Of a stretch of DNA of 28,876 bases, positions 1-28,876 are shown piece after piece. Source of the DNA: a virus. The stretch is taken from IMG/VR virus record IMGVR_UViG_3300046727_000437, positions 1 to 28,876 of that record. One strand, given 5' to 3'. How positions within the stretch are numbered: position 1 is the stretch's first letter; each line of letters starts with the position of its first letter. A model generated the notes under the pieces. The model was not told the origin of the DNA and searched no databases. It saw only the letters and a program-made list of their open reading frames with translations. The position numbers and the translations under genes are program-made.

Positions 1-135
1 TCCTTCTCGCCCAACGTGATGGACAAGTCGACGAGGGAGGGGCTGAAGAGCTTCTTCACCAATCCGCAACTGCACGCCCGAGAGGTCGCGCATCAGGCGT
101 TGCAGGATTTGAAGAAAGCCAAGCGCTGGGCCTGA
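1..135 (+). CDS. C-terminal end of an unrecognised phage gene (partial)
   Basis: An open frame enters from the left edge and ends in TGA at 133-135, leaving 44 residues that finish in KKAKRWA. The tail is polar and helical-looking (LHAREVAHQALQDLKKAK). It sits 32 bases upstream of the capsid gene, where phages often have a scaffold, protease or minor head gene, but the fragment is too short to assign. The GC-rich wobble pattern matches the genes that follow. Function unknown. Confidence 0.6.
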   Translation, partial: SFSPNVMDKSTREGLKSFFTNPQLHAREVAHQALQDLKKAKRWA

Positions 136-167
136 AGGGCGAAACAGGGGACCTTTAGGAGAAAGAA

Positions 168-1181
168 ATGCCGATTGGCGGCGGATTGCTTCCAGGTACT
201 GGCTCTACACAGTACAACGAACTGACCTACATTACGCGCCGGGCCTTCATCCCGAAGATGGTGGTGCAGATCTACAACAGCACCCCATTGCTGGCGGCGA
301 TGATCGCCAACTCGCAGACCGCGACCGGCGGCGTGTCGAGCGTCACGGCTCCGGTGCAGGGCCAGACCTTCACCAACGCGCAATGGTCCGATTACTCGGG
401 CTCGTTCGCGCAGCCGATCGTGCAGCAAGGCGCATTCAACGCCGAGTTCAATCTGAAGCTGATGATCTGCCCGGTGCCCTTCCTCGGCATGGAAGGCGCG
501 GTGCAGCAGGATCACGCGATCATTCCGCTGATCGAAGCGCGCATGAACGATGCCACCAACAACATGATGGATGGCATGGCGACGGCGCTTTACAACAACA
601 CCACCAACAGCCAGCAATTCATCGGCCTCCCCGCGGCGATCGATGACGGCACGGGGACCGCGACCTACGGCAACATCACGCGCTCGACCACGACCAACCC
701 CTGGTGGCGCTCGAAGATCTACACGCCGGGCGCGGTCAACCCGACGCGGGCGCTCATGCTGCAGTTCATCAGCGGGACCGTGAAGAACGGCGCGGAAGTG
801 CCGACCTTCGGCCTCTGCGGCTTCGGCACCTGGACCTTGCTGGCGAACGATTACATCGCGCAAGAGACCTACATGATCACGCCGGGCACGGGGTTCGACG
901 AGGGCGAAGGCCCGCGCGCCGCGTTCCGCGCGCTGATGGTCGCGGGCGTGCCGGTCTATGCCGATCCGTACTGCCCCGAAGGCACGGTGTACTTCGTCAA
1001 CACGAACTACTTGAACCTCTATATTCACGAGGCCGGGTCGTTCGTCTTCACCGGCTTCGAGTCGACCCTGCCGAACTGGCAGATCGGCTATGTCGGCGCG
1101 GTGCTGATGATCGCCGAGTTGGTAAACGTCAAGCCTCGATCGATGACGAAGATCACCGGCCTCAACTCGATTGCGCTCTGA
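168..1181 (+). CDS. Major capsid protein (HK97-fold type, probable)
   Basis: This 337-residue protein is the probable main head shell subunit. It starts at ATG 168 behind a good Shine-Dalgarno (AGGAG, 157-161). Length, low Cys content, an early aromatic stretch (YITRRAFIPKMVVQIYNSTP), a helix rich in Asn/Met (MNDATNNMMDGMATALYNN, about residues 126-144) and a C-terminal beta-rich part (VGAVLMIAELVNVKPRSMTK) fit HK97-fold capsid proteins of podovirus-like phages. It is followed by a small structural protein and a head-tail adaptor, the order expected for a head gene block. The family is inferred from style and context, since no single diagnostic motif is visible; another abundant virion protein is the alternative. 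Confidence 0.7.
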   Translation: MPIGGGLLPGTGSTQYNELTYITRRAFIPKMVVQIYNSTPLLAAMIANSQTATGGVSSVTAPVQGQTFTNAQWSDYSGSFAQPIVQQGAFNAEFNLKLMICPVPFLGMEGAVQQDHAIIPLIEARMNDATNNMMDGMATALYNNTTNSQQFIGLPAAIDDGTGTATYGNITRSTTTNPWWRSKIYTPGAVNPTRALMLQFISGTVKNGAEVPTFGLCGFGTWTLLANDYIAQETYMITPGTGFDEGEGPRAAFRALMVAGVPVYADPYCPEGTVYFVNTNYLNLYIHEAGSFVFTGFESTLPNWQIGYVGAVLMIAELVNVKPRSMTKITGLNSIAL

Positions 1182-1195
1182 AGGAGGGCTGAACC

Positions 1196-1531
1196 ATGGC
1201 TGGCTATATCGGCTCTCTCGCCCCGACCAAGATCCTCTTGTCGAGCGGCAACACCAACACCCCGGCGGCCTTCTTCTCCACGACCACGATGTCGGCCAAC
1301 ACCACGGGCAACGTCGTGCCGGTCGGCATCTGGCTGATCCCGTCGACCGCCAACGTGGTGCTGCAAGCGAACAACGGCACAGCGATGGTCAATGTCGGCG
1401 TGAGCGGCGCGGGCGGATTTATCCTCTCCGACGGCATCAACGTGCAACTGCTGGCCTCGGCCAACGTCGCGGCGGTGACGCTGATCGGCATCGACGGCGG
1501 CATCCCGATCACCAACACGTTCAGCACGTGA
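1196..1531 (+). CDS. Small capsid-associated (decoration-like) structural protein
   Basis: A 111-residue protein beginning right after the capsid gene, with a strong ribosome site (GGAGGG, in AAGGAGGGCTGAACC before ATG) spanning the capsid stop. It is rich in Ala, Thr, Val, Asn and Gly, with alternating hydrophobic strands (VVLQANNGTAMVNVGVSGAG, VAAVTLIGIDGGIP) and no Cys, typical of small all-beta decoration or head-stabilising proteins. The composition resembles the 110-residue protein at 5418-5750. No named family is recognised; the role is inferred from position, strong translation signal and beta-rich sequence. Confidence 0.55.
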   Translation: MAGYIGSLAPTKILLSSGNTNTPAAFFSTTTMSANTTGNVVPVGIWLIPSTANVVLQANNGTAMVNVGVSGAGGFILSDGINVQLLASANVAAVTLIGIDGGIPITNTFST

Positions 1532-1595
1532 GCCGTATCCCATCATCCATCTCATGTGGTTGCGGTCCCCGCTGCATCTGTGTGTGGATGAGCAG

Positions 1596-1629
1596 GTCCC
1601 CTTTCTCATCGGAAGGTGGGAAGGGGGAC
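1596..1629 (+). terminator. Imperfect hairpin between structural genes
   Basis: In the 120-base gap between the small structural gene and the adaptor gene, GTCCCCTTTC pairs imperfectly with GGGAAGGGGGAC (one bulge). No U-tract follows, so it is more likely an mRNA processing or attenuation hairpin reducing read-through from the highly expressed head genes than a full terminator. Confidence 0.3.
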
Positions 1630-1651
1630 TGAGCTTCAACGATGAGGAAAC

Positions 1652-2500
1652 ATGGCGGCCACGCTGCAAGATTATGTGAACGAATGCCGCTTGCTTTTGC
1701 ATGATGCAAACGCGAACTTTTACACCAATCCCGAACTGATCTCGCAGATCAACGCCGCCCGCGAGCGGGTGGTGCGCGACACCGGCTGTCTCAGGACGCT
1801 GCAAGTCACCCAGGTTCCGGCCCCGCCGCCGCCCTCCGGTAATCCCAACCCGGTGCCGTGGACAGCCAACACGCTCGAGACCATCGGCACGTTCGTCTTC
1901 TCCAACATCTTCACCTATCGCGTCAGTCAGACCGGGACCTCGGGCGCGACCGCGCCGGTCTACCCGACCGCGACCGCGCAGATCCCGCCCTCGACGCCGT
2001 TCGCCGACGGCACCGCGATGCTGCAATTCGTGCAGAACGTCGAGATCCTGCCTTACGCGGTGCTGCCCAATTCGCTCTCGACCATCGACGTGCTGGCCAT
2101 CAACGTCTACTGGGGCAACAGCCGCATCCCGCTGCGCTACCTGCCGTGGCGCGAGTTCAACGCGCAGCTGCGCTACTGGCAGAACTACATCGGGCGGCCG
2201 GTGTGCTTTTCGGTCTACGGCCAGAGCACGCTCTATCTCGCGCCCGTGCCCGACCAGGTCTACCCGATGGAGCTCGACACGGTGATCCTGCCGCAGCCGC
2301 TGGTGAGCCTCGCCGATGTCGACGTGATCAACGACCCGTTCACCACGGCGGTCGGCTACTACGCCTGCCACAAGGCGAAGTTCAAAGAGCAGTCGTTCGG
2401 CGAGAGCGACATCTTCTATCAGAAATACAAGGACCAGATCCAGGCGATCCAGGTCGCCATCATGACCGGCCGCATCCCCAACCCCTACGCGCAGATGTGA
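1652..2500 (+). CDS. Head-tail adaptor protein (podovirus/Su10-like, probable)
   Basis: This 282-residue protein is probably the adaptor ring between portal and tail. The N-terminus (LQDYVNECRLLLHDANANFY, then ELISQINAARERVVRDTG) is the helical opening seen in phage adaptors of the Su10/gp6 type, and the C-terminal half ends in a helical segment (VGYYACHKAKFKEQSFGESD, YQKYKDQIQAI). Between them lies a proline hinge (PAPPPPSG, about 57-63) and an inserted beta module around residues 74-130 with the pattern TSGATAPVYP...DGTAMLQF, which resembles small modules common in phage fibres. Start ATG follows GAGGAAAC. It lies directly before the large nozzle-like gene, as expected for a neck block. Confidence 0.6.
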   Translation: MAATLQDYVNECRLLLHDANANFYTNPELISQINAARERVVRDTGCLRTLQVTQVPAPPPPSGNPNPVPWTANTLETIGTFVFSNIFTYRVSQTGTSGATAPVYPTATAQIPPSTPFADGTAMLQFVQNVEILPYAVLPNSLSTIDVLAINVYWGNSRIPLRYLPWREFNAQLRYWQNYIGRPVCFSVYGQSTLYLAPVPDQVYPMELDTVILPQPLVSLADVDVINDPFTTAVGYYACHKAKFKEQSFGESDIFYQKYKDQIQAIQVAIMTGRIPNPYAQM

Positions 2501-2503
2501 GCC

Positions 2504-4480
2504 ATGGCCGTCACCGAACGGGTCAAGCAATACCACATCGTCAAAAGCTTCAAGGGGCTGAACACCAAGGCCAACCGGACGGCGATCGACCAGAACGAGT
2601 TCTCCTGGCTCGAGAACGCGATGCCGATCGGCGACAGCAACGTGCGGATCGTGCCGACGGTCTCGGCCCCGCTCACCCTGGCGCGCGATCCCGTGCTCTG
2701 GGACGCGCCGGTCTCGGCCCTCACCTCCGACAATGTCGAGTTGCACGACTACGTCTTCGCTTTCGAGACCAACGGGCGCTTGCAGGCTTACGACCTCACC
2801 ACCGCCGCGCTGCTCACCCTCGCCACGGTCGGGTTCTTCAACCCGGCGGGCGCGGAGATCACGCAATGGAAGAACGAGCGCATCATCATCGGCGACCCGA
2901 CCAAGGGGCTCTTTTCCTGGGACGGCAACGCGCTCGTCACGATCGGCTCGGTCGGCTTCATCGGCATCACCAATCCCGGCACCGGCTACACCAGCGCCCC
3001 CGTGGTGGTCATCGGCGCGCCGGGCGATCCCAATGGCGAGCAGGCGGTCGGCGAGGCGACGATCACCGGCAACTCAGTCGCGGGCGTGTTCCTGACCCAA
3101 CCCGGCACCGGCTACAGCGCCCCGCCCGCCATCAGCTTCACGGGCGGCGGCGGCACGGGCGCGACCGCCATCGCCAGCCTCATCACCTTCGCGACCGGCA
3201 CCTTGCAACTGGTCGTCGCGGCCGGCGGCAACGGCTACACCTCGACCCCGACGATCACCATCTCGGGCGGCGGGGGCAGCGGCGCGGCGGCCACGCCGAT
3301 CGTGTTCGGCAATTCTCTGACCTCGGTGGTGATGACCAATCCCGGCACCGGCTACACCGACGCCTCGACCGTAACCGCGACGGTGTCGGGCGGCGGCGGC
3401 TCGGGCGCGGTGCTGACCCCGGTGGTGACCAGCGACCCGATCAGCGACGTCGCAACCTTCTCGGGCCGCGTCTGGGTCGCGCAAGGCCGCATCATCACCT
3501 TCAGCGCCGCGGGCTCCTACAACGACTTCATCTCGGTCTCGGCGGGCAACTTCGTCGCCACCGACACGACCCTGCACGGCAACATCAACGCGCTCCTCGC
3601 CGCCAACAACTTCCTCTACTGGTGGGGGGCCGACTCGATCAACGTCTTCAGCGACGTGCAGGTCAACGGCACCACGGGCGCGACCGTCTTCACCAACACC
3701 AACATCTCGGCCTCGATCGGCACCGAGCTCGTGCACGCGATCTTCCCGTATTTCCGCAGCATTTTGTTCATGAACCGCTACGGGATCTATGCGCTGGTGG
3801 GATCGACCACGACCAAGCTGTCGGACGCGCTCGACGGCCTCTTCCCGCTGATCGACTTCTCCAAGCCGGTCACGGGCGGGCAGGTGCTGATCTACAACAT
3901 CCTCTGCGCCGCGTTCAATTTCTACTACATGGACCCGGTGCGAGGGACGATCCCGCTGCAGGTCGTGTTCTTCGACAAGAAATGGTTCCTGACCAATCAG
4001 GGCGCGATCAACCTGACCACCAGCATACCGTTCCGCGGCCTCATCCACCTTTACGGCACGGGCGGCACCAACCTCCTCAACCTCTACACCGACACTGTCA
4101 GCGCGATCGCCTCGAAGATGCAGATGGCGCTCAGTCACATCGGCGATCCGGTCAGGGACAAGCAGGCGCTGAAGTTCGGCATCGAGGTGACCTCGTCGAT
4201 CGGCGTGGCGCTCGAGGCGACCATCGATTCTGAGATCCGGCAGAGCCCGCTCTATCCCTTCAACACCGTGATCAACTGGATCAACAACAGCAGCCAGGTG
4301 ATCGGCTGGTACAACAACAGCCTCGTCACGCTCTACTGGCTGGGCGGCTACGGCTACCAGCTGTTCAAGACCGACGCGCAGCAGAACGGCAAGTATTTGG
4401 GGCTGACGATCACGAGCAACGCGGCGCAGTTCACCCTCAACACGATCGAGTACGAACTCGAATATGGAGCGCGCTTTTAG
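2504..4480 (+). CDS. Large tail nozzle/stopper-like protein with four Gly-rich repeats
   Basis: A 658-residue virion protein beginning 3 bases after the adaptor stop. The N-terminal motif KSFKGLNTKANRT...NEFSWLENAMP (about 14-42) is shared by large podovirus tail proteins that follow the adaptor; predicted role is the tail nozzle or tail tube. Residues about 155-307 hold four degenerate repeats of the form NPGTGYT-AP-V-ISGGGGSGA, a beta module that recurs in phage surface proteins and is probably an insertion. The C-terminal half returns to a beta-rich aromatic sequence ending ELEYGARF. The next gene starts at the base after its stop. Nozzle is a context-based call; a tail hub or stabiliser is possible. 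Confidence 0.5.
   Translation: MAVTERVKQYHIVKSFKGLNTKANRTAIDQNEFSWLENAMPIGDSNVRIVPTVSAPLTLARDPVLWDAPVSALTSDNVELHDYVFAFETNGRLQAYDLTTAALLTLATVGFFNPAGAEITQWKNERIIIGDPTKGLFSWDGNALVTIGSVGFIGITNPGTGYTSAPVVVIGAPGDPNGEQAVGEATITGNSVAGVFLTQPGTGYSAPPAISFTGGGGTGATAIASLITFATGTLQLVVAAGGNGYTSTPTITISGGGGSGAAATPIVFGNSLTSVVMTNPGTGYTDASTVTATVSGGGGSGAVLTPVVTSDPISDVATFSGRVWVAQGRIITFSAAGSYNDFISVSAGNFVATDTTLHGNINALLAANNFLYWWGADSINVFSDVQVNGTTGATVFTNTNISASIGTELVHAIFPYFRSILFMNRYGIYALVGSTTTKLSDALDGLFPLIDFSKPVTGGQVLIYNILCAAFNFYYMDPVRGTIPLQVVFFDKKWFLTNQGAINLTTSIPFRGLIHLYGTGGTNLLNLYTDTVSAIASKMQMALSHIGDPVRDKQALKFGIEVTSSIGVALEATIDSEIRQSPLYPFNTVINWINNSSQVIGWYNNSLVTLYWLGGYGYQLFKTDAQQNGKYLGLTITSNAAQFTLNTIEYELEYGARF
2966..3426 (+). 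repeat. Four tandem degenerate coding repeats (PGTGYT...GGGGSGA)
   Basis: Four units of roughly 38-45 codons inside the nozzle-like gene, each starting with (N/Q)PGTGY or GGNGY and, in units 2-4, ending in GGGG(S/T)GA. DNA echoes include repeated CCCGGCACCGGCTAC. The repeat number could vary by recombination; the module type is found in exposed loops of virion proteins. Confidence 0.75.
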
Positions 4481-5404
4481 ATGCCGACGCTACCGATCAC
4501 GGTCCCGAACGTCTTCGCCAATGCGACCAGCAACATCGCCTTGTCCTTGCTGGATGCGGATTTCCAGACCGTCGCGCAGGCGATCAACGGCATCGGCAAC
4601 GGCAGCACGCCGCTCACCAACGTCACGATCACGGGCGGCACCGTCAGCGGCGTCGTCGTCTCGAGCGTTCCGACCAGCGGACAATGCCGGTTCGCTTTTA
4701 TCAGCGCCACGCAATGCGCGCTCGTCCCCTATAGCGGGCAATACATTCAGATCGCGGGCGTTCTGCGCGCCATTCCGGCAGCGGGCGTCACGCTCGGCAA
4801 TGGCGGACTCACAGCCAATACGGGTTACTACGTTTATGTCTACAACAGCGGCGGCACTCTGGCGCTCGAGGCGTCAACCACGGCCGCCGTCCCCGACACG
4901 ACGCCCGGCAACGTCGGCATCGTGATCAAGAGCGGCGATAATTCGCGCAGTATGGTCGGCCGAGTATTCATGAATAACGATGGTCAATTTTCTCAAGGAG
5001 CCGCCGACAGCGGCAACGCGATCGTTCACGGCGTGGCGTCGTATTTCAATCGCAGCATGAACATGACCGGCGTCGGCATCAGCGGCACGATAAGCGGAGG
5101 GTCGCCAGTGGCGATTTCCGGGGCCATAAGGCTCTCGAGTTGGGAAGACGAGGCTGTGGTGCTGGCCGTTTCAGGCTACTGCATCAACCAGGGAGCCACA
5201 GGAGCGAATGCGAGCATCCAAGTCTTTATCAACGGCGCTTTCACCAACTGGCAGTCATTCATGAGTCTACCCGCAGGGGCCGCCGGCTCGATAGCGGCCA
5301 GTTTTATCGCTGGTCCCCAAAGCAGTTCTTATTATCAAATTTTGGCTCAGTGCCCCAACCCTCTGCTTACCAGCGGATCATTTTGGATAACGACAAACAA
5401 ATGA
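4481..5404 (+). CDS. Putative tail fibre / receptor-contact protein
   Basis: A 307-residue beta-rich protein starting at the base after the previous stop. Residues 1-50 are helical (ANATSNIALSLLDADFQTVA) and probably form the virion anchor. The middle has the fibre-like pattern LTANTGYYVYVYNSGGTLAL, and the C-terminal 150 residues form a separate sandwich-like part ending SGSFWITTNK. From about 4960 the DNA becomes visibly richer in A/T (for example GGTCAATTTTCTCAAGGAG), unlike the flanking genes, suggesting the receptor-binding end was exchanged. No specific family is recognised; the assignment rests on position between tail and internal genes and on composition. Confidence 0.5.
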   Translation: MPTLPITVPNVFANATSNIALSLLDADFQTVAQAINGIGNGSTPLTNVTITGGTVSGVVVSSVPTSGQCRFAFISATQCALVPYSGQYIQIAGVLRAIPAAGVTLGNGGLTANTGYYVYVYNSGGTLALEASTTAAVPDTTPGNVGIVIKSGDNSRSMVGRVFMNNDGQFSQGAADSGNAIVHGVASYFNRSMNMTGVGISGTISGGSPVAISGAIRLSSWEDEAVVLAVSGYCINQGATGANASIQVFINGAFTNWQSFMSLPAGAAGSIAASFIAGPQSSSYYQILAQCPNPLLTSGSFWITTNK

Positions 5405-5417
5405 GGATGCGACACCC

Positions 5418-5750
5418 ATGAGCGTCGGCAACGCCTTCACCCCATCCGGCAACACGGTGACCTTCACCGCCAACGTCGCCGCGCCCACCGCAGTGCAGGC
5501 GATCTCCATCCCCGGCAGCGGGCAGTACCGCGTCGTCAACGCGGGCACGTCGGACGTCTATATCGGCAGCGGCGCGACCGCGGCGGCGGCCAATGCGAGC
5601 GCGGTGATCATCGGCACCAGCAACGCGGTCACCTTCCTGCTGCTGGGGCGCACGGTCGAGGTGTTGAGCCTCGCGCCGAATTTGTTCTTCACCGGGATCA
5701 CGGCGGCGGGCGGGTCGTCGGTGCTGATCACGCCCGGAGATGGATCATGA
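5418..5750 (+). CDS. Small beta-rich structural protein
   Basis: A 110-residue protein rich in Ala, Thr, Val, Gly and Ser with no Cys. Its pattern (IPGSGQYRVVNAGTSDVYIG, then TVEVLSLAPNLFFTGIT) is typical of small phage capsid or fibre accessory proteins with a beta-barrel fold. It overlaps the next gene by four bases (ATGA), indicating translational coupling with the C1q-like protein. It resembles in style the 111-residue protein after the capsid gene. Specific function unknown. Confidence 0.5.
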   Translation: MSVGNAFTPSGNTVTFTANVAAPTAVQAISIPGSGQYRVVNAGTSDVYIGSGATAAAANASAVIIGTSNAVTFLLLGRTVEVLSLAPNLFFTGITAAGGSSVLITPGDGS

Positions 5751-6223
5751 CGCTGCGCGCGGTTTCCGGAGCGCCCTCCGTCGCCGCCCTCACCGCTTCG
5801 CTCGGCACGCCGAATTTCAGCGTCGGCCTCACCACCGCCAGCACCGCCGCCTCTGCCAACATCGCGTTGAAAGTGCCCTTCAACAACATCGATTGGGATA
5901 GCGGCGGATTTTGGAATGCGGGCCTGTTCCGCTTCCTGCCCACCATCGCAGGCACCTATCAGATTTCATTGACGGTTTATGCCAACGGCGCGACGGTCAT
6001 AGGTTGCAATCCGATGATCTATCTCAATGGTGCCGAGTGGCGTCGCTCGGGCGATGGCGCTGCCACTCCTGTCGCTTACACCGTTACCGCTTTGGCAAAG
6101 CTCAACGGCACGACCGACTACATCGAAGGCTGGGCACGTATGAATGGTACGACTTTGAGCATCCTGGGCTCGGCGCTGCCCAATCCCGTGACCTGGATGC
6201 AAGGCTTACGCATAGGCCCGTAG
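5747..6223 (+). CDS. C1q/TNF-like jelly-roll fibre-tip protein (putative)
   Basis: A 158-residue protein with the hallmark order of C1q-like domains: a Phe/Asn-rich strand (LKVPFNNIDWDSGGFWNAG), then FRFLPTIAGTYQISLTVYAN (the F-P-G-Y core strand), a strand with MIYLNGAEWRR, and a terminal strand TTLSILGSALPNP (residues about 45-155). Such domains form trimeric tips on phage fibres and bind surface glycans or proteins. It overlaps the previous gene by ATGA and is followed after one base by the next ATG. The C1q call rests on the strand pattern; a generic jelly roll is the alternative. Confidence 0.5.
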   Translation: MTLRAVSGAPSVAALTASLGTPNFSVGLTTASTAASANIALKVPFNNIDWDSGGFWNAGLFRFLPTIAGTYQISLTVYANGATVIGCNPMIYLNGAEWRRSGDGAATPVAYTVTALAKLNGTTDYIEGWARMNGTTLSILGSALPNPVTWMQGLRIGP

Positions 6224-6224
6224 C

Positions 6225-6569
6225 ATGGACATGAGCGCGCTGTCATCGGCCGAGTTCGGCAACGTCGAGTCGCTCAATGCGATGCTGTTCGAGAACGGCA
6301 TGCAGCATCAGCTCTTCCGCGACACCGTGTTTCGTTTGGGCCAGGGCGTGCCGGCTTATCCGCTGATGGAAGCCGATGTCGACAACCTCGACGACTGGCT
6401 GATCGCGCATCAGGACGAGCATCAGGCTTATGCGTCGCTCTTGGGCCTCAACAACCCGTTCAACCTCCTCGATGTCGACTGGAACGACCAGGATCAGTTC
6501 TACGACTGGATCTCGTCGCATTTGTTCATCCACGAGACGATTGCGAGCGCCTTGGGCGTCGTCGGATGA
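6225..6569 (+). CDS. Hypothetical acidic phage protein
   Basis: A 114-residue acidic, mostly helical protein (LNAMLFENGMQHQLFRDTVF, then DDWLIAHQDEHQAYASLLGL). A second in-frame ATG at 6231 could be the real start. It begins one base after the C1q-like gene and overlaps the next gene by ATGA. His, Asp, Glu and aromatic residues are abundant and Cys is absent. No family recognised; the position between fibre and internal protein genes suggests a virion assembly role. Confidence 0.5.
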   Translation: MDMSALSSAEFGNVESLNAMLFENGMQHQLFRDTVFRLGQGVPAYPLMEADVDNLDDWLIAHQDEHQAYASLLGLNNPFNLLDVDWNDQDQFYDWISSHLFIHETIASALGVVG

Positions 6570-7030
6570 GCCCGCCAAACCCGCCCCAGCAAGGCCCGGA
6601 CCCGCAGCAGGCGGCGCAAGTCGGCAGCGACGTGATGGAGATCCTCTGGGCGAGCGCGCAGAAAGAGGGCTTGCCGCAAGGGATGACGCGCGATCGCTAC
6701 CTCGGCGCTGTCGCGCAGAAGATCAAGTCGGGATCGGCGCTGACACAAATTGGCAAGACCGTGTTTTTATTGACGCCAATAGCGCCTTACACGCTGGAGC
6801 TTCACACCTCGACGATCGAGGACGGCAAGGCGCTGGTGCAGCGCTATGTGACGGCGGCGAAGACGGCCAAGCAACACGGCATCAAGAAGATCATCTCTTA
6901 CGCCGACAGCCCGGCCTTCGTGAAGCTGGCGCAAGCGACCAAGCTGCCGGTGAAGATCACGCAAGAGCCGCACATGGACGAGATCACCGGGCAGATGCGC
7001 CCGATGTACAAATTCGAGTTGGATCTCTGA
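6566..7030 (+). CDS. Hypothetical virion-module protein
   Basis: A 154-residue protein with a Pro/Gln-rich start (SPPNPPQQGPDPQQAA) followed by a mixed alpha/beta domain: a helix VMEILWASAQKEG, a strand TVFLLTPIAPYTLELHTSTI, a helix ALVQRYVTAAKTAKQHG, a strand KKIISYADSP, and a terminal strand MYKFELDL. This order loosely recalls GNAT-fold proteins found among podovirus internal virion genes, but no acetyl-CoA motif is clear. Translationally coupled to the previous gene by ATGA and followed one base later by a large internal-type protein. The GNAT idea is inference only. Confidence 0.45.
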   Translation: MSPPNPPQQGPDPQQAAQVGSDVMEILWASAQKEGLPQGMTRDRYLGAVAQKIKSGSALTQIGKTVFLLTPIAPYTLELHTSTIEDGKALVQRYVTAAKTAKQHGIKKIISYADSPAFVKLAQATKLPVKITQEPHMDEITGQMRPMYKFELDL

Positions 7031-7031
7031 C

Positions 7032-9371
7032 ATGCCCGTCATCGCGATCATCATTCCGATTGCGGTCGACCTCGCGGTAACAGCGGTGGCGGTGGATACG
7101 ATTGCGACGATTGCCGCAGGCACCTTGATCCTCGACGCGGCAATCGGAACCATCGGCTTCGCGGGCGCGCTGGCGGCCGGCGCAATCGGCGGGGTCGCGG
7201 GCAGCGTCGTCTCGGCGGAATTGACCGGCGGCGATGTCGGCAAAGCGGCGCTGCTCGGTGGCTTGGGCGGGGCCTTAAGCGGCGGGCTCGCCTCAGCCGG
7301 CGGCGGGCTCACCAGCGGCATCGTCAACAGCGTTCACACCGCGACCAACCTGCCGACCAGCGTCATCAGCACGGTGCTGAAGGCGGCGGAAGGCGCAGGC
7401 ATCGGCGCGGGCCGGGCCCTGGCAACCGGCGGCAATATCGGGCAAGGGGCGCTGGCGGGCGGGATCTCGGGCCTTGGCAGCGGCCTCGGCGGTCAGATCA
7501 ATTATGTCGACATCGCCAACCAGACCGGCCTGCCCCCGGACGTCGTGCAAGGCGTGCTCAACGCCGCGGGCAAGGCGGGGTTCGGGGCGGGCGCGGCGGC
7601 GGCCACGGGGCAGGATGTCGGGCTCTCGGCGGTGGCAGGCGCAGCGGAAGGCGCGCTCCCGCCTCTAATCAAAGAGGCGCTTGATGGCGCAAAAGCGGCT
7701 TACAACGCGGCGGTGGCGGCGTTCTCCGATGCCTCGGCCAGCGCACAGAGCGCGGCGCAGCAGGCGGCGCAGGACGCCTACGCCGCTATCGTCACCCCGG
7801 CGCAGAACCAACTCAACGCGCTCGAGCAGCAGGGTCAGGACTATCTCGACAGCTACAAAGCGGGGCTGATAAGCCAGATTCAGGACGCGCAAGCGAAGTA
7901 CAACCAGGCGCTCGCGGCGGTGAATCAGGAGCCGTGGGCGATCCGCATCGTCAATGGCGAAGCGCCGCCGCCTTCGGGGCCGCGCGGCAGCGGCAATCTC
8001 AATGCCTACGAGGCCGCCAAGCCGACCGCCGATGCTTATCAGCAGGCCTACCAAAATGTGCAGGCCGTGCTGCAGCAGTCGACGTCGGAGTGGGACTCGA
8101 TCCAGCAGATGGTGCAGAGCCAGTTTGACAGCAACAGCCAGCCGCTGATCCAGACGATCCAGAACGCGGGCAGCGATCCGGCGGTGCAGCAGGCCTACAA
8201 CTCGACCTATCAGCAACAGATCACCCCGGCGCAGCAGCAACTCGCCGACGCGCAAACTCAAGTCGATACGGCACAACAGCAGGTCGATGCGGCACAGCAG
8301 CAGGCCGATGCGACACAGCAGCAGGGCACGGGCGGGGTCGATCTCAGCGCGCTCAATCCGATCGGCACCGCGCAGGCGGGGCAAACCGTTGCCGGCACGC
8401 TGGATCAATTCGTCAATGGCGGCGGCGCGCTGATCGGCTCGACCATTACCTACGAAGCCGCCGACGGCACGACGCAGACCGGCACCGTGACCGGCCTCAG
8501 TTCGGCGGTCACGATCAGAACGGCGGGCGGAACTTCAACCTTCGATCACGCTGTGCTCGACAATGGGCAGCACGTCCCCCTGACGCTGATCCAGTCGGTG
8601 ACTGGCCCCGTTGGCGTCAGCCCCGGGCTCGAGGGCGCGGTATTCGACGCCGCCAATGGACGACTTTCAGTGCCGCAAGCGGGCGGGCAGGACACCGGCC
8701 AAGGCGGTCAAGCAACGGACCTCGGCGGCACGCCCGGCGGGCAAACTTTCGTGCCCAGCACCACCAGCCGCGATCAGCAACTGATCAATCTCACCGGCCT
8801 GTCGCAGGACACCTCGCCGCAGCAGGGGGTGAGCACGACCAATCTCGATTTCGGCACCTTCAACGCTCCTGTGCCTAGCACGCACGACCAGCAGATCCGC
8901 ACCCTCGCCGGCCTCTCGACGGCACCGACAACCAGCCAGACGGCGGCCAGCAGCGCCTCGGGCACCGGCACCACGGCGGGGACGGGCAGCGCCACCGGCA
9001 CGACCGAGGGCTTCGGCGGCACCGGAACCGGCGCGGGCCCACCCGGCACCGGCACGGGCGCAGGCGGCCAGGAAGGAGGGACCGGCGGCGGCGGCGAAGG
9101 CGGCACCGGCTCGGGCGGCGGCAAAACCCTCGATTTCGGCGCGGGCACGATCCCCTTGGCGCAGCGGCGGCCAGCCGGCCAGACCGGCCAGACCGGCCCG
9201 ACCACGCCCGACATTCCCGGCCCCGGCTCGCAGGCGCTGTCCCAGGCGCTCGCGGCCCCCGCGATCGGCTATTCGCCGGGGGGAGACGTGTTCGGCGTAC
9301 TGGGAAAACGTACTCCGGTGTGGAACCGGAGTTCGCTGCGCGCCGAGGACACCAGCGGGGTCAGCGGGTGA
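7032..9371 (+). CDS. Large internal/ejection-type virion protein (779 aa)
   Basis: The N-terminus is hydrophobic and Gly/Ala-rich (IIIPIAVDLAVTAVAVDTIA and the following 70 residues), like membrane-penetrating ejection proteins. Two copies of an LP..V...VL.AA..AG.GAG.A.ATG unit occupy about residues 98-144 and 157-203. The middle is a long Ala/Gln helix with four exact seven-residue repeats (residues 404-431) expected to form a coiled coil. The C-terminal third is disordered, Gly/Thr/Ser-rich, with a duplicated VPST..DQQ..L.GLS motif. No enzyme motif is visible. It lies first in a row of four similar giants, the layout of internal core/ejection proteins in podoviruses. Confidence 0.5.
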   Translation: MPVIAIIIPIAVDLAVTAVAVDTIATIAAGTLILDAAIGTIGFAGALAAGAIGGVAGSVVSAELTGGDVGKAALLGGLGGALSGGLASAGGGLTSGIVNSVHTATNLPTSVISTVLKAAEGAGIGAGRALATGGNIGQGALAGGISGLGSGLGGQINYVDIANQTGLPPDVVQGVLNAAGKAGFGAGAAAATGQDVGLSAVAGAAEGALPPLIKEALDGAKAAYNAAVAAFSDASASAQSAAQQAAQDAYAAIVTPAQNQLNALEQQGQDYLDSYKAGLISQIQDAQAKYNQALAAVNQEPWAIRIVNGEAPPPSGPRGSGNLNAYEAAKPTADAYQQAYQNVQAVLQQSTSEWDSIQQMVQSQFDSNSQPLIQTIQNAGSDPAVQQAYNSTYQQQITPAQQQLADAQTQVDTAQQQVDAAQQQADATQQQGTGGVDLSALNPIGTAQAGQTVAGTLDQFVNGGGALIGSTITYEAADGTTQTGTVTGLSSAVTIRTAGGTSTFDHAVLDNGQHVPLTLIQSVTGPVGVSPGLEGAVFDAANGRLSVPQAGGQDTGQGGQATDLGGTPGGQTFVPSTTSRDQQLINLTGLSQDTSPQQGVSTTNLDFGTFNAPVPSTHDQQIRTLAGLSTAPTTSQTAASSASGTGTTAGTGSATGTTEGFGGTGTGAGPPGTGTGAGGQEGGTGGGGEGGTGSGGGKTLDFGAGTIPLAQRRPAGQTGQTGPTTPDIPGPGSQALSQALAAPAIGYSPGGDVFGVLGKRTPVWNRSSLRAEDTSGVSG
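8241..8324 (+). repeat. Four tandem 21-bp coding repeats (heptad)
   Basis: Four 21-base units code for ADAQTQ/VDTAQQQ/VDAAQQQ/ADATQQQ-like heptads inside the ejection-type gene. The exact seven-residue period implies coiled-coil growth by unit duplication. Confidence 0.8.
9312..9332 (+). promoter_or_regulatory. Perfect 8-bp stem-loop near a gene end
   Basis: ACTCCGGT and ACCGGAGT pair perfectly around a 5-base loop (GTGGA), 40 bases before the stop of the 779-residue gene and about 80 bases before the next start. There is no U-tract. It may be an mRNA stability or processing hairpin between two highly expressed genes. Confidence 0.4.
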
Positions 9372-9414
9372 CGATTTCGCTGCCGAAACCGTGTTTCACG
9401 TGGGACATTCAGCC

Positions 9415-10605
9415 ATGACAGCCCTCGAAAGAGCCCTCAAACTCAGTCCAACCGCCGCCGCGAAGGCCCTGGAGCGCCATGGACGGGGCAAAGACAGTAT
9501 TTTGGCGCACATCAACCCGCGTGAAGCGGAGTTATTGAAGGCGCTGGGCGGCTCGGGCAAGCGCAACCCCAAGACCGGCCTGCTCGAGTTTCAGGACGAC
9601 GAGTCATCGATTTACCAGCCGTCGCCGATCTTCGGGGGCGGAAGCGGCGACAGCGGTGGCGGTGGCGGCGGCTTTCTCAGCGGCCTGTTCGGCGGCGGCG
9701 GCGGCGACACCAGCACAGCGGCCAGCGACACCAGCACTGGCGCACCAACGACGCCGGTCCAAACCGCGCAATTGCCAAGCGACACATCCGGCGGCGGCAC
9801 GGGAGGGTACGATTTCGCCAGCGGCCCCGGCCAATTCAACTTCGGTTACGGCGGCACGTCAGGTGGACAGCCCGCAGCAGCGCCGACTCAAACGGCGGCG
9901 GCACCGGCAGTAGCGCCCGACGCGCTCGGCGGCGGCCTCGCCTTGGGGACGCCGACCGCAGGCGGGACCGGAGCCAACCCGCTGCAATCGGTGGTGGGCG
10001 GGCCTGACACGGCGCTCGGCGGCGCTGGCACCGACCAAGCCACCAAGCCCGGCACCAAGGCCCCGCAGAGCTACGGCGACAAGCTGCTCTCGGGCCTCGG
10101 CGACCTCGTCTCGCCGAACAACCTGACCAAGCTGCTCGGGGCGGCGATCCCCGCCGGGATCGGGCTGCTCAACAACCGGCAGGCGGGCAAGCAGCAGGCG
10201 GCGCAGGCGCAGCAGATCACCAATATCGGGTCGCCCTACACGACCCTCGGCCAGCAGGACATCACCGCGGCGACGCAGGGCGCGCTCACCCCGCAGAGCG
10301 CGCAGTCCTACCAGATCATGCAGGCGAGGCTGGCCCAGGACGCGGCGCAGCGCGGCGGCGTCGGGGCGCAGCAGAACATCGCCCTGCTCGAGAACCAGCG
10401 ACAGAACCTCTTGGCGCAGCAGCTGCAAACCGGCATCACCCTCGCCCAGGTCGGCGACAAGTACACCATGGCGGGCATCCAGCAGACGATCCAGAACGAC
10501 GCGAACCTCAACACCTCGACCAGCAATTTCCTGACCGCGATGGCACGGGCGATGGGCGGGGTTGCGCCGCAAACCGCAGGAGGTGCCAATGCCCCCGCTC
10601 GATGA
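9415..10605 (+). CDS. Internal/ejection-type virion protein (396 aa)
   Basis: The ATG at 9415 (MTALERALKLSP) is preferred over the upstream GTG at 9391 because the conserved-looking start begins there. Residues 12-60 hold a compact motif (HGRGKDSILAHINPREAELL, then GGSGKRNPKTGLLEF) of a kind I associate with large virion proteins of environmental phages. Then come a Gly/Ser/Thr-rich disordered stretch and a helical Gln/Ala-rich half (AARLAQDAAQ, ALLENQRQNLLAQQ). It ends 17 bases inside the next gene. No catalytic motif seen; ejection or core protein is inferred from size, composition and neighbours. Confidence 0.5.
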   Translation: MTALERALKLSPTAAAKALERHGRGKDSILAHINPREAELLKALGGSGKRNPKTGLLEFQDDESSIYQPSPIFGGGSGDSGGGGGGFLSGLFGGGGGDTSTAASDTSTGAPTTPVQTAQLPSDTSGGGTGGYDFASGPGQFNFGYGGTSGGQPAAAPTQTAAAPAVAPDALGGGLALGTPTAGGTGANPLQSVVGGPDTALGGAGTDQATKPGTKAPQSYGDKLLSGLGDLVSPNNLTKLLGAAIPAGIGLLNNRQAGKQQAAQAQQITNIGSPYTTLGQQDITAATQGALTPQSAQSYQIMQARLAQDAAQRGGVGAQQNIALLENQRQNLLAQQLQTGITLAQVGDKYTMAGIQQTIQNDANLNTSTSNFLTAMARAMGGVAPQTAGGANAPAR

Positions 10606-12151
10606 CGCCTCCGGATTTACCCCCCCGGCCAGCGAGGCCGGCGGGAGCGGGACGCCAGGGCCCGGCCCAAGGGCGACAGCACCGGCCGCGCCGGCTGTCG
10701 CGGCACCGGACCCGGCACCCGCGGCCGCGCCTGCGGCGGCACCGCCGCCGGACACCTCGCCGTTGCTGCAGCACATCATCAACAGCGCCGGCCAGATGGA
10801 GGGGCTGACTGGGCAGATCGCTGGCGCTTACAACAAGGAGGGCCGGCTCAAGGCCGAGCAGGACGCCTTCGCCGCCCAGCAGAACGCCACCGCAGCCAAC
10901 AAGACGGCGCAGGACTTCACCAATATCTCGCAGCCTTTCGAGAAGAAGCTCGAGGAGACGCCGCTCCCGGCTTTCGCGCCGACCGAGCAGAACTCGCAGG
11001 ACCTCCTCAGCCTCTTCGGCGTGATCTCGGTCATGGGCGCGGTCCTCGGCAAGGCGGGCGGCGGGCACCAGGCCGCGCTCGGCGCGATGGACGCGATGAC
11101 CGGGATGATGAACGGCTGGCAGGAGGGCCGGCAGGATCTCTACCAGAAGGAAAAGGACAAGTTCGACGAGAATTTCAAGGTGGTGCAGCAAAAGCGCAAG
11201 GACCTGACCGACGCGCTCGGCCGCGCGCTGCAGAAGCTGCCGCTCGATGCGAAGGCGGCCGAGGCCGAGGCGCAGATCGCCATCGCGCAGCATGGTGGCC
11301 CCTTGGTGATGCAGAACTACCAGCGCCAAGGGCTCGAGAAGACCGCCGAGATGCTCGAGAAGACCACCAGCGTCGAGGCCAAGGCGGTCGAGGCCATGAC
11401 CAAGCTGCAGGCGGGATCGGGGAACCTGCTCGACGACGCGACCGCGACCATGATCGTGCAGTCGTGGAAGGCGGGCGACACCAAGCCCGCGCAAATGGCG
11501 ATGGGCTACGCGCGCAACCGGCCCGCCATCCTCGCCCAGCTTACGGCGAAGATGCACGAGCTCTATCCCGGCATGACCGGCGACCAGCTTGCCGCCCTGC
11601 ATGTCCAGCTGCAGGCGGGGCAGCGCGGCGCGAGCGCCCTCGCGGTCAGCAACGCCCGCATCGAGACGGCGCTGCGCGAGATGGAGCCTTACGCGAACAA
11701 GGTCTTGGAGACGGCGAAGAAGCTCAACCCGACCGATTTTCCGATGCTGAATTCGCTGATCCAGAACGTCCAGTTTGGCACGGGCGACCCCGACGTGCAG
11801 CAGCTTCGGAGTTACGTCACCGCGCTGCAATCGGCCTATGGCCAGGTCGCGCAGCGCGGTGGCGCGATCACCAACCGGGCACGCGAGCTCAGTGACGCGG
11901 TGATCAAGGGCAATTTGTCGTTCGATCAATTGAAGGCGGCGACCGAGGCGATGAAGTTCGAGGCCGACGTCGCCAAGAAGGCGGCGTTCGAGGCGATCAA
12001 AGAAATGACGACGATCACGAGCGGAGCCGGCGGCGGCGGCGCGCAAGGCACCGAGAAAAACCCGCTCCCGGTTCAGAGCGAGGACGAGGCCAACGGCCTG
12101 CCCCCCGGCACCTGGGTCATCCTCAACGGCCGTGTCGGCAAGGTTCAGTGA
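10589..12151 (+). CDS. Internal/ejection-type virion protein (520 aa)
   Basis: ATG 10589 is chosen because a perfect AGGAGG (10578-10583) lies five bases upstream; the frame opens earlier at a TTG without such a site. Residues 1-60 are Pro/Ala-rich and disordered. The rest is strongly helical with Glu/Lys/Gln-rich stretches (EKDKFDENFKVVQQKRKDL; ALQKLPLDAKAAEAEAQIAI), consistent with a long coiled-coil tube protein. A short hydrophobic Gly stretch (LFGVISVMGAVLGKAGGG) could contact membrane. It overlaps both neighbours (17 bases, then TGATG). Function inferred from context as a DNA-ejection component. Confidence 0.5.
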   Translation: MPPLDDASGFTPPASEAGGSGTPGPGPRATAPAAPAVAAPDPAPAAAPAAAPPPDTSPLLQHIINSAGQMEGLTGQIAGAYNKEGRLKAEQDAFAAQQNATAANKTAQDFTNISQPFEKKLEETPLPAFAPTEQNSQDLLSLFGVISVMGAVLGKAGGGHQAALGAMDAMTGMMNGWQEGRQDLYQKEKDKFDENFKVVQQKRKDLTDALGRALQKLPLDAKAAEAEAQIAIAQHGGPLVMQNYQRQGLEKTAEMLEKTTSVEAKAVEAMTKLQAGSGNLLDDATATMIVQSWKAGDTKPAQMAMGYARNRPAILAQLTAKMHELYPGMTGDQLAALHVQLQAGQRGASALAVSNARIETALREMEPYANKVLETAKKLNPTDFPMLNSLIQNVQFGTGDPDVQQLRSYVTALQSAYGQVAQRGGAITNRARELSDAVIKGNLSFDQLKAATEAMKFEADVAKKAAFEAIKEMTTITSGAGGGGAQGTEKNPLPVQSEDEANGLPPGTWVILNGRVGKVQ

Positions 12152-14454
12152 TGCCGATCCAGTGGCAAAGCGGCGGCACCGACGCCCCGACAACACCGGC
12201 AGCAACACCGCCTGCCGCGCCATCGGGCGGCTCGCGCATCCAATGGACCGACAAAAACACCGCGCCGCTGCCGACACCCGCTGCGCCCAAACAAACCGAA
12301 CAAGATTACAACCCCTATGCCGTACTGGCGGCGAGCGGCGGCAATCCGAACCTATCCCCCCGCAATGTCGGGCAGACCGCCGCGGGAGCGATCGGGGGCG
12401 TGCCGGGTCTCTTCGGCGACATCGAGACGATGGGGCGCGAGGGGATCAACTTCCTCGGGCGCAACTTGACCAGAGGCGAGGGAGCACTGCCGGCAGACCA
12501 GCCGGTGCCGGATCTCGTCAGGCCTACCTCGAGCCTGCCGACCAGCGAGCGCGCGACCACCAAGCTGTTCGGCGAGCCCAAGGACGAGGAATCGAAGAAA
12601 TATCGCGAGCTCGGCGGCATCATCTCGCCGTTCCCCTTCGGCACGCTGGCGAAGGGGCTGGGCCTTGCCGGCCGCGGCGTCGGCGCGACCGTCTCGGCGA
12701 TCCGCGGCACCGAGAGCGCAGCCAAGATCGGCGGCCTCGCCGAAAAGGTGCGCGGCGGGGAATTGGCGCAGGACGTTCTCACCCCGGCGCGTAACGTCGC
12801 GGTCGGCGAGGAGAGCGCGCAATCGATCGAGCATGCCGGCGCGCAATTTGCCGAGAATGAACAGGTCAGAGCCGCCAACGAGGCCGCGCGCGCCGCGAGC
12901 GAGGAAGCGGCTCGAGCAAAGAACGCTGCGGCGACCGCCAAGAGCGAGGACAAGGCCCGGCTGGAAAACGAGGCGCGCGCCGCCGAGCGGGCCGCCAAGC
13001 AAGCGGAGCAGACCCAGCGCGAGGCCAAGCTCGCGGCCGAGAAGCAGCATTTCGCGGCGATGCAAGCGACGAAGCGAACAGAGGCCCGGCAAGCAGGAGC
13101 GATCGGAGACGACATCGCAGAGCGCGAGGCGGCAGGGCAGATCGACGCCTCGGCTCGGGGCGGCGAGATCCAAGGCGCGATCAAGCGCGAGACTGATCGC
13201 AAAGTCGATATCCGCAAGAAAGGGGCCGATCAGGATTACGGCGCGTTCGATGAAGCCGCGGGACGCCGGATCGCGGCCAAGGATTACTTCCAGACCTCCA
13301 AGCCCGGGCAGGATCTGCGGCTATGGTTCAAGAAGGCGATGTCGACCGCGCGCAACGTCACGCAGTCGGCGGCGAGCCGCGAGGACCTGGCGAGGATCTG
13401 GGCCGATCTCTATGGCGTCGAGAATAAGACCGGGGTGGCCTATTCGAGCCCCGACGTGATGCGCGAGGTGCTGCGCCGCGTGCGCGACCGCTCGCGGGGA
13501 CATCCGGCGACCGGCTACGACGCAATCGACCAGCAGCAGGCGGGCGATCTCGCCGAGCGCATCTCGAAAGCGCTGGCGGAATGGGAGCCGACGCTGCAGC
13601 AGGCCGACAAGAACTACAAGCTGCGCTCCGACGCCCTGCAATCGACGCAGACAGTGCGCGGCACGAGAGCGCTGAAGCGCGAGAAGTTCGACTACAACCA
13701 ACTCGCGACCGATCCCAAGGCGCTGCCGGATCTGTTCTTCAAGAGCCGGCAGGGCGTCGAGGATCTGATCGACCTGACCGGCAGTCTCGAGCGAGTCGAG
13801 ACCTTTGCCTGGGACCATGTGCTCGACAGCTTGCGCGGCAAGACCCCGCAGCAAGCGGCGCAGTGGGTCGAGGCGCAGCGCTCCTGGCTCAACCAAGCAA
13901 CCCTGCCCGACACCTTTGCCAAGGCGACGGCGCTGGTCGACAAGGCCGAATACGCGGCAGGGAAAGCCGCGACGGCGACGGGGCAAGCAGCCGGCGCAGT
14001 GAAGCGCGGGCGGGAATTACGCAGAGCACTGCGGACGGGCGCGAGCGAGATCGAGGATCTGGCCAAGCCGGTCACGCCCGAGCCGATCGTGCCCGTCGAG
14101 CCCAAGCCGATCACGCCTAAAACAGCCAAGGAGATTCCCCTGCCCGGCCCCGGACCCAAGGGCAAGGCGCTGGCGGGGGCGCAGGCCGATGTGAGCGACC
14201 TCGCCAGCCGCCTCGAGTCCGGCACCATCAAGCCCGACGATCTGATCAAGGAAGTCCGCCAGCTGCTCGGCCGCCAGGATCAGGTGATGGAGAAGGCGAC
14301 CAAGCAGCGCCTCAACGCCGAGCTCGACGAGATCCAGAAGATCAAGAGCCACGAGGCCAAGGTGAAAAAAATCGCGGCGTTGCTCGCGGGTCTTACCGCG
14401 GCCGGGCTGATCGCGCCCAAGGTGGGGCAATTCGTCGGGCAAGTCCTTCCCTGA
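12151..14454 (+). CDS. Very large internal/ejection-type virion protein (767 aa)
   Basis: Starts at ATG 12151, overlapping the previous stop as TGATG. Order: Pro/Thr-rich disordered head (1-50); a domain with SLPTSERATTKLFGEPKDEE (about 126-145) and a Gly/Ala hydrophobic patch (TLAKGLGLAGRGVGATV); an Ala/Glu/Lys/Arg helix of about 100 residues (about 225-325), a clear coiled coil; a mixed domain (about 330-600); a Pro-rich linker (PEPIVPVEPKPITP); and a terminal hydrophobic helix (IAALLAGLTAAGLIAPKVG). No lysozyme or protease signature is visible. Its place as the last giant of the module suits an internal core or ejection protein. Confidence 0.5.
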   Translation: MPIQWQSGGTDAPTTPAATPPAAPSGGSRIQWTDKNTAPLPTPAAPKQTEQDYNPYAVLAASGGNPNLSPRNVGQTAAGAIGGVPGLFGDIETMGREGINFLGRNLTRGEGALPADQPVPDLVRPTSSLPTSERATTKLFGEPKDEESKKYRELGGIISPFPFGTLAKGLGLAGRGVGATVSAIRGTESAAKIGGLAEKVRGGELAQDVLTPARNVAVGEESAQSIEHAGAQFAENEQVRAANEAARAASEEAARAKNAAATAKSEDKARLENEARAAERAAKQAEQTQREAKLAAEKQHFAAMQATKRTEARQAGAIGDDIAEREAAGQIDASARGGEIQGAIKRETDRKVDIRKKGADQDYGAFDEAAGRRIAAKDYFQTSKPGQDLRLWFKKAMSTARNVTQSAASREDLARIWADLYGVENKTGVAYSSPDVMREVLRRVRDRSRGHPATGYDAIDQQQAGDLAERISKALAEWEPTLQQADKNYKLRSDALQSTQTVRGTRALKREKFDYNQLATDPKALPDLFFKSRQGVEDLIDLTGSLERVETFAWDHVLDSLRGKTPQQAAQWVEAQRSWLNQATLPDTFAKATALVDKAEYAAGKAATATGQAAGAVKRGRELRRALRTGASEIEDLAKPVTPEPIVPVEPKPITPKTAKEIPLPGPGPKGKALAGAQADVSDLASRLESGTIKPDDLIKEVRQLLGRQDQVMEKATKQRLNAELDEIQKIKSHEAKVKKIAALLAGLTAAGLIAPKVGQFVGQVLP

Positions 14455-14678
14455 TGGCCGCGCGGAAAAAGCACAACGGCCGCGCCGACAAGAAGAGTGA
14501 TGTCAATCCCGATCTCGAGGCGGTTATCGAGCGCAAGCTCAAGTCTCTGCTCGAGGACCAGAGCGGCGAGAAGTTCTCGCTCACCGACTGGGCTAAGGTG
14601 GTTGACCGCGCCTTGGCGCTGGAGAAGGTCAAGCATGCGGTCAAGGAAGAAGAGTTCGGTGCCGCGTTCGAGGAATAA
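14454..14678 (+). CDS. Small charged hypothetical protein
   Basis: A 74-residue protein starting inside the previous stop (TGATG at 14452-14456). It has a basic head (MAARKKHNGRADKKS) and two helices rich in Glu and Lys (LEAVIERKLKSLLEDQSGE; WAKVVDRALALEKVKHAVKE). The size and charge recall small DNA-binding or terminase-small-like proteins, but no helix-turn-helix is certain. It is followed by the holin candidate. Function unknown. Confidence 0.5.
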   Translation: MAARKKHNGRADKKSDVNPDLEAVIERKLKSLLEDQSGEKFSLTDWAKVVDRALALEKVKHAVKEEEFGAAFEE

Positions 14679-14689
14679 GAAGGGGACCT

Positions 14690-14965
14690 ATGGACCAGAC
14701 CGTCGCGCTGCTGCGCCTCGCCATCGCCGTGCTGACCGACCGCACGCTGACCCTGATCTCGCTGATCATGACCTTCGCCTTGGCCTGCTGGGTGATGCAC
14801 GAGCCCAGCTGGGAACGCGAGGGGATGGCGGGGTTCTTCGCCCTCGCCGTGTTCATCCCGTGCATCATCCGAGAGCGACCGAAGAAGGAGAAGATCAGTG
14901 CGCCAGCCGTACACCAACGACATGAAGCCCAAGGAGCCGAAGCAATCCCAGCCGGTTATGCCTGA
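14690..14965 (+). CDS. Two-helix membrane protein, holin candidate
   Basis: A 91-residue protein with two hydrophobic segments (LTLISLIMTFALACWVM, about 20-36; GFFALAVFIPCII, about 48-60) separated by a short charged turn (HEPSWEREG), then a basic tail (RERPKKEK). This topology fits a class II-like holin, and the gene lies at the end of the virion module where lysis genes are common. AGGGGACC precedes ATG. No endolysin is seen in the window, so the lysis role is inference. The last 23 codons overlap the next gene in another frame. Confidence 0.45.
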   Translation: MDQTVALLRLAIAVLTDRTLTLISLIMTFALACWVMHEPSWEREGMAGFFALAVFIPCIIRERPKKEKISAPAVHQRHEAQGAEAIPAGYA

Positions 14966-15095
14966 CCGCATGAACATCTGCGGCCCGGGCGGGAACATCA
15001 CCAAGCCCGAGGACAAGATCTACGCCAGCCCGACCTCGCAGATGACGCTGCGGCGCGGGCGGCAACCGCGGATGTTCATCCCGCCGGGGAAGTAA
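14898..15095 (+). CDS. Small basic hypothetical protein
   Basis: A 65-residue protein with GTG start at 14898, supported by AGGAG at 14886-14890. It overlaps the holin candidate's C-terminal coding by 68 bases in a different frame. Rich in Pro, Lys and Arg (EPKQSQPVMPDRM; RRGRQPRMFIPPGK), no membrane segment. The downstream ATG at 14922 (MKPKEP) lies within it and is a weaker alternative start. No family recognised. Confidence 0.4.
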   Translation: MRQPYTNDMKPKEPKQSQPVMPDRMNICGPGGNITKPEDKIYASPTSQMTLRRGRQPRMFIPPGK

Positions 15096-15127
15096 GAAGC
15101 GCTATATACCGATGAACATATTGCGCG

Positions 15128-15289
15128 ATGTTCCCGAACTTTCCGCAGGGATCGTTCGCGCAATTCCTCGACCGGCTCGAGCCGTCGATCATTGACGCGA
15201 CGGCGTTGCTGACCTTCGTCTACGTCGCGATCAAGATCTGGGAGTCGGAGACGATGCGCTGCCTCGTGCGGCGCTGGTGGAACCGCTAA
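15128..15289 (+). CDS. Small membrane protein with basic tail
   Basis: A 53-residue protein with an amphipathic head (FPNFPQGSFAQFLDRLEPS), one likely membrane segment (IIDATALLTFVYVAIKIW, residues 21-38) and a very basic aromatic end (RCLVRRWWNR). The last gene of the rightward virion module. No clear Shine-Dalgarno is seen, but the one-segment topology argues for a real gene. It could assist the holin candidate or act at the inner membrane during infection; neither is shown. Confidence 0.45.
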   Translation: MFPNFPQGSFAQFLDRLEPSIIDATALLTFVYVAIKIWESETMRCLVRRWWNR

Positions 15290-15291
15290 TA

Positions 15292-15310
15292 AGCGGCGGC
15301 GGCGGCGGCG
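15292..15310 (+). repeat. Short GGC triplet run
   Basis: About six GGC units directly after the last rightward gene. Non-coding slippage-prone run between converging gene blocks. Confidence 0.6.
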
Positions 15311-15329
15311 TGGAAGGACACGCGGAGGT

Positions 15330-15394
15330 GCCATGCATCCCCCGGACCTGCATGGCCTTAGATAGATGTCGGGAGCCGGTTTCGAGCCCGGCCC
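15330..15394. terminator. Tandem hairpins between converging gene blocks (putative bidirectional terminator)
   Basis: GCCATGCA (15330-15337) pairs perfectly with TGCATGGC (15349-15356) around an 11-base loop; a second hairpin GCCGG (15375-15379)/CCGGC (15388-15392) extends with GG/CC beyond one bulge. They occupy the 111-base gap where rightward virion genes meet leftward genes, so stopping both transcripts is the likely role. No U-tract is present on either strand, so strength is uncertain. Confidence 0.45.
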
Positions 15395-15400
15395 GCCGCT

Positions 15401-15619
15401 TCAGCGATAGTGATCGTAGCGCCCGCGGATGTTCTGGCGGTAGAAGCGCCCCGCCGAATCGGCCTCGCACAGGCCCATGTAGCAGCCGCTGTCGACGTGC
15501 TGGTAGGTGTACGGCTTGCCGGTCATCTTCCTGAACTCGATGGTGAGCTCGCGGCGGTCCTCGTCGTAATTCGCGCGGGCGATGCTGTTGGACAGCGGGA
15601 AGTCGCGCCATTCGCTCAT
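15401..15619 (-). CDS. KTSC-domain protein
   Basis: A 72-residue protein starting MSEWRDFPLSNSIARANYDE, with ELTIEFRKMTGKPYTYQHVD and YMGLCEADSAGRFYRQNIRG following. This matches KTSC domains: early serine, strand of Leu-x-Ile/Val-x-Phe, a Tyr-Tyr strand, then a helix with A-x-S-A/G-GR-F-x-x-x-I. KTSC proteins are small proteins of unknown biochemical role seen in phages and bacteria. ATG 15619 overlaps the upstream stop as ATGA, so it is preferred over a GTG nine codons earlier. Last gene of the leftward block. Confidence 0.75.
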   Translation of the reverse strand: MSEWRDFPLSNSIARANYDEDRRELTIEFRKMTGKPYTYQHVDSGCYMGLCEADSAGRFYRQNIRGRYDHYR

Positions 15620-15861
15620 AGCTTTACTTTGCGAGCAGATAGCCACTGAGCGCCCAGCGTCAGTAACCCGATGCCTCGCACATCATCGGTGTCGCCGCCC
15701 CACCCGAACACTTGAGGCTCGCCGGCATCATTGAGCAGCACGCAGACACCGGCCACTATCCTGCCGAACTCACCTTCGCGCGTCTGCTTCGCCACCGCCT
15801 CAATGAGAGCAGGGATGTCTTGCAGGTTTCCGGTCAACTCGACCACTTTTAGGTCTGTCAC
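15616..15861 (-). CDS. Conserved-looking small hypothetical protein
   Basis: An 81-residue protein with GTG start behind AGGGAAGG. Sequence elements LQDIPALIEAVAKQTREGE, VCVLLNDAGEP and VFGWGGDTDD form an alpha/beta pattern resembling small phage proteins with a helix then a V-x-V-L strand and an FGWG turn. It overlaps the KTSC gene by ATGA, implying co-translation. Function unknown. Confidence 0.55.
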   Translation of the reverse strand: MTDLKVVELTGNLQDIPALIEAVAKQTREGEFGRIVAGVCVLLNDAGEPQVFGWGGDTDDVRGIGLLTLGAQWLSARKVKL

Positions 15862-15869
15862 GGCCTTCC

Positions 15870-16061
15870 CTAGTCCTTCGATTTGTTAGTGACAAATTTG
15901 ATGCTCGAAAGTGTGCCGCCGATAACCTCTAATTGAACGCCGGTCCCGTGCCATACCCACGGCATTGGAATGCAAAGCGTCTGCGAAACGATGTCGAACT
16001 CTCCACCGCACATCTTGAGCACTTCCAAAACGCCGCCAGAAACCGCTGTGATCCGCTCCAT
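15870..16061 (-). CDS. Small beta-rich hypothetical protein
   Basis: A 63-residue protein (MERITAVSGGVLEVLKMCGG, then PWVWHGTGVQLEVIGGTLSS) dominated by beta strands. It is joined to both neighbours by nearly the same junction (AAGGACTAGGGAA), in which the stop TAG and the Shine-Dalgarno lie together. Base use is slightly more A/T-rich than the virion genes. No family recognised. Confidence 0.45.
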   Translation of the reverse strand: MERITAVSGGVLEVLKMCGGEFDIVSQTLCIPMPWVWHGTGVQLEVIGGTLSSIKFVTNKSKD

Positions 16062-16067
16062 CGTTCC

Positions 16068-16205
16068 CTAGTCCTTCCCCTGGTAGTGAGCGTAATAGGC
16101 GTCGATCTGCTCGAGCAGCGTCAACTCGCCGTCAGGGTCGTGCTCCGCAATCCAGGCGGCGAGAGCCGCTTCGGCGCGGTCATAGAGTAGTTCGAGCGCG
16201 TCCAT
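16068..16205 (-). CDS. Very small acidic hypothetical protein
   Basis: A 45-residue ORF (MDALELLYDRAEAALAAWIA, ending YYAHYQGKD). It is helical and acidic, and its stop sits in an AAGGACTAGGGAA junction shared with the next gene pair. The start has no strong Shine-Dalgarno. It is supported by exact fit between its neighbours (gaps of 6 and 3 bases) and by helical amphipathic sequence. Function unknown. Confidence 0.4.
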   Translation of the reverse strand: MDALELLYDRAEAALAAWIAEHDPDGELTLLEQIDAYYAHYQGKD

Positions 16206-16208
16206 GTT

Positions 16209-16382
16209 TCAGTTAATCGCGCGAAGTGCTGCGCGGATTTTATAGCGCTCGTAATCAGCGACGGCCGCATGAAGTTCGCAGATGCCGCGAAAAACCGGCT
16301 TGGCGGTCATGGGCGCTTCGTCAATCATTCGGTTGAGCCGGCGCAACTCGCGCCTTGCGTCTCGGTATTCCTGCTCGGTCAT
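16209..16382 (-). CDS. Small basic helical hypothetical protein
   Basis: A 57-residue ORF (MTEQEYRDARRELRRLNRMI, ending YERYKIRAALRAIN), basic and almost all helical, which could bind nucleic acid or a partner protein. It starts four bases after the glycosyltransferase stop and ends three bases before the next start, which supports it as a real operon member. No family recognised. Confidence 0.45.
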   Translation of the reverse strand: MTEQEYRDARRELRRLNRMIDEAPMTAKPVFRGICELHAAVADYERYKIRAALRAIN

Positions 16383-16386
16383 CGCT

Positions 16387-17322
16387 TCACGTGTCCTTCA
16401 GAAACTCGCCCTCGAACAGGTAGCTGCCGAAATGGCCGAGAGCGACCCACGGCGCGACATGGATCTTGCCGCCGAGGGAGCGCCAGACGTGGCAGAAATG
16501 GTAGTCCTCGGAGAGGAGATGCCGGGTCTCCGGGTCGATGCTGGTTTTGAAAAATTCCAAGATGACCTCGCCGTTCTGGATCGTGCCGCCCCCGATCGGC
16601 ATCGTATCGGTCACATAGGTGTCGACATGGGGAGCCATGGCCGCGAGGACGTGGCGCGCGATCAGCATGCAGCCGGTGCCGGCATTGAGGACCTCGGCGG
16701 GGCGGTCGCCCGGAACCGCCACGGCCCCCTGGTAGCCGATCAGGTTGACCACCATGGTGGCGGTGTGGTGCTTCAATTGGTCGGCCGGGACGCCCCGCAT
16801 AACCGCCGCGTGCACCGCCGCCCAGTTAATCTCCTTTTTAGGGTAGACGCCGCAGAGCACAGGGGCCTCCTCGACGAAGGCCAGCATCCGGAGGATCTCG
16901 GGGGTTTTCCAGCGAATGTCGCTATCGAGGAACAAAAGATGGGTGCAGTCGGTCTTCAAAAACTGGTGCGCCAAAGTGTTCCGGCCGCGCGTGATCAGCG
17001 ATTCGTTGAACAAAAACGACCAGTGGATCTTCAGATTGATCGACGCGCACGCGCTGTAGAGCTCGAGCGCGCTCTGCACATAGTAGCCCGAGGCTTGCGC
17101 GGCGAACATCGGCGAGGCGACGAAGAGCCTGATCTTCGAGACGTCTATCGTGAGCGCTGGAGTTGCCGTTTCCGGGCCTGCCGCAGGGACTTCTTCAATT
17201 TCTCGTAGCGGGTCGTCCCCAGCGGCGGATGGCGCTTGCGCCACCAGCGACTGTAGGCGGCGCTGCAGTTGAGGCAGTAGCTCGGGTGGCGGCCATCCTT
17301 CTTCTTTCCGCACGCTGGGCAT
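16387..17322 (-). CDS. Phage glycosyltransferase (GT-A fold, family 2-like)
   Basis: A 311-residue protein. Residues about 63-85 (IRLFVASPMFAAQASGYYVQ) form the first nucleotide-binding strand and helix; THLLFLDSDIRW (about 127-138) carries the DxD-type metal motif DSD; LCGVYPKK and GTGCMLIARHVL are typical later strands; and SEDYHFCHVWRSLGGKIHVA is the acceptor-side D-F-C motif. It should transfer a sugar from a nucleotide-sugar, possibly onto virion proteins, host surface or modified DNA. The first about 55 residues are disordered and overlap the zinc-ribbon gene in another frame; ATG 17322 abuts AAGAGGAG, and a GTG near 17251 is an alternative start. Confidence 0.75.
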   Translation of the reverse strand: MPSVRKEEGWPPPELLPQLQRRLQSLVAQAPSAAGDDPLREIEEVPAAGPETATPALTIDVSKIRLFVASPMFAAQASGYYVQSALELYSACASINLKIHWSFLFNESLITRGRNTLAHQFLKTDCTHLLFLDSDIRWKTPEILRMLAFVEEAPVLCGVYPKKEINWAAVHAAVMRGVPADQLKHHTATMVVNLIGYQGAVAVPGDRPAEVLNAGTGCMLIARHVLAAMAPHVDTYVTDTMPIGGGTIQNGEVILEFFKTSIDPETRHLLSEDYHFCHVWRSLGGKIHVAPWVALGHFGSYLFEGEFLKDT

Positions 17323-17345
17323 CTCCTCTTATGGCGCACCTTCAT
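17145..17345 (-). CDS. Small zinc-ribbon, highly basic protein overlapping the glycosyltransferase
   Basis: A 66-residue protein with CPACG (Cys9, Cys12) and YCLNC (Cys24, Cys27) forming a four-cysteine zinc ribbon, followed by WWRKRHPP and a Lys/Arg-rich helix (YEKLKKSLRQARKRQLQRSR). It is likely a nucleic-acid-binding protein. It overlaps the first 178 bases of the glycosyltransferase frame. The intact metal site, which chance frames rarely produce, supports coding. It is the first gene of the leftward block, preceded by a 309-base non-coding gap. Confidence 0.6.
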   Translation of the reverse strand: MKVRHKRRCPACGKKKDGRHPSYCLNCSAAYSRWWRKRHPPLGTTRYEKLKKSLRQARKRQLQRSR

Positions 17346-17654
17346 GCCGCCACCATACAGGAAGACGAATTATTGACGCCAATAAAAGTGATGCGGCGGA
17401 AATCCGCGACCGGCGCTTCGGGCCGGAATCGCAGACCTAGACATGATGGCTGAATTGTGGTGCCGTAAAGCACAACGGCCCTCTGATAAAGGGCCGTTGC
17501 GTAGAAGAGCCAAGGACGTTTTCGGAGCGTTTTGGCTGTCAGGGTAGTGTTTTGGTCCCCAGTATGGTTCCGGACGAAACGCTACCGGACGCCCGCTCCA
17601 AAAGTCAATGGCTTTTCTACTGGGATTTCCCCGCAGGAACTCAGGAGAAAACGC
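17346..17654. other. Non-coding divergent control region
   Basis: The 309 bases between the leftward zinc-ribbon gene and the rightward replication gene hold no convincing gene. They contain a palindromic box TATTGACGCCAATA (17371-17384) also found inside a virion gene, a perfect 10-bp hairpin (17473-17499), and an AAAAG/CTTTT dyad near 17600. Promoters for both directions probably lie here, but no textbook -35/-10 pair was seen. Confidence 0.5.
17473..17499. terminator. Perfect 10-bp hairpin (intergenic terminator-like)
   Basis: CAACGGCCCT (17473-17482) and AGGGCCGTTG (17490-17499) pair perfectly around a 7-base loop (CTGATAA). The stem-loop looks like an intrinsic terminator, but no U-tract follows on either strand. 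It could instead be an RNA processing site or a protein target in the divergent region. Confidence 0.5.
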
Positions 17655-18584
17655 ATGCGCTGCTCAAAGCCCGACCTCTGGATGCCGCTGTACTGGGGCG
17701 ACTATCTCCGCGACACGGGGCATCTCAACGCGACCGAACACGGGGCCTACCTGCTCCTGATCGGACACTACTGGGCTACTGGCACGCCACTTCCCAGCGA
17801 GGACACGCTGCTGATGCGGATCACCCGCACGACGGCGCGCCAATGGCACGGCATCCGCAGCATCGTCATGGGCTTCTTTCAACGCGACGGCGACCAGTGG
17901 CGACACAAGCGGATCGACAAAGAACTTGCCCAGTGGAAACAGTTTCAGAAGCAGCGGAGGGCCGCCGGCCAGGCCAGCGCCGACGCTCGGCAGCAGGCGG
18001 CGACCATCAATGGTCTCCAAATGGAGACATCAGGAGGTCTCCAAACGGAGACATCACTTGCCCAAAAAAGTGAACAAAATCAACAAAAGTCGTCAACGAG
18101 CGTTGACAACAGCACAGCACAACACCTTCACAGTACTACTACTGTTGATGAGCGCACACCGCTTCATTGTGCTCAAGATGCTGTCATCGACGCCCTCGGC
18201 GTTCGCAACGATCCGAACTGGCTGGGCGACGCTGGCTTCGTTGAATGCTGGCTGAACTCAGGAGCGGATCTCAAGCGCGACATCCTGCCGACGATTCACC
18301 GGCTGATGGCCCGGCGCGGTGGCCGCCCCCGGCCGCGCAGCCTCCGGTACTTCAACGAGGCCATTGCCGACGCGATAGCCACCCGCACCCAGAAATTATC
18401 CCCCGGAACGCCACAACCACAGGAGCACCGCTATGGCCGCATGGGACCTGCCACCGGAATTGCCGCCGGATTCGCCGCCGCCCTCGCCGAACGCGAAGCT
18501 CGTCGCCGAGCAAATCATGCGGCTTCTGAGCCACTACTGGACGACGGGCGAGGACGAGGCTTTGCGCCGCCTGCAGGCCGATGA
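17655..18584 (+). CDS. DUF1376 replication protein (lambda O-like role)
   Basis: A 309-residue protein. ATG 17655 is chosen because AGGAG (17643-17647) precedes it by seven bases; the frame opens earlier without support. Residues about 6-95 match the DUF1376 winged-helix domain: WMPLYWGDYLRDTGHLNATE, HGAYLLLIGHYW, LPSEDTLLMRI. Phage DUF1376 proteins occupy the place of replication initiators. A linker (GLQMETSGGLQTETS) is encoded by iteron-like DNA repeats, followed by a low-complexity Ser/Thr/Gln tract and a C-terminal helical domain (LGVRNDPNWLGDAGFVECWL). The last 152 bases overlap the next gene. Predicted role is origin binding and helicase recruitment. Confidence 0.7.
   Translation: MRCSKPDLWMPLYWGDYLRDTGHLNATEHGAYLLLIGHYWATGTPLPSEDTLLMRITRTTARQWHGIRSIVMGFFQRDGDQWRHKRIDKELAQWKQFQKQRRAAGQASADARQQAATINGLQMETSGGLQTETSLAQKSEQNQQKSSTSVDNSTAQHLHSTTTVDERTPLHCAQDAVIDALGVRNDPNWLGDAGFVECWLNSGADLKRDILPTIHRLMARRGGRPRPRSLRYFNEAIADAIATRTQKLSPGTPQPQEHRYGRMGPATGIAAGFAAALAEREARRRANHAASEPLLDDGRGRGFAPPAGR
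18012..18180 (+). promoter_or_regulatory. Putative phage replication origin inside the DUF1376 gene
   Basis: Two 24-bp direct repeats (18012-18035, 18036-18059) each contain the dyad GTCTCC-AAAY-GGAGAC. Downstream, an A-rich top-strand stretch (18064-18090) is followed by a third dyad GTCAACG-AG-CGTTGAC (18092-18107). Iterons with internal symmetry next to an A/T-rich tract inside the initiator gene is the layout of the lambda origin in gene O. Function inferred from architecture. Confidence 0.5.
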
Positions 18585-18996
18585 CTGGCTTGAGGATCTC
18601 GAAGAGTTCGATGCGTCGATCGTGACCGATGCCTGCAAGTTCTGGCGGCGCTCCGAGAAGCGCAGGCCGACCCCGGCTGACATCCGCAAGCTGTGCATCG
18701 AGATGAGCCCACGACGCCGGCCGACCTCGCCCCCGCCACGGATCAGCGCGGAGGTGTGGACCACGCCGAAAGACCCTGAAACCTCGCCCGAGGTGCGCGC
18801 GGCGCAGGCCGCAGAGACGCTTGCCAAGTACGGCTTTCGTCGCATGCCCAGCGGCAACCTAGTGATGGGCGGCACGCCTGCGGAAGAGGAGGCCGAGAAC
18901 CCGGCCAAGGTCTGGGAGAAGCGAGCAGAGGCCTACGACCCGCCGCCCGACGATCCGGCGCTGATCGCGGCGGCCCTGAAGGCGCTCGAGCGGTAG
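18433..18996 (+). CDS. Replication-module protein, possible helicase-loader partner
   Basis: A 187-residue protein starting at ATG 18433 with AGGAG upstream, inside the last 152 bases of the DUF1376 gene in another frame. It begins with a Pro-rich segment (PPELPPDSPPPSP), followed by a helical domain with IVTDACKFWRRSEKRRPTPA and DIRKLCIEM, a pattern seen in proteins encoded next to phage initiators, then a Pro-rich C-terminal part. No Walker motif is visible, so it is not a DnaC-type loader; a lambda P-like or other accessory role is inferred from gene order. Confidence 0.5.
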   Translation: MAAWDLPPELPPDSPPPSPNAKLVAEQIMRLLSHYWTTGEDEALRRLQADDWLEDLEEFDASIVTDACKFWRRSEKRRPTPADIRKLCIEMSPRRRPTSPPPRISAEVWTTPKDPETSPEVRAAQAAETLAKYGFRRMPSGNLVMGGTPAEEEAENPAKVWEKRAEAYDPPPDDPALIAAALKALER

Positions 18997-19158
18997 TCAG
19001 CGGCGGGCGATCACGACGAGGGCGGCGTTGGCGGCGGCGCAGGCGAAGTTGACCGCGGCGAGGAGGGGGCGGTCCTGGGTGGCCGCGAGGACGGCCAGCG
19101 CGAGGCAGGCGGCGGCGGCGAGGCCGGCGACGAGCGGGATGAGCCGCAGCGGGATCAT
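18997..19158 (-). CDS. Small two-helix membrane protein
   Basis: A 53-residue protein: LIPLVAGLAAAACLALAVLA (about 6-25) and LLAAVNFACAAANAALVVIA (about 32-51) form two hydrophobic helices joined by TQDRP, ending in RR. Its ATG overlaps the upstream stop as ATGA. Together with the neighbouring lipoprotein it makes a small envelope cluster; a holin-like role is possible, but nothing in the sequence proves it. Its stop abuts the stop of the convergent replication gene. Confidence 0.5.
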   Translation of the reverse strand: MIPLRLIPLVAGLAAAACLALAVLAATQDRPLLAAVNFACAAANAALVVIARR

Positions 19159-19385
19159 TCCGGGGGGACGACCCACAAATGCCGGGTTCCGAAAGCCTCG
19201 ATAACCTCGCGGCGGACGCGGGCCGTGGCGGCGTCGGCCTCGACCAGGGCGGCGCGGGCCGCGCGGGCGTAGGCGAGCACGGTCTCGACCGCCGCGATGG
19301 TGGGGATGCTGGCGGTGTCGGCGGCGCGGATGCGCTCGCACTCCGCGATGATCTCGTCGATCGGGGCGATCAGCGGGTCGGGCAT
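19155..19385 (-). CDS. Small helical hypothetical protein
   Basis: A 76-residue protein starting MPDPLIAPIDEIIAECERIR with a textbook ribosome site (AAGGAGG, five-base spacer). The rest is Ala/Arg/Glu-rich helix (ETVLAYARAARAALVEADAA) ending FGTRHLWVVPPE. The frame extends upstream, but that part overlaps the lipoprotein gene, so the internal ATG is chosen. It lies between a lipoprotein and a membrane protein; function unknown. Confidence 0.55.
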   Translation of the reverse strand: MPDPLIAPIDEIIAECERIRAADTASIPTIAAVETVLAYARAARAALVEADAATARVRREVIEAFGTRHLWVVPPE

Positions 19386-19386
19386 G

Positions 19387-19512
19387 TCAGCCTCCTTGGT
19401 TGGCCCAGATGGTCCCTCGAGGGGAGGCGGCGATGAAACGGTGGTCCGGGTCGGCCGGGCGCGCGGCGCAGGCGGACAGCCACAGGAGCAAGGCCAGGGC
19501 GAGGCAACGCAT
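19387..19512 (-). CDS. Small lipoprotein with lipobox (41 aa)
   Basis: A short gene coding for MRCLALALLLWLSACAARPA and 21 more residues. LSAC at 12-15 is a standard lipobox, so a lipidated mature peptide of 27 residues (starting Cys15) is predicted. AAAGGA lies six bases before ATG. Its stop is one base before the next start. Such tiny lipoproteins occur as outer spanin (Rz1-like) or superinfection-exclusion proteins; the spanin idea is weakened because no inner-spanin partner with typical features is clear. A 23-bp repeat lies inside its coding sequence. Confidence 0.55.
   Translation of the reverse strand: MRCLALALLLWLSACAARPADPDHRFIAASPRGTIWANQGG
19403..19425. repeat. 23-bp dispersed repeat with CCCTCGAGGG palindrome, copy 1
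   Basis: GCCCAGATGGTCCCTCGAGG plus GGA is identical to 20518-20540. The core CCCTCGAGGG is a perfect 10-bp palindrome. This copy lies inside the lipoprotein gene, about 20 bases upstream of the following gene's start. It may be an operator or other protein target. Confidence 0.7.
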
Positions 19513-19539
19513 ATGTATTCCTTTCGTGCCAACGAAGGC

Positions 19540-19554
19540 CATGATATATCATGC
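19540..19554. promoter_or_regulatory. Operator-like palindrome O1 in divergent region
   Basis: CATGATATATCATG is a perfect 14-bp palindrome between the leftward lipoprotein and the rightward ERF gene. With the next base it matches 12 of 15 positions of CACGATTAATCATGC at 21410-21424. The region is A/T-rich in a GC-rich genome and probably overlaps promoters for both directions. Confidence 0.5.
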
Positions 19555-19579
19555 TCCATGGATAGAGGAGCATAGAACG

Positions 19580-20323
19580 ATGAGCTTTCCCGAGATCGAG
19601 CTCTATGGCGACATGGGCCCGCTGTTCGCGGCGCTGGCCAAGGCGCAGGCGGAAATCAAGGGCGCGCTGAAGGACGCGGTCAACCCGCATTTCAAGTCCA
19701 AGTATGCCGATCTCGAGAGCACCTGGCAGGCGTGCCGCGGGCCGCTCTCGGCGAACGGCCTGGCCGTGATCCAGTCGCCGTTCTCGGAGGGCGGCAACAT
19801 CGGCGTGGTCACCATCCTGGGGCATGCATCGGGCGCGATGATCTCGGGGCGGCTGGTGGTCGCGCCGATGAAGTTCGACGCGCAGGGAGCGGGCAGCACG
19901 CTGACCTATCTGCGGCGCTACGCGCTGGCGGCGATGGTCGGGGTCGCGCCCACCGACGACGACGGCGAGGCCTCGGTCGGGCGGCCGGTCAATGGGAAGG
20001 GCCGCGAGGCCGCGCCGCCGCCCCCGCCGGCCCCGCCCGAGTTGCAGTATGACCCGGTGACGGGCGAACTGATGCCGCAGGCGCTGCCCTACGCGGGCGA
20101 CTACGTGAAGTTCGGCCGCGTCTTCGTCGACGCCATCAAGACCGCCGAGAGTCTTGCCGAGCTCAACCGGTGGGAGAGTCACAACCGGGAGACGATCGAC
20201 GGCGGCAAGGAGCGCCTGCCCAAGGCCTACAACTCGCTCCAAGAGGCGATCGACAAGCGCCGCCTGCAACTGTGGGAAGAAAGCCGGGACGAGAAACCGT
20301 CCAACCCGCTGCTGGGAGGCTGA
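19580..20323 (+). CDS. erf: ERF-family single-strand annealing protein
   Basis: A 247-residue recombinase. ATG 19580 follows GAGGAG. The ERF core spans about residues 15-135: AVNPHFKSKYADLESTWQAC, GLAVIQSP, SGAMISGRLVVAP, and the hallmark GSTLTYLRRYALAAMVGVAP followed by TDDDGEA. ERF proteins anneal complementary single strands for phage homologous recombination and genome circularisation. After a Pro hinge (APPPPPAPPE), the C-terminal part (FVDAIKTAESLAELNRWESH) is a helical domain probably for partner contact. It forms an operon with a small protein and the YqaJ exonuclease. Probably controlled by palindrome O1 just upstream. Confidence 0.85.
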   Translation: MSFPEIELYGDMGPLFAALAKAQAEIKGALKDAVNPHFKSKYADLESTWQACRGPLSANGLAVIQSPFSEGGNIGVVTILGHASGAMISGRLVVAPMKFDAQGAGSTLTYLRRYALAAMVGVAPTDDDGEASVGRPVNGKGREAAPPPPPAPPELQYDPVTGELMPQALPYAGDYVKFGRVFVDAIKTAESLAELNRWESHNRETIDGGKERLPKAYNSLQEAIDKRRLQLWEESRDEKPSNPLLGG

Positions 20324-20324
20324 C

Positions 20325-20555
20325 ATGGCCGTCATCAGGAAGAAGGCGCGCACGCCGCCCGAACTCTTGTCTCTCGAAGAGCTCGGACTCTTGTGCGGGA
20401 TGCTGGCCTCTCTGGTGGAGGAGGCGCTCGCCGATGCCACGGACGGCATCGTTCCCGGCAAGAGGTGGCAGCGCGCGGCGCTCGCGGTGCTGCGGCGGCA
20501 GGAAAGGTGGCGACGCCGCCCAGATGGTCCCTCGAGGGGAAAGGTGCGCGCATGA
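20325..20555 (+). CDS. Small protein between ERF and exonuclease
   Basis: A 76-residue protein with good ribosome site (GGGAGG) overlapping the ERF end. It has a helical acidic middle (LSLEELGLLCGMLASLVEEA) and a basic tail (AVLRRQERWRRRPDG). It ends in ATGA overlap with the exonuclease gene, so translation of all three is coupled. It might be a helper of the recombination pair. The second copy of the 23-bp repeat lies in its last codons. Confidence 0.5.
   Translation: MAVIRKKARTPPELLSLEELGLLCGMLASLVEEALADATDGIVPGKRWQRAALAVLRRQERWRRRPDGPSRGKVRA
20518..20540. repeat. 23-bp dispersed repeat with CCCTCGAGGG palindrome, copy 2
   Basis: Identical to 19403-19425. It lies at the end of the gene between ERF and exonuclease, 12-34 bases upstream of the exonuclease start, so a bound protein or RNA fold here could affect exonuclease expression. 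Confidence 0.7.
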
Positions 20556-21208
20556 ACGGCGATCCCAGATCCGGCCCGGCGCACGACGCCTGGGTCCAGG
20601 CAAGGCTGGGCAAGGTCACCGCCTCGCGGGTGGCCGACGTCATGGCCCAGACCAAGAAAGGCCCCTCGGAGCGCCGGAGCCACTATCTGGCCGAGTTGAT
20701 CGCCGAAAGGCTGACCGGACTGCCCAAGGACCAGCCGCTCACCGGGGCGATGCTCTGGGGCCTGGAGACCGAGCCGCTGGCGCGCAACGCCTATGAGGCC
20801 GCGACCGAAACCCGGGTCTGGGAAACCGGCTTCGTGCGCCACCCGGAGATCCTCATGGCCGGCTGTTCCCCGGACGGTCTCGTCGGGCTTGATGGTTTGA
20901 TCGAGATCAAATGTCCGCAGTCGCTGACCCATGTCGAGACGCTGATCGCCGGGGCCGTGCCCGAGCGCCACCGCGCCCAGATCCAGTGGCAGTTGGCCTG
21001 CACCGGGCGGCAATGGTGCGACTTTGTCTCGTTCGATCCGCGCATGAGCGGGAAGCCGCGGCTCTTCATCGACCGCGTGGCGCGCGACGACGCCCAGATC
21101 ACCCTCATGGAGGAGCAGGTGTCGCTGTTCCTGGCCGAGCTCGAGGGGCTGATGACCTTCCTGACCGGGGCGCGGCAGGATTATCTGGACACCGCGATCC
21201 CCTTTTGA
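20552..21208 (+). CDS. YqaJ-like phage exonuclease (lambda Exo type)
   Basis: A 218-residue nuclease. Motifs in order: GKVTASRVADVMA (about 17-29), MLWGLETEPLARNAYEAA (about 67-84; catalytic Glu), AGCSPDGLVG (about 107-116; metal-binding Asp), LIEIKCPQS (about 120-128; the E-x-K pair), and QIQWQLACTGRQWCDFVSFD (about 145-164). This is the PD-(D/E)xK arrangement of YqaJ/lambda exonucleases, which degrade one strand from double-strand ends so that an annealing protein can pair them; ERF two genes upstream is the partner. ATG overlaps the previous stop (ATGA). Stop lies four bases before a convergent gene's stop. Confidence 0.88.
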   Translation: MNGDPRSGPAHDAWVQARLGKVTASRVADVMAQTKKGPSERRSHYLAELIAERLTGLPKDQPLTGAMLWGLETEPLARNAYEAATETRVWETGFVRHPEILMAGCSPDGLVGLDGLIEIKCPQSLTHVETLIAGAVPERHRAQIQWQLACTGRQWCDFVSFDPRMSGKPRLFIDRVARDDAQITLMEEQVSLFLAELEGLMTFLTGARQDYLDTAIPF

Positions 21209-21212
21209 CCTC

Positions 21213-21371
21213 TCAGGCCATCAAGGCGATGACCGCGACGGCCAAAGCGAGCGCGCCGGCCGCGGCCTCGACCACCAGCCAGAAGCGGTAGGCGCGCGGC
21301 AGCTTCCGCCGGCTGCGGCCCTTGGCCGTGGCGTTGGCGATGTGCAGCGCCAGCGGCGTGAGATCGGTCAT
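21213..21371 (-). CDS. Small single-pass membrane protein
   Basis: A 52-residue protein starting MTDLTPLALHIANATAKGRS behind an AGGGGGA site. A basic stretch (RSRRKLPRAYR) precedes one hydrophobic helix (LVVEAAAGALALAVAVIALM), giving an inside-basic orientation. It faces the exonuclease gene tail-to-tail and the RHH regulator head-to-head across an operator-like palindrome. Function unknown. Confidence 0.5.
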   Translation of the reverse strand: MTDLTPLALHIANATAKGRSRRKLPRAYRFWLVVEAAAGALALAVAVIALMA

Positions 21372-21386
21372 CGTGGTCCCCCTTGG

Positions 21387-21424
21387 TTGACAAGCGTGGC
21401 TTATCATGGCACGATTAATCATGC
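21387..21424. promoter_or_regulatory. Divergent promoter with operator-like palindrome O2
   Basis: A consensus -35 TTGACA (21387-21392) is followed by GCACGATTAATCATGC (21409-21424), built on the perfect palindrome GATTAATC. On the other strand TTGCAT and TAAGCC, 17 bases apart, could serve the leftward gene. The palindrome matches O1 at 12 of 15 positions and O3 at 13 of 15, suggesting a shared regulator, perhaps the RHH protein encoded just downstream. Confidence 0.5.
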
Positions 21425-21448
21425 AATGTCATTATGAAGGAGATCGTC

Positions 21449-21664
21449 TTGGCCAAGAAGCCTGAGCGGAAGAAGCCCGGCCGCGCCACCGACACGACGC
21501 GGGCGAGGCGTCATATCTTCATCAAGCGCGAGCTCCTCGCCGCGGTCGACGCCCTCGCCGCGGATGGAAGGCGGAACTTCTGCGCCGAGCTCGAGCTCAT
21601 CATCGAGGCCGGATTGGGCAGGATACATTTGCCGGGTTCGGGTACTGTGGCGCTGACCCGATAA
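21449..21664 (+). CDS. Ribbon-helix-helix (Arc/MetJ-like) regulator, putative
   Basis: A 71-residue basic protein. The TTG at 21449 is preferred because AAGGAG (21437-21442) lies six bases upstream; an in-frame ATG at 21434 precedes that site. The basic head (KKPERKKPGRATDTTRARR) is followed by a short strand (HIFIK), helix (RELLAAVDALAADG) and helix (NFCAELELIIEAGL), the RHH order. RHH proteins bind operator palindromes as dimers of dimers. It starts next to palindrome O2, so autoregulation is plausible. An antitoxin is unlikely because the following gene is not toxin-like. Confidence 0.55.
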   Translation: MAKKPERKKPGRATDTTRARRHIFIKRELLAAVDALAADGRRNFCAELELIIEAGLGRIHLPGSGTVALTR

Positions 21665-21687
21665 ACCACAATCTGGAGACGCCCATC

Positions 21688-22167
21688 ATGCCCTACGTTT
21701 CCGGCTGGCTGCATATCACGGAGCGCGGCCACCCCGACCAAGGCCTTCCCGGCCAAGGCCAGCAGCCCGGCTACCCGAGCCAGGGCTTGCCCGGCGGCGG
21801 CTTCCCCGGCCAGGGCCACCCCGACCAGGGTCTTCCCGGCGGGGGCCATCCCTGGATTCCGGGGCACATCCCGCCGCCGCCGCCCGGCGTCTGGCCGCCG
21901 CCCTCGAGCACCTTGCCGATCGTCCCCGCGCCCCCGGATACCCCGCCGGGCGTGATCTGGCCGCCGTTCCTGCATCCCGACCAGGGCTTGCCCGGCGTGC
22001 CGCCGCCGGTTCCCGGCCAAGGCCTGCCGGGCCAGCCGCCGCAGCCCGACCAGGGCTTGCCCGGACATCCGCAGGGCAAATTCTGGATCGTCGCCGGCAT
22101 CCCCGGCTATGGCTGGCGCTATGTGTGCGTCGATCCGAGCCTGACCCCGACCCCGAAGCCGCAATGA
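21688..22167 (+). CDS. PDQGLPG-repeat proline/glycine-rich protein
   Basis: A 159-residue low-complexity protein. After a short head (MPYVSGWLHITERG) it repeats (H/Q)PDQGLPG or close variants about six times, separated by Pro runs (IPPPPPGVWPPP), and ends with a compact hydrophobic domain (FWIVAGIPGYGWRYVCVDPS). Such repeats look collagen-like or scaffold-like; the role is unknown. GGAG precedes ATG. It is co-directional with the RHH gene and ends at a powerful terminator, so it is likely well expressed. Confidence 0.6.
   Translation: MPYVSGWLHITERGHPDQGLPGQGQQPGYPSQGLPGGGFPGQGHPDQGLPGGGHPWIPGHIPPPPPGVWPPPSSTLPIVPAPPDTPPGVIWPPFLHPDQGLPGVPPPVPGQGLPGQPPQPDQGLPGHPQGKFWIVAGIPGYGWRYVCVDPSLTPTPKPQ
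21731..22070 (+). repeat. Dispersed CCCGACCAGGGCTTGCCCGG-type coding repeats
   Basis: About six copies of a 20-24 base unit coding for PDQGLPG or PSQGLPG within the Pro/Gly-rich gene. Copies differ mostly at third codon positions, implying selection on the peptide as well as DNA duplication. Confidence 0.7.
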
Positions 22168-22181
22168 ACTAGAGGCCACCT

Positions 22182-22239
22182 GGCCGTCGCCGGTCGGGCT
22201 TGGGGCCCCCTTCAAGCCCTGCCGGCGGCGGCCTTTTTT
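22182..22239 (+). terminator. Strong intrinsic terminator
   Basis: GGCCGTCGCCGGTCGGGCTTG (22182-22202) pairs with its near-complement at 22213-22233 over 21 positions with two G-U wobbles and one mismatch, followed by TTTTTT (22234-22239). It ends transcription of the RHH/PDQGLPG operon. The leftward methyltransferase fragment ends inside it. Confidence 0.9.
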
Positions 22240-22451
22240 GAGGGCGTGCCTCCGACCAGAACGTCAATTGGTTCATACTCGCCCCTCGCGATCGTGGTGA
22301 AGTCGCCGTGCAGCGGCACATCCGGGTAATGGCGCTTCAGCACCGCGCGCGGGAACGCCGCGGTCTCGGCGAGGAACGCCGCGCGCCAGCCCGGGAAGTG
22401 CCATGCGACGCTCGCCGCCTCGATCCCGCTGCAGACGCCGCCGAAGATCAT
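22212..22451 (-). pseudogene. Truncated C5-cytosine DNA methyltransferase (N-terminal fragment)
   Basis: Only 79 residues remain. They carry motif I (FGGVCSGIEAASVAWHFPGW), the following FLAETAAFPRAVLKRHYPDV and the approach to the catalytic loop (IDVLVGGTP). The PCQ catalytic motif that should follow is lost: the frame continues as SKKAAAGRA and stops within the terminator of the convergent operon. Full enzymes are several hundred residues, so this is a decayed remnant, cut near 22258. ATG overlaps the previous stop (ATGA), showing it was a normal operon member. Confidence 0.8.
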
Positions 22452-22777
22452 GCATTGCCGTCCGTTTTCAAGCCCGCCGCCATGAGCGCGCCGAGGGCCC
22501 GGCTGTGCTCGACCAGTTCGGCGTCGAGGGCCGCGATGGTCCGCACCGCCTCGTCCTGCGGCGTCTCTGCGTCGATGACCGCGACCAGGGTCAGATAGGC
22601 ATAGGTCGCGCCGGCAAAGAACGACGCCTTCATGTCGCGCAGCTGCACGTCCGGCGCGCCCGGCACGATCGAGGTGTCGCGAAACCCGCCCCAGCCGCCC
22701 TCGACCAACTTGCCATCGGCGACCGCCATGAACTTGCGCGTCAGGTCCCGCATCATCGCCCGCTGCTCTGCGTTCAT
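22448..22777 (-). CDS. Hypothetical protein in regulator operon
   Basis: A 109-residue, mostly helical protein. Features: MNAEQRAMMRDLTRKFMAVA, a Gly/Trp-rich turn (EGGWGGFRDT), then FFAGATYAYLTLVAVIDAET and a terminal helix (AALDAELVEHSRALGALMAA). Linked by ATGA to the upstream and downstream genes. No family recognised. Confidence 0.55.
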   Translation of the reverse strand: MNAEQRAMMRDLTRKFMAVADGKLVEGGWGGFRDTSIVPGAPDVQLRDMKASFFAGATYAYLTLVAVIDAETPQDEAVRTIAALDAELVEHSRALGALMAAGLKTDGNA

Positions 22778-23253
22778 GGCTCGACGCCCTCCAGCAACTC
22801 GAACATGCGCCCTTGCGGCGGATCGGTCATCCCGGCCAACTCCGGCCGCAGGGCCAGGGCGACGATGCGCCCCTTGCGGTCGCGCGTGATGTCATAGACC
22901 TGGTGCCGCGTGTCGGTGCCGTCCGTCGCCGCCATGACCACGGCCTCGACCTTGTCCGGCCGGTCGGCGACGCGCCCCGTCAGCGCGGCGGGATCATCCC
23001 GCGTGACATACGCGATCCACGCCTCCGAGATGTGGACATAGGCGATGATCTGCCGCTTCCGGAATTCCGCCTTCAGCGCCCGCAAGGCCGCCGTCTTCTC
23101 GTCCGGACTGGCCCACGGGGTGGCGAGGACATGGGTCGTCCCCTCGGCATCCACGGCAAAGAAGATCGGTGTCAGGCTCTTGGGCTTCTGGGTCTGGACC
23201 AAGTGATGCAGCGCCATGGTCGCATCGGTGACCAACTCATCCAAGAGGCTCAT
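22774..23253 (-). CDS. Hypothetical protein (159 aa) in regulator operon
   Basis: ATG 23253 overlaps the preceding stop (ATGA) and follows GAGGAGGG. The protein has an alpha/beta pattern: MSLLDELVTDATMALHHLVQ, a strand LTPIFFAVDAEGTTHVLATP, a helix KTAALRALKAEFRKRQ, strands IIAYVHISEAWIAYVTR and KVEAVVMAATDG, then an Arg-rich strand pair (YDITRDRKGRIVALALRPEL). No catalytic motif is clear. Translational coupling to two helix-turn-helix genes suggests a shared function, perhaps host takeover or counter-defence, but this is inference. Confidence 0.55.
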   Translation of the reverse strand: MSLLDELVTDATMALHHLVQTQKPKSLTPIFFAVDAEGTTHVLATPWASPDEKTAALRALKAEFRKRQIIAYVHISEAWIAYVTRDDPAALTGRVADRPDKVEAVVMAATDGTDTRHQVYDITRDRKGRIVALALRPELAGMTDPPQGRMFELLEGVEP

Positions 23254-23552
23254 GGGCCCTCCTCTGGCTCGACATAGTCCGGATCTTCGTCCTCGAGGTC
23301 GTCCCCCTCTTGGGCCGCATCCATCAGCGCCGGCAGCAACTCCTCGAGCTCGGCCACACGCGCCCGGGCCAGCGCCGCCAACTTGGCGTAGATCCCCGGC
23401 GGCGGAGCCTGCTTGCCCGAGGCCCAGCGCTGGACGGTGCGGAGGTTCACCCCCAGATCCTCGGCCAGGGGCATCTGCCACACCCGGCCGTAGATCAGCC
23501 CGACGAAGGCATGGAGCAGCGGATTGGGTTGCCAAGGTTGCTCGTCGCTCAT
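23250..23552 (-). CDS. Small helix-turn-helix DNA-binding protein
   Basis: A 100-residue protein. PLAEDLGVNLRTVQRWASGK (about 28-47) is a clear helix-turn-helix with the recognition helix NLRTVQRWASG, of the XRE/transposase-like HTH type. The C-terminal 45 residues are very acidic (EGDDLEDEDPDYVEPEEGP) and may mimic DNA or contact polymerase. ATGA overlaps on both sides link it to a larger XRE protein and to the 159-residue gene. A phage transcription regulator is likely. Confidence 0.65.
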   Translation of the reverse strand: MSDEQPWQPNPLLHAFVGLIYGRVWQMPLAEDLGVNLRTVQRWASGKQAPPPGIYAKLAALARARVAELEELLPALMDAAQEGDDLEDEDPDYVEPEEGP

Positions 23553-24004
23553 GATCCGGCATCATCCTTGCCCGCTTGCCACAGCGCCGCCAGCGCAAAG
23601 GGCAGGTAGCGCCGCCGCTCCTCGTCCAGCCCCGCCACCATCCACGGGTGATCCTCGATCCATTGCAGCGCCGCACCCCAACCCCCCCCCTCCGGGGGGC
23701 CCCAGGGGGGAGCGTTCGGGGGGATGATCGGGGACGCCCCTCCGATCGGCGGCACCAGGGTCGCCGCCGGCACGCCCAGCGCCGCCGCCAGCCTGATGAG
23801 ATTGGCCGGATCGGGATAGCTCGTGCCGCGCAAATAATGCCCGATGCGATCGCGATTGCGCGCCACCGCATAGCCACGCTTGTCCTTGATCGTCCCCCAG
23901 ATCCGCGCCGCCAGCTGCGAGGCGTTGAGCCCTTGCCGCGCCATCGCCGCCTTGAGCGCCGCCGCAAACGCCTGGCGCATCGGATCATCCGGCCGCCGGC
24001 TCAT
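23549..24004 (-). CDS. XRE-family repressor-like regulator
   Basis: A 151-residue protein starting MSRRPDDPMRQAFAAALKAA at ATG 24004 (ATGA overlap with the upstream gene). ARQGLNASQLAARIWGT (about 20-36), then NRDRIGHYLRGTSYPDPANL and IRLAAALGVPAATLVPP form the full XRE five-helix DNA-binding domain. A Pro/Gly-rich linker coded by long C and G runs leads to a C-terminal helix (FALAALWQAGKDDAG). Without a LexA-like protease part it is not a cI-type self-cleaving repressor; a Cro-like or early/late switch role is suggested. Confidence 0.75.
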   Translation of the reverse strand: MSRRPDDPMRQAFAAALKAAMARQGLNASQLAARIWGTIKDKRGYAVARNRDRIGHYLRGTSYPDPANLIRLAAALGVPAATLVPPIGGASPIIPPNAPPWGPPEGGGWGAALQWIEDHPWMVAGLDEERRRYLPFALAALWQAGKDDAGS

Positions 24005-24120
24005 CTTATCCACCAGTGCAGGAGCCAGCCGAGGACGACGGGGCCGCCGATCATCAGCCCCAGCACCCACTTGAAATCGGCCATGAAGACGCCGACCAGC
24101 GCAAGGTTCATCGGGTCCAT
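24001..24120 (-). CDS. Very small membrane protein (39 aa)
   Basis: MDPMNLALVGVFMADFKWVL, followed by 19 residues ending GWLLHWWIR, gives one or two hydrophobic segments and a basic aromatic end. GGAGG lies eight bases before ATG. It overlaps the XRE gene by ATGA. It directly follows the last copy of the conserved cassette junction and a 7-bp hairpin. A membrane effector of infection is possible; function unknown. Confidence 0.5.
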   Translation of the reverse strand: MDPMNLALVGVFMADFKWVLGLMIGGPVVLGWLLHWWIR

Positions 24121-24143
24121 GCTACGCACCTCCGGTGCTGCGC

Positions 24144-24165
24144 GGCATTCAAAGAACTGAATGCC
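24144..24165. terminator. 7-bp hairpin at end of cassette array
   Basis: GGCATTC (24144-24150) and GAATGCC (24159-24165) pair perfectly around 8 bases. It lies immediately after the leftward array gene ending at 24171, and the array's fifth ATG sits at its foot (24165-24163) without a following long gene. Possibly an attenuator between the array and the regulator genes. Confidence 0.45.
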
Positions 24166-24170
24166 ATGGG

Positions 24171-24488
24171 TCAGCCCTCCTCGATCGCAAAGTGCTTCAG
24201 CAGCGCGTCCTGCGCGTCCGCGCCCTCGAGATAGGCGCGCGCCTCTTTCGCGCTCAGGACCCGCAGCCCAGAGCCGCCGTTCCAACTGTTGCGATCGATG
24301 CTCACCGCCCACATCGAGCGGGCCCCGCCCCGCCCGGCCAGGAACCACGCCCCCTTGCGGGTCAAGTAAATCCCCGTCTCGTGCCAGTCGAAATCGGTCA
24401 CGCCGACACGGCAGGGCAGCAGCGCCACCAATGTGGCCGTCGATGTGTCGTAAACCTTGCCGTCAACAATCCGCCTGATCTTGGCCAT
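24171..24488 (-). CDS. Conserved-style phage hypothetical (array gene 5)
   Basis: A 105-residue protein: AKIRRIVDGKVYDTSTATLV, HETGIYLTRKGAWFLAGRGG, then SAKEARAYLEGADAQDAL. The order (R-I-V-x-G-K-x-Y-D-T; E-T-x-x-x-x-R-K-G-x-W-F; A-x-x-x-L-E) is a pattern seen in small phage and plasmid proteins of unknown role. It starts at a junction GGAGGGCTGACCCATGGCC and ends in EEG*, as its neighbour does. Confidence 0.6.
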   Translation of the reverse strand: MAKIRRIVDGKVYDTSTATLVALLPCRVGVTDFDWHETGIYLTRKGAWFLAGRGGARSMWAVSIDRNSWNGGSGLRVLSAKEARAYLEGADAQDALLKHFAIEEG

Positions 24489-24491
24489 GGG

Positions 24492-24740
24492 TCAGCCCTC
24501 CTCGATCTCTGGCGCCCAGCCATCAACCGGCCCAGACCCCCCAGATGCGCCGCGACGCTCGGGGCACACCTTGACGGCCTTCACGGCTTTGGCTCCGGTG
24601 CCCGCGAAGTGTTCGGCGTAAATCGCCATTGCTTCGTCGGCGGTGCGCGCGTGGCCGATGATGCCGGCCATGTGGTCGGCGTCCGCGTACACGGGCGCTG
24701 CGGTGGGGTACTCGGGTGTCTCGTTCCATTTGCCGGCCAT
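24492..24740 (-). CDS. Array gene 4, small hypothetical protein
   Basis: An 82-residue protein (MAGKWNETPEYPTAAPVYAD; then RTADEAMAIYAEHFAGTGAK). N- and C-termini (MA..., EEG*) are set by the repeated junction. A helix with DEAMAIYAEHF is the most structured part; the end is Gly/Ser/Pro-rich. No family recognised. Confidence 0.5.
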   Translation of the reverse strand: MAGKWNETPEYPTAAPVYADADHMAGIIGHARTADEAMAIYAEHFAGTGAKAVKAVKVCPERRGASGGSGPVDGWAPEIEEG

Positions 24741-24743
24741 GGG

Positions 24744-25043
24744 TCAGCCCTCCGCCGATTGTTTTTGCAGAGACCGCGCCGCCTTCAGCGCGGCCGCGAA
24801 GGTCGCGTGGGAACTCATCTCGTTGCTCCCGACGCCCCACTTGCTGTGCCAATGCACCATCACCAGGAACGGGCGCTTGCGCTCGACATCCTTCCAGCGG
24901 CTCGTGTTGCGGTACGTCAGGTGCTGGATGTAGATGAACTCGCCATGGGCGGGTGACTTGACCTCGGGGATCCGGCTCCACTCGATCCCCTCGACCCCGG
25001 GCGCGGTGCGCGCCAAAACATAGAGGTTGCGTTGCTGGGCCAT
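24744..25043 (-). CDS. Array gene 3, small hypothetical protein
   Basis: A 99-residue protein with aromatic strands (RNLYVLARTAPGVEGIEWSR; HGEFIYIQHLTYRNTSRWKD; PFLVMVHWHSKWGVGSNE) and a terminal helix (TFAAALKAARSLQKQSAEG). It looks like a folded alpha/beta protein. Start and end follow the repeated junction (MA..., AEG*). Function unknown. Confidence 0.55.
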   Translation of the reverse strand: MAQQRNLYVLARTAPGVEGIEWSRIPEVKSPAHGEFIYIQHLTYRNTSRWKDVERKRPFLVMVHWHSKWGVGSNEMSSHATFAAALKAARSLQKQSAEG

Positions 25044-25046
25044 GGG

Positions 25047-25313
25047 TCAGCCCTCCCCTGCCGCCGCTCGTTCATTCGACCACGCCTCGACCTCGGCGGG
25101 CGTCATCCAGACGATGCCGCCGCGTGCGATGCCGTCCTCGATCTCGCGCACCCAGATCGCGGTGACTTTGCTCATGTCCGCGACGTCCTCCGCGAGCGCC
25201 TTGGCCCGTGCGGCGTGCGCGTTCTCGGCCATCACGATGTAACGGCGAACAGTGTGCTTCCTCTTGTACGGCTCGCGGTTATGCACGAACGACACGCGGT
25301 ACATCTGGGCCAT
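25047..25313 (-). CDS. Array gene 2, small hypothetical protein
   Basis: An 88-residue protein: MAQMYRVSFVHNREPYKRKH, TVRRYIVMAENAHAARAKAL, then VTAIWVREIEDG. The strand-strand-helix-strand order with RRYIVMAENAHAARAKA resembles small phage proteins carrying a Y-x-V-x-A-x-x-x-x-A-x-x-K-A core. It ends GEG* at the repeated junction. Function unknown. Confidence 0.55.
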   Translation of the reverse strand: MAQMYRVSFVHNREPYKRKHTVRRYIVMAENAHAARAKALAEDVADMSKVTAIWVREIEDGIARGGIVWMTPAEVEAWSNERAAAGEG

Positions 25314-25316
25314 GGT

Positions 25317-25544
25317 TCAGCCCTCCTGCGCGATCGATGCGACGCGCGACCGCGTCAGGCTGTCCATCATCCGGTCGATGCCGTCGGACGATCCCGCCCA
25401 ATAGGCCGCGTCAACCGCGTCCTGAACGCGCCACAGGGCCAGCTGGGTCCCGAGGGCGTCGCCGCCCGCCAGCAACTCCCGGACCTTTGCCAGGGCCGCC
25501 AGCGCGACCAGCGAACGGTGCTCCAAATGCGAATAGGGTGTCAT
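25317..25544 (-). CDS. Array gene 1, small helical protein
   Basis: A 75-residue protein (MTPYSHLEHRSLVALAALAK, VRELLAGGDALG, WRVQDAVDAAYWAGSSDGID), all helical. It is the first gene after a leftward promoter at 25658-25632 and has an AAGGAACC site. It ends QEG* at the first copy of the repeated junction. Function unknown. Confidence 0.55.
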   Translation of the reverse strand: MTPYSHLEHRSLVALAALAKVRELLAGGDALGTQLALWRVQDAVDAAYWAGSSDGIDRMMDSLTRSRVASIAQEG

Positions 25545-25558
25545 GTCTTCGGTTCCTT

Positions 25559-25571
25559 CCCCCTCCGGGGG
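25559..25571. promoter_or_regulatory. Short GC hairpin in the 5' leader of array gene 1
   Basis: CCCCC-TCC-GGGGG lies in the untranslated leader just upstream of the ribosome site GGAAGGAACC on the - strand. It could influence ribosome loading. Confidence 0.3.
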
Positions 25572-25631
25572 ACCCCCAGAGAGCTTTCCGTGCCTCGCCG
25601 CGTGCGGTATTGCCGCGGCATCAGAGTGATG

Positions 25632-25658
25632 TCTATAGCGTGATCAATCGTGCGTCAA
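25632..25658 (-). promoter_or_regulatory. Leftward promoter with operator-like site O3 in the spacer
   Basis: On the - strand TTGACG (25658-25653) and TATAGA (25637-25632) are separated by 15 bases, CACGATTGATCACGC, which match O2 at 13 of 15 positions. The spacer is short for sigma-70, so activation or repression by a factor binding it is plausible. It should drive 25544 leftward to 22212. Confidence 0.55.
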
Positions 25659-25675
25659 CGTGATTTAGATGCGGG

Positions 25676-25837
25676 TTACTCCTCGACCTCGGATACCTCG
25701 ATCGCATCGCCCGGGAGCATCTCCGCGCAGCCGCCGATCACATCCAGCACCGCCGCGCGGATCTCTTCCTTGCGCTCCACGACGCGGCAATCCAATTCGC
25801 CGCCCGCGTTCGACAACGTGATTATGTATTTCGTCAT
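25676..25837 (-). CDS. Small acidic hypothetical protein (53 aa)
   Basis: MTKYIITLSNAGGELDCRVV, then EIRAAVLDVIGGCAEML and GDAIEVSEVEE: strand, helix, strand with an acidic end. Its leader carries a 27-nt element shared with the gene starting at 27317 and a GAAGGAACCGG ribosome site similar to that of array gene 1. Last gene of the upper leftward operon. Function unknown. Confidence 0.5.
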   Translation of the reverse strand: MTKYIITLSNAGGELDCRVVERKEEIRAAVLDVIGGCAEMLPGDAIEVSEVEE

Positions 25838-25852
25838 TGTTCCGGTTCCTTC

Positions 25853-25879
25853 TACCGATTGCCGATGGTCATCATCAGG
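25853..25879 (-). promoter_or_regulatory. 27-nt conserved leader element with mini-ORF, copy 1
   Basis: On the - strand CCTGATGATGACCATCGGCA plus ATCGGTA is identical to 27358-27332. It reads ATG ATG ACC ATC GGC AAT CGG TAG, a seven-codon ORF (MMTIGNR) whose stop lies at the ribosome site of the 53-residue gene, 15 bases from its ATG. Suggests translational coupling or a leader peptide. Confidence 0.6.
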
Positions 25880-25920
25880 ACGGGCCATACCCGCCGACGG
25901 GGATCACTCCCCGTTTCGAC

Positions 25921-26760
25921 CTATGCCGCAACCCGCTGGACCATGCTGTCGCGGTGTTCGGGCAAGGCCGCCCGAACGACCATGCCGGAGGTGTCCCGCT
26001 TCGCCTTCATCCCCTTGGGCGTCAGCCCCACAACCTTGCCCTTCGGATCGAGAAACCTCAGGTCGTGCTTGTCGCCGTCGATCACCGCAAAGCCGTGAAA
26101 CACCGCAGGGCGCTCTTCCGCCGTGCCCGCAAAGATGGCCGCCACGTTGTGACCCTGCGCCAGCAGCGGCAAAGCCTTGTCCAGATTGCTTTCCGACAGC
26201 GAGAAAGTCAGATCGTAATTCGCCGGCAATGGCCGCGAGAACCGGATCCAGTTCTTGGTGTAGTCCAGGAACTGAACCGTGGGGAAAGCCGAGAAAATGG
26301 TGTGATTGCCCGCGACGACCTTCAGCCCGGATACCCGCGATAACTCTTTCGCAAAGGCCTTGTCGACGGCATATCGGATACCCTCGTACGCAATGTCGCT
26401 GCTCCCATTGGGGCGCACCGCAAGCTTCAGCCTCGCACGCTTGGCCGCGCGCGCCGCCGCTGCAATCGCACTCATCATCTCGGCCATGTAAGCCGCGCGC
26501 TCGGTCATGAAGTACCGCGCCTTGCGCTCCCGGCTGTCGCGCACGCTGTTCGTACCCGTCGCACGGCTCACCATGGCCGCTTGCCCGCTCTCGCGACCCA
26601 GACACAAGGCAATGCAACCCGGCGACGCGTGCGGGCAAAGATTGCCCACGCCACCGCTCGACGCCGGCGCCATGTAGTTGATCGCGTTCAGGTACCCAAA
26701 CCCGCGCGCCTTCACAGCCTTCGGATTGTCCATCGAGAAAAATCTGGGAAATTGCCGCAT
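25921..26760 (-). CDS. GP88-like phage protein
   Basis: About 279 residues from MRQFPRFFSMDNPKAVKARG (ATG 26760, GGAG eight bases upstream; ATG 26778 six codons earlier is an alternative). The motif VGNLCPHASPGCIALCLGRE with three cysteines, followed by ARYFMTERAAYMAEMMSAIA, RLKLAVRPNGSSDIAYEGIR, and FLDYTKNWIRFSRPLPANYD, matches the GP88 family first noted in actinobacteriophages, whose role is unknown. The C-x-x-x-x-x-x-C-x-x-x-C cluster suggests a metal or iron-sulphur site. It follows hairpin element A. Confidence 0.65.
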   Translation of the reverse strand: MRQFPRFFSMDNPKAVKARGFGYLNAINYMAPASSGGVGNLCPHASPGCIALCLGRESGQAAMVSRATGTNSVRDSRERKARYFMTERAAYMAEMMSAIAAAARAAKRARLKLAVRPNGSSDIAYEGIRYAVDKAFAKELSRVSGLKVVAGNHTIFSAFPTVQFLDYTKNWIRFSRPLPANYDLTFSLSESNLDKALPLLAQGHNVAAIFAGTAEERPAVFHGFAVIDGDKHDLRFLDPKGKVVGLTPKGMKAKRDTSGMVVRAALPEHRDSMVQRVAA

Positions 26761-26808
26761 CGGATCTACTCCGCTCATCGGGCCGGCACTGCGCCGCTCC
26801 CTCCTATG

Positions 26809-26866
26809 CCCTTAAGCCTCGCTACGGTCACCCGTGCGAGGCTCGAAGGGAATGATGCGCCGCCTA
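26809..26866 (-). ncRNA. 58-nt stop-proximal hairpin element, copy A
   Basis: On the + coordinates GCCTCGC (26816-26822) pairs with GCGAGGC (26836-26842) around a 13-base loop, flanked by CCCTTA and AAGGG that also pair. The element starts at the TAG stop of the small gene at 26864. It aligns without gaps to copy B at 27401-27458 with a compensatory change in the stem and a 21-nt identical flank. Confidence 0.6.
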
Positions 26867-27070
26867 GTCCTGCAGCAGCGCCATGTTGCGCGCATCGAAC
26901 GCCTTGGCTGTCGCCGCGTCGCGCCACGCGCCACAACCGTTCTCGCCGTCCAGCATCTCGCGCGCCGTCGCCGCGCACTTGCCGCGCCCGCCTTCCACCG
27001 TGACCTTCATGCCTGCAAAGGCCTGCTGCAGCGCTTTCTTGATCGCGCGATTGCGGATTGCCGTGGTCAT
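26864..27070 (-). CDS. Small basic hypothetical protein (68 aa)
   Basis: MTTAIRNRAIKKALQQAFAG, KVTVEGGRGKCAATAREML and GENGCGAWRDAATAKAF. GGGGAGG lies six bases before ATG 27070; the frame opens earlier inside the preceding gene, so the internal start is chosen. Basic N-terminal helix; two Cys. Its stop TAG belongs to hairpin element A. Function unknown. Confidence 0.5.
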   Translation of the reverse strand: MTTAIRNRAIKKALQQAFAGMKVTVEGGRGKCAATAREMLDGENGCGAWRDAATAKAFDARNMALLQD

Positions 27071-27071
27071 G

Positions 27072-27317
27072 TCAGTCCTCCCCATACGCTTTGTTGAGAG
27101 CAGCTTGGGCAAGCGCGCGATCTTCCTTTGTAAAAACGTTGTAATTCATCAAGGCTTCTAAGGCTTCAAGCATGTCAGTCGCGGCGGCGATGACATGACG
27201 ATCCTTTGGATCGTAAGTTATGGCGATATTCGCGCCGCTGCTTTCCGAAATTATCAATCCTTGGTCGCTCGAAGTAGCCGTCGCGTACCAAGGGCCGGGG
27301 GTGTGTGTGGTGGTCAT
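27072..27317 (-). CDS. HTPGPW-motif phage protein
   Basis: An 81-residue protein. MTTTHTPGPWYATATSSDQG, then IAITYDPKDRHVIAAATDML and EALEALMNYNVF fit a widespread group of small phage proteins with an N-terminal HTPGPW and a later D/N-x-x-x-I-A-A-A-x-x-(L/M)-(L/A)-x-A-L-x-x-L segment; the role is unknown. Start ATG 27317 follows AGGAGC and the 27-nt leader with mini-ORF. Base use is a little more A/T-rich than its neighbours. Confidence 0.7.
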   Translation of the reverse strand: MTTTHTPGPWYATATSSDQGLIISESSGANIAITYDPKDRHVIAAATDMLEALEALMNYNVFTKEDRALAQAALNKAYGED

Positions 27318-27331
27318 ATCCGGTGCTCCTT

Positions 27332-27358
27332 TACCGATTGCCGATGGTCATCATCAGG
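27332..27358 (-). promoter_or_regulatory. 27-nt conserved leader element with mini-ORF, copy 2
   Basis: Identical to 25879-25853 on the - strand. The same mini-ORF (MMTIGNR) ends here with TAA instead of TAG, and the stop overlaps the ribosome site TAAAGGAGC of the HTPGPW gene, 14 bases from its ATG. The stop codon is kept although its third base differs. Confidence 0.6.
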
Positions 27359-27400
27359 CGGTGCCTGCCTCCAGGACCGGCGTGATTGCCGCTTCCTGAC

Positions 27401-27458
27401 CCCTTAAGGCTCGCCACCATCACGTGAGCGAGCCGGTAAGGGAATGATGCGCCGCCTA
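27401..27458 (-). ncRNA. 58-nt stop-proximal hairpin element, copy B
   Basis: GGCTCGC (27408-27414) pairs with GCGAGCC (27428-27434) around a 13-base loop; CCCTTA and TAAGGG extend the pairing. Relative to copy A the second stem pair is swapped (C-G to G-C). The element starts at the TAG stop of the 58-residue gene at 27456 and lies in the leader region of the HTPGPW gene. Confidence 0.6.
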
Positions 27459-27632
27459 CCCCAGCGACGGCCCCAGTATGTAAGCATGCCGCGCCACACC
27501 CGGATTGCTCGCCTGCAACCCGCGCATGTACACCTCCGCCAGCGCCTTGCTGCTCGTGCGGTAAATGTAGGTCACCTCGTGCGGCGGATTGACCACCACT
27601 TTCCATTCCGGCTTTGTCGCTTGCTTCGCCAT
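27456..27632 (-). CDS. Small hypothetical protein (58 aa)
   Basis: MAKQATKPEWKVVVNPPHEV, TYIYRTSSKALAEVYMRGLQ, ending AYILGPSLG. GGAG lies about seven bases before ATG 27632, and a good promoter lies about 60 bases upstream, so the longer frame to 27704 is rejected. A strand-helix-strand fold is likely (VTYIYRTSSKALAEVY). First gene of the upper leftward operon. Function unknown. Confidence 0.55.
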   Translation of the reverse strand: MAKQATKPEWKVVVNPPHEVTYIYRTSSKALAEVYMRGLQASNPGVARHAYILGPSLG

Positions 27633-27688
27633 CGGTCTTCTCCGCCACCAGGCACTCGGCTTGATTGCCGCCGCCGTCCAATGATCAG

Positions 27689-27717
27689 ACTGTACCGTGT
27701 GCAATCGTGGGCGTCAA
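27689..27717 (-). promoter_or_regulatory. Leftward sigma-70-type promoter with O4-like spacer
   Basis: On the - strand TTGACG (27717-27712) and TACAGT (27694-27689) are 17 bases apart, the ideal spacing. The spacer carries CACGATTGCACACGG, matching O3 at 12 of 15 positions. It should drive the genes from 27632 to 25676. Confidence 0.6.
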
Positions 27718-27740
27718 ATCTTTTCTTCGCTCCCGTGCGA

Positions 27741-28397
27741 TTATTTTCGCCGCACCACCGGACGCCCCAACGCCGCCGCCACGCTCCAGCCCAGACGCAA
27801 CCGGCTCCCCACGACCCGCAAGTCCAAGCCACGCTCCCGGCACAGATCCGCCAGCTTCACCCGCCGCCCTGCAACCTCGACCCACCGCGTCGTCCGCTTG
27901 TTCAGCGCCTGAACGTACTTGTCCGCCCATACGCAATTGCCCGGCTCATAATCCCCGTTCACGTCAAGCCGCTCAATCGAACAACCCGCCGGCCGTACCC
28001 CCATGTCAGACAAAAACGCCGCAAAACTCCCCAGCCACCGCGCACATACCGCGATCCCGCGACCCCCGTAATGACGGTACCCCCGATGATCCGACCGGTA
28101 ACACCGCGCCTTCATCCGCTCCCAGGTCCGGTACTCGGCGCTCCGGTATACCCCCGTCCCGCGACGCAACGCGTTGTGACGCCGTAACCCCGCAGCCCGA
28201 TCACACCCGCACGATCTCACCCGACCCGCTACCAACCCGCTCAACCGCGCCAGGTGCCGATCCCCACACCCGCATTCGCACCACACAAACCGACGTACCC
28301 GCTTCCCCAACAGCCGCGACTCAATCGGCCCTACAACCCGTAACCGACCATACGTCCGACCTAAATCCTCGAGCCGGTACGGCGATCGTTTCCCCAT
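27741..28397 (-). CDS. HNH endonuclease (homing-type, phage)
   Basis: A 218-residue protein starting MGKRSPYRLEDLGRTYGRLR (ATG 28397, GGGTGAG upstream). A Cys-rich ribbon (WCECGCGDRHLARL..., RSCGCDRA) at about 39-68 precedes YRTWERMKARCY and HYGGRGIAVCARWLGSFAAF, then the HNH core SIERLDVNGDYEPGNCVWAD. The C-terminal 45 residues (GRRVKLADLCRERGLDLRVV, GSRLRLGWSVAAALGRP) are a DNA-binding repeat module typical of free-standing phage HNH genes. Codon use (many CGG, CGT, GTA, GGG) differs from the virion genes, suggesting recent transfer. Confidence 0.8.
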   Translation of the reverse strand: MGKRSPYRLEDLGRTYGRLRVVGPIESRLLGKRVRRFVWCECGCGDRHLARLSGLVAGRVRSCGCDRAAGLRRHNALRRGTGVYRSAEYRTWERMKARCYRSDHRGYRHYGGRGIAVCARWLGSFAAFLSDMGVRPAGCSIERLDVNGDYEPGNCVWADKYVQALNKRTTRWVEVAGRRVKLADLCRERGLDLRVVGSRLRLGWSVAAALGRPVVRRK

Positions 28398-28876
28398 CTC
28401 ACCCAACCCTCTCACGCCGGAAGCCCACGCTCTCTGTGCGCCCCACAGTACCAGAGGATCAGAAATGGTGCCGCTGTAAATTCGGGGGAAGGGTGGGGTG
28501 CACACGCACCAGCGCTCGCGGTCCCATCGCCGCGGCCAGCGCCCCGTGCCTGGCAACCGTTGCTCGAGGCCGACCGTCGGTCGGCGGCGACACTGCCGCA
28601 GTGGAGTTGTTGGCAGCTGCTATCCGCCCAGCGGCCCCACTGGCCCTCGATCGTTGACCAGCTCCTACAATGCTGCGGTGGATCTGTTGCTGGGGGCTAA
28701 TATGAGAAACAGATCAATTTATCTGAAATTAGGGGATTGATCAGATTCTCAGATAAGAGACACTGGCATGATATCTTTCCAGAACTAACCCCCAAGAATA
28801 CCAGACTACCCTAGCCCCCAGCAACAGATCCACCGCAGCATTGTAGGAGCTGGTCAACGATCGAGGGCCAGTGGGG
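28398..28876. other. Terminal non-coding region of mixed composition
   Basis: After the HNH start there are 479 bases without a supported gene. The first part is GC-rich (28398-28634); the last 242 bases hold an inverted repeat around an A/T-rich centre. Open frames crossing it lack ribosome sites and recognisable sequence. The sharp composition change suggests a junction with foreign or chimeric DNA. Confidence 0.55.
28635..28876. repeat. Perfect 65-bp inverted repeat with 112-bp A/T-rich centre
   Basis: 28635-28699 and 28812-28876 are exact reverse complements over 65 bases; the right arm ends at the window edge, so the repeat may be longer. The centre (28700-28811) is A/T-rich and holds smaller dyads (GATCTGTT/AACAGATC; ATCTGA/TCAGAT). 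It could be a foldback assembly chimera at a contig end, a terminal hairpin, or a small inverted-repeat element. Confidence 0.85.

Follow-up and report, generated by a model that had tools for sequence, protein, structure and literature searches.

A DUF1376 gene contains a dense cluster of inverted repeats

We analyzed a virus record of 28,876 bases (hereafter the window; GC content 65% record-wide), in which an AGGAG precedes the ATG at 17655 of a gene for a DUF1376 protein (Table 1). The gene product scored 77 bits against the curated PF07120 (DUF1376) HMM over residues 9–92, above the cut-off of 30.1, which places it in this family, and its PHROG matches were to families annotated as primosomal protein. 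A Pfam scan of the protein found no family besides DUF1376, and a PDB sequence search with the DUF1376 profile found no related chain. In a confident structure model (pLDDT over 90 in blocks within residues 11–120), the domain forms a winged helix that leads into a long helix, and the linker at residues 126–171 had no predicted secondary structure (pLDDT under 50 at 134–145 and 147–173). A Foldseek search of the model against the PDB gave no match at E 0.001 or better. The top matches of a second look at the domain fold were winged helices from origin-recognition complexes and RepA_N initiators, at Z scores of 5.5–6.6, and such modeled resemblance is not enough to claim kinship with either group. 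The DUF1376 gene is followed in the window by a 187-aa gene, then by genes for an Erf-like annealing protein and a YqaJ-type exonuclease. The 187-aa product matched no family in Pfam or PHROG, loader families included.

Table 1. Positions of the DUF1376 gene, its parts, the repeat elements and the adjoining gene in the window.
Feature	Position	Strand	Basis
DUF1376 gene, 309 aa, candidate replication initiator	17655..18584	+	PF07120; PHROG primosomal-protein families
Part coding for the DUF1376 winged-helix domain (residues 9–92), proposed to bind iterons	17679..17930	+	Pfam coordinates, structure model
Dyad GACCAT-CA-ATGGTC, GACCATCAATGGTC, overlapping iteron 1	18002..18015		sequence
Iteron 1, 16-bp dyad GTCTCC-AAAT-GGAGAC, GTCTCCAAATGGAGAC	18013..18028		sequence
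Part coding for the disordered linker (residues 126–171)	18030..18167	+	structure model
Iteron 2, 16-bp dyad GTCTCC-AAAC-GGAGAC, GTCTCCAAACGGAGAC, 24 bp from iteron 1	18037..18052		sequence
A-rich tract, 39 bp, GC 0.33, 20 A, candidate unwinding element	18053..18091		composition
Dyad TCACTT-N8-AAGTGA	18054..18073		sequence
Dyad 3, 16 bp, GTCAACGAGCGTTGAC	18092..18107		sequence
Dyad 4, ACAGTA-CTAC-TACTGT, ACAGTACTACTACTGT	18130..18145		sequence
187-aa gene, at the position where relatives have a P-/DnaC-like loader or DnaB	18433..18996	+	Pfam, PHROG: no family

An initial annotation had placed GTCTCC-AAAY-GGAGAC dyads, an A-rich strand and a further dyad inside the DUF1376 gene, and we found all of these elements there. 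It had also described two 24-bp direct repeats; the direct repeat exists (18012–18032 and 18036–18056, 20 of 21 positions identical), but 24 bp is its spacing, the dyads themselves are 16 bp, and the full 24-bp units differ at four positions. Similarly, the peptide GLQMETS, said to be repeated, is encoded by the first copy, whereas the second reads GLQTETS. The A-rich tract lies between dyads 2 and 3, and in GC only one locus of the window is below the 100-bp stretch at 18049, with lower values in 0.16% of the stretches compared. Dyad 3 contains a TCAACGNNCGTTGA element that is present in 11 other retrieved loci, some of them close kin of one another.

The repeat region is the densest dyad cluster in the window. 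When perfect dyads (arm of at least 6, loop of at most 4) were counted in a 168-bp slice, there were five, as against a mean of 0.57 under a synonymous-permutation null that preserves the peptide (1 of 5000 permutations as high) and a mean of 0.27 when codons were resampled according to the gene's codon usage (0 of 5000). Across the window, 2 of 2393 overlapping slices held at least five perfect dyads, both of them at this place. The pattern GTCNNCRANNGNNGAC, which was derived from three sites in the repeat region, matched the window four times, those three sites among them, where 0.24 matches were expected. As single-stranded DNA, the region folded 4.75 SD better than dinucleotide shuffles. 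Direct repeats out of frame were not elevated in the window's linker (2 versus about 4.9), and the combined measure of inverted and out-of-frame repeats gave a p value of only.0498, because the repeats here are dyads and in-frame copies with few out-of-frame ones. GC skew, suggested earlier as a check on the origin, was uninformative, with no clear turning point at the DUF1376 gene. A DnaA-box consensus found no match, and the window contained no Rfam family and no tRNA.

Other repeats occur elsewhere in the window. A near-identical 24-nt segment (GCCATGGGTCAGCCCTCC...) is present five times, at 24163, 24484, 24736, 25039 and 25309, and reads on the minus strand as the ribosome-binding site and start codon of successive small genes. 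An 82-nt segment has two copies that are 74% alike (26802–26883 and 27394–27475), and a 30-bp imperfect tandem repeat at 21727–21852 lies in an ORF (21688–22167) for a repeat protein rich in Gly, Leu, Pro and Gln.

Linker-coding DNA is rich in repeats across the DUF1376 family

Loci of the family were collected by patterns from the DUF1376 domain alone and, because they were found by the domain only, the linker did not bias their choice. From the first set we excluded a copy of the window (L001), genes with less than 150 nt after the domain, sequences with ambiguous bases and near-duplicates, dereplication taking 99 usable genes to 84. The 210 nt after the domain were then compared with peptide-preserving nulls. 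Inverted 6-mer pairs averaged 10.04 per linker against a null of 5.46 (1.85-fold), and out-of-frame direct 6-mer pairs 11.92 against 5.71 (2.1-fold). The family's linkers held 105 perfect dyads (arms of at least six) against 38.5, of which 26 had a two-base loop, against 5.6. At the C-terminal end, inverted pairs over 210 nt in 67 genes averaged 6.27 against a null of 6.91, and out-of-frame repeats in the C-termini of this set were mildly elevated (431 versus 339, z 4.1). A milder excess was present in the final 210 nt that encode the domain (inverted pairs, z 5.4; 11-bp repeats, 17 versus 6.2).

A hold-out from bacterial genomes comprised 42 loci, 30 of them with the domain and 29 usable, from which five duplicates were removed to leave 24 genes. 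Inverted pairs (259 versus 144.8, z 7.5) and out-of-frame pairs (319 versus 170.1, z 9.1) were both in excess, with 0 of 400 null sets as high in either case. The C-terminal regions of 16 hold-out genes showed no excess (136 versus 138.5 and 91 versus 86.2). Of the 108 linkers in the two sets together, 58 were individually at p <.05 and the other 50 above. Our positive control, the part of lambda O with annotated iterons, gave 17 inverted pairs against 4.41 and 37 out-of-frame pairs against 11.1. Dyads in lambda O counted with looser arms (arm of at least 5, loop of at most 7) were not significant (3 versus 1.44; 168 of 1000 as high), and dyad counts alone are therefore an insensitive detector. 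On these statistics, selection acts on the linker-coding stretch of DUF1376 genes as DNA.

Could the repeats merely be low-complexity coding sequence, produced by slippage or by selection for a flexible peptide? Hexanucleotide runs coding for SPSPSP, SQSQSQ and DTDTDT are common in DUF1376 linkers, and in the window itself the two copies keep the reading frame, at a spacing of 24 bp. Against this explanation, inverted repeats, out-of-frame repeats and 11-bp spacing all exceed synonymous nulls, whereas control windows of low entropy (n = 167) or rich in disorder (n = 51) reached ratios of only 1.08–1.24 and had no clear 11-bp excess. These sequence comparisons largely refute low complexity for the family, and we consider it highly improbable as the account of the repeats. 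Many linkers (for example L059, L063, L084 and L096) have hexanucleotide runs, (CCTTCA)n, (ACAGAT)n or (CAGAAT)n, 3′ of the iterons, encoding SPSPSP, DTDTDT or NQNQNQ; such runs are possibly part of the origin. In further linkers (for example L032, L050 and L081), an extra dyad resembling a hairpin, its central loop short, is found 3′ of the iterons, sometimes near an SSLRS-like peptide.

Repeats follow the DNA helix and drift through the reading frames

In 54 of 84 linkers, against a null of 19.1, some 6-mer recurred at a distance of exactly 11 bp, and repeats were likewise frequent at 22 bp (34 of 84 versus 11.3) and at 23 bp (23 of 84 versus 9.7). Since 11 is not a multiple of three, each 11-bp step shifts the reading frame. 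In 900 control windows taken from ORFs elsewhere in the same loci, the 11-bp repeat occurred in 5.0% against a null of 4.2%, whereas the same comparison for linkers gave 64.3% against 21.7%. Low-entropy controls gave 7.8% versus 6.8%, and disorder-rich controls 3.9% versus 9.0%. In the hold-out, the 11-bp peak was not significant (6-mers, 7 versus 4.9) and the 22-bp peak was elevated (8 versus 3.6).

Individual iteron cores showed how freely the frame varies. Of 108 genes, 16 held the core TCAACG twice or more (48 copies), and it occurred in five strand/phase states, encoding ST, VNE, VQR, PLN and PVE; GCAATG (17 of 108 genes, 42 copies) occurred in six, encoding AM, SNA, KQC, ALP and others. 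TCAACG by itself was rejected as a marker, its 31 sites being spread over the window. In the Pseudomonas phage PfDIW6 (42.3 kb), 6 of 14 TTCAACG/CGTTGAA sites fall inside the DUF1376 gene; three of these lie in the domain-coding part (L198:36014–36045) and three more in the linker.

The check proposed at the outset, whether DNA symmetry is kept while the protein varies, thus came out favorably for the family as a whole: the excess is in the linker, is far less elsewhere, and the 11- and 22-bp spacing overrides codon phase. The accompanying suggestion, in which the iterons give rise to the linker peptide incidentally, gained support, as linker repeats exceed peptide-preserving nulls in several frames and in both orientations.

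We also compared k-mer sharing among iterons in the 84 of 108 genes with a sufficiently long C-terminus. Sharing rose with N-domain similarity (partial rho 0.218) but showed no such relation to C-terminal similarity (0.009), and 201 gene pairs shared the N-domain while having unrelated C-termini. This pattern of sequence similarity is consistent with the N-domain as the reader of the iterons, with common descent of the adjacent linker also contributing.

Gene neighborhood and base composition

In annotated phages, the gene order was repressor, a CII-/YdaT-like or small gene, DUF1376, and a DnaC-like protein or helicase loader, an O-P-like neighborhood. Among 71 downstream ORFs, picked mechanically, 11 matched P-like loaders (phrog_109), and the remaining matches were to DnaB helicase, primase/helicase, DnaC-like loaders and the DnaA C-terminal domain. 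The DNA just after the domain also has a characteristic composition in the family, with a GC dip of 5–7 points at 60–180 nt and a strong skew of A over T on the coding strand.

The dyads might instead be operators, through which some phage regulator, the DUF1376 protein or a different one, controls transcription through the gene while replication starts elsewhere. Their size would suit dimeric repressors as well, and an HTH protein is encoded in the window at 23549–24070. However, operators usually lie at promoters, and these dyads lie about 350 nt into the gene; moreover, the element occupies the same gene position family-wide, together with the A-rich low-GC dip, and adjoins replication genes. 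We therefore regard an operator function in place of an origin as unlikely.

The window has no close relatives among the contigs scanned: its DUF1376 protein retrieved five distant loci from viral contigs and two from genome contigs, and the 187-aa downstream protein retrieved none. GTCTCC iterons were found in no relative's DUF1376 linker. The pattern GTCTCCAAANGGAGAC occurred in 43 stretches of viral contigs, about the chance level for 15 fixed bases by a rough estimate, and the loci taken from these stretches (L111–L155) contained no DUF1376 gene. Three stretches, L142, L154 and L155, had the paired form of the window's iteron. Two of them appear unrelated to replication: the pair in L154 (3821–3857) is inside a 223-aa ORF, which encodes SPIGDKMSPMGDK there and adjoins a transposase-like ORF, and in L155 the hairpins are in tandem at the edge of a gene. 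L142 has four copies of GTCTCCAAAYGGAGAC (2104–2206, spacings 25, 31 and 31), with a 10-bp repeat ahead of them, upstream of an ORF (likely start 2289) that matched no family, followed by a gene for a DnaB-like helicase. By its sequence, L142 would appear to hold the window's iteron within a different replication module.

The location of the L142 copies, outside any DUF1376 gene, bears on a further alternative, namely that the iterons bind the initiator for copy control or incompatibility and that the opening site is outside the gene. Plasmid iterons often serve both as origin and in copy control or incompatibility. Nevertheless, the A-rich tract and the iterons occur together in the window, and in 67 of 108 genes the 40 bp poorest in GC fall 50–200 nt past the domain; we consider an opening site elsewhere quite improbable.

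A proposed origin inside the gene of its initiator

We propose that 18002–18145 is probably the replication origin of this phage, lying within the coding sequence of its own initiator, with DUF1376 reading the iterons and the linker arising as a by-product. The winged-helix N-terminal domain would bind the 16-bp dyads as dimers, the 39-bp A-rich tract between dyads 2 and 3 would be strained until its strands open, and the C-terminal part, judging from the gene neighborhood of relatives, would recruit a helicase or loader. The disordered linker would be whatever the iteron DNA encodes, with iterons recurring at 11 and 22 bp, that is, at one or two helical turns, whatever the reading frame. Binding, opening and loading are here modeled by analogy on lambda O and pSK41 Rep.

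More broadly, and with less assurance, we lean towards the view that DUF1376 proteins are widespread, unrecognized origin-carrying initiators of phages and prophages. The wHTH domain and the iteron cassette, phased at 11 and 22 bp and drifting through the frames with the linker as by-product, would form one traveling unit, to which varied C-terminal modules fitting different loaders or helicases are joined. If true, proteins now labeled as of unknown function would gain a role, the replication origins of many phages and prophages would be locatable by sequence alone, and there would be a clear example of a protein segment dictated by its own DNA. Because the repeats are helically phased and drift through the frames, the claim is directly testable by synonymous recoding.

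Comparison with known systems

In the E. coli Rac prophage, ydaU is a DUF1376 gene adjoining ydaV (DnaC-like), and its inverted repeats after the domain numbered 20 versus 8.16 (p =.004). One report describes an active origin, oriJ, in this prophage (PMC3945230); the PMC literature searched gave no coordinates of oriJ relative to ydaU. Likewise, in the PMC literature searched, also for YdaU and for origins inside initiator genes, no paper was recognized as linking DUF1376 to a replication origin.

The RepA_N initiators, such as pSK41 Rep and PLE RepA, are described as binding repeats through a winged-helix N-domain, and their iterons as inverted repeats that converge on a poly-A tract (PMC7145576). 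GTCTCC-AAAY-GGAGAC of the window is likewise an inverted repeat converging on A's. In pSK41, according to one study, four Rep boxes lie centrally in the rep gene and the linker that they encode is dispensable, and in pPR9 a different N-domain is joined to the same C-domain as in pSK41 Rep (PMC5703833). The window's repeats are similarly central in the initiator gene and encode a linker. Unlike these proteins, however, the window's DUF1376 protein matched the RepA_N family neither in Pfam (PF06970) nor in the PDB sequence search. The RepA_N folds (4pta, 4pt7 and 5kbj) scored Z 5.5–6.1 over 84–85 residues, scores that ORC and other winged helices equaled, and Z values under 8 may reflect a common fold only.

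Lambda offers a further parallel in layout. Two papers place ori-lambda in the middle of gene O, where inverted-repeat iterons followed by a 39-bp A/T-rich tract encode a flexible linker (PMC7466680, PMC6022878). The window likewise has inverted-repeat iterons and an A/T-rich tract inside the initiator gene, and the repeat signature of DUF1376 linkers is found in lambda O too. The two origins differ in detail: the window has two GTCTCC iterons plus other dyads, whereas lambda has four alike, and the dyads are 16 bp in the window and 18–19 bp in lambda. Moreover, hhalign of the DUF1376 profile against the single lambda O sequence gave a probability of 0.4% over 20 columns. The description of the origin as lambda-like in the initial annotation would hence apply to the arrangement of iterons and A-rich tract and to the mode of working, and not to homology. 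Origins inside initiator genes are already known from lambda and from pSK41-type plasmids; what appears to be new here, judging from the literature searched, is a proposed origin of this kind in DUF1376 genes, with frame-drifting 11-bp phasing as its distinctive feature.

Follow-up and report, generated by a model that had tools for sequence, protein, structure and literature searches.

Why should two unrelated small genes of one virus end in the same stop codon and hairpin? The question is raised by the window analysed here (the whole stretch of DNA, a virus record of 28,876 bases), whose left end has a capsid gene (PHROG 9953) and whose minus strand carries a series of small genes, read leftward, that includes the hairpin elements. 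Our analysis suggests that each element is a copy of a linker that lies between genes and can be exchanged, in the early operon of a group of uncultivated phages. Its hairpin would insulate genes at the RNA level, and we put the probability of this reading at about 0.5.

Gene order around the elements

Read from right to left, the region consists of an HNH endonuclease gene, a promoter, gene A, element copy 2, genes B and C, element copy 1, gene D, a further hairpin, gene E and a second promoter. The endonuclease gene, recognised by PHROG hits, lies to the right of the promoter at the head of the variable region, which is sigma70-like (TTGACG-17-TACAGT, 27689-27717, minus strand). The promoter at the tail of the region is TTGACG-15-TATAGA (25632-25658, minus strand), and both are conserved in two contigs, L004 and L280. 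The genes between them also lie on the minus strand. Gene A (27456-27632) encodes a small protein with one homologue among viral contigs (L008, 54%), gene B (27072-27317) a protein starting with MTTTHTPGPW that belongs to PHROG 1273 and is of unknown function, and gene C (26864-27070) a protein of 68 aa, the 3' part of the gene being 95% identical to L280 at the DNA level. Gene D (25921-26760) is a member of the GP88 family (PF17338, PHROG 1617).

Sequence and fold of the two elements

Copy 1 (26809-26866, minus strand) is situated between genes C and D, and copy 2 (27401-27458, minus strand) between genes A and B. Direct reading of both copies bears out the preliminary description, according to which the two align without gaps, share an identical 21-nt flank and end two unrelated small genes with the TAG stop codon that this flank supplies. 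The flank occurs in no shuffled sequence (0 copies expected by chance), and the stop codons belong to gene C (26866-26864) and gene A (27458-27456), both on the minus strand. The distance from the first base of the stop codon to the start of the hairpin is 16 nt, and the hairpin spans 26850-26809 in copy 1 and 27442-27401 in copy 2.

A 7-bp stem in which a C-G pair becomes G-C had been described earlier. The change of the pair is confirmed but the hairpin is larger, with helices of 5, 7 and 3-4 bp. It is a compound structure of an outer helix (CCCTT/AAGGG, 5 bp), an inner GC-rich arm of 7 bp and an apical helix of 3-4 bp. The inner arm is AGCCTCGC/GCGAGGCT in copy 1 (type I) and GGCTCGC/GCGAGCC in copy 2 (type II). 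The loops diverge as noted before: the apical helices differ in their letters and bulge on opposite sides. Folding energies on the coding strand are -30.8 kcal/mol for copy 1 and -28.4 kcal/mol for copy 2, with z scores of -3.2 and -1.7.

Further copies of the element

The element is not confined to the window. A search with the gene C protein led to the related contig 3300046533_000883 (L280), where two more copies (copies 3 and 4) are present at positions 1072-1129 and 1622-1680, adjoining genes other than those next to the window copies. One L280 copy has CATCGTT in its flank and the other an extra C, and because of this one substitution and one insertion both were missed by exact patterns. 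Among the four known copies, the flank provides the stop codon in three and not in the fourth. A covariance-model search, proposed in the preliminary description, was carried out over 539 kb of phage loci with a model built from the four copies; it returned exactly these four at 85-91 bits (91.4 bits for copy 1 and 85.1 bits for copy 2), and the next best score was 20 bits.

Exact-pattern scans of IMG/VR viral contigs gave no genuine copies. The sole exact 18-mer match in these contigs (L003) is due to chance, with a covariance-model score of 18.9 bits, far under the true copies, and it reads as an SD plus start on the opposite strand. The three matches to the pattern CATCATTCCCTT-N-TTAAGGG in viral contigs are all unrelated. 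Of the capsid relatives (80 loci), 29 contigs were searched and showed no homology to the early region, a BLAST comparison of the region with 50,697 phage records gave no match, and no Rfam family reached its gathering score in the window or L004.

Evidence for selection on the pairing

All 12 core pairs are kept in all four copies. By the swapped pair, copies 1 and 3 are type I and copies 2 and 4 are type II, and each phage, the window and L280, has one of each type. The distribution of the two types suggests that the C-G/G-C swap was probably one old event. It had been proposed earlier that covariation argues for selection on structure. Selection on structure is supported, mainly by other evidence, namely the extra copies, a second hairpin family and the palindromes of a more distant phage; the single swap on its own does no better than shuffles, as the four-copy covariation score was equalled by 88 of 500 shuffles, and a single compensated pair is weak evidence.

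The second hairpin family is found 3' of the gene D stop codon (25897-25914, minus strand; flank GGTCGAA, stem ACGGGGA-GTGA-TCCCCGT). This GGTCGAAAC family also has members after stop codons in L004 and, with two copies, in L280, and changes on both sides affect three of its pairs. The more distant phage (L005) has a gene D homologue with 65% identity and two intergenic palindromes. These share exactly the same flanks (TTGATTGCAGTGCATG...CATGAGCGGCAATCACG), and their stems are fully paired in both but altogether different (CGGCGCCGAGCTCGGCGCCG and CCGCGGGCGCGCCCGCGG); one of the palindromes lies directly upstream of the gene D homologue. In L008, a hairpin of unrelated sequence comes after the homologue of gene A. 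The presence of hairpins at comparable sites in L005, in L008 and in the GGTCGAAAC family implies that a hairpin fills this place even where no sequence is shared.

If the hairpin had arisen by chance in an intergenic segment that was duplicated recently, and its pairing were not selected, the single variable pair of the main stem, which is no better than shuffles, would be accounted for. However, random filling of the 11 differing positions matches the stability of copy 1 in 0.2-0.5% of trials and that of copy 2 in 2-14% (permuted letters, 0.5% and 14%; 11 random substitutions, 0.2% and 2.4%), types I and II are maintained in both phages, and the analogous families are strongly compensated. 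This reading is already weakened and we regard it as very improbable.

Other hairpins were also observed. A strong intergenic hairpin, CAACGGCCCTCTGATAAAGGGCCGTTG, lies between divergent genes at 17473-17499 of the window and 10475-10501 of L010, with a conserved stem and differing loop letters. L008 has a repeated hairpin plus AAGGGGAAACC(G)AAATG before consecutive genes (2237-2285 and 2559-2600), a start-associated analogue.

The element as part of a probable exchangeable linker

The element extends into a longer conserved segment. Its downstream half, CATAGGAGGGAGCGGCGCAGTGCCG...GGAGTAGATCC followed by ATG (26761-26808, minus strand), is common to both L280 copies, with different genes after it. 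In three of the four copies, homology runs on through GCATAGGAGGGAGCGGCGCAGTGCCG to GGAGTAGATCCGATG, where the next gene has its ribosome-binding site and start. Between copy 1 and the L280 copies, homology covers the whole interval between the stop codon and the following start codon, and the genes differ on both sides. Stop codon, hairpin and ribosome-binding site thus appear to move as one linker, by which the phage would keep its gene-to-gene punctuation while the genes change.

Such change is visible between the two conserved promoters, where the window has genes A-B-C-D-E, L004 has D-E and the set in L280 is another one, with relatives of C and B among its genes. The element stands 3' of gene C in the window and is absent there in L280, the sequences diverging just past the stop codon. 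Gene D is preceded by the element in the window, and in L004 it lies directly behind promoter and leader without the element. The preliminary description had listed a recombination-boundary element among the possible roles, and this is supported by comparison of the window, L004 and L280, the three contigs from which exchange is inferred.

Gene loss in its simplest form was seen at another repeat nearby, which illustrates what repeats of this kind can do. The gene at 25047-25313 is flanked by two stop/SD/start junctions (GAGGGCTGAMCCATGGC), and exactly that gene is missing in L004, with one junction kept. A clean deletion was seen solely at this junction repeat, and what is seen around the element is gene turnover in L280 and L004. 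Stop/SD/start junctions of the form GAGGGCTGACCCATGGC occur between small genes in five copies at window positions 24163-25332 (minus strand) and once more at 1182-1200 (plus strand).

Because the linker is repeated, it could offer homology along which phage recombinases exchange or delete genes. Candidate agents of such linker-mediated exchange are encoded on the plus strand of the window: an ERF single-strand annealing recombinase (19484-20323; PF04404, E 5.8e-19) and, as its candidate partner, a YqaJ-type viral recombinase/exonuclease (20552-21208; PF09588, E 1.1e-28).

The presence or absence of the element behind the same gene, gene C, is also what a small non-autonomous mobile palindrome (REP/MITE-like) would produce, in which case flank and variable stem would form a selfish repeat that has spread with no function for the phage. 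Other small dispersed palindromes do occur in this phage group, for example TGGGGCCCCCGGAGGGGG at differing sites. However, all four copies of the element have the same orientation, lie between co-directional genes and are mostly fused to the next ribosome-binding site, and a mobile palindrome is unlikely.

It is less probable still that the element acts on DNA and not on RNA, as an operator or as a folded single-strand recombination site like integron attC. Its conserved structure, variable loop and location after ORFs in a cassette-like region would suit such a site. However, the arms form no symmetric operator, RYYYAAC/GTTRRRY boxes are not visible in the element by reading, and the PF00589 integrase was not found in the window, L004, L280 or L005, all of them incomplete contigs. 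An identification as an integrase/attC system was therefore rejected.

Possible role in RNA

The linker that we favour would start at the stop codon, fold in the mRNA as a GC-rich hairpin lacking a U-tract and, in three of four copies, extend into the ribosome-binding site of the next gene. The absence of a U-tract, noted in the preliminary description, was verified: the stem ends in AAGGG and is followed by CATAGG or GTCAGG. Of the features of a canonical intrinsic terminator, the GC-rich stem-loop after the gene is present and the U-rich tract directly after the stem is absent. The absence of this tract agrees with the earlier argument against a simple intrinsic terminator, and a terminator scan reported nothing terminator-like at either element. 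The sequence that separates the hairpins from genes B-E yielded no promoter. A complete stop is therefore unlikely, since an efficient terminator would silence genes B-E, and a partial terminator/attenuator, a 3'-end stabiliser or a processing site is more likely.

In the RNA, the hairpin may act as a U-less partial terminator/attenuator or as a 3'-end stabiliser that insulates consecutive genes from one another. Judged from sequence, the hairpins probably insulate neighbouring genes in the transcript and give recombination a site for swapping genes. If they do act in RNA, they are natural matched linkers, with the same flank and different stems, and would provide a direct test of U-less hairpins in operons.

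A leader mini-hairpin and the processing alternative

A mini-hairpin of 15 nt, GCGGCAATCACGCCG, is located a few nucleotides after element copy 2 (27378-27392, minus strand), and a variant with one mismatch, GCGGCAATCAAGCCG, just after the gene A promoter (27657-27671, minus strand). An exact or related version follows both promoters of L004 (L004 571 and 1943). The 16-mer formed by this leader and a leading A is present in 52 stretches of viral contigs. Seven of 48 distinct viral contexts have a promoter-like pair upstream at the right distance (one of the seven, in L136, looks weak), compared with 0 on the opposite strand and a background of 1.1%. Among the matches listed from cellular genomes (GTDB), none of 116 distinct contexts with an upstream TTGAC has a promoter at the right place, and a loop-only search (AATCAC with any stem) of unselected loci gave no more leader variants. 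Phage transcripts may carry this leader mini-hairpin as a conserved feature of their 5' ends, and the motif may then mark a 5'-end element that has not been described. The leader was observed about 9-13 nt after the -10 box in several unrelated contigs (L133, L134, L142, L151, L153, L155, L159, L108, L116 and L130). One of these, L134, also has a type II hammerhead ribozyme above the Rfam gathering score (2814-2879, minus strand).

The leader motif bears on endonucleolytic processing, the main rival of the insulating hairpin. The hairpin would then be a candidate site that is cut (RNase III-like) or that shields the upstream 3' end, and a new mRNA 5' end would arise before the next gene, at GCGGCAATCACGCCG. 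The elements sit inside an operon, the motif lies at putative transcript 5' ends in other phage contigs, and after copy 2 and both L005 palindromes it follows the hairpin without a recognisable promoter, all of which would agree with processing. However, copies 1, 3 and 4 have no exact leader motif downstream, and we consider processing rather unlikely.

A further idea is that the leader mini-hairpin CGGCAAUCACGCCG is a put/nut-like antitermination signal or an RNA-stabilising one, the U-less linkers being partial terminators which RNA polymerase then passes. We rate this combination as highly unlikely.

Other repeats and contig ends

The palindrome TGGGGCCCCCGGAGGGGG is dispersed over variable sites: near 23687-23705 and at 25559-25582 of the window (minus strand), at 2854, 3413 and 3589 of L010 and at 1947 and 3406 of L280. 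Inside genes it can read GPPEGG. A helix-turn-helix gene ends with it in L004 and not in the window or L280, and L004 lacks the leader copy at 25559-25582. Another repeat, CCTGATGATGACCATCGGCAATCGGTA, lies upstream of two different genes of the window, in the E region (25853-25886) and at gene B (27332-27365), both on the minus strand, and L280 has it upstream of its relative of gene B.

Three related contigs have foldback ends (window 28635-28699 / 28812-28876, L010 1-212 and L280 1-262), in which perfect inverted arms (65, 50 and 77 nt long, respectively) enclose a spacer of 108-112 nt and are complementary to the very last base. Between the window and L004 the spacer is the same, in opposite orientation, and the arms are different; in L280, near-identical arms enclose a different spacer. 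The foldback could be a terminal hairpin, a long palindrome or an invertible segment at a homologous place.

Comparison with known systems

Integron attC sites are structured, sequence-variable sites after the ORFs of an exchangeable gene array. The element resembles them in being a structured and variable site after the ORFs of such an array; however, no tyrosine recombinase was found, no conserved R boxes were seen and the flank is conserved on one side only.

According to a review, mycobacteria have U-less 'I-shaped' terminators no more than 50 bp from stop codons (PMC12288462), and termination at U-less hairpins is disputed (Czyz 2014, as cited in PMC12288462). The element likewise has a GC-rich hairpin within 50 nt of a stop codon, on the matching strand and with no U-tract. 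However, it is not located at an operon end and has a conserved 5' flank.

The closest known elements are the ESAS of Cluster K mycobacteriophages. ESAS/SAS are repeated intergenic elements in the non-structural half of the genes, in which an inverted repeat with a variable spacer is followed by a conserved stretch with an AGGAG core (PMC3203893). They lie between different genes in one orientation and sometimes include the upstream stop codon (PMC3203893). The element shares with ESAS the inverted repeats with a variable spacer upstream of genes of different families. However, the 13-bp SAS GGGATAGGAGCCC is absent from the window (0 matches at up to 2 mismatches), and the conserved part is tied to the stop codon upstream, at a greater distance from the start codon.

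For exchange, the closest concept is that of boundary sequences in mosaic phages, which are short, conserved and located between genes, and at which homologous recombination could swap modules (PMC3029335). As with these, the same linker is found between unrelated genes and homology stops at the gene boundaries. The boundary here differs in being a hairpin family of two subtypes that carries a ribosome-binding site. The linkers of the window are close to those already known from other phages.
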